A stretch of DNA of 64,000 bases, taken from positions 62,001 to 126,000 of the forward strand of contig NZ_BOPO01000149.1 of NCBI RefSeq assembly GCF_017312725.1, in the 5' to 3' direction. The notes under the pieces are model-generated. The model made no database searches. It worked only from the letters and a program-made list of their open reading frames with translations, and was not told the DNA's origin. A program made the translations under genes and the position numbers. Position 1 is the stretch's first letter. Each line of letters opens with the position of its first letter. Source of the stretch: Actinocatenispora comari (GTDB lineage: Bacteria > Actinomycetota > Actinomycetes > Mycobacteriales > Micromonosporaceae). Positions 1-64,000 of this stretch are shown in pieces.

Positions 1-1209
1 AAGCGGGTCGCCGAGCGCATCGTCTCGGCCCGTAAAGCCGGCGACGACGTGGCGGTCGTGGTCTCCGCGATGGGCGACACGACCGACGACCTGCTCGACC
101 TGGCCCACCAGGTGTCCCCGCTGCCGCCCGGCCGCGAGCTGGACATGCTGCTCACCTCCGGTGAGCGGATCTCGATGGCGCTGCTCGCGATGGCGATCCA
201 CAACCTCGGGTACGAGGCGCGCTCGTTCACCGGTTCCCAGGCCGGCGTGATCACCACCTCCTCGCACGGCAAGGCGCGGATCATCGACGTGACGCCGGGT
301 CGGCTGCAGAGCGCGATCGACGAGGGTGCGGTGGCGATCCTGGCCGGGTTCCAGGGCATCGCCCAGGACACCAAGGACATCACCACCCTCGGCCGGGGCG
401 GTTCGGACACCACCGCGGTGGCGCTGGCCGCCGCGATGCACGCCGACCAGTGCGAGATCTACACCGACGTGGACGGCGTGTTCACCGCCGATCCGCGCAT
501 CGTCCCGACCGCGCACAAGCTCGATACCGTGACGTACGAGGAGATGTTGGAGCTGGCCGCGTCCGGGGCGAAGGTGCTGCACCTGCGCGCCGTCGAGTAC
601 GCCCGCCGGTTCAACATGCCGATCCATGTCCGCTCGTCGTACTCGACCAAGCCCGGCACGATCGTCGCCGGCTCGATGGAGGATCTTCCCGTGGAACAGG
701 CACTGATCTCAGGGGTCGCGCACGACCGCAGCGAAGCCAAGATCACCGTCCTGTCGGTGCCGGACGAGCCGGGCCGGGCGGCGAAGATCTTCCAGGTCGT
801 CACGGACGCCGAGATCAACATCGACATGATCGTGCAGAACGTGTCGACCAAGGCCACCGGCCGCACCGACATCTCGTTCACGCTGCCGAAGACCGACGGC
901 GCGGCCGCGATGACCGCGCTGCAGAAGACGCGCGACGAGATCGGCTTCGAAGGCCTGCTGTTCGACGACCACATCGGCAAGGTGTCGCTGGTCGGCGCCG
1001 GGATGCGGTCCAACCCGGGCGTCGCCGCGACGTTCTTCCGGGCGCTGTCCGAGGCCGGGGTCAACATCGAGATGATCTCCACGTCCGAGATCCGCGTCTC
1101 CGTGGTCTGCCGCGACACCGACCTGGACGAGGCGGTCCGCGCGCTGCACGAGGCGTTCGACCTCGGCGGCGACGAGGAAGCGGTGGTCTACGCCGGCACC
1201 GGTCGGTGA
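1..1209 (+). CDS. ask: Aspartate kinase (C-terminal part; 5' end outside window)
   Basis: Phosphorylates L-aspartate, the first step of the Lys/Met/Thr/diaminopimelate pathway. The frame is open from base 1, so the N-terminal residues, including the KFGG-type motif, lie outside the window. What remains carries the kinase region ([28 protein letters not shown]) and then two ACT domains from about residue 235 of the visible part ([24 protein letters not shown]), the usual feedback-binding sites for Lys/Thr. asd follows after 6 bp, the normal actinobacterial ask-asd operon. An internal in-frame GTG with a Shine-Dalgarno at 678-693 fits the separately translated beta subunit known for this family. 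Identity is certain; only the start is missing. Confidence 0.96.
678..693 (+). promoter_or_regulatory. Internal RBS and GTG start for aspartate kinase beta subunit
   Basis: GGAGG at 678-682 lies 8 nt before an in-frame GTG at 691. Translation from there gives [10 protein letters not shown] and the ACT domains only. In Corynebacterium and Bacillus the beta subunit of aspartate kinase is made from such an in-frame start; its use here is inferred. Confidence 0.55.
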
Positions 1210-1215
1210 TCGGCG

Positions 1216-2298
1216 GTGGCCTCGAACGAGCCGGCGAGAGGCGCCGCGCCGGCGCCGTGCCTGGCGGTCGTCGGCGCCACCGGCGCGGTCGGCCGGGTGG
1301 TGTGCGAGCTGCTGTCGTCCCGCAAGGACGTCTGGGGTGAGATCCGGCTGATCGCGTCCGCCCGGTCGGCCGGCCGCACCCTGCCGGTCCGCGCCGAGCA
1401 GCTGACGGTACGAGAGCTCGCCCCGGCGGCGTTCGACGGCGTCGACGTGGCGCTGTTCGACGTGCCCGACGACGTCGCCGCGGAGTGGGTGCCGGTCGCC
1501 GTCGAGCACGGCGCGACGGTGGTGGACAACTCCGCCGCGTTCCGGCTCGACCCGGACGTGCCGCTGGTCGTACCGGAGGTGAACCCGGAGCGGATCCGGG
1601 ACCGCGGCAAGGGCATCGTCGCGAACCCGAACTGCACCACGCTCGCGATGATCGTGGCGATCGGTGCGTTGCACCGGGAGTACGGGCTGCGCGAGCTGAT
1701 CATCTCCACCTACCAGGCCGCGTCCGGCGCCGGCCAGTCCGGCATCGACACGCTGCACGACCAGGTGACGAAGGTGTCCGGGGACCGTACGGTCGGGACC
1801 CGGGCCGGCGACGTGCGGCGCACCGTCGGCGACGAGCTCGGCCCGTTCCCGGCCCCGCTGGCGCTGAACGTGGTGCCGTGGGCCGGCTCGCTGCGCGACC
1901 ACGGCTGGTCGTCGGAGGAGTTGAAGCTGCGCAACGAGTCCCGCAAGATCCTCGGCCTGCCCGACCTGAAGGTGTCCGCCACCTGCGTCCGGGTGCCGGT
2001 GGTGACCGGGCACTCGGTCGCGGTGCACGCGGTGTTCGGTGCCGAGGTCTCCGCCGACGACGCGCAGGAGATCATCAAGCAGGCGCCGGGTGTGGTGCTG
2101 GTGGACGACCCGGCCGAGGGCGAGTTCCCGACCCCGGCCGATGCCGTCGGTACCGATCCGACCTGGGCCGGCCGGGTCCGCCGCGCGCTGGACGACCCGC
2201 GCGCGCTCGACCTGTTCCTGGTCGGCGACAACCTGCGCAAGGGCGCCGCGCTCAACACCGTGCAGATCGCCGAACTGATCGCCGCCGAACCACGCTGA
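1216..2298 (+). CDS. asd: Aspartate-semialdehyde dehydrogenase
   Basis: Reduces aspartyl phosphate to aspartate semialdehyde with NADPH, directly after aspartate kinase in the cytoplasmic pathway to diaminopimelate, lysine, methionine and threonine. 360 residues, normal length. It has the Rossmann motif GATGAVG near residues 20-26, catalytic Cys140 in NPNCTT and the general-base His266 in VTGHSVAVH. The start is the GTG 6 bp after the ask stop; no ATG lies nearby. Co-transcribed with ask. The 3' end runs into a 15-bp tandem array. Confidence 0.97.
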   Translation: MASNEPARGAAPAPCLAVVGATGAVGRVVCELLSSRKDVWGEIRLIASARSAGRTLPVRAEQLTVRELAPAAFDGVDVALFDVPDDVAAEWVPVAVEHGATVVDNSAAFRLDPDVPLVVPEVNPERIRDRGKGIVANPNCTTLAMIVAIGALHREYGLRELIISTYQAASGAGQSGIDTLHDQVTKVSGDRTVGTRAGDVRRTVGDELGPFPAPLALNVVPWAGSLRDHGWSSEELKLRNESRKILGLPDLKVSATCVRVPVVTGHSVAVHAVFGAEVSADDAQEIIKQAPGVVLVDDPAEGEFPTPADAVGTDPTWAGRVRRALDDPRALDLFLVGDNLRKGAALNTVQIAELIAAEPR

Positions 2299-2308
2299 CC
2301 CGGCCGGC

Positions 2309-2405
2309 GGTCGGCGCTGGGACGGTCGCCGTGGGGACGGTCGGCGCTGGGACGTTCGCCGTTGGGGCGGTCGGCGTGGGGGCGGTCGGCGTTGGTTCGG
2401 GGCGG
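2309..2405. repeat. 15-bp tandem array between asd and the convergent gene
   Basis: Six units with an exact 15-bp period (starts 2309, 2324, 2339, 2354, 2369, 2384), consensus GGTCGGCGYTGGGRC, plus a partial unit that carries the stop codon of the minus-strand gene at 2406-2408. It fills the gap between two convergent stop codons. 15 bp is a multiple of 3, so it would stay in frame if read, but no gene is supported there. Confidence 0.85.
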
Positions 2406-3341
2406 TCAGCGCTGGTAGCGGGCGGCCATCGCGGCGAACACCGCCCGCGGGGTCCGCACCCCGTCGGCGCCGACGCCGACCACGCCGTACGAGCCGAGGT
2501 CGGCGTCGCCGGTGCGCAGGAAGTCGGCGAAGGTGAACCAGAGCGCGGTGTGCACACCCGCCGCGTCGAACACGTCCAGCAGCTCGGTCAGGTACCGCAC
2601 CTGCTCCTGCTCGTCGCGCCGCGCGCCGTCGGGTACCTGCCAGGCGGTGCCGCCGCGGTCCCCGGCGCCCCGGTACGGGCAGGTGCCGAACTCGGTGACC
2701 GCCACCGGCTTGCCGTGCCGGAACTGCTCGCGCAGCAGCTCCGGGTAGCTCGCGGCGTTGTGCGCGGCCCGGTACGCGTCGATCCCGACGATGTCGTAGG
2801 GCGCCCAGTCGACCGCCTCCCACGAGCCGGACGCGTAGCTGACCGGCCCGTCGAAGACGCCCCGGACCCGCTCGACGGTCGCCGTCAGGAACCCGTTCAC
2901 CCGCTCGGCGACCGGGCCGAGCGACAGCCACCAGTCGAGGTCGGCGGCGGCGACGGCGGCCAGCCGGTCCCGGTAGGTGTCGCCGGGCAGGAACCCGGCG
3001 GCGAACAGGCTCAGCTCGCAGCCGGTCAGGTAGGTCACGTCGGCGCCGCGCCGGCGTAGCCGTTCGGCCCGGACCGCACCGTCGACGAACAGGTCCGTCA
3101 GCCGTGCCGGCGGCAGGTCGACCGGGAACGGGCAGTACCAGACCCGCAGGCCGCGCTCCGCCGCCGCCTCGGCCGCGACATCGAGCCGATCCAGGTCACC
3201 GCCGGAGATGCGTACCGTGTCGCAGTGCAGGTCGGCGGCGATCGTATCCAGGTCGCGCCGCACCGACTCCGGGTCGTACCCGGGCCGGCTGGCCAACCCG
3301 GGCAGGAACCCGGTGTCGTAGTTGATCCCCCGACCGTGCAT
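2406..3341 (-). CDS. Glycoside-hydrolase-like TIM-barrel protein
   Basis: About 311 residues, no signal peptide, so cytoplasmic as read. The pattern is that of a clan GH-A (beta/alpha)8 barrel: N-terminal GRGINYDTG, a Glu after strand 4 (LTGCELSLF) as possible acid/base, and a Glu after strand 7 (VAVTEFGTCP) as possible nucleophile. Relatives in actinomycetes are sometimes labelled abortive-infection proteins, on weak grounds. The ATG at 3341 overlaps the TGA of the upstream TetR gene by one base, so the two are translationally coupled. A GTG one codon earlier is also possible. Substrate unknown. Confidence 0.6.
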   Translation of the reverse strand: MHGRGINYDTGFLPGLASRPGYDPESVRRDLDTIAADLHCDTVRISGGDLDRLDVAAEAAAERGLRVWYCPFPVDLPPARLTDLFVDGAVRAERLRRRGADVTYLTGCELSLFAAGFLPGDTYRDRLAAVAAADLDWWLSLGPVAERVNGFLTATVERVRGVFDGPVSYASGSWEAVDWAPYDIVGIDAYRAAHNAASYPELLREQFRHGKPVAVTEFGTCPYRGAGDRGGTAWQVPDGARRDEQEQVRYLTELLDVFDAAGVHTALWFTFADFLRTGDADLGSYGVVGVGADGVRTPRAVFAAMAARYQR

Positions 3342-4018
3342 CACTCGTCTCCTCCGGGGTCGTCGGACGTCCCGGCGGCGGTCCCGCCGGGCGCGGTGGA
3401 CCCGGCGGGACCGGTCCGGTCGAGGCCCTGGGTGCCGTGGGCCAGCAGATCGAAGGCGAGTTCGACGTCGGCAGCGAGGACGCGGGCCGCGTCGACCGGC
3501 GCGATGCCGTCGGCCAACCGCCGGAAGTACGCCTCCTGGAGGGTCGACGTCGCGGCGGCGACCTGCCCGGCGACCAGCTCCGCGGCCCGTTCCCCGTACG
3601 CCGGGGCGAGCGCGCCGGCCAGCGCCGCCTGCTGCCGGTGGCGCAGGGTGTGCGCCGCGGCGCCGAGCTTCGGGTTGGCGACGATGAGCCGGATGCGGGC
3701 GAGCAGGTCGCCGATCTCGGGGCCGGTGGGCGGGTCGGCGGCGACGGTGCGGAAGTGGCCGCGCAACGCGGCGACGGGATCGCTGCCGGCGGGCCGGGAC
3801 CGGACCACGGCGGCCAGGTCATCGTCGCCGACGTCCTGCACGACCAGCGACTCCTTGGTCGGGAAGTAGCCGAACAGGCTGGCCCGGGAGACGTCGGCGG
3901 CGGTGGCGATCTCGGTCATCGTGACGGCGTCGAAGCCGCGCTCGGCGAACAGTCGGAGCGCGGCCTCGGTGATGCGGTGGCGCGTCTGCGCCTTCTTGCG
4001 TTCCCGGAGCCCGGTCAT
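3341..4018 (-). CDS. TetR-family regulator of the downstream glycoside-hydrolase-like gene
   Basis: 225 residues. N-terminal TetR helix-turn-helix at about residues 10-55 (ITEAALRLFAERGFDAVTM, then ADVSRASLFGYFPTKESL), followed by a variable ligand domain and an Ala/Gly/Pro-rich tail. Cytoplasmic DNA-binding repressor by family. Overlaps the next gene by one base (TGATG). The promoter looks leaderless: -35 TTGTTT, 17 bp, -10 TATTCT, then 6 nt to the ATG. An inverted repeat overlaps the -35 and spacer, which suggests autoregulation of the two-gene operon. Confidence 0.88.
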   Translation of the reverse strand: MTGLRERKKAQTRHRITEAALRLFAERGFDAVTMTEIATAADVSRASLFGYFPTKESLVVQDVGDDDLAAVVRSRPAGSDPVAALRGHFRTVAADPPTGPEIGDLLARIRLIVANPKLGAAAHTLRHRQQAALAGALAPAYGERAAELVAGQVAAATSTLQEAYFRRLADGIAPVDAARVLAADVELAFDLLAHGTQGLDRTGPAGSTAPGGTAAGTSDDPGGDE

Positions 4019-4024
4019 GCCACG

Positions 4025-4061
4025 AGAATAAACCAGACTCGATTCAAAAACAAACTGAGTC
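4025..4061 (-). promoter_or_regulatory. Leaderless promoter and operator of the TetR gene at 4018
   Basis: On the minus strand: -35 TTGTTT (4053-4048), 17-bp spacer, -10 TATTCT (4030-4025), 6 nt, then ATG. An inverted repeat GACTCGATT / AACTGAGTC (4036-4044 and 4053-4061, 7 of 9 pairs) overlaps -35 and spacer, as expected for a repressor site. Confidence 0.6.
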
Positions 4062-4067
4062 CAGAAT

Positions 4068-4586
4068 TCAGTTCGAGAGCGCCACGGCGGCGCAGCAGGC
4101 CAGGTAGAGCAGCTGTTCGAGGGTTCGGGGCAGCAGCGCGGTGTGCAACCCGACGCGGTGCCGCGCGGCGTACACGTTGGCCGGGAACACCGCGATCAGC
4201 AGCAGGCCGAGGCAGCCGGCGGCGAGCCGGTCGGTCGCCGGCACCAGCAGGCCGACCGCGCCGAGCGCCTCCAGCGCGCCGGTGAGCCCGACCAGCAGGG
4301 CGGGCCGGGGCAGTCGCGGCGGCACCATCGCCACCAGCGCGGCCCTCGGCGGGCCGAGCCGGCCGGACGCGGCGACGAGGAACAGCAGCGCGAGCCCCGC
4401 CCGTACCGGGGTTCGCCAGCCGTCGAGCGCCGGCACGGCCAGCCCGAGGGCGGCGGTACCGAGCGCGCCGATCAGCAGCGCGGTCAGCGTGATGTTGCCG
4501 AGCACCAACCGGAGCAGCAGCGGCGGCGCCTTCCGCCCGGCGGTACCGGTCGCCCGGGGCGCAGGTCGTTCGGTGCTGGCGGTCAT
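4068..4586 (-). CDS. DoxX-like four-helix membrane protein
   Basis: 172 residues with four predicted membrane segments (about 22-55, 64-85, 90-120, 135-170) and the family motif FPANVYAAR. DoxX/MauE-type proteins sit in the cytoplasmic membrane and are linked to redox or thiosulfate processes, but the role of this one is unknown. Good RBS (AGGGAGG) before the ATG. Divergent from the TetR gene at 4674 across two copies of a 19-bp operator, so it is the likely target of that repressor. Confidence 0.75.
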   Translation of the reverse strand: MTASTERPAPRATGTAGRKAPPLLLRLVLGNITLTALLIGALGTAALGLAVPALDGWRTPVRAGLALLFLVAASGRLGPPRAALVAMVPPRLPRPALLVGLTGALEALGAVGLLVPATDRLAAGCLGLLLIAVFPANVYAARHRVGLHTALLPRTLEQLLYLACCAAVALSN

Positions 4587-4601
4587 CGGGCCCTCCCTGA
4601 A

Positions 4602-4654
4602 ATCTTGTCACTGGCTAGATTGCCGCAGGCGCTTCATCTTGTCAATGGCTAGAT
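4602..4654. promoter_or_regulatory. Two tandem 19-bp operators for the TetR regulator at 4674
   Basis: ATCTTGTCACTGGCTAGAT at 4602-4620 and ATCTTGTCAATGGCTAGAT at 4636-4654 differ at one base and are spaced 34 bp. Each is an imperfect palindrome (ATCTwGyCA half-sites). The second contains the -35 (TTGTCA, 4639-4644) of the TetR gene and, on the other strand, a TTGACA (4646-4641) facing the DoxX-like gene. Binding would repress both directions. Confidence 0.8.
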
Positions 4655-4673
4655 CGCGACTAGAGTGGACCGC

Positions 4674-5204
4674 ATGGCGTACCACCACGGACAGTTGCGG
4701 GAGGCGATCCTCGCCGCGGCCGTCGAGACGATCGAGGCCGGCGGCCTCGCCACCCTCAGCCTGCGCGACCTGGCCCGGCGGGCCGGCGTCTCGCACGCCG
4801 CGCCGGCGCACCACTTCGGCGACCGCGCCGGCCTGCTCACCGCGCTCGCCACCGACGGCTTCCGGCTGCTGTCCGAGGCGCTGACCGCCGCCGGCGAGAA
4901 CTTCCTGGAGCGAGGCGTGGCCTACGTGCGGTTCGGCACCCGGCACCGCGGCCACTTCGAAGTGATGTTCCGGCCGGACCTCTACCACCCGGACGATCCC
5001 GAGCTCGTCGCCGCCCAGAGCCGCGCCTCCGACCTGCTCTACTCCGGCGCCGCCACCGTCGACGCGGACGCCGCCACCACCGGGCTCGCCGGCTGGGCGC
5101 TGGTGCACGGGCTCACCTCGCTGTACAACGCGGGCGTGCTGTCCGAGCGGCCCGACGACGTGGACGCGCTGGCCCGCCGGGTGGCCAGCCGCCTCGTCCG
5201 CTGA
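4674..5204 (+). CDS. TetR-family regulator (WHG/TetR_C_13-type)
   Basis: About 176 residues. N-terminal HTH (MAYHHGQLREAILAAAVETIE...LSLRDLARRAGVSHAAPAHHF) followed by a C-terminal ligand domain of the TetR_C_13 kind (YVRFGTRHRGHFEVMFRPDLY). The ATG at 4674 was chosen because -35 TTGTCA, a 16-bp spacer and -10 TAGAGT (4661-4666) place transcription start at the ATG (leaderless); the upstream in-frame GTG (4665) lies inside the -10. Probably represses itself and the divergent DoxX-like gene through the tandem operators. The membrane-protein gene 66 bp downstream may be co-regulated. Confidence 0.88.
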   Translation: MAYHHGQLREAILAAAVETIEAGGLATLSLRDLARRAGVSHAAPAHHFGDRAGLLTALATDGFRLLSEALTAAGENFLERGVAYVRFGTRHRGHFEVMFRPDLYHPDDPELVAAQSRASDLLYSGAATVDADAATTGLAGWALVHGLTSLYNAGVLSERPDDVDALARRVASRLVR

Positions 5205-5222
5205 TCGCCCTTGCGCTTCTTG

Positions 5223-5237
5223 GCTAATCCTATTAGC
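5223..5237. promoter_or_regulatory. Short palindrome in front of the membrane-protein gene
   Basis: GCTAAT-CCT-ATTAGC is a perfect 6-bp inverted repeat with a 3-bp gap, in an AT-rich patch (5220-5258) unlike the GC-rich surroundings, 34 bp before the GTG start. Possible operator; the binding protein is unknown. Confidence 0.45.
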
Positions 5238-5270
5238 TTTACAGCTATCAGCTCTAACCAAGGAGTGCTC

Positions 5271-5957
5271 GTGAGCAGCCGCGCCCTTCCCGCACCTCGC
5301 CCCTGGTACCGCACCCTCGGCACCGTGCCCGCCCTCGCCGGCATCGGCTTCGCGGTGTCGTGGGTGGCCGGGCTGTCCGTCTCGTCGGTGTCCACCGACC
5401 CGCACGCCACCGGCGCCCAGGTGCTCGCCGACCTGTCCGGCCACACCGCCGCGCAGACCATCCAGTACCTGCTGACCGAGGGGCTGCCCGCGATCGGCAT
5501 CGCCATCGTCGCGGTCGCCGTCGCGCGCCGCGCCCGCTCCCGCGCCGGCAACGCCCTCGCCGGTACCGGCCTGGTCGCCGCGCTGCTCTCCCTCGTCATG
5601 TGCGCCCTCGGCCTGCACCTCACCCTCTGGGACGCGCCGCGCGGCGACGCCGCCACCGCCGGCGCCCTGTTCGACACCATCAGCCGGGTCGACGGGGTGA
5701 AAATGGCGCTGCTCGGCGCCATGGCCGCGATCGGCGTCGCGCTCGCCGGCCGTGGCCTGCCCCGCTGGGTGGCCTGGTGGGGCGCCGCCGTCGCCGCGTC
5801 CATGGCGGTCTGCGCCGTGGGCTACGTCTTCCTGCTGCCCCTCCCCGCCCAGGCGGCCGCCGTCGCCCTCCCCCTCCTCATCGTCTGGACCGCCGCCGCC
5901 GGCATCGCCAGCCATCTCCCCGCACCAAGGCGAACCCCAGGCACCTCTATGCGCTGA
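5271..5957 (+). CDS. Six-helix integral membrane protein, function unknown
   Basis: 228 residues from the GTG at 5271, chosen for AAGGAG at 5260-5265 five bases upstream. Hydrophobic segments lie near 15-35, 64-84, 90-113, 142-160, 168-190 and 193-214. I do not recognise the family. It follows the TetR gene at 4674 on the same strand. Its last codons (Gly-Thr-Ser-Met-Arg-stop) are supplied by the left end of repeat element copy 1, so the original C-terminus has probably been replaced or shortened by the element. Confidence 0.65.
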   Translation: MSSRALPAPRPWYRTLGTVPALAGIGFAVSWVAGLSVSSVSTDPHATGAQVLADLSGHTAAQTIQYLLTEGLPAIGIAIVAVAVARRARSRAGNALAGTGLVAALLSLVMCALGLHLTLWDAPRGDAATAGALFDTISRVDGVKMALLGAMAAIGVALAGRGLPRWVAWWGAAVAASMAVCAVGYVFLLPLPAQAAAVALPLLIVWTAAAGIASHLPAPRRTPGTSMR

Positions 5958-6655
5958 GGTGCTGCCCGAAGCGCTGCTGGGTTCGCTCTTGCTGGCGGTG
6001 TGAAGGCCACCTCTTTGCGCTGAGGTGCGCCCCAAGCGGCGATGCAAAAACCACGTCTGTCCGCTGAGGTGCGCCCCAAGCGGCGATGCAAAGACCACCT
6101 CTGACCGCTGAGGTGCGCCCCGAGCGGCGGTGTAAAGGCCACCTCTGTTCGTCGCTTTGACCCCTTGTGGGGGAATGCGAGGAGAGGGCTTCGCCCCCTC
6201 CTCGCGCTCCTTCCCCGCCAAGGGGGCCGCCCCCTTGGCCATCCCCGCCCAGCCCCCGGTACTGCTGCCCATCGACGCCGAGCAGCAGACGAAGAAGAAC
6301 GGGGCACCGGCCCGGCCTACCCATCACGGCCACGCCCGCGTCGCTCGCGTCGCGTCGCACCGTGGGCAGTTGGTTGTCGGGGCGGGCTAGGCGTCGATGG
6401 GCAGGCCGCACCGGGCCCCGTAGTTCCGAAGCGAGCCAGGCGGCGTCCTGCCTGGGCACCGGTCCCGAGCAGGGGATGTCAAGGGGGCGACTGCCCCCTT
6501 GATGGGGAGGGGGGTGTGGGGAGGGGCGAAGCCCGCTCCCCACGTTCCCCCACGGGGGTGAAAGAGGCGAACAGAGGTGGCCTTTACCACCCCAGCAACA
6601 GCGAACCCCGAGCCGACACGGGCGCTTCGGGAGCACCTCAGCGCATAGAGGTGCC
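5940..6655 (-). repeat. Repeat element copy 1 (complete, MITE-like)
   Basis: About 715 bp of non-coding DNA. Both ends carry the same 22-bp sequence, perfectly inverted (5941-5962 and 6633-6654: GCACCTC-N8-GAGGTGC, itself a hairpin). The inverted similarity continues for about 90 bp inward. On the left, three contiguous 44-bp modules start at 6009, 6053 and 6097, with a fourth module start at 6141 running into the core. The core has G/C hairpins (around 6200-6240 and 6480-6510). It is inverted relative to copies 2 and 3. It overlaps the stop codon of the 5271 gene and ends 2 bp from the stop codon of the convergent diguanylate-cyclase gene. Reading frames are not shared with the other copies. 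Confidence 0.9.
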
Positions 6656-6656
6656 G

Positions 6657-8126
6657 CTACGGTTCGGTGACCGTCGGCGGGAGAACCATGAGGGGGCGGG
6701 ACACGGCGCCGGGCTCGGCGAGTTTGGCCCCGTCCCGGCCGCTGCGCTTGACCGCGTAGAGGGCGTCGTCGGCCCGCCGCAGGGTGTTCTCGGCGGTCTC
6801 GCCGGGTTCGCGCAGGGCGACCCCGACGCTGATGGTGCGCCCGACCCGACGTGCCGCGGCGACGAGCCGTTCGGCGACGGCCTGCGCCTCGGTCTCGTGG
6901 GTCACCTCGACGACGGCGGCGAACTCGTCACCGCCGATCCGGTACAGGTCGTCCTCGGCGCGCAGGGTGGCCTGCAGCGCGCGGACCAGTTCGACCAGCA
7001 GCCGGTCGCCTTCCTGGTGCCCGTACGTGTCGTTGACGGCCTTGAACTGGTCGACGTCGATGGCGAGCACGGCGGTACGGGCGGGTTGCGCGCGGGCCAG
7101 CCGTTCGGTGAAGCGGCCGTGGTGGCCGAGCCCGGTGAGCGGGTCGGAGCTGGCCCGCAGCCGTAGCTGGCCGACCAGCCGGACGCGTTCGAGGCAGACG
7201 AGTGTCTGCGCGGCGAGCAGTTCGAGCAGGCTGACGGTGACGGTCTCGGGTACGTCGACCCGGTGGTCGACGGCGAGCAGCACGCCGCCGTCGTCGTGCC
7301 GGCCGCCGATCGGTACCGCGATCATGGTGCGGATGCCGGCCTCGGTGAGCGATTCGAACCCGCGGGCGTCGAGGCTGTCCGGGTCGCCGAGGCTGTAGGT
7401 GGAGCCGTGCCGGCGGGTACGGGCGGCGAGCAGGGCGAGCGCCGGCCGGTCGGCCATCACCAGCAGCCCGGCGAGCGGGCCGCGGGCCGCCTGTACCCGG
7501 GTGTCGCTGCCGGCGCCGACCGCGATCGCCGCCGAGGACAGCCCGGAGATGTCCTGGGTCGCGGCGAGGCAGCGTTGCAGGACGGCGGGTTCGTCGGCGG
7601 CGGCGGACAGGTCGACGGCGTGCCGGAGCAGTTGCTGGCCGGCACTTTCGGCGGGCAGGCCGCCGAGCCCGGCGATGCGCTCGCCGAGCACCTGCGCGGT
7701 CTGGTCCAGCGCGGCGCGTACCTGGTCGAGCGGCGGGCCGTCGGCCGACTCGATGTTGACGACGCCGAACGGTGGGCCGTGCGGGCCGACGATCGGCGTG
7801 CAGACCTCGGTGCGGACGTCCGGGTCGAGCGGGATGTAGTCGGGGTCGGCGCGCACGTCGCAGACCTCGGCGGCCTTGCCGGTGCGGAAGACCCTGCCGA
7901 TGACGCCGGCGTCGGACGGTACCCCGTCGAACACCTGCCAGGCCCCGGCGGCGCCGAAGCAGCGCAGCCGGCCGCGCAGGTCGAGCAGTACCGCGATGGT
8001 GCCGGGCAGTTGGTCGGCCAGCGCGCGGACCGCCGCCTGGCAGGCGTCCGGTACCGACGGCGCGATGGTCACCGTGGTCGCCAGCGCGTCGACGAGCCGT
8101 CCCTGATCGATGCCGTCGGTGCTCAC
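6657..8126 (-). CDS. Diguanylate cyclase with two GAF domains
   Basis: 489 residues from the GTG at 8126. Two GAF sensor domains (about 10-155 and 165-315) precede a GGDEF domain (about 325-475) with an intact GGDEF motif near 398-402. The product-inhibition I-site RxxD (RAED) sits five residues upstream. It should convert two GTP to c-di-GMP under control of a small ligand or light/redox state sensed by GAF; no membrane segment, so cytoplasmic. An in-frame GTG at 8207 would add an Arg-rich stretch, but a TACACT -10 at 8215-8210 puts it at the transcript start, so the later GTG is preferred. Single gene, ending against repeat copy 1. Confidence 0.9.
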   Translation of the reverse strand: MSTDGIDQGRLVDALATTVTIAPSVPDACQAAVRALADQLPGTIAVLLDLRGRLRCFGAAGAWQVFDGVPSDAGVIGRVFRTGKAAEVCDVRADPDYIPLDPDVRTEVCTPIVGPHGPPFGVVNIESADGPPLDQVRAALDQTAQVLGERIAGLGGLPAESAGQQLLRHAVDLSAAADEPAVLQRCLAATQDISGLSSAAIAVGAGSDTRVQAARGPLAGLLVMADRPALALLAARTRRHGSTYSLGDPDSLDARGFESLTEAGIRTMIAVPIGGRHDDGGVLLAVDHRVDVPETVTVSLLELLAAQTLVCLERVRLVGQLRLRASSDPLTGLGHHGRFTERLARAQPARTAVLAIDVDQFKAVNDTYGHQEGDRLLVELVRALQATLRAEDDLYRIGGDEFAAVVEVTHETEAQAVAERLVAAARRVGRTISVGVALREPGETAENTLRRADDALYAVKRSGRDGAKLAEPGAVSRPLMVLPPTVTEP

Positions 8127-8354
8127 GTGCCGGGGCCGAGCCTTTCTGTCGTACCGCGAACGCCGAGCACGACGTCGGCCGGCGCGATGGTCTCTCTCCG
8201 TCTCCACAAAGTGTACGTTGAGTAGCCGTCACCATGGCCGTGCGCGCTCGTTGCGCCAGTTCCCCACTCGGTGTCCGATTACCGCCGCCCAGTGAAACCG
8301 CACACACCCATTCGGGGGGTGGGCGGCTCCCGCCTGCACAATCCGAGAGGCAAG

Positions 8355-8672
8355 ATGACGGAGGTGACCAATGCCGCGCACACTCTGCTATCGCAGTCAC
8401 TCCCCCGTTACGAGCCACTTCCGGCCGGTCAGGTTCCGTCCGCCGGCGAGGTCGTGCACCTGACCGGACGCGCCTCGCCGCAGTTCGCACGCGAGTCGAT
8501 CCTGTTGCAGGTCGTCAAGGTCGAACCGTCCAGTGTGGACGCCAGCCGGGGCCGGTCGCCCGGTCGGGCCGGCTGGCTCTACCTGACCGGCTGGGAACTC
8601 GACCACAACCGGCGGCACCGGGCCGAGCGCACGGTGCTGGTGAACGCGGCGGGCCTGCTGGTCCGCCGTTGA
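8355..8672 (+). CDS. Small conserved-looking protein, function unknown
   Basis: 105 residues from the ATG at 8355 (GAGAGG upstream); a GTG at 8364 preceded by ACGGAG is an alternative. Soluble, with VVHLTGRASPQFARESILLQVVKVEP followed by GWLYLTGWELD, which looks like a small beta-rich domain. No recognised family. It stands alone, divergent from the diguanylate cyclase and followed by a strong hairpin terminator at 8710-8752, which supports it as a real transcribed gene. Confidence 0.6.
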   Translation: MTEVTNAAHTLLSQSLPRYEPLPAGQVPSAGEVVHLTGRASPQFARESILLQVVKVEPSSVDASRGRSPGRAGWLYLTGWELDHNRRHRAERTVLVNAAGLLVRR

Positions 8673-8709
8673 CGTGGGGCCGCGGGTACGGCGCGGCCCC
8701 GCGGACCAC

Positions 8710-8752
8710 ACGGACATGCCGTGACACCGGCGAGGTGCCACGGCATGTCCGT
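8710..8752 (+). terminator. Hairpin terminator
   Basis: Perfect 14-bp stem (8710-8723 / 8739-8752) with a 15-nt loop, followed by a short T-rich run, 38 bp after the stop of the 105-residue gene. Confidence 0.8.
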
Positions 8753-8994
8753 TCTTCGTTCCCGGTCGGCGACGGCCGCCCTTTCGTTGCCCGCCCGCGA
8801 ACCCGGGCCGCTCGTCTCCGGTCGAGGCTCCCGGCGGCATCCGGCCGGCGTACGACCGTCCTGAGTAGACGATCCGAATCGGACGGCGCGTCCGGAGACG
8901 ACTGACGGCCGGCAGTCGCCGGCCGTCATCGAACATCTCGAAGGTCTTCTCGGCTGGTACGGAGTCGACGCCCCCGACGGCTCCGCAGCAGCGA
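8753..8994. other. Intergenic region without a supported gene
   Basis: Between the terminator of the plus-strand gene and the end of the minus-strand small gene. Apart from the hairpin at 8903-8928 I see no gene or promoter. Confidence 0.5.
8903..8928 (-). terminator. Hairpin terminator of the small gene at 9165-8995
   Basis: Perfect 10-bp stem TGACGGCCGG / CCGGCCGTCA with a 6-nt loop, 66 bp downstream of the minus-strand stop codon. Confidence 0.6.
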
Positions 8995-9165
8995 TCAGTG
9001 CTGGCTTGTCACCCGCTCCGCGCGGATCTCGGCCAGGGTGCGGCGGATCGCCTGGTGCCGCTGGGCCAGCCGCTGGGCGCCCTCGTACGGGTCGGCGACC
9101 GACGCAACGGCGCTCCCGCCACGGTGCGGCCAGGACAGCAGCCGGCGTCGGATCCGGTCCAACAT
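8995..9165 (-). CDS. Small basic protein (56 residues), function unknown
   Basis: Starts at ATG 9165 with a good RBS (AGGGAGG, 4-5 nt away). Sequence MLDRIRRRLLSWPHRGG... then an acidic/basic helix (EGAQRLAQRHQAIRRTLAEIRAE) likely to be a coiled coil. No signal peptide or membrane segment. A hairpin follows the stop. The RBS and terminator support it, but no family is recognised. Confidence 0.5.
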   Translation of the reverse strand: MLDRIRRRLLSWPHRGGSAVASVADPYEGAQRLAQRHQAIRRTLAEIRAERVTSQH

Positions 9166-9376
9166 CGTTCCTCCCTGCTCGGTCAGGCGGATGGAAAGCC
9201 GGCAACCTGCGACGGTTTTCCCTCGCTGCAACTTGCTTGGAGTTCTGGGGAGTCCAACGCCGGAACGACCATCTGGTCACGGACGGAACATTCATGATCA
9301 CTCAAAGGGTGTAACCGGATCGATGCCTACCCGCCGCGCGCCGGCCCGGTCCGGCGCGCCCTCTACAGTGCCGGGC

Positions 9377-9808
9377 ATGGGCGTCGAGATCGAGGTGGTC
9401 CGTACCGTCTCCGGCGAGATCGCCGAGGCGTTCCGCCGGCTGCTGCCGCAACTGTCCGGGTCGGCCACGCCGCCGGGCGTCGAGACGCTGCAGGCGCTCG
9501 CCGACCATCCGGCGAACCAGCTGCTCGTCGCGCGCGCCGGCGGCGAGATCCTCGGCACCCTGACGCTCGTCACGTTCCCCATCCCGACCGGGGTACGGGC
9601 CTGGATCGAGGACGTGGTGGTCGACTCCGCCGCCCGCGGCCAGGGCGTCGGCGCGGCGCTGGTCACCGAGGCGGTCGAGCTGGCCCGCGCCGCCGGCGCC
9701 CGTACCGTCGACCTGACCTCGCGGCCGTCCCGGGAGGCGGCGAACCGGCTCTACCGCCGCCTCGGGTTCACCGAACGCACCACCAACCTCTACCGCATCA
9801 CGACCTGA
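9377..9808 (+). CDS. GNAT-family N-acetyltransferase
   Basis: 143 residues. Core GNAT motif A is clear: IEDVVVDSAARGQGVGAALVTEAVELAR (R/Q-x-x-G-x-G/A acetyl-CoA loop), followed by the C-terminal NRLYRRLGFTERTTNLYR signature. Transfers acetyl from acetyl-CoA to an unknown amine; cytoplasmic. Leaderless: TACAGT at 9364-9369, 7 nt, ATG. The 3' end overlaps the convergent hydrolase gene by 11 bp. Confidence 0.88.
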   Translation: MGVEIEVVRTVSGEIAEAFRRLLPQLSGSATPPGVETLQALADHPANQLLVARAGGEILGTLTLVTFPIPTGVRAWIEDVVVDSAARGQGVGAALVTEAVELARAAGARTVDLTSRPSREAANRLYRRLGFTERTTNLYRITT

Positions 9809-10580
9809 CCTCGGCCGCGGACCGCTCCGCGGTCAGGTGGCGGACCAGGAAGTCGCACCACGCGGCGATCGCCGCCTCGCCCGCCGTGGCGTGCCCGCCG
9901 GGGAACGCGATCAGCTGCTTGTCCGGCGAGCCGAGCCGGTCGAACAGCTCGAACTGGCCGGCGCGACCGAACAGTTCGTCGTCCCACTGCACGTGGAACA
10001 GCACCGGTACCCGCACCCGGCCCGCGTCCCCGGCGAGCCGCGGCGCCATGTCCATCCCGGCCGGCAACTCGTCCGGGTGGCGCAGCCCGAACTTTCCCAG
10101 TACCGCGCAGCGCAGCAGGTCGCCGGCGGCGGCCACGAACGGCAGGCCGAACCGGGTCCCCATCGACAGCCCCAGGTAACCGACCCGGTCGGCGTCGACC
10201 GCGTCCAGCGCCGTCAGCGCCGCCCGGGTCGCCTGCCAGTCACCGACCATGCGGTCGACGACGCGCTCGATCCCCGCCGCCGCGATCCGCCCCTGGTACG
10301 CCGCCACGCCGGGCCGGCCGCCGCCCCGGTCCCCGTGGTACGGGCCGTCGATCGCGGCCGCGGCGATCCCCGCCGTACCGGCGAACCAGCGACCGAGCCG
10401 CAGCTGCCGCGGTGCCCGCTTGTGCCCGCTACCGCCGTGTCCCAGCAGTACCAACGGAACCGGCGCCGCGGCCCGCTCCGGCAGCCACGCCACCCCGGGC
10501 ACCCCGGCCAGCTCGAACCCGCGCTCCACCACCCCGTCCGCCGCGGTCGCCGACGCCCACCGCACCGCCGTCACGTCCAT
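9798..10580 (-). CDS. Alpha/beta hydrolase (dienelactone-hydrolase-like)
   Basis: 260 residues with the alpha/beta hydrolase layout: oxyanion region VLLGHGGSGHKR, nucleophile elbow GLSMG (Ser near residue 139), acid in HVQWDDELFG and catalytic His in FPGGHATAG. Cytoplasmic ester or lactone hydrolase; substrate unknown. Overlaps the convergent GNAT stop by 11 bp. Its start faces the low-complexity array at 10612-10860. Confidence 0.85.
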   Translation of the reverse strand: MDVTAVRWASATAADGVVERGFELAGVPGVAWLPERAAAPVPLVLLGHGGSGHKRAPRQLRLGRWFAGTAGIAAAAIDGPYHGDRGGGRPGVAAYQGRIAAAGIERVVDRMVGDWQATRAALTALDAVDADRVGYLGLSMGTRFGLPFVAAAGDLLRCAVLGKFGLRHPDELPAGMDMAPRLAGDAGRVRVPVLFHVQWDDELFGRAGQFELFDRLGSPDKQLIAFPGGHATAGEAAIAAWCDFLVRHLTAERSAAEVRS

Positions 10581-10611
10581 CCCGCCCTCCCGCCGCCGTC
10601 ACCCGCACGGT

Positions 10612-10860
10612 ACGGCCGCCGGCCGGCAGTGCCGGCACCGATGCCCGGCGGCAGCGATGTTCGGTGGTGGTGCCGATGTTGAGCAGCAGCACGACGTTCG
10701 GCGGCAGCGATGTTCGGTGGTGGTGCCGACGTCGGGCGGCGGCGCGACGTCCGGCGCCGGCGATGTTCGGTGGCGGCGGGGTTCGGTGGCGGCACGACGT
10801 CCGGCGCCGGCGGGGTTCGGGGCGGTGCGATATTCGGCGGCGGTGCCGGTGCGCCGTCGG
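10612..10860. repeat. Degenerate GC-rich tandem repeats in a divergent promoter region
   Basis: A 31-bp segment occurs twice exactly (10646-10676 and 10699-10729, period 53). Shorter degenerate copies (GGCGCCGG, TTCGGTGGCGG) continue to about 10860. The array fills the space between the hydrolase start (10580) and the GNAT gene at 10874. Confidence 0.75.
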
Positions 10861-10873
10861 CTACGTTCGCGCA

Positions 10874-11377
10874 ATGCCCACGCTGGAACTGCTGCGCGCC
10901 GACCATGCCGAGGCGTTGCTCACCTTCGAACGGGAGAACCGCGCGTTCTTCGCCGCGGTCATCCCGGACCGCGGCGACGACTTCTTCGCCCGGTTCGACG
11001 AGATCCTGGCCGAGCGGATCGCCGAACAGGACACCGGTGCCTGCCGGTTCCACCTGCTGGTCGACGACGAGGGTGCGGTACTCGGCCGGTTCAACCTGGT
11101 GGACATCGCCGACGGCGAGGCCGAACTGGGCTACCGGATGGCCGAGCACGCCACCGGCCGGGGCCTCGCCACCGCCGCGGTGGCCGAGCTGTGCGTCCGC
11201 GCCGCCACCGAGTACGGCCTGACCAGGCTGCGGGCCCGCACCACGCTCGCCAACGCGGCCTCGCGCACCGTCCTCACCCGCAACGCCTTCACGCCCGGCG
11301 CCGAGACCGAGCTGAACGGCAAGCCGGCCCGCACGTACACCCGGCTGCTCGACGTACGGCCGCCGGCCGAGCGCTGA
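10874..11377 (+). CDS. GNAT acetyltransferase (RimJ/RimL-like)
   Basis: 167 residues. Features of ribosomal-protein-type N-acetyltransferases: LELLRADHAEALLTFERENRAFF, then GRFNLVDIADGEAELGYRM, then ATGRGLATAAVAELC as the acetyl-CoA loop. Soluble. Leaderless start: TACGTT at 10862-10867 then 6 nt to ATG. Followed by a strong bidirectional hairpin. Confidence 0.88.
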   Translation: MPTLELLRADHAEALLTFERENRAFFAAVIPDRGDDFFARFDEILAERIAEQDTGACRFHLLVDDEGAVLGRFNLVDIADGEAELGYRMAEHATGRGLATAAVAELCVRAATEYGLTRLRARTTLANAASRTVLTRNAFTPGAETELNGKPARTYTRLLDVRPPAER

Positions 11378-11414
11378 CCGCGCCCGCCCGGCGCACCGAG
11401 CTTCCCCGACACGG

Positions 11415-11454
11415 CGGTTCGGCCGGGGCACCCTCGCGCGCCCCGGCCGAACCG
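11415..11454. terminator. Bidirectional hairpin terminator
   Basis: Perfect 15-bp stem (11415-11429 / 11440-11454), 10-nt loop, between convergent genes ending at 11377 and 11461. Confidence 0.85.
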
Positions 11455-11460
11455 GCGATG

Positions 11461-12576
11461 TCAGTTCAGGCCGTGGTAGAAGGGCGTGAAGTGGCGCGGG
11501 CCCCAGCCGTCCAGGAACTCGTTGTCACCGACCGGCACCGCGCCCAGATGCGGGTACCGGTAGGTGACCTGCGAGCCGTCGATGTTCGCCGAGTACCAGC
11601 CCTGGGTGGTCACCATCAGCAGCGTCTTGCGGTCCGGCGACAGGTACACGTCCTGCCGGTACTCGGGATTGGCGGGTGTCGAGTGCGCCGGCAGCGTCCC
11701 GACCAGCTTGGTCAGCGTCACGGACTGGCCGTCCGCGCTGCGGCGCAGCACGGCGACGGTGCCGCGCGCCGGCGGGTGCCCTTCCTTGGCCGACTTGCTC
11801 AGGTTCGCCATGCAGAGCAGGGAACCGGCATCCAGTCGCTGGTTGCAGGTGTAGTACGCGGAGAACATGTGCTCCACCGTGCCGTCGCTGATGTACGCGG
11901 AGGCCAGCTCGCCGGTCGACCCGGACACCCGGGCGGTGACCGCCTTCCCGTCCACTGTGGACAGTCCCTCGACCGGCAGGTCGCCGATCGTCGTGACGGG
12001 CCGGCCGGCCGAGTCCCAGTAATCCGCACCGTCGGTGGTCCGAACCGGCGCGCTGGACGGATCGGACAGATCCAGCAGGTAGCCGCCGAGCGGCCGGAAC
12101 CCGAAGTCGTCGACCTGCTCCGCCGCGAACATCAGGTGCGTGTCGTCGATGAAGTGCGGGCTGGTCGGGTAGGTCGAGTCGCGGTCCTCCGGCTGGAGGT
12201 CGTCGGTCGTGATCGTACGAACCGTCTGGAAGCTGGTGCCGGACCGCTTCCCGATCTCCAGTCCGTTGGTCGTCGACGCGGCGGCCCAGGTCCGGTCCGG
12301 GCTGACGCCCAGATCCAGGTCGGGATAGAAGACCTCCCACGGCGTCGTGTACCGCCCGTTGCGCTGGCCGGTGTTCGGGTCGTAGGTGATGATCAGCCGG
12401 CCGTCCGAGCCCGCCGGCGCCTCACCGACCCGCGCGATACTGCCCGGCCACGCCGTGGCGGCCTTCACCTGCTCGTGCCCGCTCGTACCGGCCTCGCGCG
12501 CCGAGGCCGCGCTGCCGGTACCGACGAGTACCAGCCCGGTGGCCAGAACCGCGGCCAGTAACTTCCCCCGCATCAT
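11461..12576 (-). CDS. Secreted protein with beta-propeller-like repeats
   Basis: 371 residues. N-terminal Sec signal peptide (hydrophobic run LLAAVLATGLVLVGTG, cleavage near ASA-RE). The mature part contains repeated blade-like strands (LGVSPDRTWAAASTTNG, HFIDDTHLMFAAEQ, VYLSPDRKTLLMVTTQG), typical of TolB/WD40-type propellers. Two Cys (YYTCNQ, SLLCMA) could form a disulfide. Extracellular; ligand unknown. RBS GGGAG before ATG 12576. Confidence 0.75.
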   Translation of the reverse strand: MMRGKLLAAVLATGLVLVGTGSAASAREAGTSGHEQVKAATAWPGSIARVGEAPAGSDGRLIITYDPNTGQRNGRYTTPWEVFYPDLDLGVSPDRTWAAASTTNGLEIGKRSGTSFQTVRTITTDDLQPEDRDSTYPTSPHFIDDTHLMFAAEQVDDFGFRPLGGYLLDLSDPSSAPVRTTDGADYWDSAGRPVTTIGDLPVEGLSTVDGKAVTARVSGSTGELASAYISDGTVEHMFSAYYTCNQRLDAGSLLCMANLSKSAKEGHPPARGTVAVLRRSADGQSVTLTKLVGTLPAHSTPANPEYRQDVYLSPDRKTLLMVTTQGWYSANIDGSQVTYRYPHLGAVPVGDNEFLDGWGPRHFTPFYHGLN

Positions 12577-12822
12577 CCGAACTCCCGTCTGACTGAGACG
12601 TCCCCGTTTCTCGCTCCACGTTCGACACCGAGCGCCGGTTGCGATCAACCCACCAGAGCATGTGAACGCCGCCGCGTCGGAACATCCGACCGAACGGTGG
12701 GCGCCGACGTTCCCGCCCAGCGGCGCCGGACCGCTTCCTTCCGGGACGGAACCGGCACACGTCGCGCGATAAGGTGATCTTCCTCGGCGGGATCGCCCGC
12801 CCGGCGGGCTGGAGGCGCCGCA

Positions 12823-13434
12823 GTGCGACGACAAGCAGCGGCGCGGCGAGAAGCGTTGGCCGGCCTCCTCGTCCTGCCGCTCCTGACCGTCACGGCCTGC
12901 GACGCCGCCCCCGCGAACGCCCACCACGCCGCCGCCGGCAGCCGGCACGCCGCTGCCGCCCGCAGCGCCGCGCCGTCGCGGACAACCGCCGCCTCGCGCA
13001 CGCCGAGCGGCACCCTGCCCACCGGCCTGGTACTCGGCCCGACCGGGCTCGGGCCGCTGCGCTTCGGCATGACCGCCCGGCAGGCCACCGCCACCGGGAT
13101 GCTGGCCAACCCGGCCACCCGCGCCCCGGACGCCAACCGCTGCACCCAGTACCCGCTCGTCGGCGGCACCGTCCAGGACGCGTTCGTGCTGGTCTCGCCG
13201 GACCGTGGGGTGGTCGTGATCGCACCGCCCGCCGCCGTGCCCACCCCGCAGCACATCGCCGCCGGCGCCACGCTCGCCCAGGTACGGGCCGCGTACCCGC
13301 GGCTGGCCCCGTCGTACAACGGCACCAAGGTCGCCCCGGTCCCCGGCAACCCGCAGGCCCGCTACCGCTTCGCCTTCGCGAACGGCAAGGTCCTCGCCAT
13401 CACCATGACCCGCAACCAGAACTGCGCCAGCTGA
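12823..13434 (+). CDS. Probable secreted lipoprotein
   Basis: 203 residues starting at GTG 12823 behind CTGGAGG. Signal sequence ends in VTAC, a usable lipobox with Cys26; an Ala/Ser/Thr-rich linker follows to about residue 65. The folded domain starts at GPLRFGMTARQATATGML, a motif seen in small actinobacterial secreted proteins. Two further Cys (NRCTQ and NQNCAS) may pair. Function unknown. Confidence 0.7.
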   Translation: MRRQAAARREALAGLLVLPLLTVTACDAAPANAHHAAAGSRHAAAARSAAPSRTTAASRTPSGTLPTGLVLGPTGLGPLRFGMTARQATATGMLANPATRAPDANRCTQYPLVGGTVQDAFVLVSPDRGVVVIAPPAAVPTPQHIAAGATLAQVRAAYPRLAPSYNGTKVAPVPGNPQARYRFAFANGKVLAITMTRNQNCAS

Positions 13435-13535
13435 CCATCACATTCGGCGGGCCCACCCCAACAGACACCAGCGCCGCGACCTACCAGAGCCCCCAGGCTC
13501 ACGGGACTCACCAGAGCCCCAGCCCACGGTGAGCC

Positions 13536-13600
13536 AAGATCGGGGGGTGCCGGGGGGCGAAGCCCCTCCGGCGCGGGGCCTGGGGGCTGCGCCCCCAGAA
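13536..13600. repeat. Palindrome-rich GC segment
   Basis: Contains GGGGCGAAGCCCC and CTGGGGGC-TGC-GCCCCCAG hairpins in series. The same type of G/C hairpins occurs in the cores of the three larger repeat elements, but there is no long similarity to them. Confidence 0.55.
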
Positions 13601-13608
13601 AACACACC

Positions 13609-13648
13609 GGGCGCCCCGATCCGCGCTTTCCGCGGATACAAGGCGCCC
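13609..13648 (-). terminator. Nested hairpin downstream of tRNA-Pro
   Basis: Outer stem GGGCGCC / GGCGCCC (13609-13615 / 13642-13648) enclosing ATCCGCG / CGCGGAT (13619-13625 / 13631-13637), 12 bp past the 3' end of the minus-strand tRNA. Confidence 0.6.
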
Positions 13649-13659
13649 AGGCGACCGGG

Positions 13660-13733
13660 TCGGGGTGGCGGGATTTGAACCCACGGCCTCTTCGTCCCGA
13701 ACGAAGCGCGCTGCCAAGCTGCGCCACACCCCG
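13660..13733 (-). tRNA. tRNA-Pro, anticodon CGG
   Basis: 74 nt. Acceptor stem CGGGGTG pairs with CACCCCG, discriminator A. Anticodon stem CTTCG/CGAAG with loop TTCGGGA gives anticodon CGG, reading CCG. T-loop GTTCAAATC is canonical. CCA is not encoded. Confidence 0.96.
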
Positions 13734-13865
13734 GTGGTGCGGACGCAATACTAGCGGACCGCGGGAGGCGGGTGCGAACGCGGGGTCCGCCACGACCGGC
13801 CGGCCCCGCGGCGGCGGCCGGCAAGGGCAGGACGACCCGGGTCGTCCTGCCGCGCGCTGCCTCGC

Positions 13866-14756
13866 TCAGGAGCGGGGGACGAGGGTGAGCAGGGTCGCTT
13901 CCGGCGGGCAGGCGAACCGGACCGGCGCGTACGGGCTGGTGCCCAGGCCGGCGGAGACGTGCAGCCAAGAGGCGCCGTACCGGTGCAGGCCACGGGCGCG
14001 GCGGCGGTCCAGGCCGCAGTTGGTGACGAGGGCGCCGAAGCCGGGCATCCGGACCTGGCCACCGTGGGTGTGGCCGGCGACGATGAGCTCGAACCCGTCG
14101 TCGGTCATCGGGTCGAGCACCCGCGGCTCGGGCGAGTGGGTCAGCCCGACGTGTACGTCGGCGACCGGGTCGACGCCGCCGGCGACCGCGGCGTAGTCGT
14201 CGCGTTCGATGTGCGGGTCGTCGACGCCGACGAGCTGGACGGTGCGCCCGCCGGCCTTGAGCACGCTGCGGGCGTTGTTCAGGTCGACCCAGCCGTGTGC
14301 GGCGAGCACGTCGCGCAGGTCTTCGACGGGCAGGTGCACGCCCTGCCGGTACACCCGGTTCGGGTTGAAGTAGGTGAACGGGTTCTTCAGGACCGGGCCC
14401 TGGTAGTCGTTGGAGCCGAACACGAACGCGCCGGGCGCGGTGGTCAGCAGCGGCTGCAGCGCCCGCAGTACGCCGGGCAACGAGCCGGGGTGGGCCATGT
14501 TGTCGCCGGTGAGCAGGACCAGGTCGGGGTCGAGCGCGGCGAGGCCGGCCGTCCAGTCCTGCTTGCGCCGCTGGTCCGGCATCATGTGCAGGTCGGAGAT
14601 CTGCAGTACCCGCAGCGGCTCGGCGTCCGGCGCGAGCACCGGCACGTCGTAGCGGCGCAGCGTGAAGCGGTTGCGCTCGATCAGGCTGGCGTACGCGAGG
14701 GTGGCCGCACCGGCGGTGAGCACACCGGCGGCCAGCAGCTTGGTCCGACTCCGCAT
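13866..14756 (-). CDS. Membrane-anchored metallophosphoesterase (Rv3683-like)
   Basis: 296 residues. N-terminal hydrophobic anchor (LLAAGVLTAGAATLAYASL), then calcineurin-type metal motifs DLHMMP, GDNMAHPG, GSNDYQG and GHTHGGQ. Predicted di-metal phosphoesterase facing outward; substrate unknown. Leaderless: TACAGT (minus strand, 14768-14763), 6 nt, ATG. Sits in the same order and orientation relative to ponA2 as Rv3683 in M. tuberculosis. Confidence 0.88.
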   Translation of the reverse strand: MRSRTKLLAAGVLTAGAATLAYASLIERNRFTLRRYDVPVLAPDAEPLRVLQISDLHMMPDQRRKQDWTAGLAALDPDLVLLTGDNMAHPGSLPGVLRALQPLLTTAPGAFVFGSNDYQGPVLKNPFTYFNPNRVYRQGVHLPVEDLRDVLAAHGWVDLNNARSVLKAGGRTVQLVGVDDPHIERDDYAAVAGGVDPVADVHVGLTHSPEPRVLDPMTDDGFELIVAGHTHGGQVRMPGFGALVTNCGLDRRRARGLHRYGASWLHVSAGLGTSPYAPVRFACPPEATLLTLVPRS

Positions 14757-14834
14757 GCCGCAACTGTAGTGATCCGCAGCGGGACCCCTCCGACGCGGCA
14801 CCGGCGCGTGGGCGGACAGGAGGATCATGGACCG

Positions 14835-15290
14835 ATGAGTTCACTGCACGAACGGTTGCGCGCGGACATGACCGCGGCGATGAAGGCCAAGGACGGGTTG
14901 ACCCGGGACACGCTGCGGATGGTGCTCACCGCGGTACGCACCGCCGAGACGTCCGGGACGACGGCCACCGAGCTGTCCGACGACGAGGTACAGGCGGTGC
15001 TGACCAAGGAGGCGAAGAAGCGCCGGGAGGCGGCGGAGGCGTTCGACGGCGCCGGCCGTACCGAATCGGCACAGCGGGAGCGGGACGAGGCGAAGGTGCT
15101 GGCCCGCTACCTGCCGGCGGAGCTGTCCGACGCCGAGCTGACCGAGCTGGTCGCGGCCGAACTCGCCGACGGCGGGTTCACCGAGCCGCGGCAGATGGGC
15201 CAGGCGATGAAGCAGATCCAGCCGAAGGTGGCCGGCCGGGCCGACGGCAAGCGGGTGGCCGCCGAGGTGAAGCGCCAGCTCGCCGGCTGA
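14835..15290 (+). CDS. yqeY: GatB/YqeY-domain protein
   Basis: 151 residues, the standard length for YqeY, a cytoplasmic helical protein related to the tRNA-binding tail of GatB. It has MSSLHERLRADMTAAMKAKD and the C-terminal GFTEPRQMGQAMKQIQPKVAGRADGKRVAAEVKRQL. AGGAGG at 14818-14823 lies only 3 nt before an ATG at 14827 that opens a three-codon frame whose TGA overlaps this gene's ATG (14835), so initiation may be by coupling. Confidence 0.92.
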   Translation: MSSLHERLRADMTAAMKAKDGLTRDTLRMVLTAVRTAETSGTTATELSDDEVQAVLTKEAKKRREAAEAFDGAGRTESAQRERDEAKVLARYLPAELSDAELTELVAAELADGGFTEPRQMGQAMKQIQPKVAGRADGKRVAAEVKRQLAG

Positions 15291-15342
15291 CCGCCGGGCG
15301 CGCCCTCCGGCGCACCGGGCGACGACGACCGAGCCCAACCGG

Positions 15343-15397
15343 CGGCCCGAGGACCGACCAGCAGCCCGAGGACCGACCAGCGGCCCGGGGACCGACC
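15343..15397. repeat. 19-bp tandem array between yqeY and ponA2
   Basis: Nearly three units with an exact 19-bp period (starts 15343, 15362, 15381), consensus CRGCCCGAGGACCGACCAG, in the gap between two convergent stop codons. Confidence 0.8.
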
Positions 15398-15422
15398 GAT
15401 GGTCGGCACCCGGGCCCGGTCG

Positions 15423-17756
15423 TCAGTTGCGTCGGCCGGTGGGGCTGTAGCTCTGCGGCGTCTCACCGAACGGCCAGGTGCCCCCGCCGTGGCCGCCATG
15501 GCCGCCGTGCCCGCCGCCGTGGTCGTCACCGCCGGGGTGCTTGGGGTCGTCCTTCTTCTTCTTGGTCGGCGGCGGCTGGGTCAGGGTGCCGTCGTCGCCG
15601 AGGGCGATCTTCTTCGACTCCTTCTTGAAGTCGACCGGCTTCTTGCCCCGCAGCGCCGTCTGCATGGTCTTGGTGACCGCCTGGTCGACGGAGTTCGAGA
15701 CTCCGGCCCCGACGTAGTTTCGCTGGTCGGTCGGATCGACCGCGGTTCCCGCGGCGGCCACCCCGGTGGTGATCCCGGCGAACGTCTCGGTCGCGTTGTT
15801 CTGCGAGGAGCCGGTCTTGCCGCCGAACTGCCAGTCGCCCAGCCAGCCGGCGACGGTGCCGGCGGTGCCGCCGCTGCACTGCCCGTAGTACGGCGTCTGG
15901 TTCACGGTGCACCGGGTGGCGTCGGTGGCGGCGCGGGCGACGTCCGCGGGGATCGCCTGGTGGCAGTTGGGCTTGCCGGCCGAGACCTCTTTGCCCTCGT
16001 TGTTGATGATCTTCATGACCGGCAGCGGCGCGCAGTACTTCCCGTCCGCGGCGACCGTGGCATAGGCGTTGGCCAGCTCCAGCGGGTACGTGCTGGTCAC
16101 GCCGAGGGTGAACGGACCCCACTCGTCCGCGTGGTTGGAGTACCACGCGTCGCTCGCCCCGTGGTTCTCGGTGAAGCCCTGTTTCGGGTCACCCTTGAAC
16201 TTGATGCCGAGCTTCTTCGCCATCGCGACCGCCTTCTGCGGCCCGACCTCCTGCTCCAGCCAGACGAAGTACGTGTTGACCGAGTGGCCGAAGCCGGTCC
16301 ACATGTTGCGGTACCCGGAGAAGTAGCTGGTGTCGCTGTCGTTCTTGACGCAGTAGACGTAGCCGCCGTTCTCGCCCGGGCAGGCGCCGTCACCGGCCGC
16401 GGTCGGGTAGCGCGACTTGAACTGGACCGGCGCCACGTAGCCGGTGTCCAGCGGCTTGCCGTCGGCCAGCGCCGCCAGCATGGTGAACATCTTGTACGTC
16501 GAACCGGTCTGGTAACCGCCGTCGTGCACCGAGTCGCCGGTGCCGGTGATCAGCGGGTTGACCGTGTTCGGGTAGCCGTTCTGCCCGTTCGGGTTCTTCG
16601 CGTAGCTGTAGTTGCGGTTCACCGCGAGAGCGAGCACCCGGCCGGTGCCCGGCTGGACCGCCGCGATCGGCAGCGCGAAGTTGCTGTTCTTGGAGTAGAC
16701 GCTGGTGGACTGGTCCATCGCGGTCTGCTGGGTCTTCGGGTCCAGCGAGGTGATGATCTTGTAGCCACCCTGCTTGAGGTTCTTCACCCGCTCGGCCGGG
16801 TTGGCCCCGAACGCCTTCTGGTGCGACCACCAGTTCTGCACGTAGTCGCAGAAGAAGCCCCAGTCGTTGTGGTTGTCCGGGACGCTGCTGCAGCCGTTCT
16901 CGGCCTGGCTGACGTGCAGCTTGATCTTCTGCTTCTGGTCCTTGTTCGCGGTGTCCGTGCCGATGTAGCCCATCTTCGCCATCGCGCCGAGCACGTAGTC
17001 GCGCCGGGCGGTGGCGTCCTTCATGTCCTTCGTCGGGTCGTACTGGTCGGGCGACTGGACGAGGCCGGCGATCATGGCCGCCTCGGACACCGTCAACTCG
17101 CTGGGCAGCTTGGAGAAGTAGGTCTTGCTGGCCGCGTAGATCCCGTAGGCGCCGTGACCGAAGTAGGAGATGTTGAGGTAGCGCTCGAGGATCTGCTTCT
17201 TGGTGAGCTTCTTCTCCAGCGCCACCGCGTACCGCATCTCCTTGAGCTTGCGGGCCGGGGTGTCGGCGAGCGCCTCCTTCTGCTGCTCGGGCGTGAGGTT
17301 CGGGTCGCTCTTGAGCACGTTGCGCACGTACTGCATGGTCAGCGTGGACGAGCCCTGCTGGACCTCGCCGCTCTGCCCGTTCGCCACCAGGGCGCGCATG
17401 ACGCCCTTCAGGTCGACGCCGTGGTGGTGGTAGAAGCGGGTGTCCTCGGCCGCGACGATCGCCCGCTGCATGTTCTTGGAGACCTGGCTGAGCGGCACGT
17501 CCTTGCGGTTCTCGTCGTACATCTGCGCGATCAGCGTCTTGCCGTCGTTCGCGTACAGGTACGAGATCTGCTGGGAGGGTGCGATCTTGAGGTCGCTCGG
17601 CAGGTTCTCGAACGAGTCGGAGCCGGCCTTCGCGGTGAGCCCGCCGAAGGCGACCGCCGGAAATGCCGCGGCGGCCACCACAACGCCAGCTAGCAGACCA
17701 CAGATCAGCAATGACGCGGCGTTGGACAGCAGGGAGTGTTCGCGCATCCGGATCAC
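15423..17756 (-). CDS. ponA2: Bifunctional class A penicillin-binding protein
   Basis: 777 residues from a leaderless GTG (TACCCT at 17768-17763, 6 nt); ATG 17747 is an alternative. One membrane anchor (about 15-40), glycosyltransferase GT51 domain with catalytic Glu near 104 (AAEDTRFYHHHG), then a transpeptidase domain with the SxxK nucleophile (GSTYK, Ser about 419), an SxN motif (GHSVNTYF) and KTG (GGKTGSS). Polymerises and crosslinks peptidoglycan outside the membrane. The C-terminal tail is Lys-rich, then Gly/His-rich (GGDDHGGGHGGHGGHGGG). Gene order equals Rv3682 (ponA2) next to whiB4. Confidence 0.95.
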   Translation of the reverse strand: MIRMREHSLLSNAASLLICGLLAGVVVAAAAFPAVAFGGLTAKAGSDSFENLPSDLKIAPSQQISYLYANDGKTLIAQMYDENRKDVPLSQVSKNMQRAIVAAEDTRFYHHHGVDLKGVMRALVANGQSGEVQQGSSTLTMQYVRNVLKSDPNLTPEQQKEALADTPARKLKEMRYAVALEKKLTKKQILERYLNISYFGHGAYGIYAASKTYFSKLPSELTVSEAAMIAGLVQSPDQYDPTKDMKDATARRDYVLGAMAKMGYIGTDTANKDQKQKIKLHVSQAENGCSSVPDNHNDWGFFCDYVQNWWSHQKAFGANPAERVKNLKQGGYKIITSLDPKTQQTAMDQSTSVYSKNSNFALPIAAVQPGTGRVLALAVNRNYSYAKNPNGQNGYPNTVNPLITGTGDSVHDGGYQTGSTYKMFTMLAALADGKPLDTGYVAPVQFKSRYPTAAGDGACPGENGGYVYCVKNDSDTSYFSGYRNMWTGFGHSVNTYFVWLEQEVGPQKAVAMAKKLGIKFKGDPKQGFTENHGASDAWYSNHADEWGPFTLGVTSTYPLELANAYATVAADGKYCAPLPVMKIINNEGKEVSAGKPNCHQAIPADVARAATDATRCTVNQTPYYGQCSGGTAGTVAGWLGDWQFGGKTGSSQNNATETFAGITTGVAAAGTAVDPTDQRNYVGAGVSNSVDQAVTKTMQTALRGKKPVDFKKESKKIALGDDGTLTQPPPTKKKKDDPKHPGGDDHGGGHGGHGGHGGGTWPFGETPQSYSPTGRRN

Positions 17757-17946
17757 CGTCCCAGGGTACGTGACGTCGACTGGCCCAACCGCGGTCGGTT
17801 GAGCGCCCAGGAGGGCCCGATCCGACCGTCGAGCGGTCGCTCGGCCCAGCGGGCGCGGCCGAGGCGATGTCGGGCATCGCGGCACGCACCCCCGTAACAC
17901 CAGACGGCGCGCGGCGTTGGTTGGTTGCGTACCGGGCCGGGAGGGT

Positions 17947-17959
17947 AGTGAAGGTCACC
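17947..17959. promoter_or_regulatory. BldD-like operator
   Basis: AGTGA-AGG-TCACC matches the Streptomyces BldD consensus AGTgA(n)TCACc as I recall it. It lies 190 bp from the ponA2 start and 245 bp from the wblA start. BldD is a c-di-GMP-responsive repressor of developmental genes; binding here is inferred from the motif only. Confidence 0.55.
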
Positions 17960-17990
17960 ATGACGGGCGACCCCAGATTCGCGAAGAAAA

Positions 17991-18031
17991 ATCCTCTGAC
18001 GACATTGCGTAACTGAGCGATTACAGAGGAT
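17991..18031. promoter_or_regulatory. Inverted repeat in the wblA leader/promoter region
   Basis: Perfect 8-bp arms ATCCTCTG (17991-17998) and CAGAGGAT (18024-18031), 25 bp apart, in an AT-richer patch. Could be an RNA hairpin or paired operator half-sites. Confidence 0.4.
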
Positions 18032-18203
18032 CATGACGGGGCGACGGGTGTGTCGATCTCTCACGCTTGAGAGCGACGAAGCCCGTACGTGCTGTTGTGG
18101 TTGGAGCGATCAGTATCTAGTCTGCGCACGGGGGCAGCTCCAACCCACACCAGCGGGCCACGACGGTGGCTCGGCAGGGGGACCAAGAGGGGGGTCTTGG
18201 GTT

Positions 18204-18506
18204 ATGGGGCTGAACGCCGAATGGGCAACAAGTGCCGCGTGCCGGGATGGGGACCCGGACGCACTGTTCGTACAGGGAGCGGAACAGAACATCGCCAAGC
18301 GAGTTTGTCGGTCGTGCCCGGTCCGGTTCGAGTGCCTCGCAGACGCGCTCGACAATCGCATCGAGTTCGGCGTGTGGGGCGGCATGACGGAACGGGAACG
18401 CCGGGCGCTGCTGCGACGGCACCCGCAGATCCGAAGCTGGCGGGCAGTCTTCGAGACGGCGTTGAAGAACCAGCGGACGCCGGCCACCGCGGCATTGGCC
18501 GGCTGA
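18204..18506 (+). CDS. wblA: WhiB-family iron-sulfur regulator (WblA/WhiB4 type)
   Basis: 100 residues. Four cluster-binding Cys at 13, 35, 38 and 44 (C-x21-C-x2-C-x5-C), then the GVWGGMTERERRALLRRHP turn and DNA-binding segment. DPDALFVQGAEQ and ALDNRIEFGVWGG match WhiB4/WblA rather than WhiB1-3. A 4Fe-4S cluster redox/NO-sensitive transcription factor; in Streptomyces WblA controls development and antibiotic production, in M. tuberculosis WhiB4 the oxidative response. Flanked by ponA2 and two ArsA-like ATPases exactly as Rv3681c. ATG at 18204 follows AGAGGGGGG. Confidence 0.93.
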   Translation: MGLNAEWATSAACRDGDPDALFVQGAEQNIAKRVCRSCPVRFECLADALDNRIEFGVWGGMTERERRALLRRHPQIRSWRAVFETALKNQRTPATAALAG

Positions 18507-18670
18507 CACGGCCGTTCCGCGTCGACGTACCGGGTGGGGGACCCGGACGCTGATCGGAGCGGTGGGGGAACAACCGGAGGTCGTACCGGACGCGAACATC
18601 ATCGGCCCGTACGGGGGGAAACGAACGGGCCACGGAGCTGTCACCCGGCGTCCGACACGTCCAACGCAGA

Positions 18671-18700
18671 AGCGCCCGGCCCAGCGAGGCCGGGCGCTTT
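18671..18700. terminator. Bidirectional terminator between wblA and the ATPase pair
   Basis: Perfect 11-bp stem AGCGCCCGGCC / GGCCGGGCGCT (18671-18681 / 18688-18698), 6-nt loop, followed by TTT. Confidence 0.85.
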
Positions 18701-18757
18701 CCGCCGCGTAGCGGGGTCAGCCGGCCCGCAGTCGGGGTTCGCGCCCCGGGCCGGTCG

Positions 18758-19927
18758 TCAGTGCGCGTCGCCGAGGGCGGCACCGACGGCACGCAGGCCG
18801 GCGAGGTCGTGCACGTCGGCCGGTTGCGCCGGCACCGCGGACAGCGGTACCTGCGGGTGGGCCAGCGCGAACCGCTCGGCGACCGACCGCTCCCGGGCCA
18901 CCCGGCGGCGCAACCCGGCGTGGATCCGCAGCGCGGCCGCGGTCTGCGGCGACTCGCCGGCGGCGGTCAGCGACTCCGCGGCGCCGAGACTGCGGTCGGT
19001 GGACAGCTGCGCGGCGGCCACCTCGTGCACCCGGTTGAGCACCAGGCCGGACAGCGGCATCCGGTCGGCGGACAGCCGCTCGGCGAAGTACGTCGCCTCC
19101 CGGATCGCGTCCGGCTCCGGCGCCGCGACCAGCAGGAACGCCGTCTCGCGGTGCTGCAGCACCCGGTAGGTGCGCTCGGCGCGCTGGCGGAACCCGCCGA
19201 ACGTCGAGTCGAGCGAGGACACGAACGTCGACACGTCCGAGATCAGCTCGGTGCCCAGCACCTTCATGAACGCCCGGCCGACCAGCGAGAACGACGCGGT
19301 CATCAGTCGCAGTACGGAGCGGCCGCCGTTGCGGGCCGGCACCAGCAGCATCCGCAACATCCGGCCGTCCAGGAACTTGGCCAGGTGCTGCGGCGCGTCC
19401 AGGAAGTCCAGCGCGGACCGGGACGGCGGGGTGTCCACCACGATCAGGTCCCACTCGTCGGTGGCCCGCAGCTGCCCCAGCTTCTCCATCGCCATGTACT
19501 CCTGGGTACCGGCGAAGGTCGACGACATGGCCTGGTAGAAGGGGTTCGCGAAGATCTCCCTGGCCTTCGCCGGGTCGGTGTGCGCCAGCACCACCTCGTC
19601 GAAGGTGCGCTTCATGTCCAGCATCATCGCGAACAGCGCACCGCCGTTGCCGGTGTCGACGCCGGTCACCTCGCGGGGCGTGTTGTCCAGCTCGGTCAGC
19701 CCCATCGACTGGGCCAGCCGGCGGGCCGGGTCGATGGTGAGCACGACGGTGCGGCGGCCCTGCTCGGCGGCGCGCAGCCCGAGCGCCGCGGCGGTGGTCG
19801 TCTTGCCGACCCCGCCGGAACCGCAGCACACCACGATCCGGACCGACGGGTCGCCGATGATCGCGTCCACGTCGAGGGTGGGTGAGGCGGCCGGCCGGCC
19901 GGACAGCACGTCGTCGACCCCGGTCAC
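18758..19927 (-). CDS. ArsA/GET3-type ATPase, second of a pair (Rv3680-like)
   Basis: 389 residues. Deviant Walker A GSGGVGKTTTAAALG (about 36-50), switch I/II region IVVDTPPSRSALDFLDAP, and NRVHEV near the nucleotide base. Cytoplasmic anion-transporter-type ATPase. In M. tuberculosis the paired Rv3679-Rv3680 proteins form a complex linked to oxidative and nitrosative stress tolerance. The start overlaps the stop of the upstream partner by 4 bp (ATGA), implying equal production. Lies next to wblA as in mycobacteria. Confidence 0.9.
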   Translation of the reverse strand: MTGVDDVLSGRPAASPTLDVDAIIGDPSVRIVVCCGSGGVGKTTTAAALGLRAAEQGRRTVVLTIDPARRLAQSMGLTELDNTPREVTGVDTGNGGALFAMMLDMKRTFDEVVLAHTDPAKAREIFANPFYQAMSSTFAGTQEYMAMEKLGQLRATDEWDLIVVDTPPSRSALDFLDAPQHLAKFLDGRMLRMLLVPARNGGRSVLRLMTASFSLVGRAFMKVLGTELISDVSTFVSSLDSTFGGFRQRAERTYRVLQHRETAFLLVAAPEPDAIREATYFAERLSADRMPLSGLVLNRVHEVAAAQLSTDRSLGAAESLTAAGESPQTAAALRIHAGLRRRVARERSVAERFALAHPQVPLSAVPAQPADVHDLAGLRAVGAALGDAH

Positions 19928-20958
19928 GCCGTCACCACCCCCTGCTTGGTGAGCGTCTCGGCCAGCGAGTACAGCGCGGAGACGTCGATGCCCTCGGGCA
20001 GCAGCGGCAGCTCCAGCATCAGCCGGTCGAGCTTGTCCAGCTCGCCGCGCAGCCGGCGCTCCAGCTCCAGCCGGGCGCGGTACTCGGCGACCTCGGCGGC
20101 CAGGCCGGCCACCGTGGCCCGGTCCGCCGGCAGCCCGGCGCTGGACAGGCCGCGGCGCAGCTCCGCCTGGGTGACCTTGCCGCCGTCGAGCAGGGCCGGG
20201 CGGGTCTCGTTCACGATGATCGCGCCGACCGACATGCCCAGCTCGGCCAGCTCCGCGGTGGCGTCCGCGGTCTCCTGGACCGGCATCTCCTCCAGCAGCG
20301 TGACCACGTGCACCGCGGTCAACGGCGAGCGCAGGATCGCCGCGACGCCCTCGCTCTGGGTCTTGATCGGCCCGACCTTGGCGAGCTTCGCGGTCTCCGC
20401 GGTGACGTTGAGGAACCGGGCGATCCGGCCGGTGGGCGGCGCGTCCAGCACGACCGCGTCGTACACCCGGCCGCGGGCCCGGCGGCCCTGCTCGGTGCGG
20501 GTGACCGCCTCCTTGACCTTGCCGGTGAGCAGCACGTCGCGCAGGCCGGGCGCGATGGTGGTGGCGAAGTCGATGGCGCCGAGCCGCTTCAACGCCCGGC
20601 CGGCGGTGCCGAGCCGGTAGAACATGTCGAGGTAGTCGAGCAGCGCCTCCTCGGCGTCCACCGCGAGCGCGCGCACCTCGCCGCCGCCCGGGGCGACCGC
20701 GACGCGACGCTCCGCGTACGGCAGCGGGGGTGTGTCGAACAGCTGGGCGAGGCCCTGGCGCCCCTCGACCTCGACGATCAGGGTGCGGCGGCCGTCCGCG
20801 GCGAGCGCCAGCGCGAGCGCCCCGGCGACGGTGGTCTTGCCCGTCCCGCCCTTGCCGGTGACGACGTGCAGTCGGGCCCGGGGCCAGTCCGACGACAGTC
20901 GGGCCCGGGACTCAGCCGACGGATCGGCCGGTCCGGCGTTGTCGGCTGGTCGCGGCAC
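19924..20958 (-). CDS. ArsA/GET3-type ATPase, first of a pair (Rv3679-like)
   Basis: 344 residues. Signature lysine P-loop GKGGTGKTTVAGALA (about 35-49), VVLDAPPTGRIARFLN switch II, VNETRPALLDGG. No ArsA-type metal-binding Cys is evident, so an arsenite role is unlikely. Probably works as a heterodimer with the downstream ATPase (coding overlap ATGA). Order and orientation match Rv3679. Confidence 0.9.
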   Translation of the reverse strand: MPRPADNAGPADPSAESRARLSSDWPRARLHVVTGKGGTGKTTVAGALALALAADGRRTLIVEVEGRQGLAQLFDTPPLPYAERRVAVAPGGGEVRALAVDAEEALLDYLDMFYRLGTAGRALKRLGAIDFATTIAPGLRDVLLTGKVKEAVTRTEQGRRARGRVYDAVVLDAPPTGRIARFLNVTAETAKLAKVGPIKTQSEGVAAILRSPLTAVHVVTLLEEMPVQETADATAELAELGMSVGAIIVNETRPALLDGGKVTQAELRRGLSSAGLPADRATVAGLAAEVAEYRARLELERRLRGELDKLDRLMLELPLLPEGIDVSALYSLAETLTKQGVVTA

Positions 20959-20986
20959 GCTCCCGAGCGTACCCGGGGGCGGCAGC

Positions 20987-21484
20987 TCATCGACCGGTGC
21001 TGATGGCGCAGACCCGCCAGCCGTGCTCGTCGGTCACCCCGAACCGCCACTTCTGGTCGTCGGTACGGGGCTGCCCGTCGACGGTGCGCCGCAGGTGCAG
21101 CTCGGCGGTCACGGTCGCCTCGTCGCCGTGCCGGCTGGTCTGGGTCAGGTCGCTCCAGGTCACCTTGCTGCCGGCCTGCTGGTACTGGGCGGCCTCGTCG
21201 AGCAGCTGCTGCACCGCCTTGGCGTCCCGCTGCCGGGCGCACACATAGCGTTCGGCGGCCTTCTCGTCCTGTTCCACGAAGATCGCGCCGAGCAGCCCGG
21301 ACGCCGCCGCGGTCGGCTGTTTCGCACCCGGCGCCACCTTCACCACCAGCAGGTAGCCGGTGGTACCCAGGCCGAGGCAGATCAGCACGACCCCGATCAG
21401 CACGAACACCGTCACCGTGCCGGCCCTGGTACGGGTCGGCCCGGGCGGCGCCGGCGGGGTCGGGGCGGGGTACGGCGCGGTCAT
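20987..21484 (-). CDS. Single-pass membrane protein with extracytoplasmic domain
   Basis: 165 residues. Pro-rich cytoplasmic N-terminus (about 1-20), one membrane helix (TVTVFVLIGVVLICLGLGTTGYLLVV), then a roughly 110-residue domain resembling NTF2-like/Mce-associated proteins (EQDEKAAERYVCARQRDAKAVQQLLDEA...DQKWRFGVTDEHGWRVC). Two Cys could form a disulfide. Leaderless: TAGGGT (21497-21492), 7 nt, ATG. It ends 29 bp before the ATPase pair and is probably transcribed into it. Not part of the M. tuberculosis order. Confidence 0.7.
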   Translation of the reverse strand: MTAPYPAPTPPAPPGPTRTRAGTVTVFVLIGVVLICLGLGTTGYLLVVKVAPGAKQPTAAASGLLGAIFVEQDEKAAERYVCARQRDAKAVQQLLDEAAQYQQAGSKVTWSDLTQTSRHGDEATVTAELHLRRTVDGQPRTDDQKWRFGVTDEHGWRVCAISTGR

Positions 21485-21494
21485 GTCCGTCACC

Positions 21495-21911
21495 CTAAGC
21501 GGTCGGGCAAGACGGCAGCGCCCGCCGAGCCACGGAGGACGGGCCGGCGGCCGGTGGCGGCAGCGGGCGCATCGGGCAGTCGGTACCGACCCGGCCGGCG
21601 AGTTCGGCCCGCAGCGCCGCCAGCTCCGCCATCCGCTCGTCGATCAGCCGTACCTTCGCCGCGACCAGCTCGGACACCGCCGGGGAGTCCGCCGGTGCCG
21701 GGCTCAGCGTGTCCGCCTGCCGGGCGATCTCGGCCAGCGTGAACCCGAGCGCCTGCGCGGTACGCACGTAGCCCAGCCAGGTCACCGCCTCGGCCGGGAA
21801 GTCCCGGTACCCGTTGGGCAGCCGCCGGCCGCGCACCAGCCCGAGCCGCTCGTAGAGCCGCACGGTGTCCTTGCTGACGCCGGCCCGGCGGGCCACCTCC
21901 CCGATCAGCAC
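21495..21911 (-). CDS. MerR-family transcriptional regulator
   Basis: 138 residues from GTG 21911 (GGGGGAG upstream). N-terminal winged HTH: LIGEVARRAGVSKDTVRLYERLGLVRGRRLPNGYRDF; then a dimerisation coiled coil (about 75-115) and a short effector tail with one Cys (VGTDCPMRPLPPP). MerR proteins twist promoters with long spacers; one lies in the intergenic region (21934-21965) driving the divergent membrane protein. Effector unknown. Confidence 0.9.
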   Translation of the reverse strand: MLIGEVARRAGVSKDTVRLYERLGLVRGRRLPNGYRDFPAEAVTWLGYVRTAQALGFTLAEIARQADTLSPAPADSPAVSELVAAKVRLIDERMAELAALRAELAGRVGTDCPMRPLPPPAAGPSSVARRALPSCPTA

Positions 21912-21933
21912 GCCGCTCCCCCTGCCGCCGGAC

Positions 21934-21965
21934 TTGACCTTGGACCGTACTCCGCCCCTTAGCGT
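21934..21965 (+). promoter_or_regulatory. MerR-type promoter with elongated spacer
   Basis: -35 TTGACC at 21934-21939 and -10 TTAGCG/TAGCGT at 21959-21965 are 19-20 bp apart, the spacing MerR activators require. The spacer holds CTTGGACCGTACTCCG, the kind of dyad MerR proteins bind. It points to the gene at 22003. Confidence 0.7.
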
Positions 21966-22002
21966 CGGCCCCGTTCCCCGCCCCGAGCCCCGGGAGGTAC
22001 CC

Positions 22003-22485
22003 GTGTCCACCGTCACCGCACCGGCCGATCGCCGGTACCTGCGCGTCGTGCGCGCGAGCGCCGGCTACGACCTCGTCGTCACGGCCGGCTTCGCCACGCC
22101 GTGGAGCTACGCTCTGCTGCACGCCGCGCTGTCCGGGCTGGGCGACCGGTTCGGGCTCGGTACGCTGCCCGCGCTCGAACCGGCCCAGCTGCTGTACGCG
22201 AACCTGATGGGGTCGATCGTCGTCGTCTGGGCGGTGCTGCGGCTGCGCCGCCCGAGCCGCCGCTACGGCGGGTACGACGGGGTCGCCCGGGTGCTGTTCG
22301 CGCTCTGGCAGGGCTGGGCGCTGGCGCACGGGTTCTCGGCGATGTTGTGGCCGTTCCTGCTGGTGGAGGCCGCGTTCGCGGTCGCCCAGCTGGTACCGCT
22401 GGCGAGGTCGCGGCCGCGCCCGGGTGCGGCGCGGGCCGGATCCGCGGAGCCGGCCGAGGGCCCCGACCAGCGCGTCCTAAGCTGA
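22003..22485 (+). CDS. Four-helix membrane protein, likely MerR target
   Basis: 160 residues from GTG 22003 with GGGAGG at 21991-21996. Hydrophobic segments around 25-45, 60-82, 95-118 and 120-140. No recognised family. It is controlled by the divergent MerR regulator through a long-spacer promoter, so it is probably induced by that regulator's ligand. Its last codons overlap the -10 box of the next gene. Confidence 0.7.
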   Translation: MSTVTAPADRRYLRVVRASAGYDLVVTAGFATPWSYALLHAALSGLGDRFGLGTLPALEPAQLLYANLMGSIVVVWAVLRLRRPSRRYGGYDGVARVLFALWQGWALAHGFSAMLWPFLLVEAAFAVAQLVPLARSRPRPGAARAGSAEPAEGPDQRVLS

Positions 22486-22489
22486 CGCC

Positions 22490-22651
22490 ATGCAGAAGTG
22501 GGAATACCAGACGGTGCCGCTGTTGGTGCACGCCACCAAGCAGATCCTGGACAACTGGGGTTCGGACGGCTGGGAGCTCGTCGCGGTGATTCCGGGGCCG
22601 AACCCGGAGAGCCTCGTCGCGTACCTCAAGCGGCCCGTGGAGCAGTCCTGA
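22490..22651 (+). CDS. DUF4177 small protein (Rv3678A-like)
   Basis: 53 residues: MQKWEYQTVPLL, then NWGSDGWELVAVIPGP and the end YLKRPVEQS. The WEY...GWELV pattern defines DUF4177. Function unknown. Leaderless: TAAGCT at 22478-22483, 6 nt, ATG. Its TGA overlaps the RidA ATG by one base. Position before ridA matches M. tuberculosis. Confidence 0.85.
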   Translation: MQKWEYQTVPLLVHATKQILDNWGSDGWELVAVIPGPNPESLVAYLKRPVEQS

Positions 22652-23112
22652 TGGGTACGGTCGCGGACCGGCTCACCGAGTTGGGCCTCACCGTGCCGGA
22701 GGTCGCCGCGCCGGTGGCGACGTACGTTCCGGCGCTGGTCGACGGCGACCTGGTGTACGTGTCGGGGCAGCTGCCGGTGATCGCCGGCGAGCTGGTGGCG
22801 ACCGGCAAGGTCGGCGCCGAGGTGTCCACCGACGCCGCCGCCGCGCTGGCCCGTACCTGCGCGGTGAACTGCGTCGCCGCGCTCGCCTCAGTGGTCGACC
22901 TGGAGCGGGTGCGGCAGATCGTCAAGGTGACCGGCTTCGTCGCCTCGGCGCCGGGCTTCACCGACCAGCCGCTGGTCGTCAACGGCGCGAGCGAGCTGTT
23001 CGGTGCCGTGTTCGGGCCGGCCGGCCAGCACGCCCGCAGCGCGGTCGGGGTGGCCGAGCTGCCGAAGGGCGCGCCGGTCGAGATCGACGTGATCGCCCGA
23101 ATCGCGCTCTGA
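22651..23112 (+). CDS. ridA: RidA/YjgF-family enamine deaminase (Rv3678c-like)
   Basis: 153 residues. Motifs VYVSGQLPV, CAVNCVAAL and the C-terminal ARSAVGVAELPKGAPVEIDVIARI, where the Arg corresponds to the catalytic Arg of RidA. Hydrolyses reactive enamine/imine intermediates made by PLP enzymes; trimeric, cytoplasmic. Coupled to DUF4177 by TGATG. Confidence 0.92.
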   Translation: MGTVADRLTELGLTVPEVAAPVATYVPALVDGDLVYVSGQLPVIAGELVATGKVGAEVSTDAAAALARTCAVNCVAALASVVDLERVRQIVKVTGFVASAPGFTDQPLVVNGASELFGAVFGPAGQHARSAVGVAELPKGAPVEIDVIARIAL

Positions 23113-23324
23113 CCAGCCCAGACGGTGAACCGGCCGGTACCGGTGGTGACGCCGGCCGGCGCCCGCGGGGCGGCCGATGATCAACGCGCCGGCCGCCCGG
23201 CTGGCGAGGATTCGTCGGCGGATTCCGGAATTCCGGAAAGAATGCAAGGCCACCATCGGGCGACGATGACGGATCTCCGACGTCAGAGTAGGTGATCGGG
23301 CTCGCACGCCGTACGATCTCTGCC

Positions 23325-24173
23325 GTGGGCAGCGCGGAGCCGGAGGATCAGCTCGCCGGCCCCCGGGCGGGGGTGCGGTTGACCGGTTCCGCGACGACCC
23401 CGCTGGTCGACTTGCCCGGATGGGTCCGGCTGTTCCGGGCGCCCAACCCCGGCCCGATGACCCTCACCGGTACCAACTCCTGGGTGCTGCGCGCGCCCGG
23501 CCACGACACCTGCGTCGTCGTCGATCCGGGGCCGGCCGACGAGGCGCACCTGGCCGCGCTGGCCGCCGAGCGGCCCCAGCTCACCCTGATCACGCACGAC
23601 CATCCGGACCACGTCGAGGGGCTGGACCGGTTCCGCGAGCTGGCCCCGGCCACCCGGGTGCACCAGCCGTCCCGCGGCGCGGCCGACGGGGAGGTCCTGC
23701 GGACCGCCGGGCTGACCGTGGAGATCGTCTCGACGCCGGGGCACACCACCGACTCGACCTGCTACCTGGTCGATTGCGGGGACGAGCGGGTGATCCTGAC
23801 CGGCGACACCGTGCTCGGCGCCGGTACCACCGTGGTGATGTGGCCGGACGGCGACCTCGGCGCCTACCTGGCGAGCCTCGATCGGCTCCGCGACCTCGGC
23901 GCCGACCTGCCGGTACTGCCGGGGCACGGGCCGGCGCTCGCCGACTGCGCCGCGGCGGCGGAGTTCTACCTGGCGCACCGGCGGGCCCGGCTCGACCAGG
24001 TGCGCACTGCGCTCGCGGACGGCGCGACCGACGTGGCCACCGTCCTCGCGCGGGTCTACCCGGACATCGCTCCCGACGTACGACCGGCCGCCGAGCTGAC
24101 GGTGCGTGCCCAGCTCGCGTACCTGCGTGACCGGGAACACAATCCCCCCTTCGAGCCGTTGGACCGCACGTGA
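23325..24173 (+). CDS. MBL-fold hydrolase (Rv3677c-like)
   Basis: 282 residues from a leaderless GTG (TACGAT at 23312-23317, 7 nt). Zinc motif THDHPDH near residues 91-97, further ligands in STPGHTTDS and LTGDTVLG, and PGHGPALAD; C-terminal helical domain. LACTB2-like fold, so it may be a nuclease or thioesterase; the exact substrate is unknown. Overlaps the adenylate cyclase start by 4 bp (GTGA), so in this genome it is co-translated with the cyclase. Confidence 0.9.
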   Translation: MGSAEPEDQLAGPRAGVRLTGSATTPLVDLPGWVRLFRAPNPGPMTLTGTNSWVLRAPGHDTCVVVDPGPADEAHLAALAAERPQLTLITHDHPDHVEGLDRFRELAPATRVHQPSRGAADGEVLRTAGLTVEIVSTPGHTTDSTCYLVDCGDERVILTGDTVLGAGTTVVMWPDGDLGAYLASLDRLRDLGADLPVLPGHGPALADCAAAAEFYLAHRRARLDQVRTALADGATDVATVLARVYPDIAPDVRPAAELTVRAQLAYLRDREHNPPFEPLDRT

Positions 24174-27100
24174 CCTGCCCGGTGTGTGGAACCGTCGCCG
24201 TGCCCGGCGCCCGCTACTGCCATCACTGCGGTAGCCGGCTGCCGACGGTGGCGGCTGCCCCGGCGACCGAGCGGCGCGTGGTGACGATCCTGTTCGGCGA
24301 CCTGTCCGACTTCACCGCCTGGTCGGAGGACCTGGACCCGGAGCGGGTCAGTTCGGTCACCGACCGGGTGCTGGCCGCGTTCGCCGGCGCGGTCACCACG
24401 TTCGGTGGGCACGTCGACAAGCTCACCGGCGACGGGATCATGGCGGTGTTCGGCGCCCCGGTGGCGCACGAGGACGACCCGGACCGGGCGGTGCGCGCCG
24501 CGCTCGCGATGCAGCGCGCGGTGCGGCGGGTGCTCGACGCGGAGCAGGGCGGCGGCGTGCCGCTCGGCCTGCGGGTCGGGCTCAACACCGGCCAGGTGGT
24601 CGCCGGCGTGCAGGCCAACCTGGAGTACACGGTGATCGGCGACGCGGTGAACACCGCCGCGAGGCTGGCGGACGCCGCGCAGGTCGGCACCGTGTACGCG
24701 GGCTCGACGACCTACCACGCGACCCGGCAGCGGGCGGCGTGGCGGCGGCTGCCTCCGTTGCGGCTCAAGGGAAAGCGCGAACCGGTCGAGACGTACGAGC
24801 TGCTCGGGCTGCGGGACGCGCCGGGCACTCGGTCCGGGCTCGGCGACGAGGCTCCGTTCATCGGCCGCGAGCCGGAGGCCGGCCGGTTCGACGGCCGGCT
24901 CAACGAGGTGATCGACCGCGGCCAGCCGCGCACCCTGGTGATGACCGCGGAGGCCGGCGTCGGGAAGTCCCGGTTCGCGGCCGAGGCCGGGCGACGTGCC
25001 GCCGAGCACGGCGCCCGGGTGCTGTCGGTGCGCTGCGAGGCGTACGGGGAACGGCGCCGGCTCGCGCCGCTCGCCGACCTGGTCCGCCAGGCCGCCGGCC
25101 TGTCCCGGGAGGACGGCAGCCCGCGCGGCGCGAGCCGCTCCACGGCGCAGTCCCGGCTCTACCGCTTGGCCGCGAAGCAGCCCGGGGACGCGCCGCGGCT
25201 GCCGATCGACCTGCTGCTCGCGCTGCTCGGGCACGGTGACCTGCCGAACCGGATGGAGCGCCCCGCCGGTACCAGCGGGGACGCCGGCGAGGCGATCCCG
25301 GCCGCGGTGGCCGACCTGCTCAACGTGCTCGCCGCCGAGTCGCCCCTGGTGCTGGTGGTGGACGACGTGCACGACGCGACGAGCGAGTCGCTGGCCGCGC
25401 TCGGCGCGATGATCTCCCGGCTCACCGGTCCCGTCCTGGTGCTGCTGCTCGGCCGGCCGGAGCTGACCCGTACCGCCGGGCTGCTGTCCCGGATCCCGGA
25501 TGCGGAGCTGGCGCCGCTGCCGGCGCTGCGCGGTGAGGACGCGAGCCGGCTGCTCCGCGCGTACCTGTCCGGCGGGTCGCTGTCCGCCGCGGACGAGGGC
25601 CGGCTGCTCGCCACCGCGCAGGGCAACCCGTTCTACCTGGCCGAGCTGGTGACGCTGCTGATGGAGCGGGGCCGGCTGGTCGACGACGACGAGCCGGGCG
25701 AGGACGGCCGGGTGCGCTGGTCGCTCGCCGCCGGTTCACTCGGCGGCCGGCTGCTGTCCCGCGATCTCGCCGCGGTGCTCGCGGCCCGCATCGACGCGCT
25801 GTCCCCGACCGCCCGGACCGTCCTGCGAGACGCGGCCGTGGTCGGCGACACCGTCCCGCTGTCGTCGCTGTCGTCGCTGGAGCCGGAGCTGTCCGACGCG
25901 GACGAGGACAAGGCGATGGACGACCTGGTCGCGCGCAACATGCTGCGCCGCACCGGGCGGGACGAGTTCACCTTCACCACCCCGCTGATGCGCGAGGCCG
26001 CGTACGCCGGGATCGGCAAGGCCGACCTGGCCGACCGGCACGCCCGGCTGGCCCGGTGGGCGGCGCAGCGGGTGCACTCGGAGGGCACGTACTCGCCGGC
26101 CGACGGCGAGACGCTGGGCGACGACGCGTTCGTCGCCGAGCACGCCGAGAAGGCGGTACTGCTGGCCGACGAGGTGGGGCTGCGCGACGACGCGGACGCC
26201 CGGTCGGTGGCGCCGCTCGGCGCCGCGGCGCTGTCCCGGATGGCCGGCCGCGCCCTGGAGGACGGCGAACCCGGCCGTACCGTCGAGCTCGCCGGCCGCG
26301 CCGCCCGGGTCGCCGGCGGTACCGGCGGGGGCAGCCTGCCGGTCGCCGACCGGCTGGTGCGGGCGCAGGCGCTGCTGCAGCTGGGCCGGGCGAACGACGC
26401 GCGCGAGGAGGCGGAGCAGGTCGCCGCCGGCGCGATCAGCGACGTGGTCCGGATCGACGCGCTGCTGCTCGCCGGCGACGCGTACCGGACGCTGGGCAAC
26501 CGGGAGCAGGCGCGGGCGTCGTGGCGGGCGGCGTTGCAGGCGGCCGGGTCGGCCAACCTGCCGCAGCAGCGGGCCGCCACGCTGTGCAAGCTGGCGATGA
26601 GCGACTACCTGTCCGGCCGGTTCGCCGAGGCCGAGGAGCAGATCTCCGACGCGTACAAGGTGTCGCAGGACGCCGGTGACAAGCGCAACCAGGCGTGGGC
26701 GCTGCAGTATCTGGCCTGGGTGACGACCAGCCGGGGCGACTTCGCCGGCGCGGACGGCGCGCTGGGCCGGGCGGCGAAGCTGTTCGCCGAGCTGGACGAC
26801 GACACCGGCCGTACCTGGGTGCGCGGGACGACGGCGTTCGGCCGGATGCTGGCCGGGCGGCTGACCGAGGCGGACAAGCTGGCGCGCGCGTTCCTGCCGT
26901 TCGGTGAGCGCGTCGGCGACACCTGGGCGGTCGGTACGTTGCGCAGCGTCGCCGCGTTCGCGTCCGCCGAGCTGGGCCGGCTGGCCGAGGCGGAGCGGAT
27001 CGCGCAGCGGGCGTACCAGGACTTCGAGCTGATGGGTGACGACTGGGGCCGCGGCCTCGCGCTGGTGGCGCGGGCGATGGTGGCGCGCGGCGCCGGCCAG

Positions 27101-27688
27101 GTCGACCAGGCGGTCGAGCTGCTCACCGAGGCGGAGCGGTTCGGCGAGAAGACCAGCCACCCGCTGCTGCTCGGCATGTCCCGGACGATCCGCGGCTTCT
27201 GCCAGCTGGACCGGTCCGATCCGGTCGCGGCGGAACGGGACGCGCGGGCCACCCTCGACCTGGTCGAGCCGTACGACGTGGTCGACTCGGCGCGGGTCGG
27301 CCCGATGGTGCTGCTGGCCGAGGCGCGCCGGGCGCAGGGCGACCTGCCGGCGGCGCTGCGGCTGCTGGACGAGATCGACGCCGACCCGGACCGGCCGGTG
27401 CTGTTGCTCTCCCGGCAGCAGGCCGGCGCCATCCATGCCAGCGCGCTGCTGTGCGCCGGCCGTACCGTCGAGGCGGTCGACCGGGCCCGGGCCGCGGTGG
27501 ACTCCCCGGCCGAGGACGTGCGCAGCGGGGTGCTGGCGCACGCCGCGCTGGCCCGCTGCCTGGCCGCGGCCGGCAACACCGACTGCGCCCGGCACGAGGC
27601 GCAGCTGGCCGCCGAGGCCGCGTACGCGACGGAGCAGACCGCCGACCGGGCCCGGGTCGACGGGTTGCTGGCCGAGCTGCCGGGCTGA
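24170..27688 (+). CDS. Class III adenylate cyclase fused to AAA ATPase and TPR region
   Basis: 1172 residues. Zinc ribbon (CPVCG...CHHCG, 3-20), class III cyclase domain (35-205), then STAND/AAA ATPase with Walker A GVGKS (263-267) and Walker B LVLVVDDVH, then about 500 residues of TPR-like helices. The cyclase is complete: metal Asp44 and Asp88, Lys84 and Asp158 (adenine recognition), transition-state Asn161 and Arg165. Expected to make cAMP under control of the ATPase/TPR sensor, in the cytoplasm. Start GTG 24170 overlaps the MBL stop. The nearby crp suggests a local cAMP circuit. Confidence 0.92.
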   Translation: MTCPVCGTVAVPGARYCHHCGSRLPTVAAAPATERRVVTILFGDLSDFTAWSEDLDPERVSSVTDRVLAAFAGAVTTFGGHVDKLTGDGIMAVFGAPVAHEDDPDRAVRAALAMQRAVRRVLDAEQGGGVPLGLRVGLNTGQVVAGVQANLEYTVIGDAVNTAARLADAAQVGTVYAGSTTYHATRQRAAWRRLPPLRLKGKREPVETYELLGLRDAPGTRSGLGDEAPFIGREPEAGRFDGRLNEVIDRGQPRTLVMTAEAGVGKSRFAAEAGRRAAEHGARVLSVRCEAYGERRRLAPLADLVRQAAGLSREDGSPRGASRSTAQSRLYRLAAKQPGDAPRLPIDLLLALLGHGDLPNRMERPAGTSGDAGEAIPAAVADLLNVLAAESPLVLVVDDVHDATSESLAALGAMISRLTGPVLVLLLGRPELTRTAGLLSRIPDAELAPLPALRGEDASRLLRAYLSGGSLSAADEGRLLATAQGNPFYLAELVTLLMERGRLVDDDEPGEDGRVRWSLAAGSLGGRLLSRDLAAVLAARIDALSPTARTVLRDAAVVGDTVPLSSLSSLEPELSDADEDKAMDDLVARNMLRRTGRDEFTFTTPLMREAAYAGIGKADLADRHARLARWAAQRVHSEGTYSPADGETLGDDAFVAEHAEKAVLLADEVGLRDDADARSVAPLGAAALSRMAGRALEDGEPGRTVELAGRAARVAGGTGGGSLPVADRLVRAQALLQLGRANDAREEAEQVAAGAISDVVRIDALLLAGDAYRTLGNREQARASWRAALQAAGSANLPQQRAATLCKLAMSDYLSGRFAEAEEQISDAYKVSQDAGDKRNQAWALQYLAWVTTSRGDFAGADGALGRAAKLFAELDDDTGRTWVRGTTAFGRMLAGRLTEADKLARAFLPFGERVGDTWAVGTLRSVAAFASAELGRLAEAERIAQRAYQDFELMGDDWGRGLALVARAMVARGAGQVDQAVELLTEAERFGEKTSHPLLLGMSRTIRGFCQLDRSDPVAAERDARATLDLVEPYDVVDSARVGPMVLLAEARRAQGDLPAALRLLDEIDADPDRPVLLLSRQQAGAIHASALLCAGRTVEAVDRARAAVDSPAEDVRSGVLAHAALARCLAAAGNTDCARHEAQLAAEAAYATEQTADRARVDGLLAELPG

Positions 27689-27887
27689 CAGGTTCACGAC
27701 ATCGAGTGATGGACGACACGGCTAGGGTCTGTTCGGTGCGGGGTTCACGCGGACGTCACCGCGGGAGCCCCGGGCTGGCGGCGGAGATCGGCGGTCGTTG
27801 TCGAGATGCATCCTGGCGGGTCGGCAAATCGGCAACCAAGATCGTAGGCTCGTGCGGCTGAGCACTTGTTCGGTCCGGGGAGGAGAC

Positions 27888-28736
27888 GTGACGTCGATGC
27901 ATCCCGCGACTCCTGCCGCACCGCCGACGCTCGGGCCCGGCCTCACCGCGCTGGTGCCGATCGCGCACGGCAGCACCGCCACGGTGTACCGGGCGTTGCA
28001 GGCGTCGGTGGGCCGCCCGGTCGCCGTGAAGATCGACAACCGGACGCTGGACACCGAGCGGGACCGGCGCCGGTTCCGGGACGAGGCGAACGCCACCGGC
28101 CGGGTCTCCGGCCACCCGCACGTGATCGACCTGTTCGACGCCGCGGTCAGCCCGGCCGGCCACCCGTACCTGGTGATGGAGCTGTGCAACGGGTCGTACT
28201 CCGACGACGTCGGCGTGCTGTCCCCGGCCCAGGTCCGGTCGGTCGGCATCCGCATCGCGAGCGCGCTGACCGCCGCGCACGCGGCCGGCGTGCTGCACCG
28301 CGACGTCAAGCCGGGCAACATCCTGCACACCCGGTTCGGCACCCCGGTGCTCGCCGACTTCGGCCTCGCCGTACTGCTGGACCAGCGGGACGGCACCGAG
28401 GCGCTCGACCCGCTCACCCCGGCGTACGCGGCGCCCGAGTCGGTCGCCGACGCCGTCGCGTTGCCGTCCGGCGACGTCTACTCGCTCGCCGCCACGCTGT
28501 ACGCGCTGCTCGGCGGGTACCCGCCGCGGCTGCCCGGCCCCGGCGTGCCGACCACCGCCACGCTGCTGGAGCTGTACGAGCAGCCGGTGCCCGGGTTGCC
28601 CGGCGTGCCGGACGCGCTGCTCGCGGTGCTGCGGCAAGCGCTGTCCACCGACCCGGACCGGCGACCGAGCGCCGCCGAGTTCGAGCAGCTCCTGGCCGGT
28701 GCCGCGGTCAGCGCACCGCCCGAACCGGTCGGCTGA
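27888..28736 (+). CDS. Soluble Ser/Thr protein kinase
   Basis: 282 residues from GTG 27888, chosen for the GGGGAGGAG just upstream. Eukaryotic-type kinase with Lys48 (VAVKID), catalytic HRDVKPGN (Asp139), DFG (157-159) and AAPES. The Gly-rich loop is short (IAHGSTATVYRA). No membrane segment or sensor domain, so cytoplasmic, unlike PknB. Lies between the cyclase and crp, convergent to crp. Substrates unknown. Confidence 0.9.
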   Translation: MTSMHPATPAAPPTLGPGLTALVPIAHGSTATVYRALQASVGRPVAVKIDNRTLDTERDRRRFRDEANATGRVSGHPHVIDLFDAAVSPAGHPYLVMELCNGSYSDDVGVLSPAQVRSVGIRIASALTAAHAAGVLHRDVKPGNILHTRFGTPVLADFGLAVLLDQRDGTEALDPLTPAYAAPESVADAVALPSGDVYSLAATLYALLGGYPPRLPGPGVPTTATLLELYEQPVPGLPGVPDALLAVLRQALSTDPDRRPSAAEFEQLLAGAAVSAPPEPVG

Positions 28737-28792
28737 ACCGGCCGGAGCGCGCCGGCGTCGGGCCGGCGGAGTCCGCGCCACGATGCACACGC

Positions 28793-28829
28793 ACCGGCCC
28801 GGGATCTCCGCTGGGGATCCCGGGCCGGT
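28793..28829. terminator. Bidirectional terminator between kinase and crp
   Basis: Perfect 14-bp stem (28793-28806 / 28816-28829), 9-nt loop, between convergent stops at 28736 and 28852. Confidence 0.85.
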
Positions 28830-28851
28830 TCGCGATGATGACGTGTACGGG

Positions 28852-29526
28852 TCAGCGGGCGCGCCGGGCCAGCCGCTCCGGGTCGAGGATGATCACGCTC
28901 TTGCCGTCCAGCCGCAGCCAGCCGCGCGAGGCGAAGTCGGCGAGCGCCTTGTTGACGGTCTCCCGGGAGGCGCCGACCAGCTGCGCCAGCTCCTCCTGGG
29001 TGAGGTCGTGGGTGACCCGCAGGACGCCGCCGTCCCGGGTGCCGAACCGGCCGGCCATCTGCAGCAGGTTCTTCGCGACCCGGCCGGGCACGTCGGTGAA
29101 GATCAGGTCGGCCAGCGAGTCGTTGGTGCGGCGCAACCGGCGGGCGAGCACCCGCAGCAGCTGCTCGGCGATCTCCGGCCGGTTGGTCAGCCACGGCCGC
29201 ATCGCGGCCTTGCGCAACCGGGCCAGCCGCAGGTCGGTGACCGCGGTCCCGGTCGCGGTGCGCGGACCCGGGTCGAACAGCGACAGCTCGCCGACCATGT
29301 CGCTCGGGCCCATGATCGCGATCAGGTTCTGCCGCCCGTCCGCGGCGCGACGACCGAGCTTCACCTTGCCGGAGAGCACGATGTACAGGCTGTCGCCCGG
29401 CTCACCCTCGGTGAAGACCACGTCGCCCTTGCGGAACTCGACGATGTCGAGATCCTTCGCGAGCGCTTCGGCAGCCTCAGGGTCGACACCCTGGAACAGG
29501 CCCGCCCGTGCCAGTACATCATCCAT
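28852..29526 (-). CDS. crp: cAMP receptor protein, Crp/Fnr family
   Basis: 224 residues, the same length as M. tuberculosis Crp (Rv3676). N-terminal cyclic-nucleotide domain with the phosphate-binding cassette [17 protein letters not shown], a dimer helix, and a C-terminal HTH ([24 protein letters not shown]). Global regulator responding to cAMP. ATG 29526 has RBS GGAGGTG. Completes the conserved block; here an adenylate cyclase lies about 1.2 kb away. Confidence 0.95.
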
Positions 29527-29745
29527 CGCGCACCTCCACCCCGCAGCCGGCGCTGCGCGGTTGAGTCTAGGCGTACCAACGCCGCAGATGTACGCACAAC
29601 GTCGATAAGCCGTCAGTTTCCTGGTCAAGGCGGGCGCGAGGTTGTGCCCCGGCGCCCGGCCTACCACCGATCTTGCCGTATCACCAGTTCAGTGCGCACG
29701 CGGGGCCGGTGCCCGCGGCCAGCGCCGGCACGTGAAGATGTCGCT

Positions 29746-30468
29746 ATGGACCCCAGGCTGACCGCGCGAACAGAACGAAATCGGTCGATCCCGCTGCTCG
29801 TGTGGGAGTTCACGGCGCCCCGGTCGTGTATCTCGTCCGGCCCGCTCGGCGGTGGCCTCACGGTCCGCGACTGGTTGATCAACGCCACCGTACCCCTGAG
29901 CTACGACCGGACCGATCCGGACCGGCACCTCGCCGAGATCGGCGCCGAGTTCGGCCTCACCGGTACCGGCGCCGGGCTGCTCACCGCCGTCGACGTCACC
30001 CGCTACCACGTCGCGGTCGACTCCGACGTGCACGCGACCGCCACCGTCGGGCTGTCCAGCCCCGCCTGGGCCGCCGCGCCGGACGGTCACTTCCGCCGCG
30101 AGGTACCGGCGGGCGACCGACCCGCCGTCTTCGCCGAGTACGAGACCGTCGAGTACCTGCCACCGGAGCCCTACCGGCCGGGCACCATCAACGTCGTCGT
30201 CGCGCTGCCGGTACCGCTGTCGCCCGCCGCGCTGGTCAACGCCGTCGTCACCGCCACCGAGGCGAAGACCCAGGCGCTGTACGAGGCCGGCGTCCGCGCC
30301 ACCGGTACCGCCTCGGACGCGGTCGTCGTGCACTGCCCCGTCGACGGCGAGCCCGAGCCGTACGGCGGGCCCCGATCGCCGTGGGGTGCCCGGCTGGCGC
30401 GCGCCGTGCACTCGGCCGTACTCACCGGCAGCCGCGCCTGGATCGCCAGTCCCACCTCTTTGCGCTGA
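29746..30468 (+). CDS. cbiZ: Adenosylcobinamide amidohydrolase
   Basis: 240 residues, usual length for CbiZ. Family signature SCISSGPLGGGLTVRDWLINATVP, GAGLLTAVDV and GTINVVVALPVPLSPAALVNAVVTATEAKTQAL. CbiZ hydrolyses adenosylcobinamide to adenosylcobyric acid, salvaging corrinoids into the B12 pathway; cytoplasmic. No other cobalamin gene or cobalamin riboswitch is visible nearby. The final residues Pro-Thr-Ser-Leu-Arg and the stop codon come from the left end of repeat element copy 2. Start by homology; no strong RBS. Confidence 0.88.
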   Translation: MDPRLTARTERNRSIPLLVWEFTAPRSCISSGPLGGGLTVRDWLINATVPLSYDRTDPDRHLAEIGAEFGLTGTGAGLLTAVDVTRYHVAVDSDVHATATVGLSSPAWAAAPDGHFRREVPAGDRPAVFAEYETVEYLPPEPYRPGTINVVVALPVPLSPAALVNAVVTATEAKTQALYEAGVRATGTASDAVVVHCPVDGEPEPYGGPRSPWGARLARAVHSAVLTGSRAWIASPTSLR

Positions 30469-31035
30469 GGTGCTCCCGAAGCGCCCGTTTCGGCTCGGGG
30501 TTCGCTTGTTGGCACCGGGGTAAAGGCCACCTCTGTTCGCCGCTTTGACCCCTTGTGGGGGAACGTGGGGAGCGGGCTTCGCCCCTCCCCACACCCCTCC
30601 CCATCAAGGGGGCAGTCGCCCCCTTGACATCCCCTGCTCGGGAATCGGTGTTCAGGCAGGACCCCGCCTGGCCGCTTCGGAACTACGGGGAGTCGGTGCG
30701 GCCTGCCCATCGACGCCCAGCCCGCCACGACCAACCCAACCCCGCCTGCAACGCGACGCGACGCGATGTGAAGCGGGCGTTGCTGTGATGGGTAGGCCGG
30801 GCCGTGCCTCGTGCTTCTTCGTAGGTCACTGGGCGTCGATGGGCATCCTCACCGGAGGCTGGGCGGGGATGGCCAAGGGGGCGGCCCCCTTGGCGGGGAA
30901 GGAGCGCGAGGAGGGGGCGAAGCCCTCTCCTCGCATCCCCCCACGCGGGGTCAAAACCGCGGACAGAGGTGGCCTTTACAACGCCAGCCCGAGCGCACCT
31001 CACCGGTAGAGGTGGCCCTGCACCACGAGCCCAAG
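30453..31035 (+). repeat. Repeat element copy 2
   Basis: About 580 bp. Left end CACCTC-N8-GAGGTG matches the terminal repeat of copy 1. The core follows the copy 1 sequence read in reverse complement, and is in the same orientation as copy 3. The right end has two diverged CACCTC/GAGGTGG modules (30965-31020) and lacks the intact terminal repeat. Supplies the stop codon of cbiZ. Indels not divisible by three separate it from the other copies. Confidence 0.88.
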
Positions 31036-31090
31036 CGCGCCAGCCGCGCAGAGAGCGGGCACCGAAAAGGGAGTGGGGTGGGAGAGAGGG

Positions 31091-31121
31091 GTGGAGAGAG
31101 GGCGAACAGCTCTCTCTCCAC
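31091..31121. repeat. Purine/pyrimidine-rich inverted repeat
   Basis: Perfect 10-bp arms GTGGAGAGAG (31091-31100) and CTCTCTCCAC (31112-31121) in a G/A-rich stretch (31040-31105). Possible terminator for read-through from cbiZ before the pst promoter. Confidence 0.5.
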
Positions 31122-31194
31122 GGGTGGGTAGGCGGGTGCGTTCATGTTGGGTACATCGCAACTCCGGCGTCATGTCACCGCGCCGGCGGGAGCT

Positions 31195-31212
31195 GTTCAC
31201 GGCTCGTTCACC
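31195..31212 (+). promoter_or_regulatory. PHO box (PhoP site) of the pst operon
   Basis: Direct repeat GTTCACGGCTC-GTTCACC (31195-31212) with the 11-bp period of Streptomyces PHO boxes; a weaker GTCACC lies at 31174-31179. A candidate -10 TAGCGT is at 31244-31249. Predicts induction by phosphate limitation. Confidence 0.8.
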
Positions 31213-31329
31213 GTGCCCCGGGAGGGCGGCAACCTCGCGCTCCTAGCGTCCGAGCCAGACCGCCAGTACCGGCGGCCCCGGCCGCGGCTGCGACCGGGAC
31301 TCGTAGACGCACAGTGAAGGGAACTTCGC

Positions 31330-32439
31330 GTGAAGCTCCAGCGGCATGGCGCGCTCGCCGCGCTGGCCATCACGGCCACGTTGGCGATGGCCGCCTGCGG
31401 TTCGGACAACACCGGCTCGGGCGGCGGCAGCAAGAGCACCGCCAAGGCGCCGAGCACCGAATGCGCCAAGGGTTCGCTGACATCGCAGGGTTCGACGGCC
31501 CAGAAGAACGCGATGGACCAGTGGATCAAGGCGTACCAGACGAAGTGCTCCGGTGCGCAGATCACCTACGACGGCACCGGTTCGGGCGCCGGCATCCAGG
31601 CGTTCACCTCCGGTACCGCGGACTTCGCCGGCTCCGACTCGGCGCTCGCGGACGGGGACGAGCAGAAGGCGGCGGACAAGCGCTGCACCGGCGGTGAGGC
31701 GCTCGACCTGCCGATGGTGACCGGCCCGATCGCCGTGGTCTACAACGTCCAGGGCGTGAAGGACCTGCAGTTCAAGCCGGCCACGCTGGCGAAGATCTTC
31801 GCCGGCAAGGTCAAGACCTGGGACGACCCGGCGATCAAGGCGGACAACCCGAAGGCGAAGCTGCCGTCGACGCCGATCCAGGCGGTGCACCGCTCCGAGT
31901 CGTCCGGCACCTCGGACAACTTCACCAAGTACCTGTCGAAGACCGCCGGCGCGGACTGGACGTACGACCACGCCAAGGAGTGGAAGGCGCCGGGCGGGGT
32001 GGGCGCCAAGGGCTCCGACGGTGTGTCGGCGAAGGTGAAGCAGACCGCGGGCACCATCGCCTACGACGAGTGGTCGTACGCGACGACCAACAGCCTCGAC
32101 ATCGCGAAGATCTACAACGGGGCCGGGCAGTACACCGAGCTGACCGCGGAGGCGGCCGGCAAGACGGTCGAGGGCGCCAAGGTCGTCGGCCAGGGCGACA
32201 ACCTGAAGCTCGACATCGACTACAACACCAAGGTCGCCGGGGCGTACCCGATCGTGCTGGTCACGTACGAGATCGCGTGCAGCAAGGGCAACGACTCCGG
32301 CAAGCTCGACCTGCTCAAGTCGTTCCTGACGTACGTCTCGTCCGACGACGGCCAGGCCGCGCTGACCCAGCAGGGCTACGCGCCGCTCCCGAAGTCGGTG
32401 CAGACCAAGGTGCAGGGCGCCATCAAGGGCCTGGCCTGA
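31330..32439 (+). CDS. pstS: Phosphate ABC transporter, substrate-binding lipoprotein
   Basis: 369 residues. Lipoprotein signal with lipobox MAAC (Cys23), Gly/Ser linker, then the PstS fold with phosphate-binding GSTAQ, TGSGAGIQAF and HRSESSGTSDNF. Anchored outside the membrane; captures phosphate for PstCAB. GTG start, RBS GAAGGGAA. First gene of pstSCAB behind a PHO box. A strong hairpin separates it from pstC, consistent with higher PstS output. Confidence 0.97.
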   Translation: MKLQRHGALAALAITATLAMAACGSDNTGSGGGSKSTAKAPSTECAKGSLTSQGSTAQKNAMDQWIKAYQTKCSGAQITYDGTGSGAGIQAFTSGTADFAGSDSALADGDEQKAADKRCTGGEALDLPMVTGPIAVVYNVQGVKDLQFKPATLAKIFAGKVKTWDDPAIKADNPKAKLPSTPIQAVHRSESSGTSDNFTKYLSKTAGADWTYDHAKEWKAPGGVGAKGSDGVSAKVKQTAGTIAYDEWSYATTNSLDIAKIYNGAGQYTELTAEAAGKTVEGAKVVGQGDNLKLDIDYNTKVAGAYPIVLVTYEIACSKGNDSGKLDLLKSFLTYVSSDDGQAALTQQGYAPLPKSVQTKVQGAIKGLA

Positions 32440-32442
32440 CGT

Positions 32443-32477
32443 CGATGTGGTGCCGGTCGTCGACCGGCACCACATCG
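32443..32477 (+). terminator. Attenuator hairpin between pstS and pstC
   Basis: 16-bp perfect stem (32443-32458 / 32462-32477) with a 3-nt loop, 4 bp after the pstS stop, followed by CGTTTCTTG. Likely partial terminator or 3' mRNA stabiliser. Confidence 0.75.
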
Positions 32478-32528
32478 GTGTCGTTTCTTGCAGATGAGGG
32501 ACCTCTGGCAGATGAGGACCGGGTCGAG

Positions 32529-33545
32529 ATGAGCGAATCGCCGATGCCCACGAAGGTCGGGCCGGACCCCACCGTCCACAGTGGACCGACACTGGGCGGC
32601 GGCGCCGCCCTCCCCCGCGCCGGCCGCGGGCTGGAACGGCTGTTCCGGTGGTTCAGTACCGGTGCCGGCGTGCTGGTGCTCGTGGTGATCGTGGCGATCG
32701 CCGCCTTCCTGATCACCCAGGCGATCCCGGCGCTGCGGGCGAACCAGGCCAACTTCTTCACGTCCACCAAGTGGCTGCCGAACGACGTGGCCCACCCCAG
32801 GTTCGGCATCGCCGCACTCGCCTACGGCACGGTACTGAGCGCCGCGATCGCACTGGTCATCGCGGTTCCGGTGGCGCTGGGCATCGCGCTGTTCCTGTCC
32901 CACTACGCGCCGCGCCGGATCGCCACCGGGCTCGGGTTCGTCATCGACCTGCTGGCCGCGGTACCCAGCGTCATCTTCGGGCTGTGGGGCCGCGACTACC
33001 TGTCCGGGCCGGTCACCGACCTGTCCGGCTGGCTGCACCGCTACCTCGGGTTCATCCCGCTGTTCGGCAGCGGCGGCCCGTACGGGAACTCGATCCTGCT
33101 CGGCTCGATCGTCCTGGCGATCATGGTGCTGCCGATCACCACGGCGCTGTGCCGGGACGTGTTCGTCCAGACGCCGAAGGCGAACGAGGAGGCGGCGCTG
33201 GCGTTGGGCGCGACGCGCTGGGAGATGATCCGTACCGCGGTCCTGCCGTACGGCCGGCCCGGCATCGTCGCGGCCGTGATGCTCGGCCTGGGCCGCGCGC
33301 TCGGCGAGACGATCGCGCTGGCGATGACGCTGGGCGCCACGTTCGGCGTCTCGATCGACCTGATCCAGGTCGGCGGCAACTCGATCGCCGCGAACATCGC
33401 GAACGGCTTCGGCGAGGCGAACGCCACCGGTCGCGGTGCGCTGATCGCCTCCGGCCTGCTGCTGTTCGCCATCACCCTGATCGTCAACGTCGCGGCGCGC
33501 GCGATCATCTTCCGGCGCCGCGAGTTCGTGGGGGGCCAGTCATGA
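32529..33545 (+). CDS. pstC: Phosphate ABC transporter permease PstC
   Basis: 338 residues, six membrane helices after a hydrophilic N-terminus of about 45 residues. EAA loop ANEEAALALGATRWEMIRTAVLPYGRPGIVAAVMLGLGRALGET is typical of PstC. Start ATG 32529 (MSESPMPTK); no strong RBS. The stop overlaps the pstA start (ATGA). Confidence 0.96.
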   Translation: MSESPMPTKVGPDPTVHSGPTLGGGAALPRAGRGLERLFRWFSTGAGVLVLVVIVAIAAFLITQAIPALRANQANFFTSTKWLPNDVAHPRFGIAALAYGTVLSAAIALVIAVPVALGIALFLSHYAPRRIATGLGFVIDLLAAVPSVIFGLWGRDYLSGPVTDLSGWLHRYLGFIPLFGSGGPYGNSILLGSIVLAIMVLPITTALCRDVFVQTPKANEEAALALGATRWEMIRTAVLPYGRPGIVAAVMLGLGRALGETIALAMTLGATFGVSIDLIQVGGNSIAANIANGFGEANATGRGALIASGLLLFAITLIVNVAARAIIFRRREFVGGQS

Positions 33546-34618
33546 CCACCTTGTCGCAGAACGGATCGCTGCTGGCGGGTTCGCTGCGCCGCCGCCGGCT
33601 GCCGAAGGCGCTGCCGCCGCTGCTCGGGGTCGCCGCGCTGGGCGTGTCCGCGGCCGGCATCCTCGGTACCGGTGCCGGCGGCTGGGTGTTGACCGTGGTG
33701 GTGGCGGCGGTGCTGTTCGTGCTGGCCACGCTGATCGTCTCCGGGGCGGTGGAGGGCGGCCGCCGGGCCCGCGACCGGGTCGCCACGATCGCCGTGTACG
33801 GCGCGTTCATCCTGGCGCTGATCCCGCTCGGCTCGGTCGTCGCGACCCTGCTGGCGAAGGGCACCGGCCGGATCGACGCGGAGTTCTTCTACCACTCGAT
33901 GAACAACATCACCGCGCTGGACTCCGGCGGCGGTGCGTACCACGCGATCATCGGCACCCTGCAGCAGGTCGGCATCGCCGCGGTACTGGCGATCCCGCTC
34001 GGGCTGGCCGCCGCCGTCTACATCGTCGAGTACGGCCGGGGGCGGTTGACCACCGTGATCCGGTTCTTCGTCGACGTGATGACCGGTATCCCGTCCATCG
34101 TGGCCGGCCTGTTCGTGCTGGCGTTCTGGGTACTGATCGTCACGCCGGTGTTCAACCACGGCCGGCCCGGCTACTCCGGGTTCGCCGCGGCACTGGCGCT
34201 GACCGTACTGATGCTGCCGACGATCGTGCGCTCCGCCGAGGAGATGCTCCGGCTGGTACCGCAGGCGCTGCGGGAGGGCTCGTACGCGCTGGGCGTGCCG
34301 AAGTGGAAGACGATCATGCGGGTGGTGCTGCCCACCGCGGCGCCCGGCATCGTCACCGGTGTGATGCTCTCGATCGCCCGCGCCGCCGGCGAGACCGCGC
34401 CGGTGCTGCTCGTCGCCGGCGGTACCCCGGCGATCAACTTCAACCCGTTCTCGGGCAACCAGGAGTCGCTGTCGTACTTCGTGTACGAGCAGGCCGGCGC
34501 GGCGTCGCAGTTCGCGCCGGGCCGGGCCTGGACGGCGGCACTGACCCTGATCGCGATCGTCGCGATCCTGACCATCGCGGCGAAGCTGCTGGCCCGCCGC
34601 TCCACCATCGGCCGGTAG
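33542..34618 (+). CDS. pstA: Phosphate ABC transporter permease PstA
   Basis: 358 residues; two N-terminal helices precede the six-helix permease core. EAA loop LREGSYALGVPKWKTIMRVVLPTAAPGIVTGVMLSIARAAGETAP. Forms the channel with PstC. Start codon overlaps the pstC stop by 4 bp. Confidence 0.96.
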   Translation: MTTLSQNGSLLAGSLRRRRLPKALPPLLGVAALGVSAAGILGTGAGGWVLTVVVAAVLFVLATLIVSGAVEGGRRARDRVATIAVYGAFILALIPLGSVVATLLAKGTGRIDAEFFYHSMNNITALDSGGGAYHAIIGTLQQVGIAAVLAIPLGLAAAVYIVEYGRGRLTTVIRFFVDVMTGIPSIVAGLFVLAFWVLIVTPVFNHGRPGYSGFAAALALTVLMLPTIVRSAEEMLRLVPQALREGSYALGVPKWKTIMRVVLPTAAPGIVTGVMLSIARAAGETAPVLLVAGGTPAINFNPFSGNQESLSYFVYEQAGAASQFAPGRAWTAALTLIAIVAILTIAAKLLARRSTIGR

Positions 34619-34633
34619 AAGGTGACCGTGAAC

Positions 34634-35410
34634 ATGGCCAAGCGTGTCGAAGCGGTCGACGTGACCGCGTACTACGGGTCGTTCAAGGCGATCGACTCGA
34701 TCACCATGACGATCGAGCCGAAGTCGGTGACCGCCCTGATCGGGCCGTCCGGCTGCGGCAAGTCGACGTTCCTGCGTTCGATCAACCGGATGCACGAGGT
34801 GACGCCGGGCGCGAAGGTGCAGGGCAAGCTGATGATCGACGCGGAGGACATCTACGACCCGCGGGTCGACGTCACCGCGGTCCGCCGCGCCATCGGCATG
34901 GTGTTCCAGCGGCCCAACCCGTTCCCGACGATGTCCATCTACGACAACGTGGTCGCCGGGCTGCGGCTCAACGGGGTACGCAAGAAGTCCACACTGGACG
35001 ATGCGGCCGAGTCGTCGCTGCGAGCCGCGCACCTGTGGGGCGAGGTGTCCGACCGGCTGAAGCGGCCCGGCGGCGGCCTGTCCGGCGGCCAGCAGCAGCG
35101 ACTGTGCATCGCCCGGGCGATCGCGGTCGAGCCGCAGGTGTTGCTGATGGACGAGCCCTGCTCGGCGCTGGACCCGATCTCCACACTGGCGATCGAGGAC
35201 CTGATCGGCGAGCTGAAGGACCGCTACACCGTCGTCATCGTCACGCACAACATGCAGCAGGCGGCGCGGGTGTCGGACCGGACCGCGTTCTTCTCCATCG
35301 AGTCGACCGGCGATCCGGGGCGGCTGGTCGAGTTCGACGACACCACGAAGATCTTCCAGAACCCCGGCGAGAAGAAGACGGAAGACTACATCACCGGCCG
35401 CTTCGGGTAG
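34634..35410 (+). CDS. pstB: Phosphate ABC transporter ATPase
   Basis: 258 residues from ATG 34634 ([10 protein letters not shown]), the start and length known for actinobacterial PstB, with AAGGTGA about 9 nt upstream; GTG codons at 34622 and 34628 are alternatives. Walker [10 protein letters not shown] (37-45), signature LSGGQQQRL, Walker [13 protein letters not shown]. Drives phosphate import. No phoU follows in this window. Confidence 0.96.
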
Positions 35411-35473
35411 CTGGCGCTGCGCCGGGCTCAGTCCTCGCCCGGCCGCGCTGTCGTCGGGACCGGGTGCGTTCGG

Positions 35474-36085
35474 TCAGCGAGCCAGGGCGGTCAGGTGTGC
35501 GTGCAGGACCTCGCGGGCCCGCGGCGCGGTCAGCACCTCGGGGTAGAGGGTCGCGTTCACGCCCAGGCCGTCCACCAGGGACACCAGCCGCTCGGTCTGC
35601 AGCTCGATCTCGTCGGCGGGGGTCGAGTCGCCGGCCAACCGGGCGACCACCCGGCGGGCCAGCGAGCGGGACCCGGTCGCCGCCCGTACCGCGAGGTCGC
35701 GCAGCTCGGGATGGGTGCGGGCGTGCGCAGTGAAGTCGAGGAAGACGGTCAGCTCGGCGCGGCGCTCGTCGTCCAGCGGTAGCAGTTCGGCGAGCAGGTC
35801 GGTGGCCTGCTCGACCCGGTCGGCGGCGGGGAGATCGCCGAGCGCCCGAATCCGGTCGACGCGGGCCTGCAGCCGGTCGCCGACCCGGTCGACCATCGCC
35901 TGCATCGCGAACCGCATCAGTTCCTGCTGGCTGGCGAAGTAGTGCCGGAGCGAACCGAGGTTGAGCCCGGCCTCGTCGGCGACGGTACGCAACGAGACGC
36001 GGGCCAGGCCGTCGCGCTCGGCGACCCGAAACAGCGCGGCCACCACGTCGCGGCGGCGCGCCTCGGCATCGACCTTCCTGGGCAT
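35474..36085 (-). CDS. TetR-family regulator
   Basis: 203 residues. HTH VAALFRVAERDGLARVSLRTVADEAGLNLGSLRHYFASQQELM, then a TetR_C ligand domain with Arg/Asp-rich helices. RBS AAAGGAG before ATG 36085. Two near-identical palindromes upstream (36096-36136) are its probable operators, controlling itself and the divergent small membrane genes. Confidence 0.9.
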   Translation of the reverse strand: MPRKVDAEARRRDVVAALFRVAERDGLARVSLRTVADEAGLNLGSLRHYFASQQELMRFAMQAMVDRVGDRLQARVDRIRALGDLPAADRVEQATDLLAELLPLDDERRAELTVFLDFTAHARTHPELRDLAVRAATGSRSLARRVVARLAGDSTPADEIELQTERLVSLVDGLGVNATLYPEVLTAPRAREVLHAHLTALAR

Positions 36086-36095
36086 GGCTCCTTTC

Positions 36096-36136
36096 TATCA
36101 CAGCTGTGCTACGTTGGATTTAGCACATCTGTGATA
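36096..36136. promoter_or_regulatory. Paired inverted operators of the TetR regulator
   Basis: TATCACAGCTGTGCTA (36096-36111) and TAGCACATCTGTGATA (36121-36136) are reverse complements with one mismatch, each centred on a CACAGCTGTG-type palindrome. They lie 25 bp apart between the two divergent starts. Confidence 0.85.
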
Positions 36137-36153
36137 CAAACCTGGAGGCAACG

Positions 36154-36462
36154 ATGGAGACGGTCCTCGACCTGCTGCTGATCCGGTTCGGGATCATCGT
36201 CGGGGTGGTGGTGCTCGCCGCCCTGGTGCTGTTCGGCATCGCGGTGGCGCTCAAGCGCCGCGGTCGCGACGACACCCTTCGCCGGCACGCCGACCGCGCC
36301 CGCCGGTACGCGGCACCGATGGTCGCCGACGCCGCCCGCGACCTCGCCCGCGGACGGCGCGCCGGGCTGGGCGCGACCGCCGCCCGAGCAGCCGGCCGGT
36401 ACCTGGCCGACCGGTACCAAGCCGACCGGAACACCCGGTCCAGCGACGGGGGCCGCCGATGA
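36154..36462 (+). CDS. Small single-pass membrane protein
   Basis: 102 residues. One N-terminal helix (LLIRFGIIVGVVVLAALVLFGIAVAL) followed by a strongly basic cytoplasmic tail rich in Arg/Ala. Clear RBS CTGGAGG. First gene of a TetR-controlled unit; its TGA overlaps an ATG (36459) of a 25-codon frame that leads to the next gene. Function unknown. Confidence 0.65.
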   Translation: METVLDLLLIRFGIIVGVVVLAALVLFGIAVALKRRGRDDTLRRHADRARRYAAPMVADAARDLARGRRAGLGATAARAAGRYLADRYQADRNTRSSDGGRR

Positions 36463-36536
36463 GCGCGCGGGCGAACCACGAGCATCGTGCGCCCTGGTGC
36501 CTGATCGGCGGTCCGGCGAAGGAGGAAGGCCGATGA
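36459..36536 (+). CDS. Possible 25-residue peptide linking two small genes
   Basis: ATG at 36459 overlaps the stop of the previous gene (ATGA) and its own TGA overlaps the next ATG (36533) the same way. Peptide MSARANHEHRAPWCLIGGPA plus five residues. Its only support is the double coupling; it may be spacer sequence. Confidence 0.25.
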   Translation: MSARANHEHRAPWCLIGGPAKEEGR

Positions 36537-36691
36537 GCGCGCTGCGATTGCTGGCCGAGAGCGGCGGCGACGAGATCGTGCGCGAGCTGCTGTTCGACCG
36601 GCTCGCCAAGATCGGCATCGTGGTCGTCGGGTTGCTGCTGCTCGCCGCCGGCATGGCGCTGATCTGGCGCCGCGTCTCCCGCCGCGACTGA
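36533..36691 (+). CDS. Small single-pass membrane protein (52 residues)
   Basis: MSALRLLAESGGDEIVRELLF then a C-terminal membrane helix (IGIVVVGLLLLAAGMALIW) and RRVSRRD. Strong RBS AAGGAGG 7 nt before ATG 36533. Second (or third) gene of the TetR-controlled set. Function unknown. Confidence 0.55.
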   Translation: MSALRLLAESGGDEIVRELLFDRLAKIGIVVVGLLLLAAGMALIWRRVSRRD

Positions 36692-36973
36692 GCGGCCGGC
36701 CCGACCCGCACCCTCCACTATGGACAAAGGTACCTACGCGGTGACCGTGGCACTGCACACGGTTCGGTTCGGCTCGGCGGGATCGGCGTACTCGCAACGC
36801 CTTGGTATGTTCGTCCGTGTTGCACGCCGTGCACCGATCGGTGCTGGTTCACCGCCCGGCCGCACGCTGCGGCACCGCCATCCCGATCCCAGCTGATCGG
36901 GTGCACCGACCGTGAGTACCCGCGTCGCCGCCGACGTCTCGCGCGCGCCGGGTTCGGAGAGGACTCTCGCCAG

Positions 36974-37777
36974 ATGCGTTCCACCACCCTCGCCCGCCGG
37001 GCGGCCGCCGTCGCCGCCGGACTGTTCGGCCTGCTCGCGCTGGGCGCCGCGCCGGCCGCCGCGCAGCCGGCCACCGTCGACGGCACGGTGACACCGCAGA
37101 TCGCGCACGGCACCCCGGCGCCGGACGGCGCGTACCCGTTCTCGGTCAAGTTCACCATGACCGGCATCCCACAGCCCGACGGCGGCACGTACGACAGCGC
37201 CTGCTCCGGTGCGCTCGTCGCGCCGCGCTGGGTGGTGACCGCCGGACACTGCTTCCACGACGTGAACCGCAACCCGGTCAGCGGCCCCCCGCAGTACGGG
37301 TCGACCACCGCCACCGTCGGCCGCACCGACCTGTCCGACGAGGGCGGCCACGTGCTCGACGTGGTGGACGTGCAGCAGTCGCCGGACACCGACATCGCGC
37401 TGGCGAAGCTGTCCGCGCCGGTGCGCGACATCAGGCCGCTGCGGCTGAACCGCACGGCGCCGGTCGCCGGCGACCCGCTGCGGCTCGTCGGCTGGGGTGC
37501 CACCACCGCCGACGGCGCCCCGGAGACGCACCTGCAGATGGGCGACTTCACCGTCACCAGCGTCGACGAGCACGACGTGTACGTGTCCGGCGCCGCACCG
37601 TCCACCGACACGTCGGCCTGCCCGTACGACTCGGGTGCGCCGTACTTCGCCGAGACCGCGCACGGCCCGCGGCTGGTCGGCGTGGAGAGCACCGGCCCGG
37701 ACTGCCCGCACACCGGCCCGGAGACGACCTCCCGGGTCGACACGGTGGCCGGCTGGATCCTGCGCCAGATCCGCTGA
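36974..37777 (+). CDS. Secreted trypsin-like serine protease (S1)
   Basis: 267 residues. Sec signal peptide (RRAAAVAAGLFGLLALGAAPAAA). Catalytic triad His92 (TAGHC), Asp140 (TDIAL), Ser220. The usual GDSGGP around the nucleophile is PYDSGAP here, so the oxyanion loop is altered though Asp-Ser-Gly remains. Cys77-Cys93 type disulfide and others likely. Extracellular protease; activity plausible. Followed by a bidirectional terminator. The 282 bp upstream holds no gene. Confidence 0.85.
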   Translation: MRSTTLARRAAAVAAGLFGLLALGAAPAAAQPATVDGTVTPQIAHGTPAPDGAYPFSVKFTMTGIPQPDGGTYDSACSGALVAPRWVVTAGHCFHDVNRNPVSGPPQYGSTTATVGRTDLSDEGGHVLDVVDVQQSPDTDIALAKLSAPVRDIRPLRLNRTAPVAGDPLRLVGWGATTADGAPETHLQMGDFTVTSVDEHDVYVSGAAPSTDTSACPYDSGAPYFAETAHGPRLVGVESTGPDCPHTGPETTSRVDTVAGWILRQIR

Positions 37778-37790
37778 ACCGTCCCGCATC

Positions 37791-37823
37791 CGAGGGCCGC
37801 GAGCGCACCGCTCGCGGCCCTCG
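37791..37823. terminator. Bidirectional terminator
   Basis: Perfect 14-bp stem (37791-37804 / 37810-37823), 5-nt loop, between convergent stops at 37777 and 37836. Confidence 0.9.
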
Positions 37824-37835
37824 TCGCGTTCCACC

Positions 37836-38474
37836 TCAGCGCCGGTTGGACACCGCGACACCGCCGGAGAACGCGGAGTCGTGCAGTTCGAACGTGCTGA
37901 TGCTCGACTTCTGGGGAATGTCGAACGCGATCGTCCCGGTCACCTTGTTACCCGGATTGATGTCGTTGAGGAACGTCGAGTCGACCTGGTTCAGGTACAT
38001 GTCCGCGTCGCTGTCGGCATCGAGCTTGCTGCCCTGCTTGTCGTAGGCGTACTGGTTGCTGCTGTCGAAGGTCTGCGGCTCGGACTTGATGTTCTGCACG
38101 GTCATCGTCACCAGGCAGAACTGTCCCTGTGCGGACTTGCCGAAGTCGGCCGAACCGATATGTGGCACGCCGCACTTCACCTTCTGCACGACGAACTCGA
38201 AGTTGCCGTCACGTACCGGGGTGCCCAGCTTCGCGGTGGGCTTCTTCGCGTTCTGTTGCGTCTGGGCCTGGTTCTGCGCGCTGCTGGAACCCGTGTCGCC
38301 GCTCGAACCACCGAACGAAGAGGCGATCACCGTAACGATGCCTCCGCAGAGCAACACCATCGCACCGAGGATCGAAAACAGCACGATCCGGCCGGTCTTC
38401 CTCTTCTTCGGTTGCGGCGGCGGGGGAACCGGTGGCCCGTAGTAGACGGGCGGACCCGTCGGAGGTTGTGTCAT
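37836..38474 (-). CDS. Membrane-anchored DUF4352 protein
   Basis: 212 residues. Pro-rich cytoplasmic N-terminus, one helix (IVLFSILGAMVLLCGGIVTVIASSF), Ser/Gln linker, then a DUF4352-type beta domain (VRDGNFEFVVQKVKCG...GQFCLVTMTVQNIKSEPQTFDSSNQYAYDKQGSKLDADSDADMYLN) with two Cys. DUF4352 is an immunoglobulin-like extracytoplasmic domain often in lipoproteins; role unknown. RBS GGGAGG before ATG 38474. Confidence 0.8.
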   Translation of the reverse strand: MTQPPTGPPVYYGPPVPPPPQPKKRKTGRIVLFSILGAMVLLCGGIVTVIASSFGGSSGDTGSSSAQNQAQTQQNAKKPTAKLGTPVRDGNFEFVVQKVKCGVPHIGSADFGKSAQGQFCLVTMTVQNIKSEPQTFDSSNQYAYDKQGSKLDADSDADMYLNQVDSTFLNDINPGNKVTGTIAFDIPQKSSISTFELHDSAFSGGVAVSNRR

Positions 38475-38722
38475 GGCCGCCTCCCGACCGATCAGGTCTC
38501 GCCCGTACGATCGTGCACGCCTCTCGGGCGAGAAGGAGATCGCGACGCGACGCGCGCCGCGCAGGCTCGCCGGGCACGTACGGGTGGGGATCGGTGCTCC
38601 ATTCGCCGTGTTCGTGCGATGACTCAACGTAGCATCGGCGTGTTCCTGTGAGCACAGGCGAATGACCGGTACCGCCGGACCGACCGGCCCACCCACCTCG
38701 GATATCCGGTCGGACCGTGGGG

Positions 38723-40564
38723 TCAGACGGCCAGGGTGGCGTTCTGGTGGTCGAGCCAGGCGGTGGTGTTGAGGACGAGTTCGAGGCCCATCCGGCCGAG
38801 CTGCCCGGAACTCGGCGGTGCCTCGGCCAGCCGGCCGACGACGTCGGCGTCGAACAGTCGCAGACCGGCCGCGGCATGGTCGGCGAGCAGCTTCTGCACC
38901 GACTCGCGCAGCGCCTGGTGGTAGGTCGGGTCCTGGGTGGACGGGTAGGGGCTCTTGACGCGGTCCACGACCGACTGCGGCAGGACGTCGCGGCCGGCCG
39001 CCCGGAGCAGGCTCTTCTCCCGACCGTCGAACGTCTTCATCGCCCACGGGGTGTTGAACACGTACTGCACGAGCCGGTGGTCGCAGAACGGTACCCGGAC
39101 CTCCAGCCCGACCGCCATGCTCATCCGGTCCTTGCGGTCCAGCAGGATCTGCACGAACCGGGTCAGGTGCAGGTGGCACACCTCGCGCATCCGGCGCTCC
39201 AGGCCGGTCTCGCCGTCCAGCCGGGGCACCTCGGCGAGCGCATCGGCGTACCGGTCGGCGACGTACGTCTCGAGGTCGAGGGTGCGGGTCAGGTCGGGGT
39301 CGAGCAGTGCTGCCAGGCCACCCCGGTCCCGCGTCCGGCGGCGAAGCGCGAGCCACGGAAACGTCGGCATGGCAACGATCTCCGGGTCGTGGAACTGCTT
39401 GTACCCGCCGAACACCTCGTCGGCCGACTCCCCGGACAGCGCCACCGTCGAGCGCTCCCGGATCGCCTGGAACAACAGGTACAGCGAGGTGTCCATGTCG
39501 CCGAGCGGCGGCGCGTCCCTGGCCGCCAGGGCGGCCCGCCGCGCCGCCGGATCCATCAGGTCCGACGTGGAGAGTACGACGTCGGTGTGGTCGGCGCCGA
39601 CGTGTGCCGCGAGGTCCGCGACGTACGGCGCGTCCGGGGTGTCGCGCATGAAGTCGGGCTGGAAGCGCTCGGTCTGGCCGACGAAGTCGACCGCGAACGA
39701 CCGCACCGGCCCGGCGCCACGGGCATGCAGCGACTGCTGGGCGAGCGCGGTGATGACGCTGGAGTCGAGACCGCCGGACAGCAGAGTGCACAACGGCACG
39801 TCGGCGATCAGCTGCCGCGAAACGGTGTCCTGCAACAGCTCCCGTACGGTCGCGATCGTGGTGTCCAGGTCGTCGGTGTGCTCGCGTGCCTCCAGTGCCC
39901 AGTAGCGGTGCTCGCGAAGTCCGTTGCGGTCGAAGCGAAGCAGGTGACCGGGGCGCAGTTCGCGCATGCCCCGGTAGTACGTCGTGCCGGGCGTCTTGAC
40001 GAAGCCGAACAGCTCGCGCAGCCCGTCCGCATCGACGACCGGGTCGACCAGCCCCGAGGCGAAGATCGCCTTCGGCTCCGAGCCGAACAGGATCCCGTGC
40101 TCGATCGGCTGGTAGTACAGCGGTTTGATGCCCATCCGGTCTCGCACCAGCAGCAGCGACTCGGTCCGGCCGTCCCAGATCGCGAACGCGTACATCCCGT
40201 TGAGGCGGTCCACCAGTGACTCGCCCCATTCCAGGTACCCGTGCAGCACCACCTCGGTGTCGCTGGCGGTCCGGAACTCGTGGCCGCGGCGGCGCAGTTC
40301 GTCCCGCAGCTCGACGAAGTTGTACGCCTCACCCGAGTAGGTCAGGGCGATCTCGCCGTCGGCGTCCGGGTACGTCATCGGCTGCGCGCCGCCCTCGACG
40401 TCGATGACGGCGAGCCGGCGGTGCCCGAGCATGACGTGTTCGGCCTGGTACCTGCCCTCCGCGTCCGGGCCACGGCAGGTCATGGTGTCGATCATCGCGC
40501 GACCGACCTCGTCGACGATGGTCGGATCACGCCGGTAGTCGACCCACCCGGTGATTCCGCACAC
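38723..40564 (-). CDS. asnB: Asparagine synthase (glutamine-hydrolysing)
   Basis: 613 residues from GTG 40564, which exposes Cys2 as the glutaminase nucleophile (CGITGWVD); RBS GGAGG upstream. Class II amidotransferase domain (CRGPD, YSGEAYNF) then ATP-pyrophosphatase domain with SGGLDSS and SGESADEVFGGY. Converts aspartate and glutamine to asparagine; such enzymes also amidate cell-wall or natural-product substrates in actinomycetes. Stands alone. Confidence 0.94.
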   Translation of the reverse strand: MCGITGWVDYRRDPTIVDEVGRAMIDTMTCRGPDAEGRYQAEHVMLGHRRLAVIDVEGGAQPMTYPDADGEIALTYSGEAYNFVELRDELRRRGHEFRTASDTEVVLHGYLEWGESLVDRLNGMYAFAIWDGRTESLLLVRDRMGIKPLYYQPIEHGILFGSEPKAIFASGLVDPVVDADGLRELFGFVKTPGTTYYRGMRELRPGHLLRFDRNGLREHRYWALEAREHTDDLDTTIATVRELLQDTVSRQLIADVPLCTLLSGGLDSSVITALAQQSLHARGAGPVRSFAVDFVGQTERFQPDFMRDTPDAPYVADLAAHVGADHTDVVLSTSDLMDPAARRAALAARDAPPLGDMDTSLYLLFQAIRERSTVALSGESADEVFGGYKQFHDPEIVAMPTFPWLALRRRTRDRGGLAALLDPDLTRTLDLETYVADRYADALAEVPRLDGETGLERRMREVCHLHLTRFVQILLDRKDRMSMAVGLEVRVPFCDHRLVQYVFNTPWAMKTFDGREKSLLRAAGRDVLPQSVVDRVKSPYPSTQDPTYHQALRESVQKLLADHAAAGLRLFDADVVGRLAEAPPSSGQLGRMGLELVLNTTAWLDHQNATLAV

Positions 40565-40847
40565 GAGGCGACCTCCACGCATCGGCGCTGGTACGGGCTC
40601 GGGACGGCTCCGCACCGCGCGGCGGCAGCCGATCGGCCCACCGCCGCAGGTCAGTCTGATACGCGCGTTTCATCACCGTAAATACCTTGTGACCTTTTAC
40701 CTAAACCGGTGTTTACCTGGCCGGGTAGACGCCGACGCGCTACGCCGCTCGCGGCGGACCGGACCGGAGCGCCGCGGGGGCCCGGGCACGGCGACGGCCC
40801 GGGCCGTTCGCCCCTGCGGGCGCGCGATCCGGGCCGTCGGGTACTGG

Positions 40848-41117
40848 TCAGTGGCGGCGGAACCGCCGGCGGTTCTTCCGGTTACGCTGCCGCGACGCGG
40901 CGGCGAGCCCGGTCCGTACCGTCGCGACCGTCCAGGCCGCTCCGATCAGGAACATGCCGGTACCGGCGAGCAGCAGCAGCCGTCGTCCGGATCGTCGCCG
41001 GGCCGGCTCCTGGTCCGCGATCGGCTCTGCCGCAGCGGGTCGCGTCGAATGGTCGACGACGTGCGAAGCGGCCGATTGACGAGTGGCATGCGCGTTCTGC
41101 GTCATTGCCCTGTCCAT
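40848..41117 (-). CDS. Small membrane protein with Arg-rich tail
   Basis: 89 residues. Hydrophilic N-terminus, Arg-Arg stop-transfer, one helix (LLLLAGTGMFLIGAAWTVATV), then a very basic tail (RQRNRKNRRRFRRH). RBS AGGGGAGA before ATG 41117. The adjacent gap 40565-40847 has no gene but an AT-rich patch (40685-40730) that may be a promoter. Function unknown. Confidence 0.5.
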   Translation of the reverse strand: MDRAMTQNAHATRQSAASHVVDHSTRPAAAEPIADQEPARRRSGRRLLLLAGTGMFLIGAAWTVATVRTGLAAASRQRNRKNRRRFRRH

Positions 41118-41205
41118 GGCGATCTCCCCTGAATGCCGTGAAATCTTCAGCTACCCAGAGCGAGGCTACGGCTACTTGAAGATCAATGCGGCTCGATCCG
41201 AGAAC

Positions 41206-42222
41206 TCACAGCACCAGCCGCGCGCCGTCCTCGAACCATTCCAGCCGGGGCTGTACCGGCGCGAGCGACGGCGCCGTCGCGGCCAGCGCCGCCGCGACCC
41301 GGTCGAAGCCGGACAACGACTCCAACACCGCCACGGTCGGCGGCAGCATGCCCAGCTCGCCCGCCTCGCGGCCGGCCAGCGCGTCCGCCGGCCGTACCCA
41401 GGCGATCCGGTCGGCCTCGCCGCCGACCTCGCGCGCGGTCTGCCCGGCCGGCAGTTCGGCCAGGAAGAAGAACGTGTCGTACCGCCGGGGCTCGAACTCC
41501 GGCGTGATCCACCGCGCCCAGGCGTGCAGCAGGTCGGCGCGCACCGACAGTCGGCGCTCGGCCAGCAGCTCCGACAACGAAATCCGATGCTCCACAAGGG
41601 ACAGTCGGGCGGCGGCCCAACCCTCCGCGGCGACGTCCCCGGCGGCCGACGTGACGTCCGCGCCGGCGGGCGGGATGGCGCCCGCGCCGGCGGGCGGGGT
41701 GTCACCCGCGCCGGCGGGCGGGTCGGCGTCCGCGCCGAGGGAATCCGTGGCCGCGACGACGTCCCCGCCGAGGGCACCGGCGGACGGGGCGGCGTCCGCG
41801 CTGGCAGGCGGGGCGGTGAGCAACACGTCGCCGACGAGCGAGTCGGCGTCGGAGCCGGCGAACAGGACGCCGGTCTCCTCGAACATCTCCCGCACGGCGG
41901 CGGCGACCACCTCGCGCGCGGCGCGCACCTCACCGGGCAGGCCCAGCATCCGCGCCCAGGACTCCGGATCCGGCCCGACCCACGGGCCACCGGTCGGTTC
42001 GGCGCCGTCCCGCGGATCGACGCTGCCGCCGGGGAACGCGTACATCCCGGAGGCGAACGGCATCGTGGTGCGGCGCCGTACCAGGAAGACCTCCGGGCCA
42101 CCCGGCGCGTCGCGCAGCAGCACCACGGTCGCCGCCCGGCGCGGCACGACCGCGGTACGACCCTCGGCGTAGAACCGCCGGGCATGCTCCGCCAACCCCG
42201 CCGGTATCGGCTCCGTCCGCAT
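41206..42222 (-). CDS. NUDIX hydrolase with a repeat-expanded insert
   Basis: 338 residues. N-terminal VVPRRAATVVLLRDAPGGPEVFLVRR, AFPGGSVDPRDG and the NUDIX-box core REMFEETGV. Then a low-complexity insert of about 60 residues (PPAGAG-type repeats) before the rest of the domain (LSLSELLAERRLSVRADLLHAWARWITPEFEPRRYDTFFFLAELP). NUDT8/NUDT19-like layout, so possibly a CoA or nucleoside-diphosphate hydrolase. RBS GAGGAGGT. The insert is encoded by an in-frame 24-bp tandem array. Confidence 0.85.
   Translation of the reverse strand: MRTEPIPAGLAEHARRFYAEGRTAVVPRRAATVVLLRDAPGGPEVFLVRRRTTMPFASGMYAFPGGSVDPRDGAEPTGGPWVGPDPESWARMLGLPGEVRAAREVVAAAVREMFEETGVLFAGSDADSLVGDVLLTAPPASADAAPSAGALGGDVVAATDSLGADADPPAGAGDTPPAGAGAIPPAGADVTSAAGDVAAEGWAAARLSLVEHRISLSELLAERRLSVRADLLHAWARWITPEFEPRRYDTFFFLAELPAGQTAREVGGEADRIAWVRPADALAGREAGELGMLPPTVAVLESLSGFDRVAAALAATAPSLAPVQPRLEWFEDGARLVL
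41660..41739. repeat. In-frame 24-bp tandem array inside the NUDIX gene
   Basis: Units start at 41660, 41684, 41708 and a diverged one at 41732, each beginning GCGCCGGCGGGCGGG. 24 bp encodes 8 residues (PPAGAGxx), so unit gain or loss keeps the frame. Confidence 0.85.
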
Positions 42223-42339
42223 CCGTACCTCCTCGACACCGCCATGCTCGCACGGCCCGGCCCCTCGCCCGGGCACCGACCTCGTCCGCGCAGCCACCGC
42301 GAGCCACGCAGAGGCGCCCGCTCCGGTACCGCCGGCCCG

Positions 42340-42540
42340 CCGCGGTCGGACGCCGTCGGACGCCGCGGTCGGATGGCACGGTCGAGCGCCGCAGTCGAAC
42401 GGCGCGGTCGAACGGCCGCCGGACGTCTTCGGACACCTTCGGACGCCGCGGTCGGGCGGTGCGATCGGACGTCCTCGGACGCCACGGTCGGGCGGTGCGA
42501 TCGGGCGCCTTCGGACGCCGCGGTCGGGCGGTGCGGTCAG
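42340..42540. repeat. 36-bp tandem array between two minus-strand genes
   Basis: Clear units start at 42441, 42477 and 42513 (GGACGCCGCGGTCGGGCGGT... period 36), with degenerate GGTCGGACGCC copies back to about 42340. The last unit contains the stop codon of the XRE gene (42537-42539). Confidence 0.85.
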
Positions 42541-43373
42541 ACGGCGCGGAGCTGGCCGCGGTGGGCACCGCGCAGCCGGTCGAACGCCGCGGCGGTGGCC
42601 TCGTCGGCGGGCAGCAGCACGACCAACTGCTGCGCGTCGGATCCGGACAGTTCCAGTACCTCGCGATGCCAGCGCAGCTGCGGGCCGGACGGATGGTTCA
42701 CCCGCAGCGGTACCGTCGGCGGCGGCAGCTGCCGACCCACCCGCCGGGTGAACTCGGCGCCGGCCAGCGGCGCCAGCTCGGCCCGGAACCACTCGGCCGT
42801 CCCGGCGGACGGGCCGAGCCACAGGTCGAACGCCTGCTCGTCGGCGACCTGGTCCCAGTCGGCGAACACGGTGCGGGCGGCGGGATCGAGGAACACGTAC
42901 CGGGTCAGGTTCGGTTCCGGCCCGTCGAGCAGGCCGGAGCCTGCCATCAGCAGCTCGAACCCGCTGGTGTGCGCCAGCACGTCGCCCAGCCGGTTGGTGA
43001 CCAGGGCGACGCCGGGTTCCAGCAGCCGCAACGTGTCCAGCACCGCGGGGCGTACCTCGCGGGGCGGCGGCACCGGTCGCTGGTGTGCGGCACAGACGCC
43101 TCCCGTGATCTTGGCGAGGTAGCGCAGGTGAGCCCGCTCGGCGGTGTCCAGGCTCAACCCGTCGGCGAGCGCGTTGAGCACCGCGATCGACGGGTTGCGG
43201 TCCCGGCCCTGCTCGATCCGGGTCAGGTACTCGACGCTGACGCCGGCCCGGGTGGCGAGCTCGGTGCGCCGCAGCCCAGGGGCCCGGCGACGCGGCTGGT
43301 CCGGCAGGCCGAGATCGGCCGGCCGGATGCTGTCCCGCTTGGCCCGGACGAAGTCTCCCAGCGGCGTACCCAT
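42537..43373 (-). CDS. XRE-family regulator with MmyB-like ligand domain
   Basis: 278 residues. HTH at about 30-85 (RRTELATRAGVSVEYLTRIEQGRDRNPSIAVLNALADGL), then the MmyB-like PAS-type domain (LDTLRLLEPGVALVTNRLGDVLAHTSGFELL...NLTRYVFLDPAARTVFADWD). These regulators usually control a divergent oxidoreductase; here the FMN reductase at 43476. Leaderless: TACGCT (43386-43381), 7 nt, ATG. The 3' end lies in the 36-bp array. Confidence 0.92.
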   Translation of the reverse strand: MGTPLGDFVRAKRDSIRPADLGLPDQPRRRAPGLRRTELATRAGVSVEYLTRIEQGRDRNPSIAVLNALADGLSLDTAERAHLRYLAKITGGVCAAHQRPVPPPREVRPAVLDTLRLLEPGVALVTNRLGDVLAHTSGFELLMAGSGLLDGPEPNLTRYVFLDPAARTVFADWDQVADEQAFDLWLGPSAGTAEWFRAELAPLAGAEFTRRVGRQLPPPTVPLRVNHPSGPQLRWHREVLELSGSDAQQLVVLLPADEATAAAFDRLRGAHRGQLRAV

Positions 43374-43475
43374 GCCGGGAAGCGTACCGAGCCGGGGAAG
43401 CCGCAGCGTGGCCCTGCGAGGGCCAGCCTGATCGCGGTCTGGTTGTCCCGCCCGCCGGCGCCGACCATCGAGGGC

Positions 43476-44075
43476 ATGAACGAGAACAGCACCCTTGCGG
43501 TCATCGTCGGCAGCGTCCGGGAGGGCCGGTTCGGCCCCGTCGTCGGTTCCTGGATCGCCGACCGGGCACGAGAACACGGCGGCTTCGACGTCGACGTGAT
43601 CGACCTGGCCGACGTGGACATCCCGCTGACGCTGCCGGCCGTCCCGCCGAAGCTGGCCGGCGACGACTACCCGCGGCCCGACGGCATGCTGCCGGTCACC
43701 AAGCGGCTCGACGCGGCCGACGCGTTCGTCATCGTCACGCCCGAGTACAACCACAGCTATCCGGCGTCGTTGAAGGCGCTGATCGACTGGCACTTCACCC
43801 AGTGGACCGCCAAGCCCGTGGCGTTCGTCAGCTACGGCGGCGCGGCCGGTGGCCGGCACGCGGTGCTCCACCTGGAGAACGTCCTGACCGAGCTGCACGC
43901 GGTCACCATCCGGGACGGGCTCGCCTTCCCCAACTACTTCACCGCCTGGCAGGACGGCCACCCCGCCGACCCCGCCAGTACCGACCACGCCCACCAGTTG
44001 CTCAGCCAGCTCGCCTGGTGGTCCACCACCCTGCGCTCGGCCCGCGCCACCACGCCCTATCCCGTACCCGCCTGA
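43476..44075 (+). CDS. NAD(P)H-dependent FMN reductase
   Basis: 199 residues. Flavodoxin-like start VIVGSVREGRFGPVVGSWI (phosphate loop), then TPEYNHSYPASLKALIDW, the family hallmark, and VSYGGAAGGRHA. Transfers electrons from NAD(P)H to FMN or quinones in the cytoplasm. Divergent from, and probably regulated by, the XRE/MmyB protein. Confidence 0.92.
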   Translation: MNENSTLAVIVGSVREGRFGPVVGSWIADRAREHGGFDVDVIDLADVDIPLTLPAVPPKLAGDDYPRPDGMLPVTKRLDAADAFVIVTPEYNHSYPASLKALIDWHFTQWTAKPVAFVSYGGAAGGRHAVLHLENVLTELHAVTIRDGLAFPNYFTAWQDGHPADPASTDHAHQLLSQLAWWSTTLRSARATTPYPVPA

Positions 44076-44151
44076 CCCCCGGCACGCCCGAACCTGCGAA
44101 ACGGGATCGGGACCTCGTCCCCGCGCTGCCGGCCTTCACCCGTCCACCGCT

Positions 44152-44877
44152 TCACCAGGGGACGACGCCGTTGTCGTCGAAGAAGCCGCCGTTCGGACCG
44201 TCGTCCGGCAGCGTCGCCAGCCGGATCGCGATCTGCGCCCCCTGCTCCGGCGTCCGCACGCCACGGAACCCATTCAGGTCGGTCGCGCAGAACCCCGGGC
44301 AGCCGGTGTTGACCAGGATGTTCGTGTCGGCGAGCTCCTTGACGTACTGCGCCGTCACGGCGTTCAGGAACGTCTTCGATGCGGCGTACGCCGCGGAGAT
44401 CGGGCCGACCTCGGCTCCCGGCGTGGTCTGCAGCGTCAGCGAACCCACGCTGCTCGACATGTTCACGATCCGCGGCGAGGCGGACCGGCGCAGCATCGGC
44501 AGCATCGCGTTGGTGACCCGTACGACGCCGATCACGTTGGTCTCCACCGCGGTCCGGATCGTGTCGGCGGCCACCGTCGTCGGCGCCTGCGGCATCCCGC
44601 CGGTGACGCCGGCGTTGTTGACGAGCACGTCGAGGCCGCCGGCCTCGGCCGCGATCAGCTCGGCGGCGGCGGCCACGCTCGCGTCGTCGGTCACGTCCAG
44701 CGGTACGCCGAACGCGTCGGCACCGGCCGCTCGCAGCTTCGCGACCGCCTCCTCCCGGCGCCGGTCGTCCCGCGCGCCGACCCCCACCCGCCAGCCGAGG
44801 GCTCCCAGGCCCGCGGCGATCTCGTACCCGATGCCCTTGTTCGCGCCGGTGACCAGCGCAGTCGTCGCTTCACTCAT
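44152..44877 (-). CDS. Short-chain dehydrogenase/reductase
   Basis: 241 residues. Rossmann motif TGANKGIG, NNAG, and catalytic Ser (MSSSVGSLTLQ) with YAASK. The Cys-containing GCPGFCATDLNG follows. NAD(P)H-dependent carbonyl reduction, substrate unknown. Divergent from a LysR regulator with a shared palindrome, a typical regulator-target pair. Confidence 0.93.
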   Translation of the reverse strand: MSEATTALVTGANKGIGYEIAAGLGALGWRVGVGARDDRRREEAVAKLRAAGADAFGVPLDVTDDASVAAAAELIAAEAGGLDVLVNNAGVTGGMPQAPTTVAADTIRTAVETNVIGVVRVTNAMLPMLRRSASPRIVNMSSSVGSLTLQTTPGAEVGPISAAYAASKTFLNAVTAQYVKELADTNILVNTGCPGFCATDLNGFRGVRTPEQGAQIAIRLATLPDDGPNGGFFDDNGVVPW

Positions 44878-44930
44878 GCCCCGATCGTCGGTCGGCGGCG
44901 ACCCGCGCTCCAACACCGATCGGGTACCCG

Positions 44931-44951
44931 TCGATACCGCACCGGTATCGA
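44931..44951. promoter_or_regulatory. LysR-type operator between SDR and LysR genes
   Basis: TCGATACC-GCACC-GGTATCGA, perfect 8-bp arms with a 5-bp centre, containing the ATAC/GTAT form of the LysR T-N11-A motif. It lies 29 bp before the LysR ATG and 54 bp from the SDR start. Confidence 0.8.
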
Positions 44952-44979
44952 TCCCCTCGGCGCGGGATACCGTGGCGGC

Positions 44980-45825
44980 ATGGAGACGCGGGAGCTGCGG
45001 TACTTCGTGGCCGTCGCCGAGGAACTGCACTTCGGCCGGGCGGCGGAGCGGCTCGGCATCGCGCAACCCCCGCTGTCCCGGGCGATCCGCCAGCTCGAAC
45101 ACCGCCTCGGCGCGAGACTGCTGGAGCGGTCCAGCCGCGCGGTCGCGCTGACCGAGGCCGGCGCGACGCTGCTGCGGGAGGGCCGGGCGGCGCTGGACGC
45201 GGTGGCCGCCGCCGAACGCCGCACCCGCCGGGCCGCGCAGGCGACCGGCGCGGGCGGCATCGTCCTCGTCACGAAGGCCGGCGCCGCCGGCGAACTGCTC
45301 GCCAAGCTGCTCGACGCGTACGCCGCCGAGCCCGGCGCGGTCCCCGTCGACGTGCTGCTGTGCGGCCCCGGCGAGCAGGAACGGCTGCTGCGCACCGGAC
45401 ACGCCGACGTCGGCCTGCTGCACCTGCCGTACGACCGGGTCACCGGGCTGGACACCGAGCCGCTGCGGACCGAGGGGCAGGTCGCGGTGCTGCCGGCCGG
45501 GCACCCGCTGACCACCCGGACGCAGGTACGGATGGCCGACGTCGCCGCGCTACCCGGCCTGCCGCAACCGCGCTGGCCGGCCGCCGACGGAAGCTACCCG
45601 GACGGCCCCGGGCCGCAGGTCCGGGATCACACCCAGCTGCTGCAGCTGATCGCGCTCGGCCGGACGATGGCGGTCATGCCCGAGACGGTCCGCGCCCACC
45701 TGCACGACGACCTCGTCGCCGTACCGGTCGTGGACGCCCCCGACGTCACCACGGTCATCGCCTGGCCACCCCAGACCCGTTCCCACCCCATCGCCACTCT
45801 CATCGCTACGGCCATCCGCCTCTGA
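44980..45825 (+). CDS. LysR-family regulator
   Basis: 281 residues. N-terminal winged HTH (ELRYFVAVAEELHFGRAAERLGIAQPPLSRAIRQLEHRLGARLLERSSRAVALTEAG) and a periplasmic-binding-protein-like effector domain. Leaderless: TACCGT at 44968-44973, 6 nt, ATG. Likely autoregulated and controlling the divergent SDR gene. Repeat element copy 3 starts 8 bp after its stop. Confidence 0.93.
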   Translation: METRELRYFVAVAEELHFGRAAERLGIAQPPLSRAIRQLEHRLGARLLERSSRAVALTEAGATLLREGRAALDAVAAAERRTRRAAQATGAGGIVLVTKAGAAGELLAKLLDAYAAEPGAVPVDVLLCGPGEQERLLRTGHADVGLLHLPYDRVTGLDTEPLRTEGQVAVLPAGHPLTTRTQVRMADVAALPGLPQPRWPAADGSYPDGPGPQVRDHTQLLQLIALGRTMAVMPETVRAHLHDDLVAVPVVDAPDVTTVIAWPPQTRSHPIATLIATAIRL

Positions 45826-45833
45826 ACCGGGGG

Positions 45834-46480
45834 GCACCTCTTTGCGCTGAGGTGCTTCCCGAAGCGCTCGTGTCGGCGGTGGGTTCGCTGTTGCTGGCGG
45901 TGTAAAGGCCACCTCTGTTCGCGGTTTTCACCCCCGTGGGGGAACGTGGGGAGCGGGCTTCGCCCCTCCCCACACCCCACCCCATCAAGGGGGCAGTCGC
46001 CCCCTTGACATCCCCTGTCGGGGAATCAGTGATCAGGCAGGACCCCGCCTGGCCGCTTCGGAACTACGGGGCCCGGTGCGGCCTGCCCATCGACGCCCAG
46101 CCCGCCACGACAACCAACTGCCCACGGTGCGACGCGACGCGAAGCGGGCGTGGCCGTGATGGGTAGGCCGGACCGGGGCCCCGTTCTTCTTCGTAGGCCA
46201 CTGGGCGTCGATGGGCAGCAGTACCGGGGGCTGGGCGGGGATGGCCAAGGGGGCGGCCCCCTTGGCGGGGAAGGAGCGCGAGGAGGGGGCGAAGCCCTCT
46301 CCTCGCATTCCCCCACAAGGGGTCAGAGCGTGAACAGAGGTGGCCTTTACACCGCCGCTTGGGACGCACCTCAGCGGGTAGAGGTGGCCTTTACACCACC
46401 AGCCCGGACACACCCCGCGACACGAGCGCTTGGGACGCACCTCAGCGGGTAGAGGTGGCCTTTGCGCCGGCAGCAAGAGC
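45834..46480 (+). repeat. Repeat element copy 3
   Basis: About 645 bp. Left end 45834-45855 is GCACCTC-N8-GAGGTGC, one base off the copy 1 terminal repeat. The core matches copy 2 in the same orientation and copy 1 inverted. At the right, AGAGGTGGCC module starts occur at 46336, 46380 (44 bp apart) and 46451. The element ends in the CAGCAAGAGCG portion, so the right terminal repeat is missing. It fills the space between the LysR stop and the convergent efflux gene. Confidence 0.9.
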
Positions 46481-46530
46481 GGACGCGGCGACGCGAGACG
46501 GGCCGCGCCGCCCCGAACGGCGACCGGCCG

Positions 46531-48114
46531 CTAGACGTGCGGTACGGCTGGGGCGCTGGAACCGTTGCGGGAGCGGCGGATCAGCAGCGACAGCCCGACC
46601 GCGACCACGGCCACCACCGCCGCCACGGTGAACGCCAGGTGCATCCCGTCCAGGAACGACAGGTTGCTGGCCTTGGTGATCAGCGCCGCGATCTCCGCCT
46701 TGGTACCCGGCGGTACCGGTGCCACGCCCCCGGCCACCGCGCTCTTGGCCGCGTCGACCTGCGCCGGTGTCAGGGCGGGCAGGTGCTGGTCGGTCCAGTG
46801 CCCGTTGAGCACGTTGCCGACCCGGGCGGTCATCACCGCGCCGAGCACCGCGGTACCGAGGGCGCCACCGACCTGCATGGCCGCCTGCTGGACGCCGGAC
46901 GCGACGCCGGACAGCTGCACCGGCGCGTTGCCGACGATGACCTCGGTGGCGCCGACCATGACCACGGACAGGCCGAGGCCGAGGATGACGAACCAGAGCG
47001 AGGTGAGGCCGGCGGACGCCTCCATCGGCAGCCGGGACAGGCCGAACATCGCGATCGCGACCGCGGCCATCCCGGTGGCGACCGGGCCGCGCGGCCCGAT
47101 CTTCCCGATCAGCGCACCGGCGATGGGCGAGCCGACCACCATGCCGGCGGTCATCGGCAGCAACCGGACGCCGGACTGCACCGGCGAGAGGCCGTGCACG
47201 AGCTGGAGGTAGAAGGTGACGAAGAACAGCGAACCGAACATCGCGAACGCCATCAGGACCATCAGCACGGTACCGACCGACAGCGACCGGGACCGGAACA
47301 GGCCGAGCGGCAGCAGCGGGTCGCGGGCGGACCGTTCGCGCAGGATGAACAGCACCGCGAACACCGCCGCACCGACGAACAGGCCGATCGTGCGCCAGTC
47401 GCCCCAACCGAAGTCGGACGCCTTGATCACGCCGAACACCAGCGCGAACATCGCCACCGACAGCAGCGCGATGCCGGGGACGTCGGCCCGCGAGCCGCGG
47501 TCGACCCGGTGGTTGCGGCCCAGTACGAGCAGGCCGAGGACCAGCGCGAGCGCACCGACCGGCAGGTTCACGAAGAACACCCACTGCCAGTTGACGTGCT
47601 CGACGAGCAGGCCGCCGACGATCGGGCCGGCCGCGGTGGACAGGCCGATCGCGGCACCCCAGATGCCGATCGCGATGTTCAGCTTCTCCCGCGGGAACGC
47701 CTCGCGCAGCAACCCGAGGGCCGCCGGCTGCAGCAGCGCACCGAAGACACCCTGCAGCACCCGGAACGCGATGATCAGGCCGATGCTGCCGGAGAGCCCG
47801 ATGATCCCGGAGCTGGCGGCGAAGCCGACCACGCCGACGAGGAACATGCTCTTGTGCCCGAACCGGTCGCCGAGCTTGCCGGCGGTGACCAGGAAGACGG
47901 CCAGCGCGAGCAGGTAGCCGTTGGTGATCCACTGCAGGTCGGACAGGGACGCGTGCAGCGACTTGCCGATGGCGGGGTTGGCGATGGCGACGATGGTGCC
48001 GTCCAGCGCGACCATGATCACGCCGAAGGCGACGGCGACCAGGGTCGCCCACGGGCCCCCGCGGCCGGTGCTGCGTGCGGTCGTGATCGCCGTACCGGCC
48101 GCAGTGGTACTCAT
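46531..48114 (-). CDS. DHA2-type MFS drug efflux transporter (14 helices)
   Basis: 527 residues with 14 hydrophobic segments. Motif A GKLGDRFGHKSMFL, motif C-like GIWGAAIGLSTAAGPIVGG, and ALDGTIVAIANPAI in helix 1, typical of the EmrB/QacA family of proton-coupled exporters. RBS GGGGGAGA before ATG 48114. Its promoter contains a palindromic operator and it is divergent from a TetR gene, the standard arrangement for a drug-inducible pump. Confidence 0.92.
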   Translation of the reverse strand: MSTTAAGTAITTARSTGRGGPWATLVAVAFGVIMVALDGTIVAIANPAIGKSLHASLSDLQWITNGYLLALAVFLVTAGKLGDRFGHKSMFLVGVVGFAASSGIIGLSGSIGLIIAFRVLQGVFGALLQPAALGLLREAFPREKLNIAIGIWGAAIGLSTAAGPIVGGLLVEHVNWQWVFFVNLPVGALALVLGLLVLGRNHRVDRGSRADVPGIALLSVAMFALVFGVIKASDFGWGDWRTIGLFVGAAVFAVLFILRERSARDPLLPLGLFRSRSLSVGTVLMVLMAFAMFGSLFFVTFYLQLVHGLSPVQSGVRLLPMTAGMVVGSPIAGALIGKIGPRGPVATGMAAVAIAMFGLSRLPMEASAGLTSLWFVILGLGLSVVMVGATEVIVGNAPVQLSGVASGVQQAAMQVGGALGTAVLGAVMTARVGNVLNGHWTDQHLPALTPAQVDAAKSAVAGGVAPVPPGTKAEIAALITKASNLSFLDGMHLAFTVAAVVAVVAVGLSLLIRRSRNGSSAPAVPHV

Positions 48115-48260
48115 GTGGGTCTCCCCCGCAAGATCGATTGATGGTGGGCAGTCGGCGCGCGGCGAGCTGTCCCCCAAGACACCCGATCGAACGGGCTGTG
48201 CCACGCCGCGCTGCCGACGCCCGAGCCGCGCTCCCCCACGCGACTCAACCCCCGCGGCAC

Positions 48261-48290
48261 AGCATATTGTCAGTCGCTGACAAGTGGCAA
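48261..48290 (-). promoter_or_regulatory. Promoter of the efflux gene with internal operator
   Basis: Minus strand -35 TTGCCA (48290-48285), 18-bp spacer, -10 TATGCT (48266-48261). The spacer holds the perfect palindrome TTGTCAG-TCG-CTGACAA (48267-48283), so a bound repressor would block RNA polymerase. Confidence 0.85.
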
Positions 48291-48338
48291 TGTGAGACAC
48301 ATGACCCTGACGCTCAGGACGACACCGGCGAGTATCGA

Positions 48339-48500
48339 AGAGACCAGTTCAGAATGGCGTCGGATGGCTGGCGTGGTCCAGAGCGGGGCTGGCAAGGCGG
48401 AGGCGCGTTCGTGTGGCGGAGCCACTCGGACGTGCCGACAACGCGGCCAGCGTCGTTCTGGGCCCGCCGGGCGCCGACAGTCCATTCTGAACTGATCTCT
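48339..48500. repeat. Long inverted repeat in front of the TetR gene
   Basis: Arms 48339-48357 and 48482-48500 match at 18 of 19 positions. Weaker inverted similarity (CCAGA, GCTGGC blocks) extends about 30 bp further inward. The right arm ends one base before the AAGGAGGTG ribosome-binding site of the TetR gene. Confidence 0.8.
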
Positions 48501-48516
48501 GAAGGAGGTGGCGCGG

Positions 48517-49149
48517 ATGACGGAGTCGGCGGGGCTGCGCGAGCGCAAGAAGCAGCAGACGCGCGAGGCGCTGATCGCGGCCGCCCAGCGGCTGTTCACC
48601 GAGCAGGGCTTCGACGGCACCACCACGGACGAGATCGCCGCGGCGGCCGACGTGTCGCAGCGCACCCTGTTCCGGTACTTCGCCGGCAAGGAGGAGATGG
48701 CGCTGGCGCCGCTGGCCGAGATGCAGGAGGGGTTCACCGACGAGGTGCGCCGGCGGCCGCCCGGCGAGCCGCCGATGACCGCGCTGCGGCTCGCGGCGCG
48801 CGCCATGATCGGCGCCTTCGCCGGCGACGACCCGGAGATCGAGCAGCGGCGCCAGATCCTCGGCAGCACCATCGATCTGGTCAACCGCACGCCCGCACTG
48901 CTGGCCGAGAACCTGCGCCGGACGGTGGCCCGCGGCGAGCGGCTGGCGCAGCTGCTCGCCGAGCGGGAGGGCGTCGACATGGCCGACGATCCGCGGCCCC
49001 GGCTCGCGGTCACCACGTTCGACGGCGCGCTGCGGGTGGCCACCCTCAGCTCGTGCGACGCCGCGGCCATCGACCCGGTACTGATGGGTCAGGAGCTGGA
49101 GCGCTGCCTCGCCGCGCTGCCGGACATCTTCCGGCACTGGCGGTCCTGA
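48517..49149 (+). CDS. TetR-family repressor of the divergent efflux pump
   Basis: 210 residues from ATG 48517, 6 nt after a full AAGGAGGTG; a GTG at 48508 overlaps the RBS and is rejected. HTH REALIAAAQRLFTEQGFDGTTTDEIAAAADVSQRTLFRYFAGKEEM, then a helical ligand domain. Likely binds the palindrome at 48267-48283 and is released by a pump substrate. Confidence 0.92.
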   Translation: MTESAGLRERKKQQTREALIAAAQRLFTEQGFDGTTTDEIAAAADVSQRTLFRYFAGKEEMALAPLAEMQEGFTDEVRRRPPGEPPMTALRLAARAMIGAFAGDDPEIEQRRQILGSTIDLVNRTPALLAENLRRTVARGERLAQLLAEREGVDMADDPRPRLAVTTFDGALRVATLSSCDAAAIDPVLMGQELERCLAALPDIFRHWRS

Positions 49150-49206
49150 CCCGACCCGCCGTCGGCCGCGGCCCGACCGCCGGCAGTTCGTCCACAATGG
49201 ACTGTT

Positions 49207-49854
49207 TCAGGACACCAGTCCGGTGCGGTGCGCGATGATGACCAGTTGCACCCGGTCCCGGGCGTCCAGCTTGGTCAGCAGCCGGGCCACGTGCGCCTTC
49301 GCGGTGGCCGCGCTGATGTAGAGCTGGCCGGCGATCTCGGCGTTGGACAGGCCGCGCCCGACCAGCGTCAGCACCTCGCGCTCCCGCTCGGTCACCGCCT
49401 CCAGCGCCGGTACCGGCCGGGCCGGGGTCGGCCGGTCGACGAAGTCGGCGATCAGCCGCCGGGTGACGCTCGGCGCGATCAGCGCGTCGCCGGCGGCCAC
49501 CACCCGGATCGCGGCCAGGATCTGCTCCAGCGCCATGTCCTTGACCAGGAAGCCGCTGGCGCCGGCGCGCAGCGCACCGTAGACGTACTCGTCCTCGTCG
49601 AAGGTGGTCAGCATCAGCACCCGGGGCGGCTCGGCCGCGGCGGTGATCCGCCGGGTCGCCTCGATCCCGTCCAGGTCGGGCATCCGGATGTCCATCACCA
49701 CCACGTCCGGCGCCGTCTCGGCGGTCAGCCGCACCGCCTCGGCCCCGGTACCGGCCTCGCCGACCACGGTGAGATCCGGCGCGTCGGCGATCAGCACCCG
49801 CAGACCGGAGCGGATCAGCGGCTGGTCGTCGGCCAGCAGTACCCGGATCGTCAT
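49207..49854 (-). CDS. NarL/LuxR-type response regulator
   Basis: 215 residues. Receiver domain with Asp9/Asp10, phospho-acceptor Asp55 (VVVMDIRMPD), Thr (LMLTTFD) and Lys (FLVKDM); C-terminal LuxR HTH (LTEREREVL-type, GLSNAEIAGQLYISAATAKAHVARLLTKL). Start overlaps the kinase stop (ATGA). Probably activates the divergent ABC-transporter operon. Confidence 0.95.
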   Translation of the reverse strand: MTIRVLLADDQPLIRSGLRVLIADAPDLTVVGEAGTGAEAVRLTAETAPDVVVMDIRMPDLDGIEATRRITAAAEPPRVLMLTTFDEDEYVYGALRAGASGFLVKDMALEQILAAIRVVAAGDALIAPSVTRRLIADFVDRPTPARPVPALEAVTEREREVLTLVGRGLSNAEIAGQLYISAATAKAHVARLLTKLDARDRVQLVIIAHRTGLVS

Positions 49855-51059
49855 GCCGGCACCGGAATCGTCGCGGCGACCCGGAACCCGCCGTCCGCAC
49901 ACGGGCCGGCGTCGAACTCGCCGTGCAGCAGCGCGACCCGCTCTCGCATCCCGGCGATGCCGTACCCGGCGCCCACCGGGCCGCCGGACCCGTCGTCGGT
50001 GACCACGATGCGTACCTCCGTGTCCGTTGCGGAAAGCTCGATCCGGCACCGGTCCGTACCGGCGTGCCGGATCACGTTCGTCACGGCCTCCTGCACGATC
50101 CGGTACGCGGCGAGGTCGACGTCCGGCGGCAGTTCGGTGTCGCCGGAACGGGTCAGCGCGACCCGGACGCCGGCCTGCTCGGCCCGGTCGACGAGGGTGT
50201 CGAGCTCGGCCAGGCCGGGCGCCGGCCCGAGCGGCGCCGTACCGGCCTCCGGATCGGACTGGCGCAGCGAGCCCAGCATCCGGCGCAGACCGGCCAGGGT
50301 GTCCCGGCTGGTCGCCTCGATCGCGGTGAGCGAGTTGCGGGCCTCCGCGGGCTGGCTGTCGATCACCCGGGCGCCGACGCCGGCCTGGATCGCGATCACG
50401 CCGACGTTGTGCGCCACCATGTCGTGCAGTTCCCGGGCGATCCGCAGCCGCTCGGCCTGTACCGCCTGGGCGGTGCGCTGTTCCCGCTGCGTCGCGGTGA
50501 ACTGCCGGCGCTGCCGCACCGAGTGCCCGATCACCCAGGCCACCACGGTGAGCAGGACGACGACGATCGTGCCGAAGTCGAGGTTGATCACCGGGAACGC
50601 GAACAGGAAGAACACCTGCACGACGAGAGCCACCGCGGCGAACGGGATCGACACGCGCCGCGGCCAGTGCGCCGCCACCCAGCCGATCGCGAGCACCACC
50701 ACCGCGATGTGCACTTCCCGCAGCGCCAGCAGGTTGCCCATCGAGTACCCGGAGTCGTCGATGCGTGCCGGGTGGGCGGGCAGCCCGGGCAGGAGCGGGC
50801 CGGCGGTGGGCGGGTCCGGGTCGATGGTGGTGAGCATGAACAGGCCGGCGAGCAGCGCGGCCAGTCCGACGAACGGGTGGCGGCGCAGCAACAGCCAGGG
50901 CAGCAGCATCGCGAGGAACGGCAGGACGAACCGGGCCGGGCCGGGCAGCCGGGACAGCATCACCAGTTCCAGCAGGAACGGCGAGCCGACCGCACCGGCC
51001 CAGACGGCGACGGTGGACCACCGTCGGCGGCGGGCCGGGCGGCCGGCAAGGCTGGACAT
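49851..51059 (-). CDS. Two-component sensor histidine kinase (HisKA_3)
   Basis: 402 residues. Four to six membrane helices (about 18-180), then HisKA_3 with His212 (RELHDMVAHN) and HATPase_c (IVQEAVTNVIRHAG, DDGSGG, GYGIAGMRERV). Membrane sensor of unknown signal, phosphorylating the co-translated response regulator. Leaderless: TAGGCT (51071-51066), 6 nt, ATG. Confidence 0.94.
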   Translation of the reverse strand: MSSLAGRPARRRRWSTVAVWAGAVGSPFLLELVMLSRLPGPARFVLPFLAMLLPWLLLRRHPFVGLAALLAGLFMLTTIDPDPPTAGPLLPGLPAHPARIDDSGYSMGNLLALREVHIAVVVLAIGWVAAHWPRRVSIPFAAVALVVQVFFLFAFPVINLDFGTIVVVLLTVVAWVIGHSVRQRRQFTATQREQRTAQAVQAERLRIARELHDMVAHNVGVIAIQAGVGARVIDSQPAEARNSLTAIEATSRDTLAGLRRMLGSLRQSDPEAGTAPLGPAPGLAELDTLVDRAEQAGVRVALTRSGDTELPPDVDLAAYRIVQEAVTNVIRHAGTDRCRIELSATDTEVRIVVTDDGSGGPVGAGYGIAGMRERVALLHGEFDAGPCADGGFRVAATIPVPA

Positions 51060-51182
51060 GCGCCGAGCCTAACGGCCACGCCGGCCCGGGCCATCGATCC
51101 GCGGGCGTACGCCCGTGGGCCACCCCCGGTGGCGCCCGCGGGCCGATGCCCGCGACCCACCCGGGCCGGCAGGGTCGTACCC

Positions 51183-52094
51183 ATGATCGACGTCAACGAA
51201 CTGACCAAACGGTACGGGAAGGCCACCGCGGTGGACCGGCTCACGTTCACCGTGCGGCCGGGGCAGGTGACCGGGTTCCTCGGCCCGAACGGCGCCGGCA
51301 AGTCGACCACGCTGCGGCTCATCCTCGGCCTGCACACCCCGACGGCCGGTACCGCGACGGTCGACGGCCGGCCGTTCGCCGACCGGCCACGCGGGCTGCG
51401 GCACGTCGGCGCGCTGCTCGACGCGGCCGACGTGCACGGCGGCCGCAGCGGGTACGCGCACCTGCGCGCGCTCGCGGCGAGTAACCGGATCCCGCGCCGG
51501 CGGATCGACGAGGTACTGGCCGAGGTCGGGTTGCAGGAGGCCGCCCGGCGCCGGATCGGCGGGTACTCGCTGGGCATGCGGCAGCGGCTCGGCATCGCCG
51601 CGGCGCTGCTCGGCGACCCGCCGGTACTGCTGTTCGACGAGCCGCTGAACGGCCTGGACCCGGAGGGTGTGCTGTGGGTGCGCGGGCTGTTCCGGCGGCT
51701 GGCGGCGGAGGGCCGCACCGTGTTCGTGTCCAGCCACCTGATGCGGGAGATGGAGCACACCGCCGACCACCTGATCGTCATCGGCCGGGGCCGGCTCGTC
51801 GCGGACGAGTCGCTGGCCGAGTTCGCGTCCCGGGGCGAGGGGCTGCGGGTCACCGTCGACACGCCGGATCCGGCCACCCTGACCGCGGTGGTCGACGTCG
51901 CCGGCGGCAGCACCGTACCGGCGCCGGACGGGACGCTGACCGTCACCGGGCTGACCGCCGCGCGGGTCGGCGAGCTCGCCTTCGAGCACCGGATCCTGCT
52001 GCGCGAGCTGACCACCCGCAGCGCCTCGCTGGAGGAGGCGTTCCTGGCGCAGACCGCGGACGCGGTCGACTACCTGGCTGGAGAGAACCGATGA
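51183..52094 (+). CDS. ABC transporter ATP-binding protein
   Basis: 303 residues. Walker A GPNGAGKST (34-42), Q-loop region, signature YSLGMRQRLG, Walker B VLLFDEPLNGLDPEG, and a C-terminal extension. Drug- or bacteriocin-exporter type (CcmA/BcrA-like). Coupled to the permease by ATGA and divergent from the two-component system, as in antimicrobial-peptide-sensing loci. Confidence 0.93.
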   Translation: MIDVNELTKRYGKATAVDRLTFTVRPGQVTGFLGPNGAGKSTTLRLILGLHTPTAGTATVDGRPFADRPRGLRHVGALLDAADVHGGRSGYAHLRALAASNRIPRRRIDEVLAEVGLQEAARRRIGGYSLGMRQRLGIAAALLGDPPVLLFDEPLNGLDPEGVLWVRGLFRRLAAEGRTVFVSSHLMREMEHTADHLIVIGRGRLVADESLAEFASRGEGLRVTVDTPDPATLTAVVDVAGGSTVPAPDGTLTVTGLTAARVGELAFEHRILLRELTTRSASLEEAFLAQTADAVDYLAGENR

Positions 52095-52927
52095 CGACCA
52101 CCGCCGCACCGCGCCTGGACGCCGAACCGGCCGCCCGGTTCAGCGACCTGATCGCCGCCGAACGGATCAAGCTCACCTCGCTCCGCTCGACCCGGTGGGG
52201 CGTGCTGTTCAGCGCCGTCGTGGTGATCGCGATGAACGCCAACGCGGCGTTCGCCGACTACCGGAACTGGCCGACCTACCCCGCCGGCATCCGCGCCTCG
52301 TTCGTCCCCGACTGGGCGGTGGGCGACGCGTTCCAGGCCGGCGCGGCGATGGTGACGATCCTCGCGGCCGGGACGATCGGCGCGCTGGCCATCACCAGCG
52401 ACTACGCGAGCGGGTTGGCGCGCACCACGTTCGCGGCGGTCCCGGCGCGCAGCTCGGTGGTACTGGCGAAGGCCACCGTGCTGACCGCGGTGCTGCTGGT
52501 GTTCGGGGTGGTGGTCGCCGGCGGCTCGTTCGCCGCCTCGCAGTCCATCCTCGCCGGGCGCGGGATCAACGTGGCGCTCGACCATCCGGGAGTACTGCGC
52601 GGGGTGGTGGCCTCGGCGCTGCTCGCGCCGGTGTGCGGGCTGGCCGGGCTGGCGATCGGCGCGGTGGTCCGGCACACCGCCGCGACCATCGTGACCACGG
52701 TCGCGGCGCTGCTGCTGTTCCCGGCCCTGCTGCAGGACCGCCGGCACCTGACCGCGACGATCCTGCACGCCCAGCCGTACGGCGCCTGGGGTTCGCTGCG
52801 CGGTCTCGACTCGCAGCACCTGATGCCCTACCCGGCGACGCCGCTCGGCTCGTTCCTGGTGTACGGGAGCTGGGCGCTCGCCGCCGTCCTCGTCGCCGCC
52901 CTGGCCGTCCGCCGGCGGGACCTGTGA
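52091..52927 (+). CDS. ABC transporter permease (ABC-2 type)
   Basis: 278 residues with six hydrophobic segments and the start RFSDLIAAERIKLTSLRSTRWG, typical of ABC-2 exporters partnered with BcrA-like ATPases. Start overlaps the ATPase stop by 4 bp; its stop shares one base with the next ATG (TGATG), giving a tightly coupled four-gene operon. Confidence 0.9.
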   Translation: MTTTAAPRLDAEPAARFSDLIAAERIKLTSLRSTRWGVLFSAVVVIAMNANAAFADYRNWPTYPAGIRASFVPDWAVGDAFQAGAAMVTILAAGTIGALAITSDYASGLARTTFAAVPARSSVVLAKATVLTAVLLVFGVVVAGGSFAASQSILAGRGINVALDHPGVLRGVVASALLAPVCGLAGLAIGAVVRHTAATIVTTVAALLLFPALLQDRRHLTATILHAQPYGAWGSLRGLDSQHLMPYPATPLGSFLVYGSWALAAVLVAALAVRRRDL

Positions 52928-54066
52928 TGCGCGCGACGCCGATCCGGGCCGCGCAGCGGGCGATCACCGGCGCGGGACGGCGGGGGGCCGGCACGGTCGC
53001 CAGCCGAGCCGGGCGGGGCGTGCTGTTCGGGCGACGGCGGATCCGTACCGGAATGCTGGCCGCCGCGGTCGCGCTGGCCCCGACGACCGCGACGGTGCTG
53101 GCTCCGGCCGCGGCGGACCGGGCGCCGGCCCCGATCGGTACCGCGGCGTGGCGGGCCGACCCGCGTGCGCTGCCCGACCCGGTGACCGCCGACCCCGCCG
53201 CGGTACGCCGGTTCTACGCCACCGGGTCGCCGGCGTCACAGCGCGCGCTGGCACTGCGGTACCCGGGTGTCGTCGGCACCTCGGACGGAGCGCCGGTGGC
53301 TCTGCGGTACGCGGCGAATCGGGTCACGATGCGCGCGGCCGGGGCGCGGTTCGCCGACCGGCCCGGCCGGTACCTGCTGTTCGATCCGCGCGGCGACGGG
53401 CGGGTCGCGGAGGTGTTCGGCGACCTGGCGCACGCGGACCGGATCGCCGTGCTGGTGCCGGGAGCCGGGGTCGACGCGGCGAACTTCTGGTCCGGCGCCG
53501 GCGGTCGCGGTTACCGCGCGCTGGCCCGCCAGGCCGACCAGCTGTACCGGTCGGCTCGGCGGCCCGGGTTCGCGGTGATCGCCTGGCTCGGCTACACCAC
53601 CCCGAAGGGGGTGTCGCTGAGCGAGGCGCGCGAGGACCTGGCCCGCACCGGCGCCGACGCGCTGGTCCGGTTCGTCGCCGGGCTGCGCGCCGTCCGTCCA
53701 CACGCGACGGTCGCGCTGCTGGCGCACAGCTACGGGTCGGTCGTCGTCGGGCTGGCCGCGCGGCGGCTGCCGCCGCAGGTCACCGACCTCGCCGTGGTCG
53801 GCAGTCCGGGCATGGGCGTCGACGACGTGTCCCGCCTCGGTACCACCGCGCGGGTCTGGGCCGGCCGCTGTCCCGGCGACTGGATCCGGTGGGTGCCCGG
53901 CGAGCAGGTGTTCGGGCTCGGGCACGGCCGGGCACCGACCGACCCGGCGTTCGGCGCGCGGATCTTCGGCACCGGCAGCGTCGACGACCACGACCACTAC
54001 TACGCCCCCGGTACCGAGTCGCTGGCGAACCTCACCGCCATCGCCACCCGCGGATCGCTGCGATGA
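52927..54066 (+). CDS. Secreted or anchored alpha/beta hydrolase (DUF1023-type)
   Basis: 379 residues. Arg-rich N-terminus followed by a hydrophobic segment (MLAAAVALAPTTATVLAPAAA), so exported or anchored. Hydrolase core: IAVLVPGAGVDAANFW, nucleophile AHSYGS, VVGSPGMGVDD, and His in DDHDHYYAPG. DUF1023-like esterases are common in actinomycetes; substrate unknown. Co-transcribed with the ABC genes. Confidence 0.85.
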   Translation: MRATPIRAAQRAITGAGRRGAGTVASRAGRGVLFGRRRIRTGMLAAAVALAPTTATVLAPAAADRAPAPIGTAAWRADPRALPDPVTADPAAVRRFYATGSPASQRALALRYPGVVGTSDGAPVALRYAANRVTMRAAGARFADRPGRYLLFDPRGDGRVAEVFGDLAHADRIAVLVPGAGVDAANFWSGAGGRGYRALARQADQLYRSARRPGFAVIAWLGYTTPKGVSLSEAREDLARTGADALVRFVAGLRAVRPHATVALLAHSYGSVVVGLAARRLPPQVTDLAVVGSPGMGVDDVSRLGTTARVWAGRCPGDWIRWVPGEQVFGLGHGRAPTDPAFGARIFGTGSVDDHDHYYAPGTESLANLTAIATRGSLR

Positions 54067-55427
54067 CCGCCGTACGGGTCGACGCCCGGCAACGCGGCGG
54101 CCCGGGCCGAGCGCCGTCGCGGTACCGGGTCTGGGCGGAGCGGGTCGCCGGGGCCACGCCGGGCGGGCGGGACCGTACCGTCGATGCGCTGCGGGCGATC
54201 GCGATCGCCGGGGTGGTGCTCGGGCACTGGCTGGTGTCCGCGGTCGTCGCCGACCCGGACCGGCCGGCCGCGCTGCACGGCGCGAGTCCACTGTCGACGC
54301 TGCCGGCGTTGGCGCCGGTCAGCTGGCTGTTCGAGACGCTGGGGCTGTTCTTCGTCGCCGCCGGCTACGCCGCCGCCCGCCCCCGCCGCTCCCCGGCCGG
54401 AGCCGGCCGCGGCACCGTCCACAGTGACTCCCGGGTGGACGGTCGCGCCGCGCTGCGGTGGCTGACCCGCCCCTCGGCGGTACGGCTGGGCGTGCCGGTG
54501 CTGGTGCTCGCCGCGGTGTGGCTGCCGGCGCTGCTGGTGCTGGACGCGTCCGGGGCGCCGGCCAGCACCCGGCACCTGGTCGTGTCGCTGGTCACCCACC
54601 CGCTCTGGTTCCTCGCCGTGTACCTGGTGCTGGCCGCCGCGGCGCCGCTGCTGCGCCGGCTGGTGTTCCACTGTGGACTCTGGTCGGTGCTGCCGGCGGT
54701 GCTCGCGGTCGCGGCCGTCGACGCGGCCCGCGGCGCCGGCCTGCCGGGCTGGGTAGCGCCGGTCGCCACGCCCGTCGCCTGGTCGGTTCCGTACCTGTTC
54801 GGGATGGTCCTGGCGCGCGGCCTGGCCCGGCGCGGCGGTGCGGTGCTGCTCGCCGGCGGCGTCGCCGGTGCCGCCGTGTTGCTGTGGCTCGGCTATCCGG
54901 CGAGCGCCGTCGGGGTGCCGGGCGACCGCTGGTCCAACCTCGACCCGCCGTCGCTGTTCGCCCTCGCCCTCGCCGCCGCCCAGCTCGGCGCGTTCCTGCT
55001 GGTACGGCCGTGGCTGGCCCGGTTGCTGGCCCGGCCGGCGGCGTGGGCACCGGTCGCCGGGCTCAACCGCGCCGCGATGACCGTGTACTGCTGGCACCAG
55101 AGCGCGCTGCTGCTGGTGACGTTCGCGGCGGTACCGCTGGGGCCGCTGCCCGGCCTGCTCGACCAGCCGACCGGGGCGTGGGTGGCGCACCGGCTGTGGT
55201 GGCTGCCGGTGTTCGCGCTGGCACTGCTCGCCCTGGCCCGCCTGTTCCACCGCACCGCCGGACCGTCCGATGTAGATGCCGACACCGCGGCCCGGCCCGG
55301 CGGCCGCATCCCGGACGCCGCGGGCGGTGGCGCTCAGGTGGTGAGCAGCGTCGTGGTCTCGCCGTCGACGACGAGCACGTCACCGTCCGAGAGTGTCCAG
55401 TGTGACCGGTCGGCGGCGGTGAGATAG
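54063..55427 (+). CDS. Membrane acyltransferase (acyltransferase-3 family)
   Basis: 454 residues, about ten membrane helices. The family start RTVDALRAIAIAGVVLGHWLVS carries the conserved Arg and His55; TVYCWHQSALL near the end is also typical. Transfers acyl groups to a cell-surface or metabolite acceptor. Start overlaps the hydrolase stop (ATGA). The last 94 bp overlap the convergent peptidase E gene; the Ser/Thr-rich tail encoded there is probably unconstrained. Confidence 0.88.
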   Translation: MTAVRVDARQRGGPGRAPSRYRVWAERVAGATPGGRDRTVDALRAIAIAGVVLGHWLVSAVVADPDRPAALHGASPLSTLPALAPVSWLFETLGLFFVAAGYAAARPRRSPAGAGRGTVHSDSRVDGRAALRWLTRPSAVRLGVPVLVLAAVWLPALLVLDASGAPASTRHLVVSLVTHPLWFLAVYLVLAAAAPLLRRLVFHCGLWSVLPAVLAVAAVDAARGAGLPGWVAPVATPVAWSVPYLFGMVLARGLARRGGAVLLAGGVAGAAVLLWLGYPASAVGVPGDRWSNLDPPSLFALALAAAQLGAFLLVRPWLARLLARPAAWAPVAGLNRAAMTVYCWHQSALLLVTFAAVPLGPLPGLLDQPTGAWVAHRLWWLPVFALALLALARLFHRTAGPSDVDADTAARPGGRIPDAAGGGAQVVSSVVVSPSTTSTSPSESVQCDRSAAVR

Positions 55428-55939
55428 TCGTCGAGGGCGTCGCACCGGTGGCTCTCCGGATGGTTCGGGCTGCGTACGTGCGGTACGAACGGCCGGTCGA
55501 GCACGCCGAGCCCGCGGAACACCGGATCCGGGCCGGGATCGTCGACCCGCTCGAACCCGGTCAGGTCCGGCGCCAGCACGCAGCAGCCGGCGCTGTACCC
55601 GCCGTACGCGGCGCCGGCGCGGATCAGGCCGGTCAGGACGGCGCCGGCGCCGGTCTCGGCCAGCACCCGGTTGAGCGTGAAGACGTTGCCGCCGCGTACC
55701 CAGATCAGGTCGTGCTCGGCGAGGCCCGCCAGCGCGGCCGGATCGCGCAGGTCCGCCTCCACCGGCGCGAGCCCGGCGTCGGACAGCTCGGCCAGCTCCC
55801 GCGCCACCCCCGCGGCCCGTACCGCCGGGTCGAGGTCGTCGAGCGCGTTCGTGACCACGGCGGTACGTCGACCGCCGGCGAGCGACCGCAACCGGTCCGG
55901 ATACCGGCCGAGCCGGAACGACGAGAGGTAGAGCCGCAT
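55334..55939 (-). CDS. Peptidase E (S51 family)
   Basis: 201 residues from ATG 55939. Motifs VRGGNVFTLNRVL, nucleophile elbow GGYSAGC (Ser) and FVPHVRSPNHPESHR. Cytoplasmic Asp-dipeptidase-like hydrolase by family; cyanophycinase-like relatives share the fold. Its 3' end overlaps the convergent acyltransferase gene by 94 bp and codes for conserved-looking residues (VLVVDGETTTLL). Confidence 0.88.
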   Translation of the reverse strand: MRLYLSSFRLGRYPDRLRSLAGGRRTAVVTNALDDLDPAVRAAGVARELAELSDAGLAPVEADLRDPAALAGLAEHDLIWVRGGNVFTLNRVLAETGAGAVLTGLIRAGAAYGGYSAGCCVLAPDLTGFERVDDPGPDPVFRGLGVLDRPFVPHVRSPNHPESHRCDALDDYLTAADRSHWTLSDGDVLVVDGETTTLLTT

Positions 55940-55994
55940 CGGCCCAGTATCCGGACGCACCGACCCGCTGTCACCGCGAATACCGCCACCGCGG

Positions 55995-56447
55995 TCAGTC
56001 CAGCGGGCGGGTGAGGCGGACGTCCTCCTCGGCGTAGCCGAGCGCGCGGTAGAAGGCGCGGGCGGTGGCGTTCGCGGCGCCCGTCTCCAGCGTCAGCCGC
56101 CGCAGCCCGCGCCGCGCGGCCCACCGGTGCGCGGCGTCCATCAGCGCCCGCCCGACGCCGGACCGGGCGGCGTCCGCGGCGACCACCAGCTCCCCCACGT
56201 ACCCGTCCCGCTCGCCGGTGAAGTGCCGGCGCTCCCCGGCGTGCACGAAGCCGACCACCCGGCCGTCGTGCACCGCCACCCAGACCGGCTCGGTACCGTC
56301 GATGGCGTCGGCGACCCAGCCGCGCACCGCCCGCTCGACCGCCGCGGGGTCGCGCCACGGCGCGACGCCCTCGGTCAGCCGCGGCGCCAGGGCGAGCACC
56401 GCATCGGCGTCGGCGGCCTGGTACGGGCGGACGACGAGATCGGGCAT
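55995..56447 (-). CDS. GNAT-family N-acetyltransferase
   Basis: 150 residues from ATG 56447. GELVVAADAARSGVGRALMDAAHRWA forms the acetyl-CoA loop and ARAFYRALGYAEEDVRL the C-terminal signature. Substrate unknown. A CAGAAT about 6 nt upstream suggests a leaderless start. Confidence 0.88.
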   Translation of the reverse strand: MPDLVVRPYQAADADAVLALAPRLTEGVAPWRDPAAVERAVRGWVADAIDGTEPVWVAVHDGRVVGFVHAGERRHFTGERDGYVGELVVAADAARSGVGRALMDAAHRWAARRGLRRLTLETGAANATARAFYRALGYAEEDVRLTRPLD

Positions 56448-56524
56448 ACGGGGATTCTGCCACCGTTTCGGCGGTGTCACCGGCTGGTCATCGTGCGTTC
56501 GGCTTCGACCGGTACGACGGCGGT

Positions 56525-58108
56525 ATGACGAAAACCCGCAGCGGTACGAGGAAGCACGGCTCGCACCGGCTCAGCCGGCGCTCGCTGTTCGGCGGCGCGC
56601 TGGCAGCCGGCGGCGCCCTCGCGGTACCGAGTCTGGTCCGGGCCGCGCCCGCTCTGGTGCGGTCGGGCCGGCCGGCGCTGACGCACGGCACCCAGGTCGG
56701 CGACGTCGAGTACGGCACCGGTACGGTCTGGACCCGCGCGGACCGGCCGTCCCGGATGGTCGTCGAGATCTCCACCGACCCGCGGTTTCGCCGGGTGCGC
56801 CGGCTGCGCGGCCCGCTGCTGACCCCGGACAGCGACCTGACCGGCAAGACCGTGTTGCACGGGCTGCCGGCCGGCCGGGACATCCACTACCGGGTGAGCG
56901 CGGTCGACGTGCGGGACGACACGCTCGCGTCCGAGCCGCTGATCGGCCGGTTCCGCACCGTGCCGGACCGGGCCCGGGACGTGTCGTTCCTGTGGTCCGG
57001 CGACCTCGGCGGGCAGGGCTGGGGCATCGACGTGTCCCGCGGCGGGTACCGGATCTTCGACGCGATGCGCGCGCTGGACCCGGACTTCTACCTCTGCAAC
57101 GGCGACAACATCTACGCCGACGACCCGATCGAGCCGCGGGTGACGCTGCCGGACGGGTCGATCTGGCGCAACCTGGTCACCGAGGAGAAGTCGAAGGTCG
57201 CCGAGACGCTCGACGAGTACCGCGGGAACTACAAGTACAACCTGACCGACGAGCCGCTGCGGCGGTTCTACGCGCAGGTGGCGCAGATCCAGCAGTGGGA
57301 CGACCACGAGACGCACAACAACTGGTACCCGGGCGAGATCCTGGACGACGACGCGTACACCGAGAAGCGGGTCGACGTGCTCGCCCGGCGCGGCCGGCAG
57401 GCCTGGCACGAGTACACCCCGATCACCCCGAAGTACGACCGGGACGGGCGGATCTACCGGGTGCTGCACCACGGGCCGCTGCTCGACGTGTTCGTGCTCG
57501 ACATGCGCTGGTACCGGGACGCCAACTCGGCCGACAAGCAGACCAGCAACGACGGCGGCATCCTCGGCCACGAGCAGGCCGAGTGGCTCAAGCGGGAGCT
57601 GGCCCGCTCGACCGCCACCTGGAAGGTCATCTCGAACGACATGCCGCTCGGGCTGGTCGTCACGGACGGGCCGAGCCGCTTCGAGGCGGTCTCGCAGGGC
57701 GACGACGGGGCGCCGCTCGGCCGGGAGCTGCAGATCGCCGAGATCCTCACGTTCCTGAAGCGGCAGGAGATCCGCAACGTGGTCTGGCTGACCACCGACG
57801 TGCACTACACCGCCGCGCACCACTTCGACCCGGCGAAGGCCGCGTACTCGGACTTCGACCCGTTCTGGCAGTTCGTGTCCGGGCCGCTCAACGCCGGTGC
57901 GTTCCCGCCCGACGCGATCGACGGTACGTTCGGCTGCGAGCAGGTGTTCGTCGCCGCGCCACCGACCGCGAACGCCTCGCCGGCCACCGAGTACCAGTTC
58001 TTCGGCCGGGTGGCCATCGACGCGGCGAGCCGGGAGCTGACCGTGCACCTGCACGACAACACCGGCGCCTCGCTCTGGTCGACGACCCTGACCCCGCACC
58101 GCCGCTGA
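56525..58108 (+). CDS. Secreted PhoD-type alkaline phosphatase/phosphodiesterase
   Basis: 527 residues. Tat signal with Arg18-Arg19 (SRRSLFGG) and a hydrophobic run to Ala. PhoD N-domain (GDVEYGTGTVWTRADRPSRMVVEIS), then the metallophosphatase core: LWSGDLGGQGWG, CNGDNIYADDP, WDDHETHNNWYPG, LDMRWYRD and TTDVHYTAAHH. Uses Fe/Ca, cleaves phosphate esters outside the cell. No PHO box seen upstream. Confidence 0.92.
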   Translation: MTKTRSGTRKHGSHRLSRRSLFGGALAAGGALAVPSLVRAAPALVRSGRPALTHGTQVGDVEYGTGTVWTRADRPSRMVVEISTDPRFRRVRRLRGPLLTPDSDLTGKTVLHGLPAGRDIHYRVSAVDVRDDTLASEPLIGRFRTVPDRARDVSFLWSGDLGGQGWGIDVSRGGYRIFDAMRALDPDFYLCNGDNIYADDPIEPRVTLPDGSIWRNLVTEEKSKVAETLDEYRGNYKYNLTDEPLRRFYAQVAQIQQWDDHETHNNWYPGEILDDDAYTEKRVDVLARRGRQAWHEYTPITPKYDRDGRIYRVLHHGPLLDVFVLDMRWYRDANSADKQTSNDGGILGHEQAEWLKRELARSTATWKVISNDMPLGLVVTDGPSRFEAVSQGDDGAPLGRELQIAEILTFLKRQEIRNVVWLTTDVHYTAAHHFDPAKAAYSDFDPFWQFVSGPLNAGAFPPDAIDGTFGCEQVFVAAPPTANASPATEYQFFGRVAIDAASRELTVHLHDNTGASLWSTTLTPHRR

Positions 58109-58126
58109 CGACGCCGCCGGCCCCGG

Positions 58127-58357
58127 TCAGGCCTCCGGCCAGACCGGGTCGGGCAGCCTGCGGAGCTGGTTGATCGGGACGTCCTGTTCGCAGTGCCACT
58201 GCGACAGGTCGGCGTGGATCAGGTACCCGCCGAGGTGCACCCAGCCCGGGATCCGGCTGTCCGACACGGCGAGCACCCGGTACGGCCGGTCGGACAGGTA
58301 GGCGGGCAGCGCGACCAGGTCACCGACCCGGGGCCGGTGCCCGGTCACCGTGGCCAT
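58127..58357 (-). CDS. Small hypothetical protein (third of a small-gene operon)
   Basis: 76 residues: MATVTGHRPRVGDLVALPAY, then a beta-rich middle (YRVLAVSDSRIPGWVHLGGYL) and WHCEQDVPINQLRRLPDPVW. Soluble. Its start lies 13 bp inside the end of the previous gene, so it is translated from the same transcript. Next to the XRE/DUF397 pair; function unknown. Confidence 0.6.
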   Translation of the reverse strand: MATVTGHRPRVGDLVALPAYLSDRPYRVLAVSDSRIPGWVHLGGYLIHADLSQWHCEQDVPINQLRRLPDPVWPEA

Positions 58358-58611
58358 GTCGCCACCGCCGAGCGGGTGGCGACCGGTACGCGGGCGCGGC
58401 CGAGGTGTTCGGCCCGTCGGCGCGCGGCGAGTGCCTGCGCGTCGGCGTACGGGTCGCGGGGGCGCTGTGCCGCCCGGTCGCGAGGGCGCTGTGCCGCCCG
58501 GTCCCGGCGGTTGGCCGCCCGGTCGAGCAGGTAGACGGCCAGCGTGCCGAGTGCCGCCACGCCGACCAGGAATGCGGCGCACATCGCCGCGGCGTAGGTT
58601 GCTGCGTCCAT
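58345..58611 (-). CDS. Small single-pass membrane protein (second of a small-gene operon)
   Basis: 88 residues. N-terminal helix (MDAATYAAAMCAAFLVGVAALGTLAVYLL) then an Arg/Asp/Ala-rich tail with a duplicated RDRAAQRP. Start shares one base with the previous stop (TGATG). The tail repeat comes from a short GGTCGCGAGGGCGCTGTGCCGCCC-type DNA duplication around 58455-58500. Confidence 0.55.
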   Translation of the reverse strand: MDAATYAAAMCAAFLVGVAALGTLAVYLLDRAANRRDRAAQRPRDRAAQRPRDPYADAQALAARRRAEHLGRARVPVATRSAVATWPR

Positions 58612-58724
58612 CACCGCCACCACCCGTCCGGGTCGATCGGGCGGGCGGCGATCTCGTCTCGCCAGGCGCGCATCCGCGCGGCGAATCGCCGCAGCGCGCG
58701 CACGGTACGGTGGTACCGCTCCAT
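58611..58724 (-). CDS. Very small basic protein (37 residues, first of a small-gene operon)
   Basis: MERYHRTVRALRRFAARMRA then WRDEIAARPIDPDGWWR, an amphipathic basic helix. GGAG about 8 nt upstream. TGATG overlap with the next gene. A candidate promoter (59035-59007) and leader hairpin (58753-58790) lie upstream. Confidence 0.5.
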   Translation of the reverse strand: MERYHRTVRALRRFAARMRAWRDEIAARPIDPDGWWR

Positions 58725-58752
58725 CGGTAGGGCTCCGATCCGTCGATGGGGC

Positions 58753-58790
58753 GGGGCGCGATGCGGGCTTGCCGGCAGGCATCGCGCCCC
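58753..58790 (-). promoter_or_regulatory. Leader hairpin of the small-gene operon
   Basis: Perfect 12-bp stem GGGGCGCGATGC / GCATCGCGCCCC with a 14-nt loop, 29 bp before the 37-residue gene. Could act as an attenuator or RNA regulatory site. Confidence 0.55.
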
Positions 58791-59006
58791 ACCATCTGTG
58801 GGGCCGGCCGCCGGGTACGGCGGCGACCGGCCCGTCTGGTGACCGAACCGCCGCGCCACGGGGGAGTACGCGCGCTTGCGGTCCGGCCGGTCTGTTGCGG
58901 GCGCCGGACACTGCCAGGTCCAGCGGCTATCAGCGTCCGACGCCCATGCGCCATCAGCCACACTCAGTCACCTTGCGGATCAGGAGCGTCACGTCCGACA
59001 CGAGGG

Positions 59007-59035
59007 ACAGTAGACCGAACATGCCAAACGCGCAA
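59007..59035 (-). promoter_or_regulatory. Candidate promoter of the small-gene operon
   Basis: Minus strand -35 TTGCGC (59035-59030), 17 bp, -10 TACTGT (59012-59007); gives a leader of about 275 nt containing the hairpin at 58753-58790. The rest of 58791-59006 shows no gene. Confidence 0.5.
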
Positions 59036-59058
59036 GATTCCGATTCGACGTGTCCTGG

Positions 59059-59087
59059 TTGACCATAGTTCCGATCCGGCAGATGAT
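59059..59087 (+). promoter_or_regulatory. Leaderless promoter of the XRE/DUF397 pair
   Basis: -35 TTGACC (59059-59064), 17-bp spacer, -10 GATGAT (59082-59087), then 7 nt to the ATG at 59095. Confidence 0.7.
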
Positions 59088-59094
59088 GGGTCGC

Positions 59095-59982
59095 ATGACC
59101 ACACGACGGTTAAGTCCGACGGTTCCCACGCGGCGTGTCGCTTCCACCCTGCGCATGTACCGCGAGCGGAAGGGGATGGGCGTCGGTGAGGCTGCGGCGG
59201 GCGTCGACCACCAGTCGAGTTGGCTCTCCCGCATCGAAGGCATGGAGAACAGGGCGCACCCGAACGATGTGCAGGCCCTGCTGATGCAGTACGACGTGGA
59301 GCAGCCGGTCATCGAGGCCGTGAAGGCGGTCGCCCGGCAGTCACGCAAGCGCGGTTGGTGGTACCCGTATCACGACGTCCTGCCGGACTGGTTCGGGCAG
59401 TATCTCGGGCTCGAATCGGACGCCTCGACCATCCGCGCGTTCGATGGCCTGGCGGTTCCGGGCCTGCTGCAGACGGAGGAGTACGCACGGGCGATGGTGC
59501 AGGCACTAGTGCCCCGGCAGTCCGCCGCCGAGATCGACCGATTCACCCGGCTGCGGATCGAGCGGCAACAGCGCATCAGCGACGACGAAGACCCGGTGCA
59601 GTTCCGGGCAGTGCTCGACGAAGGGCTGTTGTGGCGCCAAGTAGGCGGGACGCAGGTGATGATCGAGCAGATCGAGTGGCTGTTGGAAGTCGGCCAGCGC
59701 CCGAACGTGGAGATCCAGGTTCTGCCGAGCGCCGCCGGTGCGCATCCAGCCATGAACGGCAGCTTCGTGGTGATGGACTTCCCACCGCTGCCGACCCCGT
59801 TCCCGACGATCGACGACCGCATCGCGTACGTCGACCTGCTCGTCGGTGCGAAGTACTTCGACAACGCGGCTGAGGTCGCGCCCTACGAGGCGGTCTGGGA
59901 ACAGCTTCGCGGCGACGCGCTGTCGTCGGATGAGTCCGACGCGCTCCTGCGTAGAATCGCGAAGCGTCTAGCGGCTCACTAA
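59095..59982 (+). CDS. XRE-family regulator with DUF5753 domain
   Basis: 295 residues from the leaderless ATG 59095. HTH (ASTLRMYRERKGMGVGEAAAGVDHQSSWLSRIEGMENRAHPNDVQALLMQYDV) and DUF5753 (YLGLESDASTIRAFDGLAVPGLLQTEEYARAMV...MNGSFVVMDFP). Paired with DUF397 16 bp downstream. Such pairs (BldB/WhiJ-type) are abundant in actinomycetes and affect development; some behave like toxin-antitoxin modules. Confidence 0.93.
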   Translation: MTTRRLSPTVPTRRVASTLRMYRERKGMGVGEAAAGVDHQSSWLSRIEGMENRAHPNDVQALLMQYDVEQPVIEAVKAVARQSRKRGWWYPYHDVLPDWFGQYLGLESDASTIRAFDGLAVPGLLQTEEYARAMVQALVPRQSAAEIDRFTRLRIERQQRISDDEDPVQFRAVLDEGLLWRQVGGTQVMIEQIEWLLEVGQRPNVEIQVLPSAAGAHPAMNGSFVVMDFPPLPTPFPTIDDRIAYVDLLVGAKYFDNAAEVAPYEAVWEQLRGDALSSDESDALLRRIAKRLAAH

Positions 59983-59998
59983 CAGAAAGGAGCGCGGG

Positions 59999-60199
59999 GT
60001 GCCCTCACCAGACCTCTCCCGCGCCCGATGGCGCAAGAGCACACGTAGCGGGAACACCGGCAACTGCGTCGAGGTGGCCGGCAACCTCCCTGGCATCGTC
60101 GCCGTCCGGGACAGCAAGGACCCGCAGGGGCCGGCGCTGATGGTCGAGCCGGCCGCGTTTGCCGCGTTCACCGCGGCCGTGAAGTCCGCGAACCTGTAA
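59999..60199 (+). CDS. DUF397 protein
   Basis: 66 residues from GTG 59999 with AAGGAG upstream. Family signature ARWRKSTRSGNTGNCVEVA...VAVRDSKDPQGPALMV. Partner of the XRE regulator; binds or modulates it by family knowledge. Followed by a strong palindromic terminator. Confidence 0.92.
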   Translation: MPSPDLSRARWRKSTRSGNTGNCVEVAGNLPGIVAVRDSKDPQGPALMVEPAAFAAFTAAVKSANL

Positions 60200-60212
60200 C
60201 GAGACACGAACA

Positions 60213-60246
60213 CGCGACCCCCGGCCGGATCCGGCCGGGGGTCGCG
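60213..60246. terminator. Perfect palindromic terminator
   Basis: 34-bp perfect palindrome, 14 bp after the DUF397 stop and 30 bp before the stop of the convergent MFS gene. Confidence 0.9.
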
Positions 60247-60275
60247 CGCCGTTGCGGGACACGAGGGCTGCCCCG

Positions 60276-61475
60276 TCAGCGCGTACGAACACCGACCCGA
60301 ACCAGGACGAGCGCGAACACCAGGGCGGTCGCGGCGAGCGCCGCGAGGCCCGGCCAGCCGGCCCAGGAGAGGACGAGCCCGCCGACCGCGGTGCCGGTGG
60401 CGCCGCCCACGAAGTACACCGTCATGTAGGCGCTGTTGAGTTGCGCCGGCCGGGCCGGGTCCAGGCCGAGCACCCGGGACTGGTTCGCCACCTGCGCGGC
60501 GAACAGTCCGGCGTCGAACAGCGCCAATGCCACCAGCAGCGGTACCGGCCGGGTCAGGCTCGCGCCCAGCACCGCCGTGCACGCGGCCGTGACCAGCAGC
60601 CCGCAGATCACCACCCGCGACCAGCCGAACCGGTCCGCCAGCCGCCCGGCGAACCGGGTCACGACCATGCCGAGCAACCCGGCCAGCGCGTAGAGGCCGA
60701 TGGTGCTCGGCGGCAGCGAGACCGGCGGTCGGGCCAGCGCGAGCGACAGCCCCACCCAGACCAGGCTGAACGCGAAGAACCACAGGGCGCCGGACAGCGC
60801 GGCGAACCGCAACGCCCGGTCGGCCCACACCAGCCGGGGCAGCGCCGCCAGCACCGCGGCGTACCGCTGGGTCGGGGGTAGCGGGCGGCTCGGCAGCGTG
60901 ATCAGCGCGGCGAGGCCGAGCAGTACGCACGCGGTGGCGAAGTCGACCAGCATCAGCCGCCAGCCGAACTGGTCCGCCAGCGCGCCGCCGAGAATGCGTC
61001 CCAGCACGATGCCGGCGGAGATGCCGGCCGTGACCGTACCGACGGTGCGGCCCCGGCGCGCGTCGTCGGAGTACCGGCCGGCCAGGCTGCTCAACTGCGC
61101 GCCGGTGCTCGCGCAGGCGCCCGCGACGAGCAGCCCGAGCGCGAGCAGTACCGGGTTCGGCGCCGCGGCGGCGACCGCCAGGCCGGCACCGAGCAGGCTG
61201 AGTTGGGCGGCGATCAGCCGGTTCGAGCGCACCCGGTCGGCCAGCGGGACGAGCAGCGCCAGGCCCAGCAGGTAGCCGGCGATCGGTACGCCGGCGAGGA
61301 TGCCGACGGTCGACAGCGACGCGCCGATCCCGGCCGCGACGTCGGACAGTTCGGGTTGCAGGACGTAGCTCGTGGCGGTCGCCACCGCGGCCGCCAGCGT
61401 CGACGCGCCGAGCGCCGCGGCGCCCAGGCCAGGCGCGCGGCCGGTCGCCCGTTCGGGTGTCAGGATCTGCGTCAT
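60276..61475 (-). CDS. MFS transporter (12 helices)
   Basis: 399 residues. Motif A-like VPLADRVRSNRLIA after helix 2 and FAGRLADRFGWSRVV after helix 8; GILAGVPIAGYLLGLALLV. Similar to the YnfM/arabinose-efflux type. Substrate unknown. Leaderless: TAGCGT (61487-61482), 6 nt, ATG. No regulator adjacent. Confidence 0.9.
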   Translation of the reverse strand: MTQILTPERATGRAPGLGAAALGASTLAAAVATATSYVLQPELSDVAAGIGASLSTVGILAGVPIAGYLLGLALLVPLADRVRSNRLIAAQLSLLGAGLAVAAAAPNPVLLALGLLVAGACASTGAQLSSLAGRYSDDARRGRTVGTVTAGISAGIVLGRILGGALADQFGWRLMLVDFATACVLLGLAALITLPSRPLPPTQRYAAVLAALPRLVWADRALRFAALSGALWFFAFSLVWVGLSLALARPPVSLPPSTIGLYALAGLLGMVVTRFAGRLADRFGWSRVVICGLLVTAACTAVLGASLTRPVPLLVALALFDAGLFAAQVANQSRVLGLDPARPAQLNSAYMTVYFVGGATGTAVGGLVLSWAGWPGLAALAATALVFALVLVRVGVRTR

Positions 61476-61578
61476 GCGGCAACGCTAGAAAGCGCGCCAC
61501 CGCCGGTGCTGGCGGCAATCCGACCTGGCAGTCCGCCACGGCGACCCGGCCGGCCCGCGGTGCCGGCAGGCCGGCCGG

Positions 61579-62913
61579 TCAGGCGAACGGGTCGTAGTCG
61601 ACTTCCAAAGGTTCCTGGTCGGGCCGCTCGTCGGCCGGGACGTGCTGCAGGTTGAGCCGGATCCGGGTCCAGGTGCTGCTGCGGCCGCGCATCGAGTCGA
61701 CCAGCACGTCGGCCGGCTCCAGCTGCGGCCAGACGCCCGGATGGCGCTGCTTCCAGCGCTCCAGCCCGGCCATCGCCTCGTCCTTGGTGCGCGCCCGGGC
61801 GATCTCGATCAGCGGCATGGTGGTGCGCCGCCGGCCGGTCGGCCCGCTGCTCTTGCCCGGCGCCGGCGGCGGCACGGTGCCCGCCTCGTCGTCCTCCGCC
61901 GCCGGCTCCGGATCGGCCTTGCGCTTGGACGGCTGTACCCGGCGGGGCTCGCCGCGCTGCTTGGCGAAGTGCGGCGGCCACGGCGCGTCGCCCAGCCCGT
62001 TCTCGGCGTCCCGCTCGGCCAGCTCCAGCAGCCCGGTCAGCGAACCGGCGGACGCGTCCATGTCCTGCCACGGGTCGCCGAGCTGCGCGTACCGGTCGGG
62101 CACGGTGTCGATGGTGAACGCGGCCGGGTCACAGTCGGGCACCTCGTCCCAGCGCAGCGGGGTGGACACCCGGGCGTCCGGGGTCGGCCGGATCGACCAG
62201 GCGCTCGCGGTGGTGCGGTCCTTCGCGTTCTGGTTGTAGTCGACGAACACGCCGTGCCGCTCCTCCTTCCACCACTTGCTGGTGGCGAGGTCCGGCGCGC
62301 GCCGCTCCACCTCCCGGGCCAGCGCCACCGCGGCCCGGCGCACCTCGGTGAAGGTCCACCGCTGCTCGATCCGGCAGTACACATGGAATCCGCGCGAGCC
62401 GGACGTCTTGGGCCAGCCGGTGAGGCCCACGTCGGCGAGCACCTCCCGGATCAGCAGCGCCACCTGGCGGATCTCCGGCCAGCCGACACCGGGCACCGGA
62501 TCGAGGTCGACCCGTAACTCGTCGGGATGACCGAGGTCGCTGGCGCGCACCGGATGCGGGTGCAGGTCGACACAGCCGAGGTTGACCACCCAGGCCAGCT
62601 GGGCGGCGTCGGTGAGCACGATCTCGTGCGCGCTGCGCCCGGACGGGAACTTCAGCTCCACCGTCTCGACCCACGGCGGCCGGTTCTGCGGGGCGCGCTT
62701 CTGGTAGAAAGCCTCCCCGTCGACCCCGTTGACGTACCGCTTGAGCGCCATCGGGCGGCCGCCGACCGCGCGCAGCACGCCATCGGACACGGCAAGGTAG
62801 TAGCGCACCAGATCGAGTTTGGTGCGGCCGGAGGAGGGGAAGAAGACCTTGTCCGGGTTGGTGATCGGGACGTCCCGCCCCGCAACGTCCAGTATCTCCC
62901 GTCGACTGGGCAT
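61579..62913 (-). CDS. LigD-type DNA polymerase/primase (stand-alone) with C-terminal extension
   Basis: 444 residues. PrimPol domain (about 1-300) of the NHEJ polymerase family: [10 protein letters not shown], catalytic RVDLDP (two metal Asp), [10 protein letters not shown] and [21 protein letters not shown] charged linker (about 330-375) leads to a small C-terminal domain of 65-70 residues ([30 protein letters not shown]...YDPFA). Makes short gap-filling synthesis at double-strand breaks with Ku; no ku or ligase gene is nearby. Leaderless: TATCGT (62925-62920), 6 nt, ATG. Confidence 0.9.
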
Positions 62914-62975
62914 GGCCCCACGATACGGTGCGCCGCCCAACCCCGGCGCGAATTGAGCCCGGCCGATGCCGGTGT

Positions 62976-63506
62976 TCAGCTTTCGATCAGCTCCAGCAGC
63001 CGGCGCAGGGTGCGCCAGTTCCGGGCGGTACCGACGCCGACGATCCGGCGCAGCGCCGGTTCCAGTCGGGACTTGTGCACCCCACCGGGCAGCCACAGGA
63101 ACAGCTCGCGGCCGATCAGCTCGTACCGCTCCGGCTCGTAGGAGCGTTCGGCCAGCGCGGCGAGCCGGTCCGGATCCGGTTCGACGTCGAGGAACTGCAC
63201 CAGGTAGCGGGACTCGTCGGTGGCCACCGAGCCGAACGGGTCGGCCTCGACCACCGCGCGCAGCTGGCTCGCGGTGCGCACCAACACCGGTACGTCGAGG
63301 CCGAACTCGGACTCGATCGCGGCCCGGATCAGCGCTGCGGTACGGTCTGCGGGCGTGGCCGCGGAAAACACCGCGTTGCCACTTTGCAGGTGGGTGCTGA
63401 TTGCCGCACAGCCAAGCTCGGCCAACATCGCACGCAACTGAGCCATGCCGACTCGGTTGTGCGCACCGAGATTGACGCCGCGCAGCAGCGCCAGTTGTCG
63501 TTCCAC
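62976..63506 (-). CDS. DUF1697 protein
   Basis: 176 residues from GTG 63506 with AAAGGAGA upstream. Start [45 protein letters not shown] is the DUF1697 hallmark, followed by [18 protein letters not shown] and the [13 protein letters not shown] end. Function unknown; cytoplasmic. Confidence 0.9.
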
Positions 63507-63662
63507 GGCGGTCTCCTTTCGGACCTCGCACCGCCCGCCGAACGGCTGAATCCTGCGGAACGGGCGGGTATTCGCGCTGTCCTGTTTGGTCAGTGGGATA
63601 GTGGCATGCATACTTGCTCGCGAAAGTACAGCGCATCCGCGCGAAGACTTGAGGAGACTGTT

Positions 63663-64000
63663 GTGAACAAGGCAGAGCTGATCGAGGCCCTGGCAGCCCG
63701 GCTCGGCGACAAGAAGACCGCCACCACGGCGCTGGAGGCCGTGCTGGACGAGATCCAGCGCACCGTTGCCAAGGGCGGCAAGATCTCGCTGGCCGGCTTC
63801 GGTGTCTTCGAGAAGCGGGCTCGCGCGGCACGCACCGCGCGCAACCCGCGGACCGGCGAGACCGTCAAGGTGAAGAAGACCTCGGTGCCGGCGTTCCGCG
63901 CCGGGCAGGGCTTCAAGGACGTGGTGACCGGCAAGAAGAAGATCGCCGCGGCCAAGAAGACCACCGCGAAGAAGGCCGCGACCGCGACCAAGACCGCGAA
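63663..64000 (+). CDS. hup: HU-family DNA-binding protein, Lys/Ala-rich tail (3' end outside window)
   Basis: At least 112 residues from GTG 63663 (GAGGAGA upstream), open to the window end. HU fold [20 protein letters not shown]...[32 protein letters not shown] then [14 protein letters not shown]; from about residue 92 a [13 protein letters not shown] tail begins, as in HupB/HupS of mycobacteria and Streptomyces. Nucleoid-associated protein that bends and compacts DNA. Confidence 0.95.

Follow-up and report, generated by a model that had tools for sequence, protein, structure and literature searches.

Three copies of a dispersed, palindromic and non-coding element, designated W1, W2 and W3, lie between genes in the window, the whole stretch of 64,000 nucleotides that was analysed (Table 1). 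Alignment within the window placed W1 on the plus strand and W2 and W3 on the minus strand, so that W1 is inverted relative to the other two, and W1 shares 87.5% identity with W2 over 568 columns and with W3 over 678 columns; the original prediction had given the same number of copies and the same orientations.

A full unit measures 600-820 bp and consists of two inverted arms of ~115 bp inside terminal 20-nt hairpins of the form CACCTC-N8-GAGGTG. From the outside inward, the order is a terminal hairpin, optional hairpin units, arm A, a variable centre, arm B in inverted orientation and the mirrored terminal part, the optional units being extra hairpins of the terminal kind that occur in some copies in ~44-bp steps, with three of them in W1. 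Reading of W1 confirmed a perfect terminal inverted repeat of 22 bp, as had been predicted, and the imperfect inverted similarity of about 90 bp described alongside it is real (80%) and belongs to a palindromy larger than had been noted, with a reverse-complement self-match of 68% across residues 193-648 of W1. In the 7.96-Mb draft genome there are 22 occurrences of the terminal pattern, CACCTCTNNGCGCNGAGGTG, and none of a reversed control, and the fold of W1 has a z-score of -16.6 against 20 shuffles, which together exclude chance. The 16 copies tested for target-site duplications (TSDs) carry the terminal 20-mer, or a near-match with up to 2-3 mismatches, at both ends. Since the longest stop-free stretch per frame varies among the six copies compared, in agreement with the earlier observation that frames differ between copies, the copies have no reading frame in common.

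Table 1. The three element copies of the window, their parts and the adjacent genes (window positions)
Feature	Position	Strand	Details
W1, full-length	5940..6655	+	both termini; by alignment and reading
W1 left terminal hairpin	5942..5961	+	CACCTC-N8-GAGGTG; TGA of the upstream ORF (5955-5957) in its 3' half
W1 internal tandem hairpin units	6008..6115	+	at 6008, 6052 and 6096; ~44-bp period; terminal kind
W1 arm A	6132..6246	+	consensus: small CCCC/GGGG hairpin, then hairpin with 9-bp plus 4-bp stem, then hairpin with 10-bp stem
W1 variable centre	6247..6471	+	between the arms
W1 arm B	6472..6587	-	inverted relative to arm A; stems altered by paired substitutions
W1 right terminal hairpin	6634..6653	-	
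W2	30453..31015	-	arms 30520-30634 and 30865-30979; terminal hairpin 30453-30472 contains the stop of the CbiZ-like gene
W3	45833..46484	-	terminal hairpin 45835-45854; arms 45902-46015 and 46237-46350; hairpin units at 46367 and 46438
Predicted gene left of W1	5325..5957	+	no Pfam match; stop inside the element
GGDEF/GAF protein gene right of W1	6657..8207	-	stop codon starts one base past the element
CbiZ-like gene left of W2	28699..30468	+	
Solute-binding protein gene right of W2	31330..32439	+	
LysR-type regulator gene left of W3	44980..45825	+	
MFS transporter gene right of W3	46531..48300	-	

Placement relative to neighbouring genes

The genome of the window, G000, is a 7.96-Mb draft of 151 contigs, some of which end inside elements; three other genomes of the genus are referred to as G001-G003, G002 and G003 being those of sister species and G001 that of a more distant one. 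The flanking genes of 13 G000 copies were judged by wobble-position substitutions together with Pfam, and the predicted gene to the left of W1 received moderate coding support (70 of 151 differences at third positions). For ten of the 13 copies, the stop codon of a neighbour lies inside the element or within 10 bp of one of its ends; the preceding stop is 77 bp away from L019 and 419 bp away from L021, and L017 is not among the ten. In W1, W2 and L078, a copy found only in G002, the TGA of the terminal hairpin is itself the stop codon of a gene or predicted gene.

Neighbouring genes converge on W1, W3, L010 and L012, and probably also on L020, judged by its G002 counterpart, and they are co-directional around W2, L014b, L015, L018, L019 and L021 (6 of the 13 G000 copies). 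Among the 11 that could be judged on both sides, there is no case of divergent genes, L013 and L017 having been judged on one side. As a background, a rough gene caller found 76 of 396 adjacent gene pairs to be convergent, a figure to be taken as rough since the caller misassigned the strand of the LysR region that flanks W3 on the left (corrected by Pfam). No T-run was seen after the arm hairpins by reading. The position behind genes and the two-sided hairpins would make a role as bidirectional terminators, or another role at 3' ends, plausible.

A second hairpin-pair repeat was observed in the window at 13536-13612, between a plus-strand gene and a minus-strand tRNA-Pro (13658-13733). It has at least 18 matches in G001-G003 among the matches listed, tRNA matches excluded, and is found in G001 too. 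Within the window and the 46 loci examined it occupies two places, both between convergent genes, and it may represent a terminator-like family of the genus.

Copy number and host range

For counting, 69 arms were used to build a covariance model of the arm (~115 bp), which at E ≤ 0.01 yielded 50 arm matches in G000, 11 in G001, 35 in G002 and 25 in G003. When merged, these correspond to 33 loci in G000, 19 in G002 and 17 in G003, including 13, 14 and 7 two-arm loci, respectively; the locus counts omit seven weak or short arm matches (four in G000, two in G002 and one in G003, with 46 of the 50 G000 matches used), and one two-arm G000 locus among the 33 is an apparent assembly duplicate. G001 contains 10 loci of a clearly diverged version in which the hairpin order is kept. 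These were missed by BLAST with copy 1, which detected elements in three of the four genus genomes. With 33 loci found by the covariance model, the family extends beyond the three copies of the window, and the suggestion of possibly hundreds of copies genome-wide was too high. The loci are unevenly distributed along the chromosome in G002 and G003, in which the third proximal to the origin (dnaA located) holds 14 of 19 and 14 of 17 loci (binomial p 4e-4 and 5e-5, respectively).

A survey of 81 genomes of the taxonomic family with the covariance model gave matches in four, all of this genus, and none in the 77 genomes outside it, under stricter filters by which some weak matches are lost. BLAST with copy 1 across 200 family genomes returned some match in 20. 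Those in 17 of the 200, all outside the genus, had E-values of 1e-4 to 1e-3, covered 28-70 bases, fell in the variable centre in nearly every case, and were taken as chance matches because the covariance model found nothing in the 77 non-genus genomes. Plasmid and phage collections gave no blastn match to copy 1, and IMG/VR and GTDB contigs no match to one exact 27-mer of the arm, a search that may omit records close to the window. Rfam gave zero matches in five copy loci and, in the window, only the tRNA-Pro. A description of the element family was not found in those parts of the open-access literature that were available, including parts of PMC10969869, PMC3116915, PMC3733652 and PMC2267715. 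Among the genomes searched, the element family is specific to the genus.

Conservation of the arm hairpins

Each arm comprises two strong GC hairpins, with z-scores of the arm folds between -4.1 and -6.4. Standard pairs make up 98.6% of the pair cells in the arms, compared with 94.0% in shuffles, and 104 cells are changed on both sides, compared with 36.5, while G-U accounts for five cells in the arm stems. When the structures were slid along the arms, pairing dropped to 51-67%. The double changes are confined to 5 of the 20 pairs, a number that 65 of 500 shuffles also reached, and the pair types number 8, below the 11.0 of the shuffles, indicating few independent covariation events. In the terminal hairpin, reading showed the outermost pair to be kept by two-sided change (C-G, T-A or G-C) in several copies and broken in a few.

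A G-U pair on one strand corresponds to an A-C mismatch on the other, and the scarcity of G-U is therefore consistent with a structure that is important as DNA or on both strands. Template switching can yield such paired changes without selection, according to the part of PMC8794818 that was available, and could also account for the paired changes and the scarcity of G-U in the arms.

Shared sites and traces of movement

For all 13 distinct G000 copies examined, the orthologous G002 site is occupied by a whole or partial element, as determined by both flanks for 12 of them and by one flank for L020 (contig ends). The flanks of shared sites are mostly 85-98% identical (87-98% for the comparison of G000 with G002), and by reading the junctions match to the base in L017/L085, L015/L112 and L013/L098. 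In G003, the orthologous site is also occupied for seven of the 13 copies (W1, W2, L012, L013, L014b, L015 and L020). The W3 site corresponds there to a 1.8-kb stretch with no element detected, the L018 site has kept the element's end alone (by reading), and the remaining four sites were not found among the G003 stretches examined. An extra terminus match in G003, at position 6510621, is apparently what remains of the orthologous L018 site after loss of the core, and another, at 7206566, lies beside a hairpin-rich stretch (about 400 bases read).

An element that is confined to one species was found at the 3' end of a gene which, from its sequence, we take to be treY: G002 alone of the four genomes carries it, and the C-terminus of the product reads VALLATSLR in G002 compared with VALLTR in G000, VALLTHP in G003 and VALLTRD in G001, which have kept a native C-terminus. 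It is not a clean empty site, since G000 and G003 carry 5.4 kb and about 0.4 kb of other DNA there, respectively. The G000 stretch (L139, G000:C45:75800-84500) has about 5.4 kb of other genes in the gap that holds the G002 element, and by reading its ORFs resemble genes for an XRE-type regulator, an ATP-grasp protein and a methyltransferase; the gap at the 3' end of treY is used by different inserts in different species.

For G001, nine stretches with its 10 elements were compared with 20 element stretches of G002 and 14 control stretches. Two syntenic blocks were recovered, both with element stretches, and in both the elements occupy different gaps, a result that covers two of the 10 G001 elements, the other eight not being comparable. 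By reading, a G001-type element fills a convergent gap which is short and free of elements in G002. This, together with the treY insertion specific to G002, shows that the elements have moved. No direct repeat longer than one base was present at the exact ends in any of the 16 copies with both ends, and when shifted boundaries were allowed the mean was 2.31, compared with 2.30 for random pairing. The elements are now probably almost immobile, and their sites are mostly old.

Homogenisation within genomes

Of 31 cores (11 from G000, 14 from G002 and 6 from G003), 30 have a nearest neighbour from their own genome, which none of 5000 label permutations matched. Orthologs were included for 24 copies, and 23 of these are on average more identical to their paralogs than to the best-matching ortholog. 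Ortholog core identities range from 0.72 to 0.87, and the tree groups the cores by genome; it omits half copies as well as L020, L021 and L092, and the identity counts omit L011. The latter, on contig C124, was left out since C1 and C124 share the element coordinates and the left flank, so that it looks like an assembly duplicate. Pure inheritance predicts that orthologs are more alike than paralogs, and the reverse, as seen here, points to concerted evolution. Moreover, in both G000 and G002 the compatibility of adjacent variable sites is higher than when their order is shuffled (p = 0.0005 each), and all four combinations are present in 61% and 74% of site pairs, respectively; alignment error and repeated mutation could add to this mosaic signal. 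Mosaic variation with short tracts suggests gene conversion, as replacement of whole elements would leave no such tracts. On the sequence evidence, the cores appear to evolve in concert, most likely through gene conversion.

The exception is L098 of G003, which groups with the G000 elements. This copy (G003:C1:926370-926794) has an identity of 0.92 to L010 and lies at a site common to L013/L091 and to all three species, and its import by recombination is possible. Among other individual loci, L105, the G003 counterpart of W1, has a centre in which a ~50-bp part of the element is repeated in tandem about four times, as seen from repeated BLAST pieces. L011 and L012 (G000 contigs C124 and C1) share their left flank and diverge at the element, and the C1 arrangement is the only one seen among the G002 and G003 loci examined; the pair reflects duplication in the assembly or else a rearrangement at the repeat.

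Comparison with known repeats and enzymes

REPs and REPINs are described, in the available parts of PMC3116915 and PMC3733652, as inverted palindrome pairs in extragenic DNA, in many cases no more than ~20 bp from the 3' end of a gene. The two-arm copies are similar in that arms A and B form an extragenic, inverted pair of hairpin-forming palindromes with a spacer. However, at 600-820 bp the element is far longer than a REPIN (about 100 bp), the outer flanks of its terminal hairpins vary and show no shared GTAG or CGTC tag (by reading), and it has no recognised RAYT in these genomes, occurs at tens of loci and shows strong concerted evolution at fixed sites. A REP-type enzyme had been put forward as a possible mobiliser, yet the PF01797 proteins, one each in G000 and G002 and none in G001 or G003, look like IS605-type TnpA by reading, these Y1 transposases have no element DNA nearby, and no RAYT was recognised in the four genomes. 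With two IS605-like PF01797 proteins alone, and no element DNA near them, membership in a RAYT-driven REPIN population was rejected.

Prokaryotic MITEs, in the available part of PMC10969869, are short, non-coding and dispersed, with terminal inverted repeats and a predicted ability to fold. The proposal of a MITE-like nature holds to the extent that the element is dispersed and non-coding, has inverted termini, encodes neither a transposase nor a conserved ORF and shows evidence of transposition. It fails with respect to TSDs (0 of 16 copies) and to an autonomous element with the same termini, as all 22 terminus matches in the G000 draft assembly fall in known copies and none marks an element combining these ends with a transposase. 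The interior also differs, being made up of two inverted hairpin arms and not of a deleted transposase gene. Lacking the RAYT link and the tag of the one class and the TSD and autonomous partner of the other, the family is filed neither as a REPIN nor as a MITE.

Partial parallels exist outside mobile DNA. Bidirectional intrinsic terminators between convergent genes are stable GC hairpins that work on both strands behind stop codons. The element likewise has stable GC hairpins readable on both strands behind stop codons, but it differs in having no T-run, in its very large size with two arms plus terminal hairpins and in being repeated and homogenised genome-wide, and its role would be a predicted one. 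The rRNA operons are multicopy sequences under concerted evolution, and they share with the element the greater likeness of copies within a genome than between orthologs, as well as mosaic variation, whereas the elements are non-coding, intergenic and without known function.

Origin and maintenance of the family

The observations are probably best explained by an old, non-autonomous palindromic family that spread mainly behind stop codons, is now near-immobile and has been homogenised in place. The spread would have occurred long ago by transposition, with an enzyme that recognised hairpins and is now lost or went unrecognised; such an enzyme is suggested by ends that are hairpins and by the absence of TSDs. 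Gene conversion, through homologous recombination between the ~500-bp cores, would then have made the copies alike at their sites. Less firmly, the elements may be tolerated or kept because the arms act as transcript 3' ends on two strands, either as terminators or as 3' stabilisers. Against this explanation, only one species-specific insertion was found in the trio of G000, G002 and G003, and it is not clean; no transposition enzyme was found; and the grouping of L098 with G000 needs import or another history. The missing T-run and the 6 of 13 G000 copies between co-directional genes also count against it.

The likeness among copies might instead reflect recent transposition in an ordinary, active population of MITE- or REPIN-like elements moved in trans by a resident transposase. 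Such a population would account for the terminal inverted hairpins, the inverted doublet of palindromes and the lack of an ORF, for the location near gene 3' ends, as reported for REPs in the available part of PMC3733652, and for the one G002-specific insertion. We nevertheless find it improbable, given that all 13 G000 copies examined are at sites occupied in G002 too, that TSDs are missing from 16 of 16 copies, that no RAYT was recognised in the four genomes and the Y1 transposases of G000 and G002 have no element DNA nearby, and that no G000 terminus match falls outside the known copies. Fixed sites with sequence turnover would also be expected if new copies entered and displaced resident copies or terminal hairpin units, a self-targeting form of replacement. 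The species-typical character of the copies up to their subterminal motifs, with unchanged outer junctions (by reading), is compatible with this, the tandem terminal-hairpin units could be scars of nested insertion, and L098 of G003 is a G000-like copy at a site common to three species. The mosaic tracts, being shorter than the element, are better accommodated by gene conversion, however, and no enzyme is known for such a process, which makes replacement of this kind another unlikely account.

A further alternative is that the repeats were never mobile and are functional bidirectional terminators that arose by duplication, were kept by selection and were homogenised by recombination. In line with such an origin, a stop codon lies inside or within 10 bp of 10 of the 13 G000 copies, none of the 11 judged copies separates divergent genes, the covariation involves few G-U cells, and the second hairpin-pair repeat at 13536-13612 is itself placed between a plus-strand gene and a minus-strand tRNA. 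Elements that never moved do not, on the other hand, explain the species-specific treY insertion or the other sites occupied by the two comparable G001 elements, and 600-820 bp with extra terminal hairpins far exceeds what a terminator needs; we therefore give this origin little credence. The old, near-immobile family homogenised in place remains the preferred reading.

Likeness among dispersed repeats is usually read as a sign of recent transposition. In this family the sites are old and common to related species, yet the copies are alike within a genome, so that homogenisation in place, and not movement, explains the likeness. It is conceivable, though doubtful, that the repeat represents a genus-wide system, concentrated around the replication origin, that keeps its positions across species and renews its sequence in place, either through very efficient ectopic gene conversion of palindromes or as a self-replacing mobile element. 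The family offers a natural bacterial system in which ectopic gene conversion could be measured between palindromes of ~500 bp, and it serves as a warning that MITE or REP activity should not be inferred from the likeness of copies alone. If the arms do terminate transcription on both strands, a mobile repeat would have become a standard 3'-end part in one genus.
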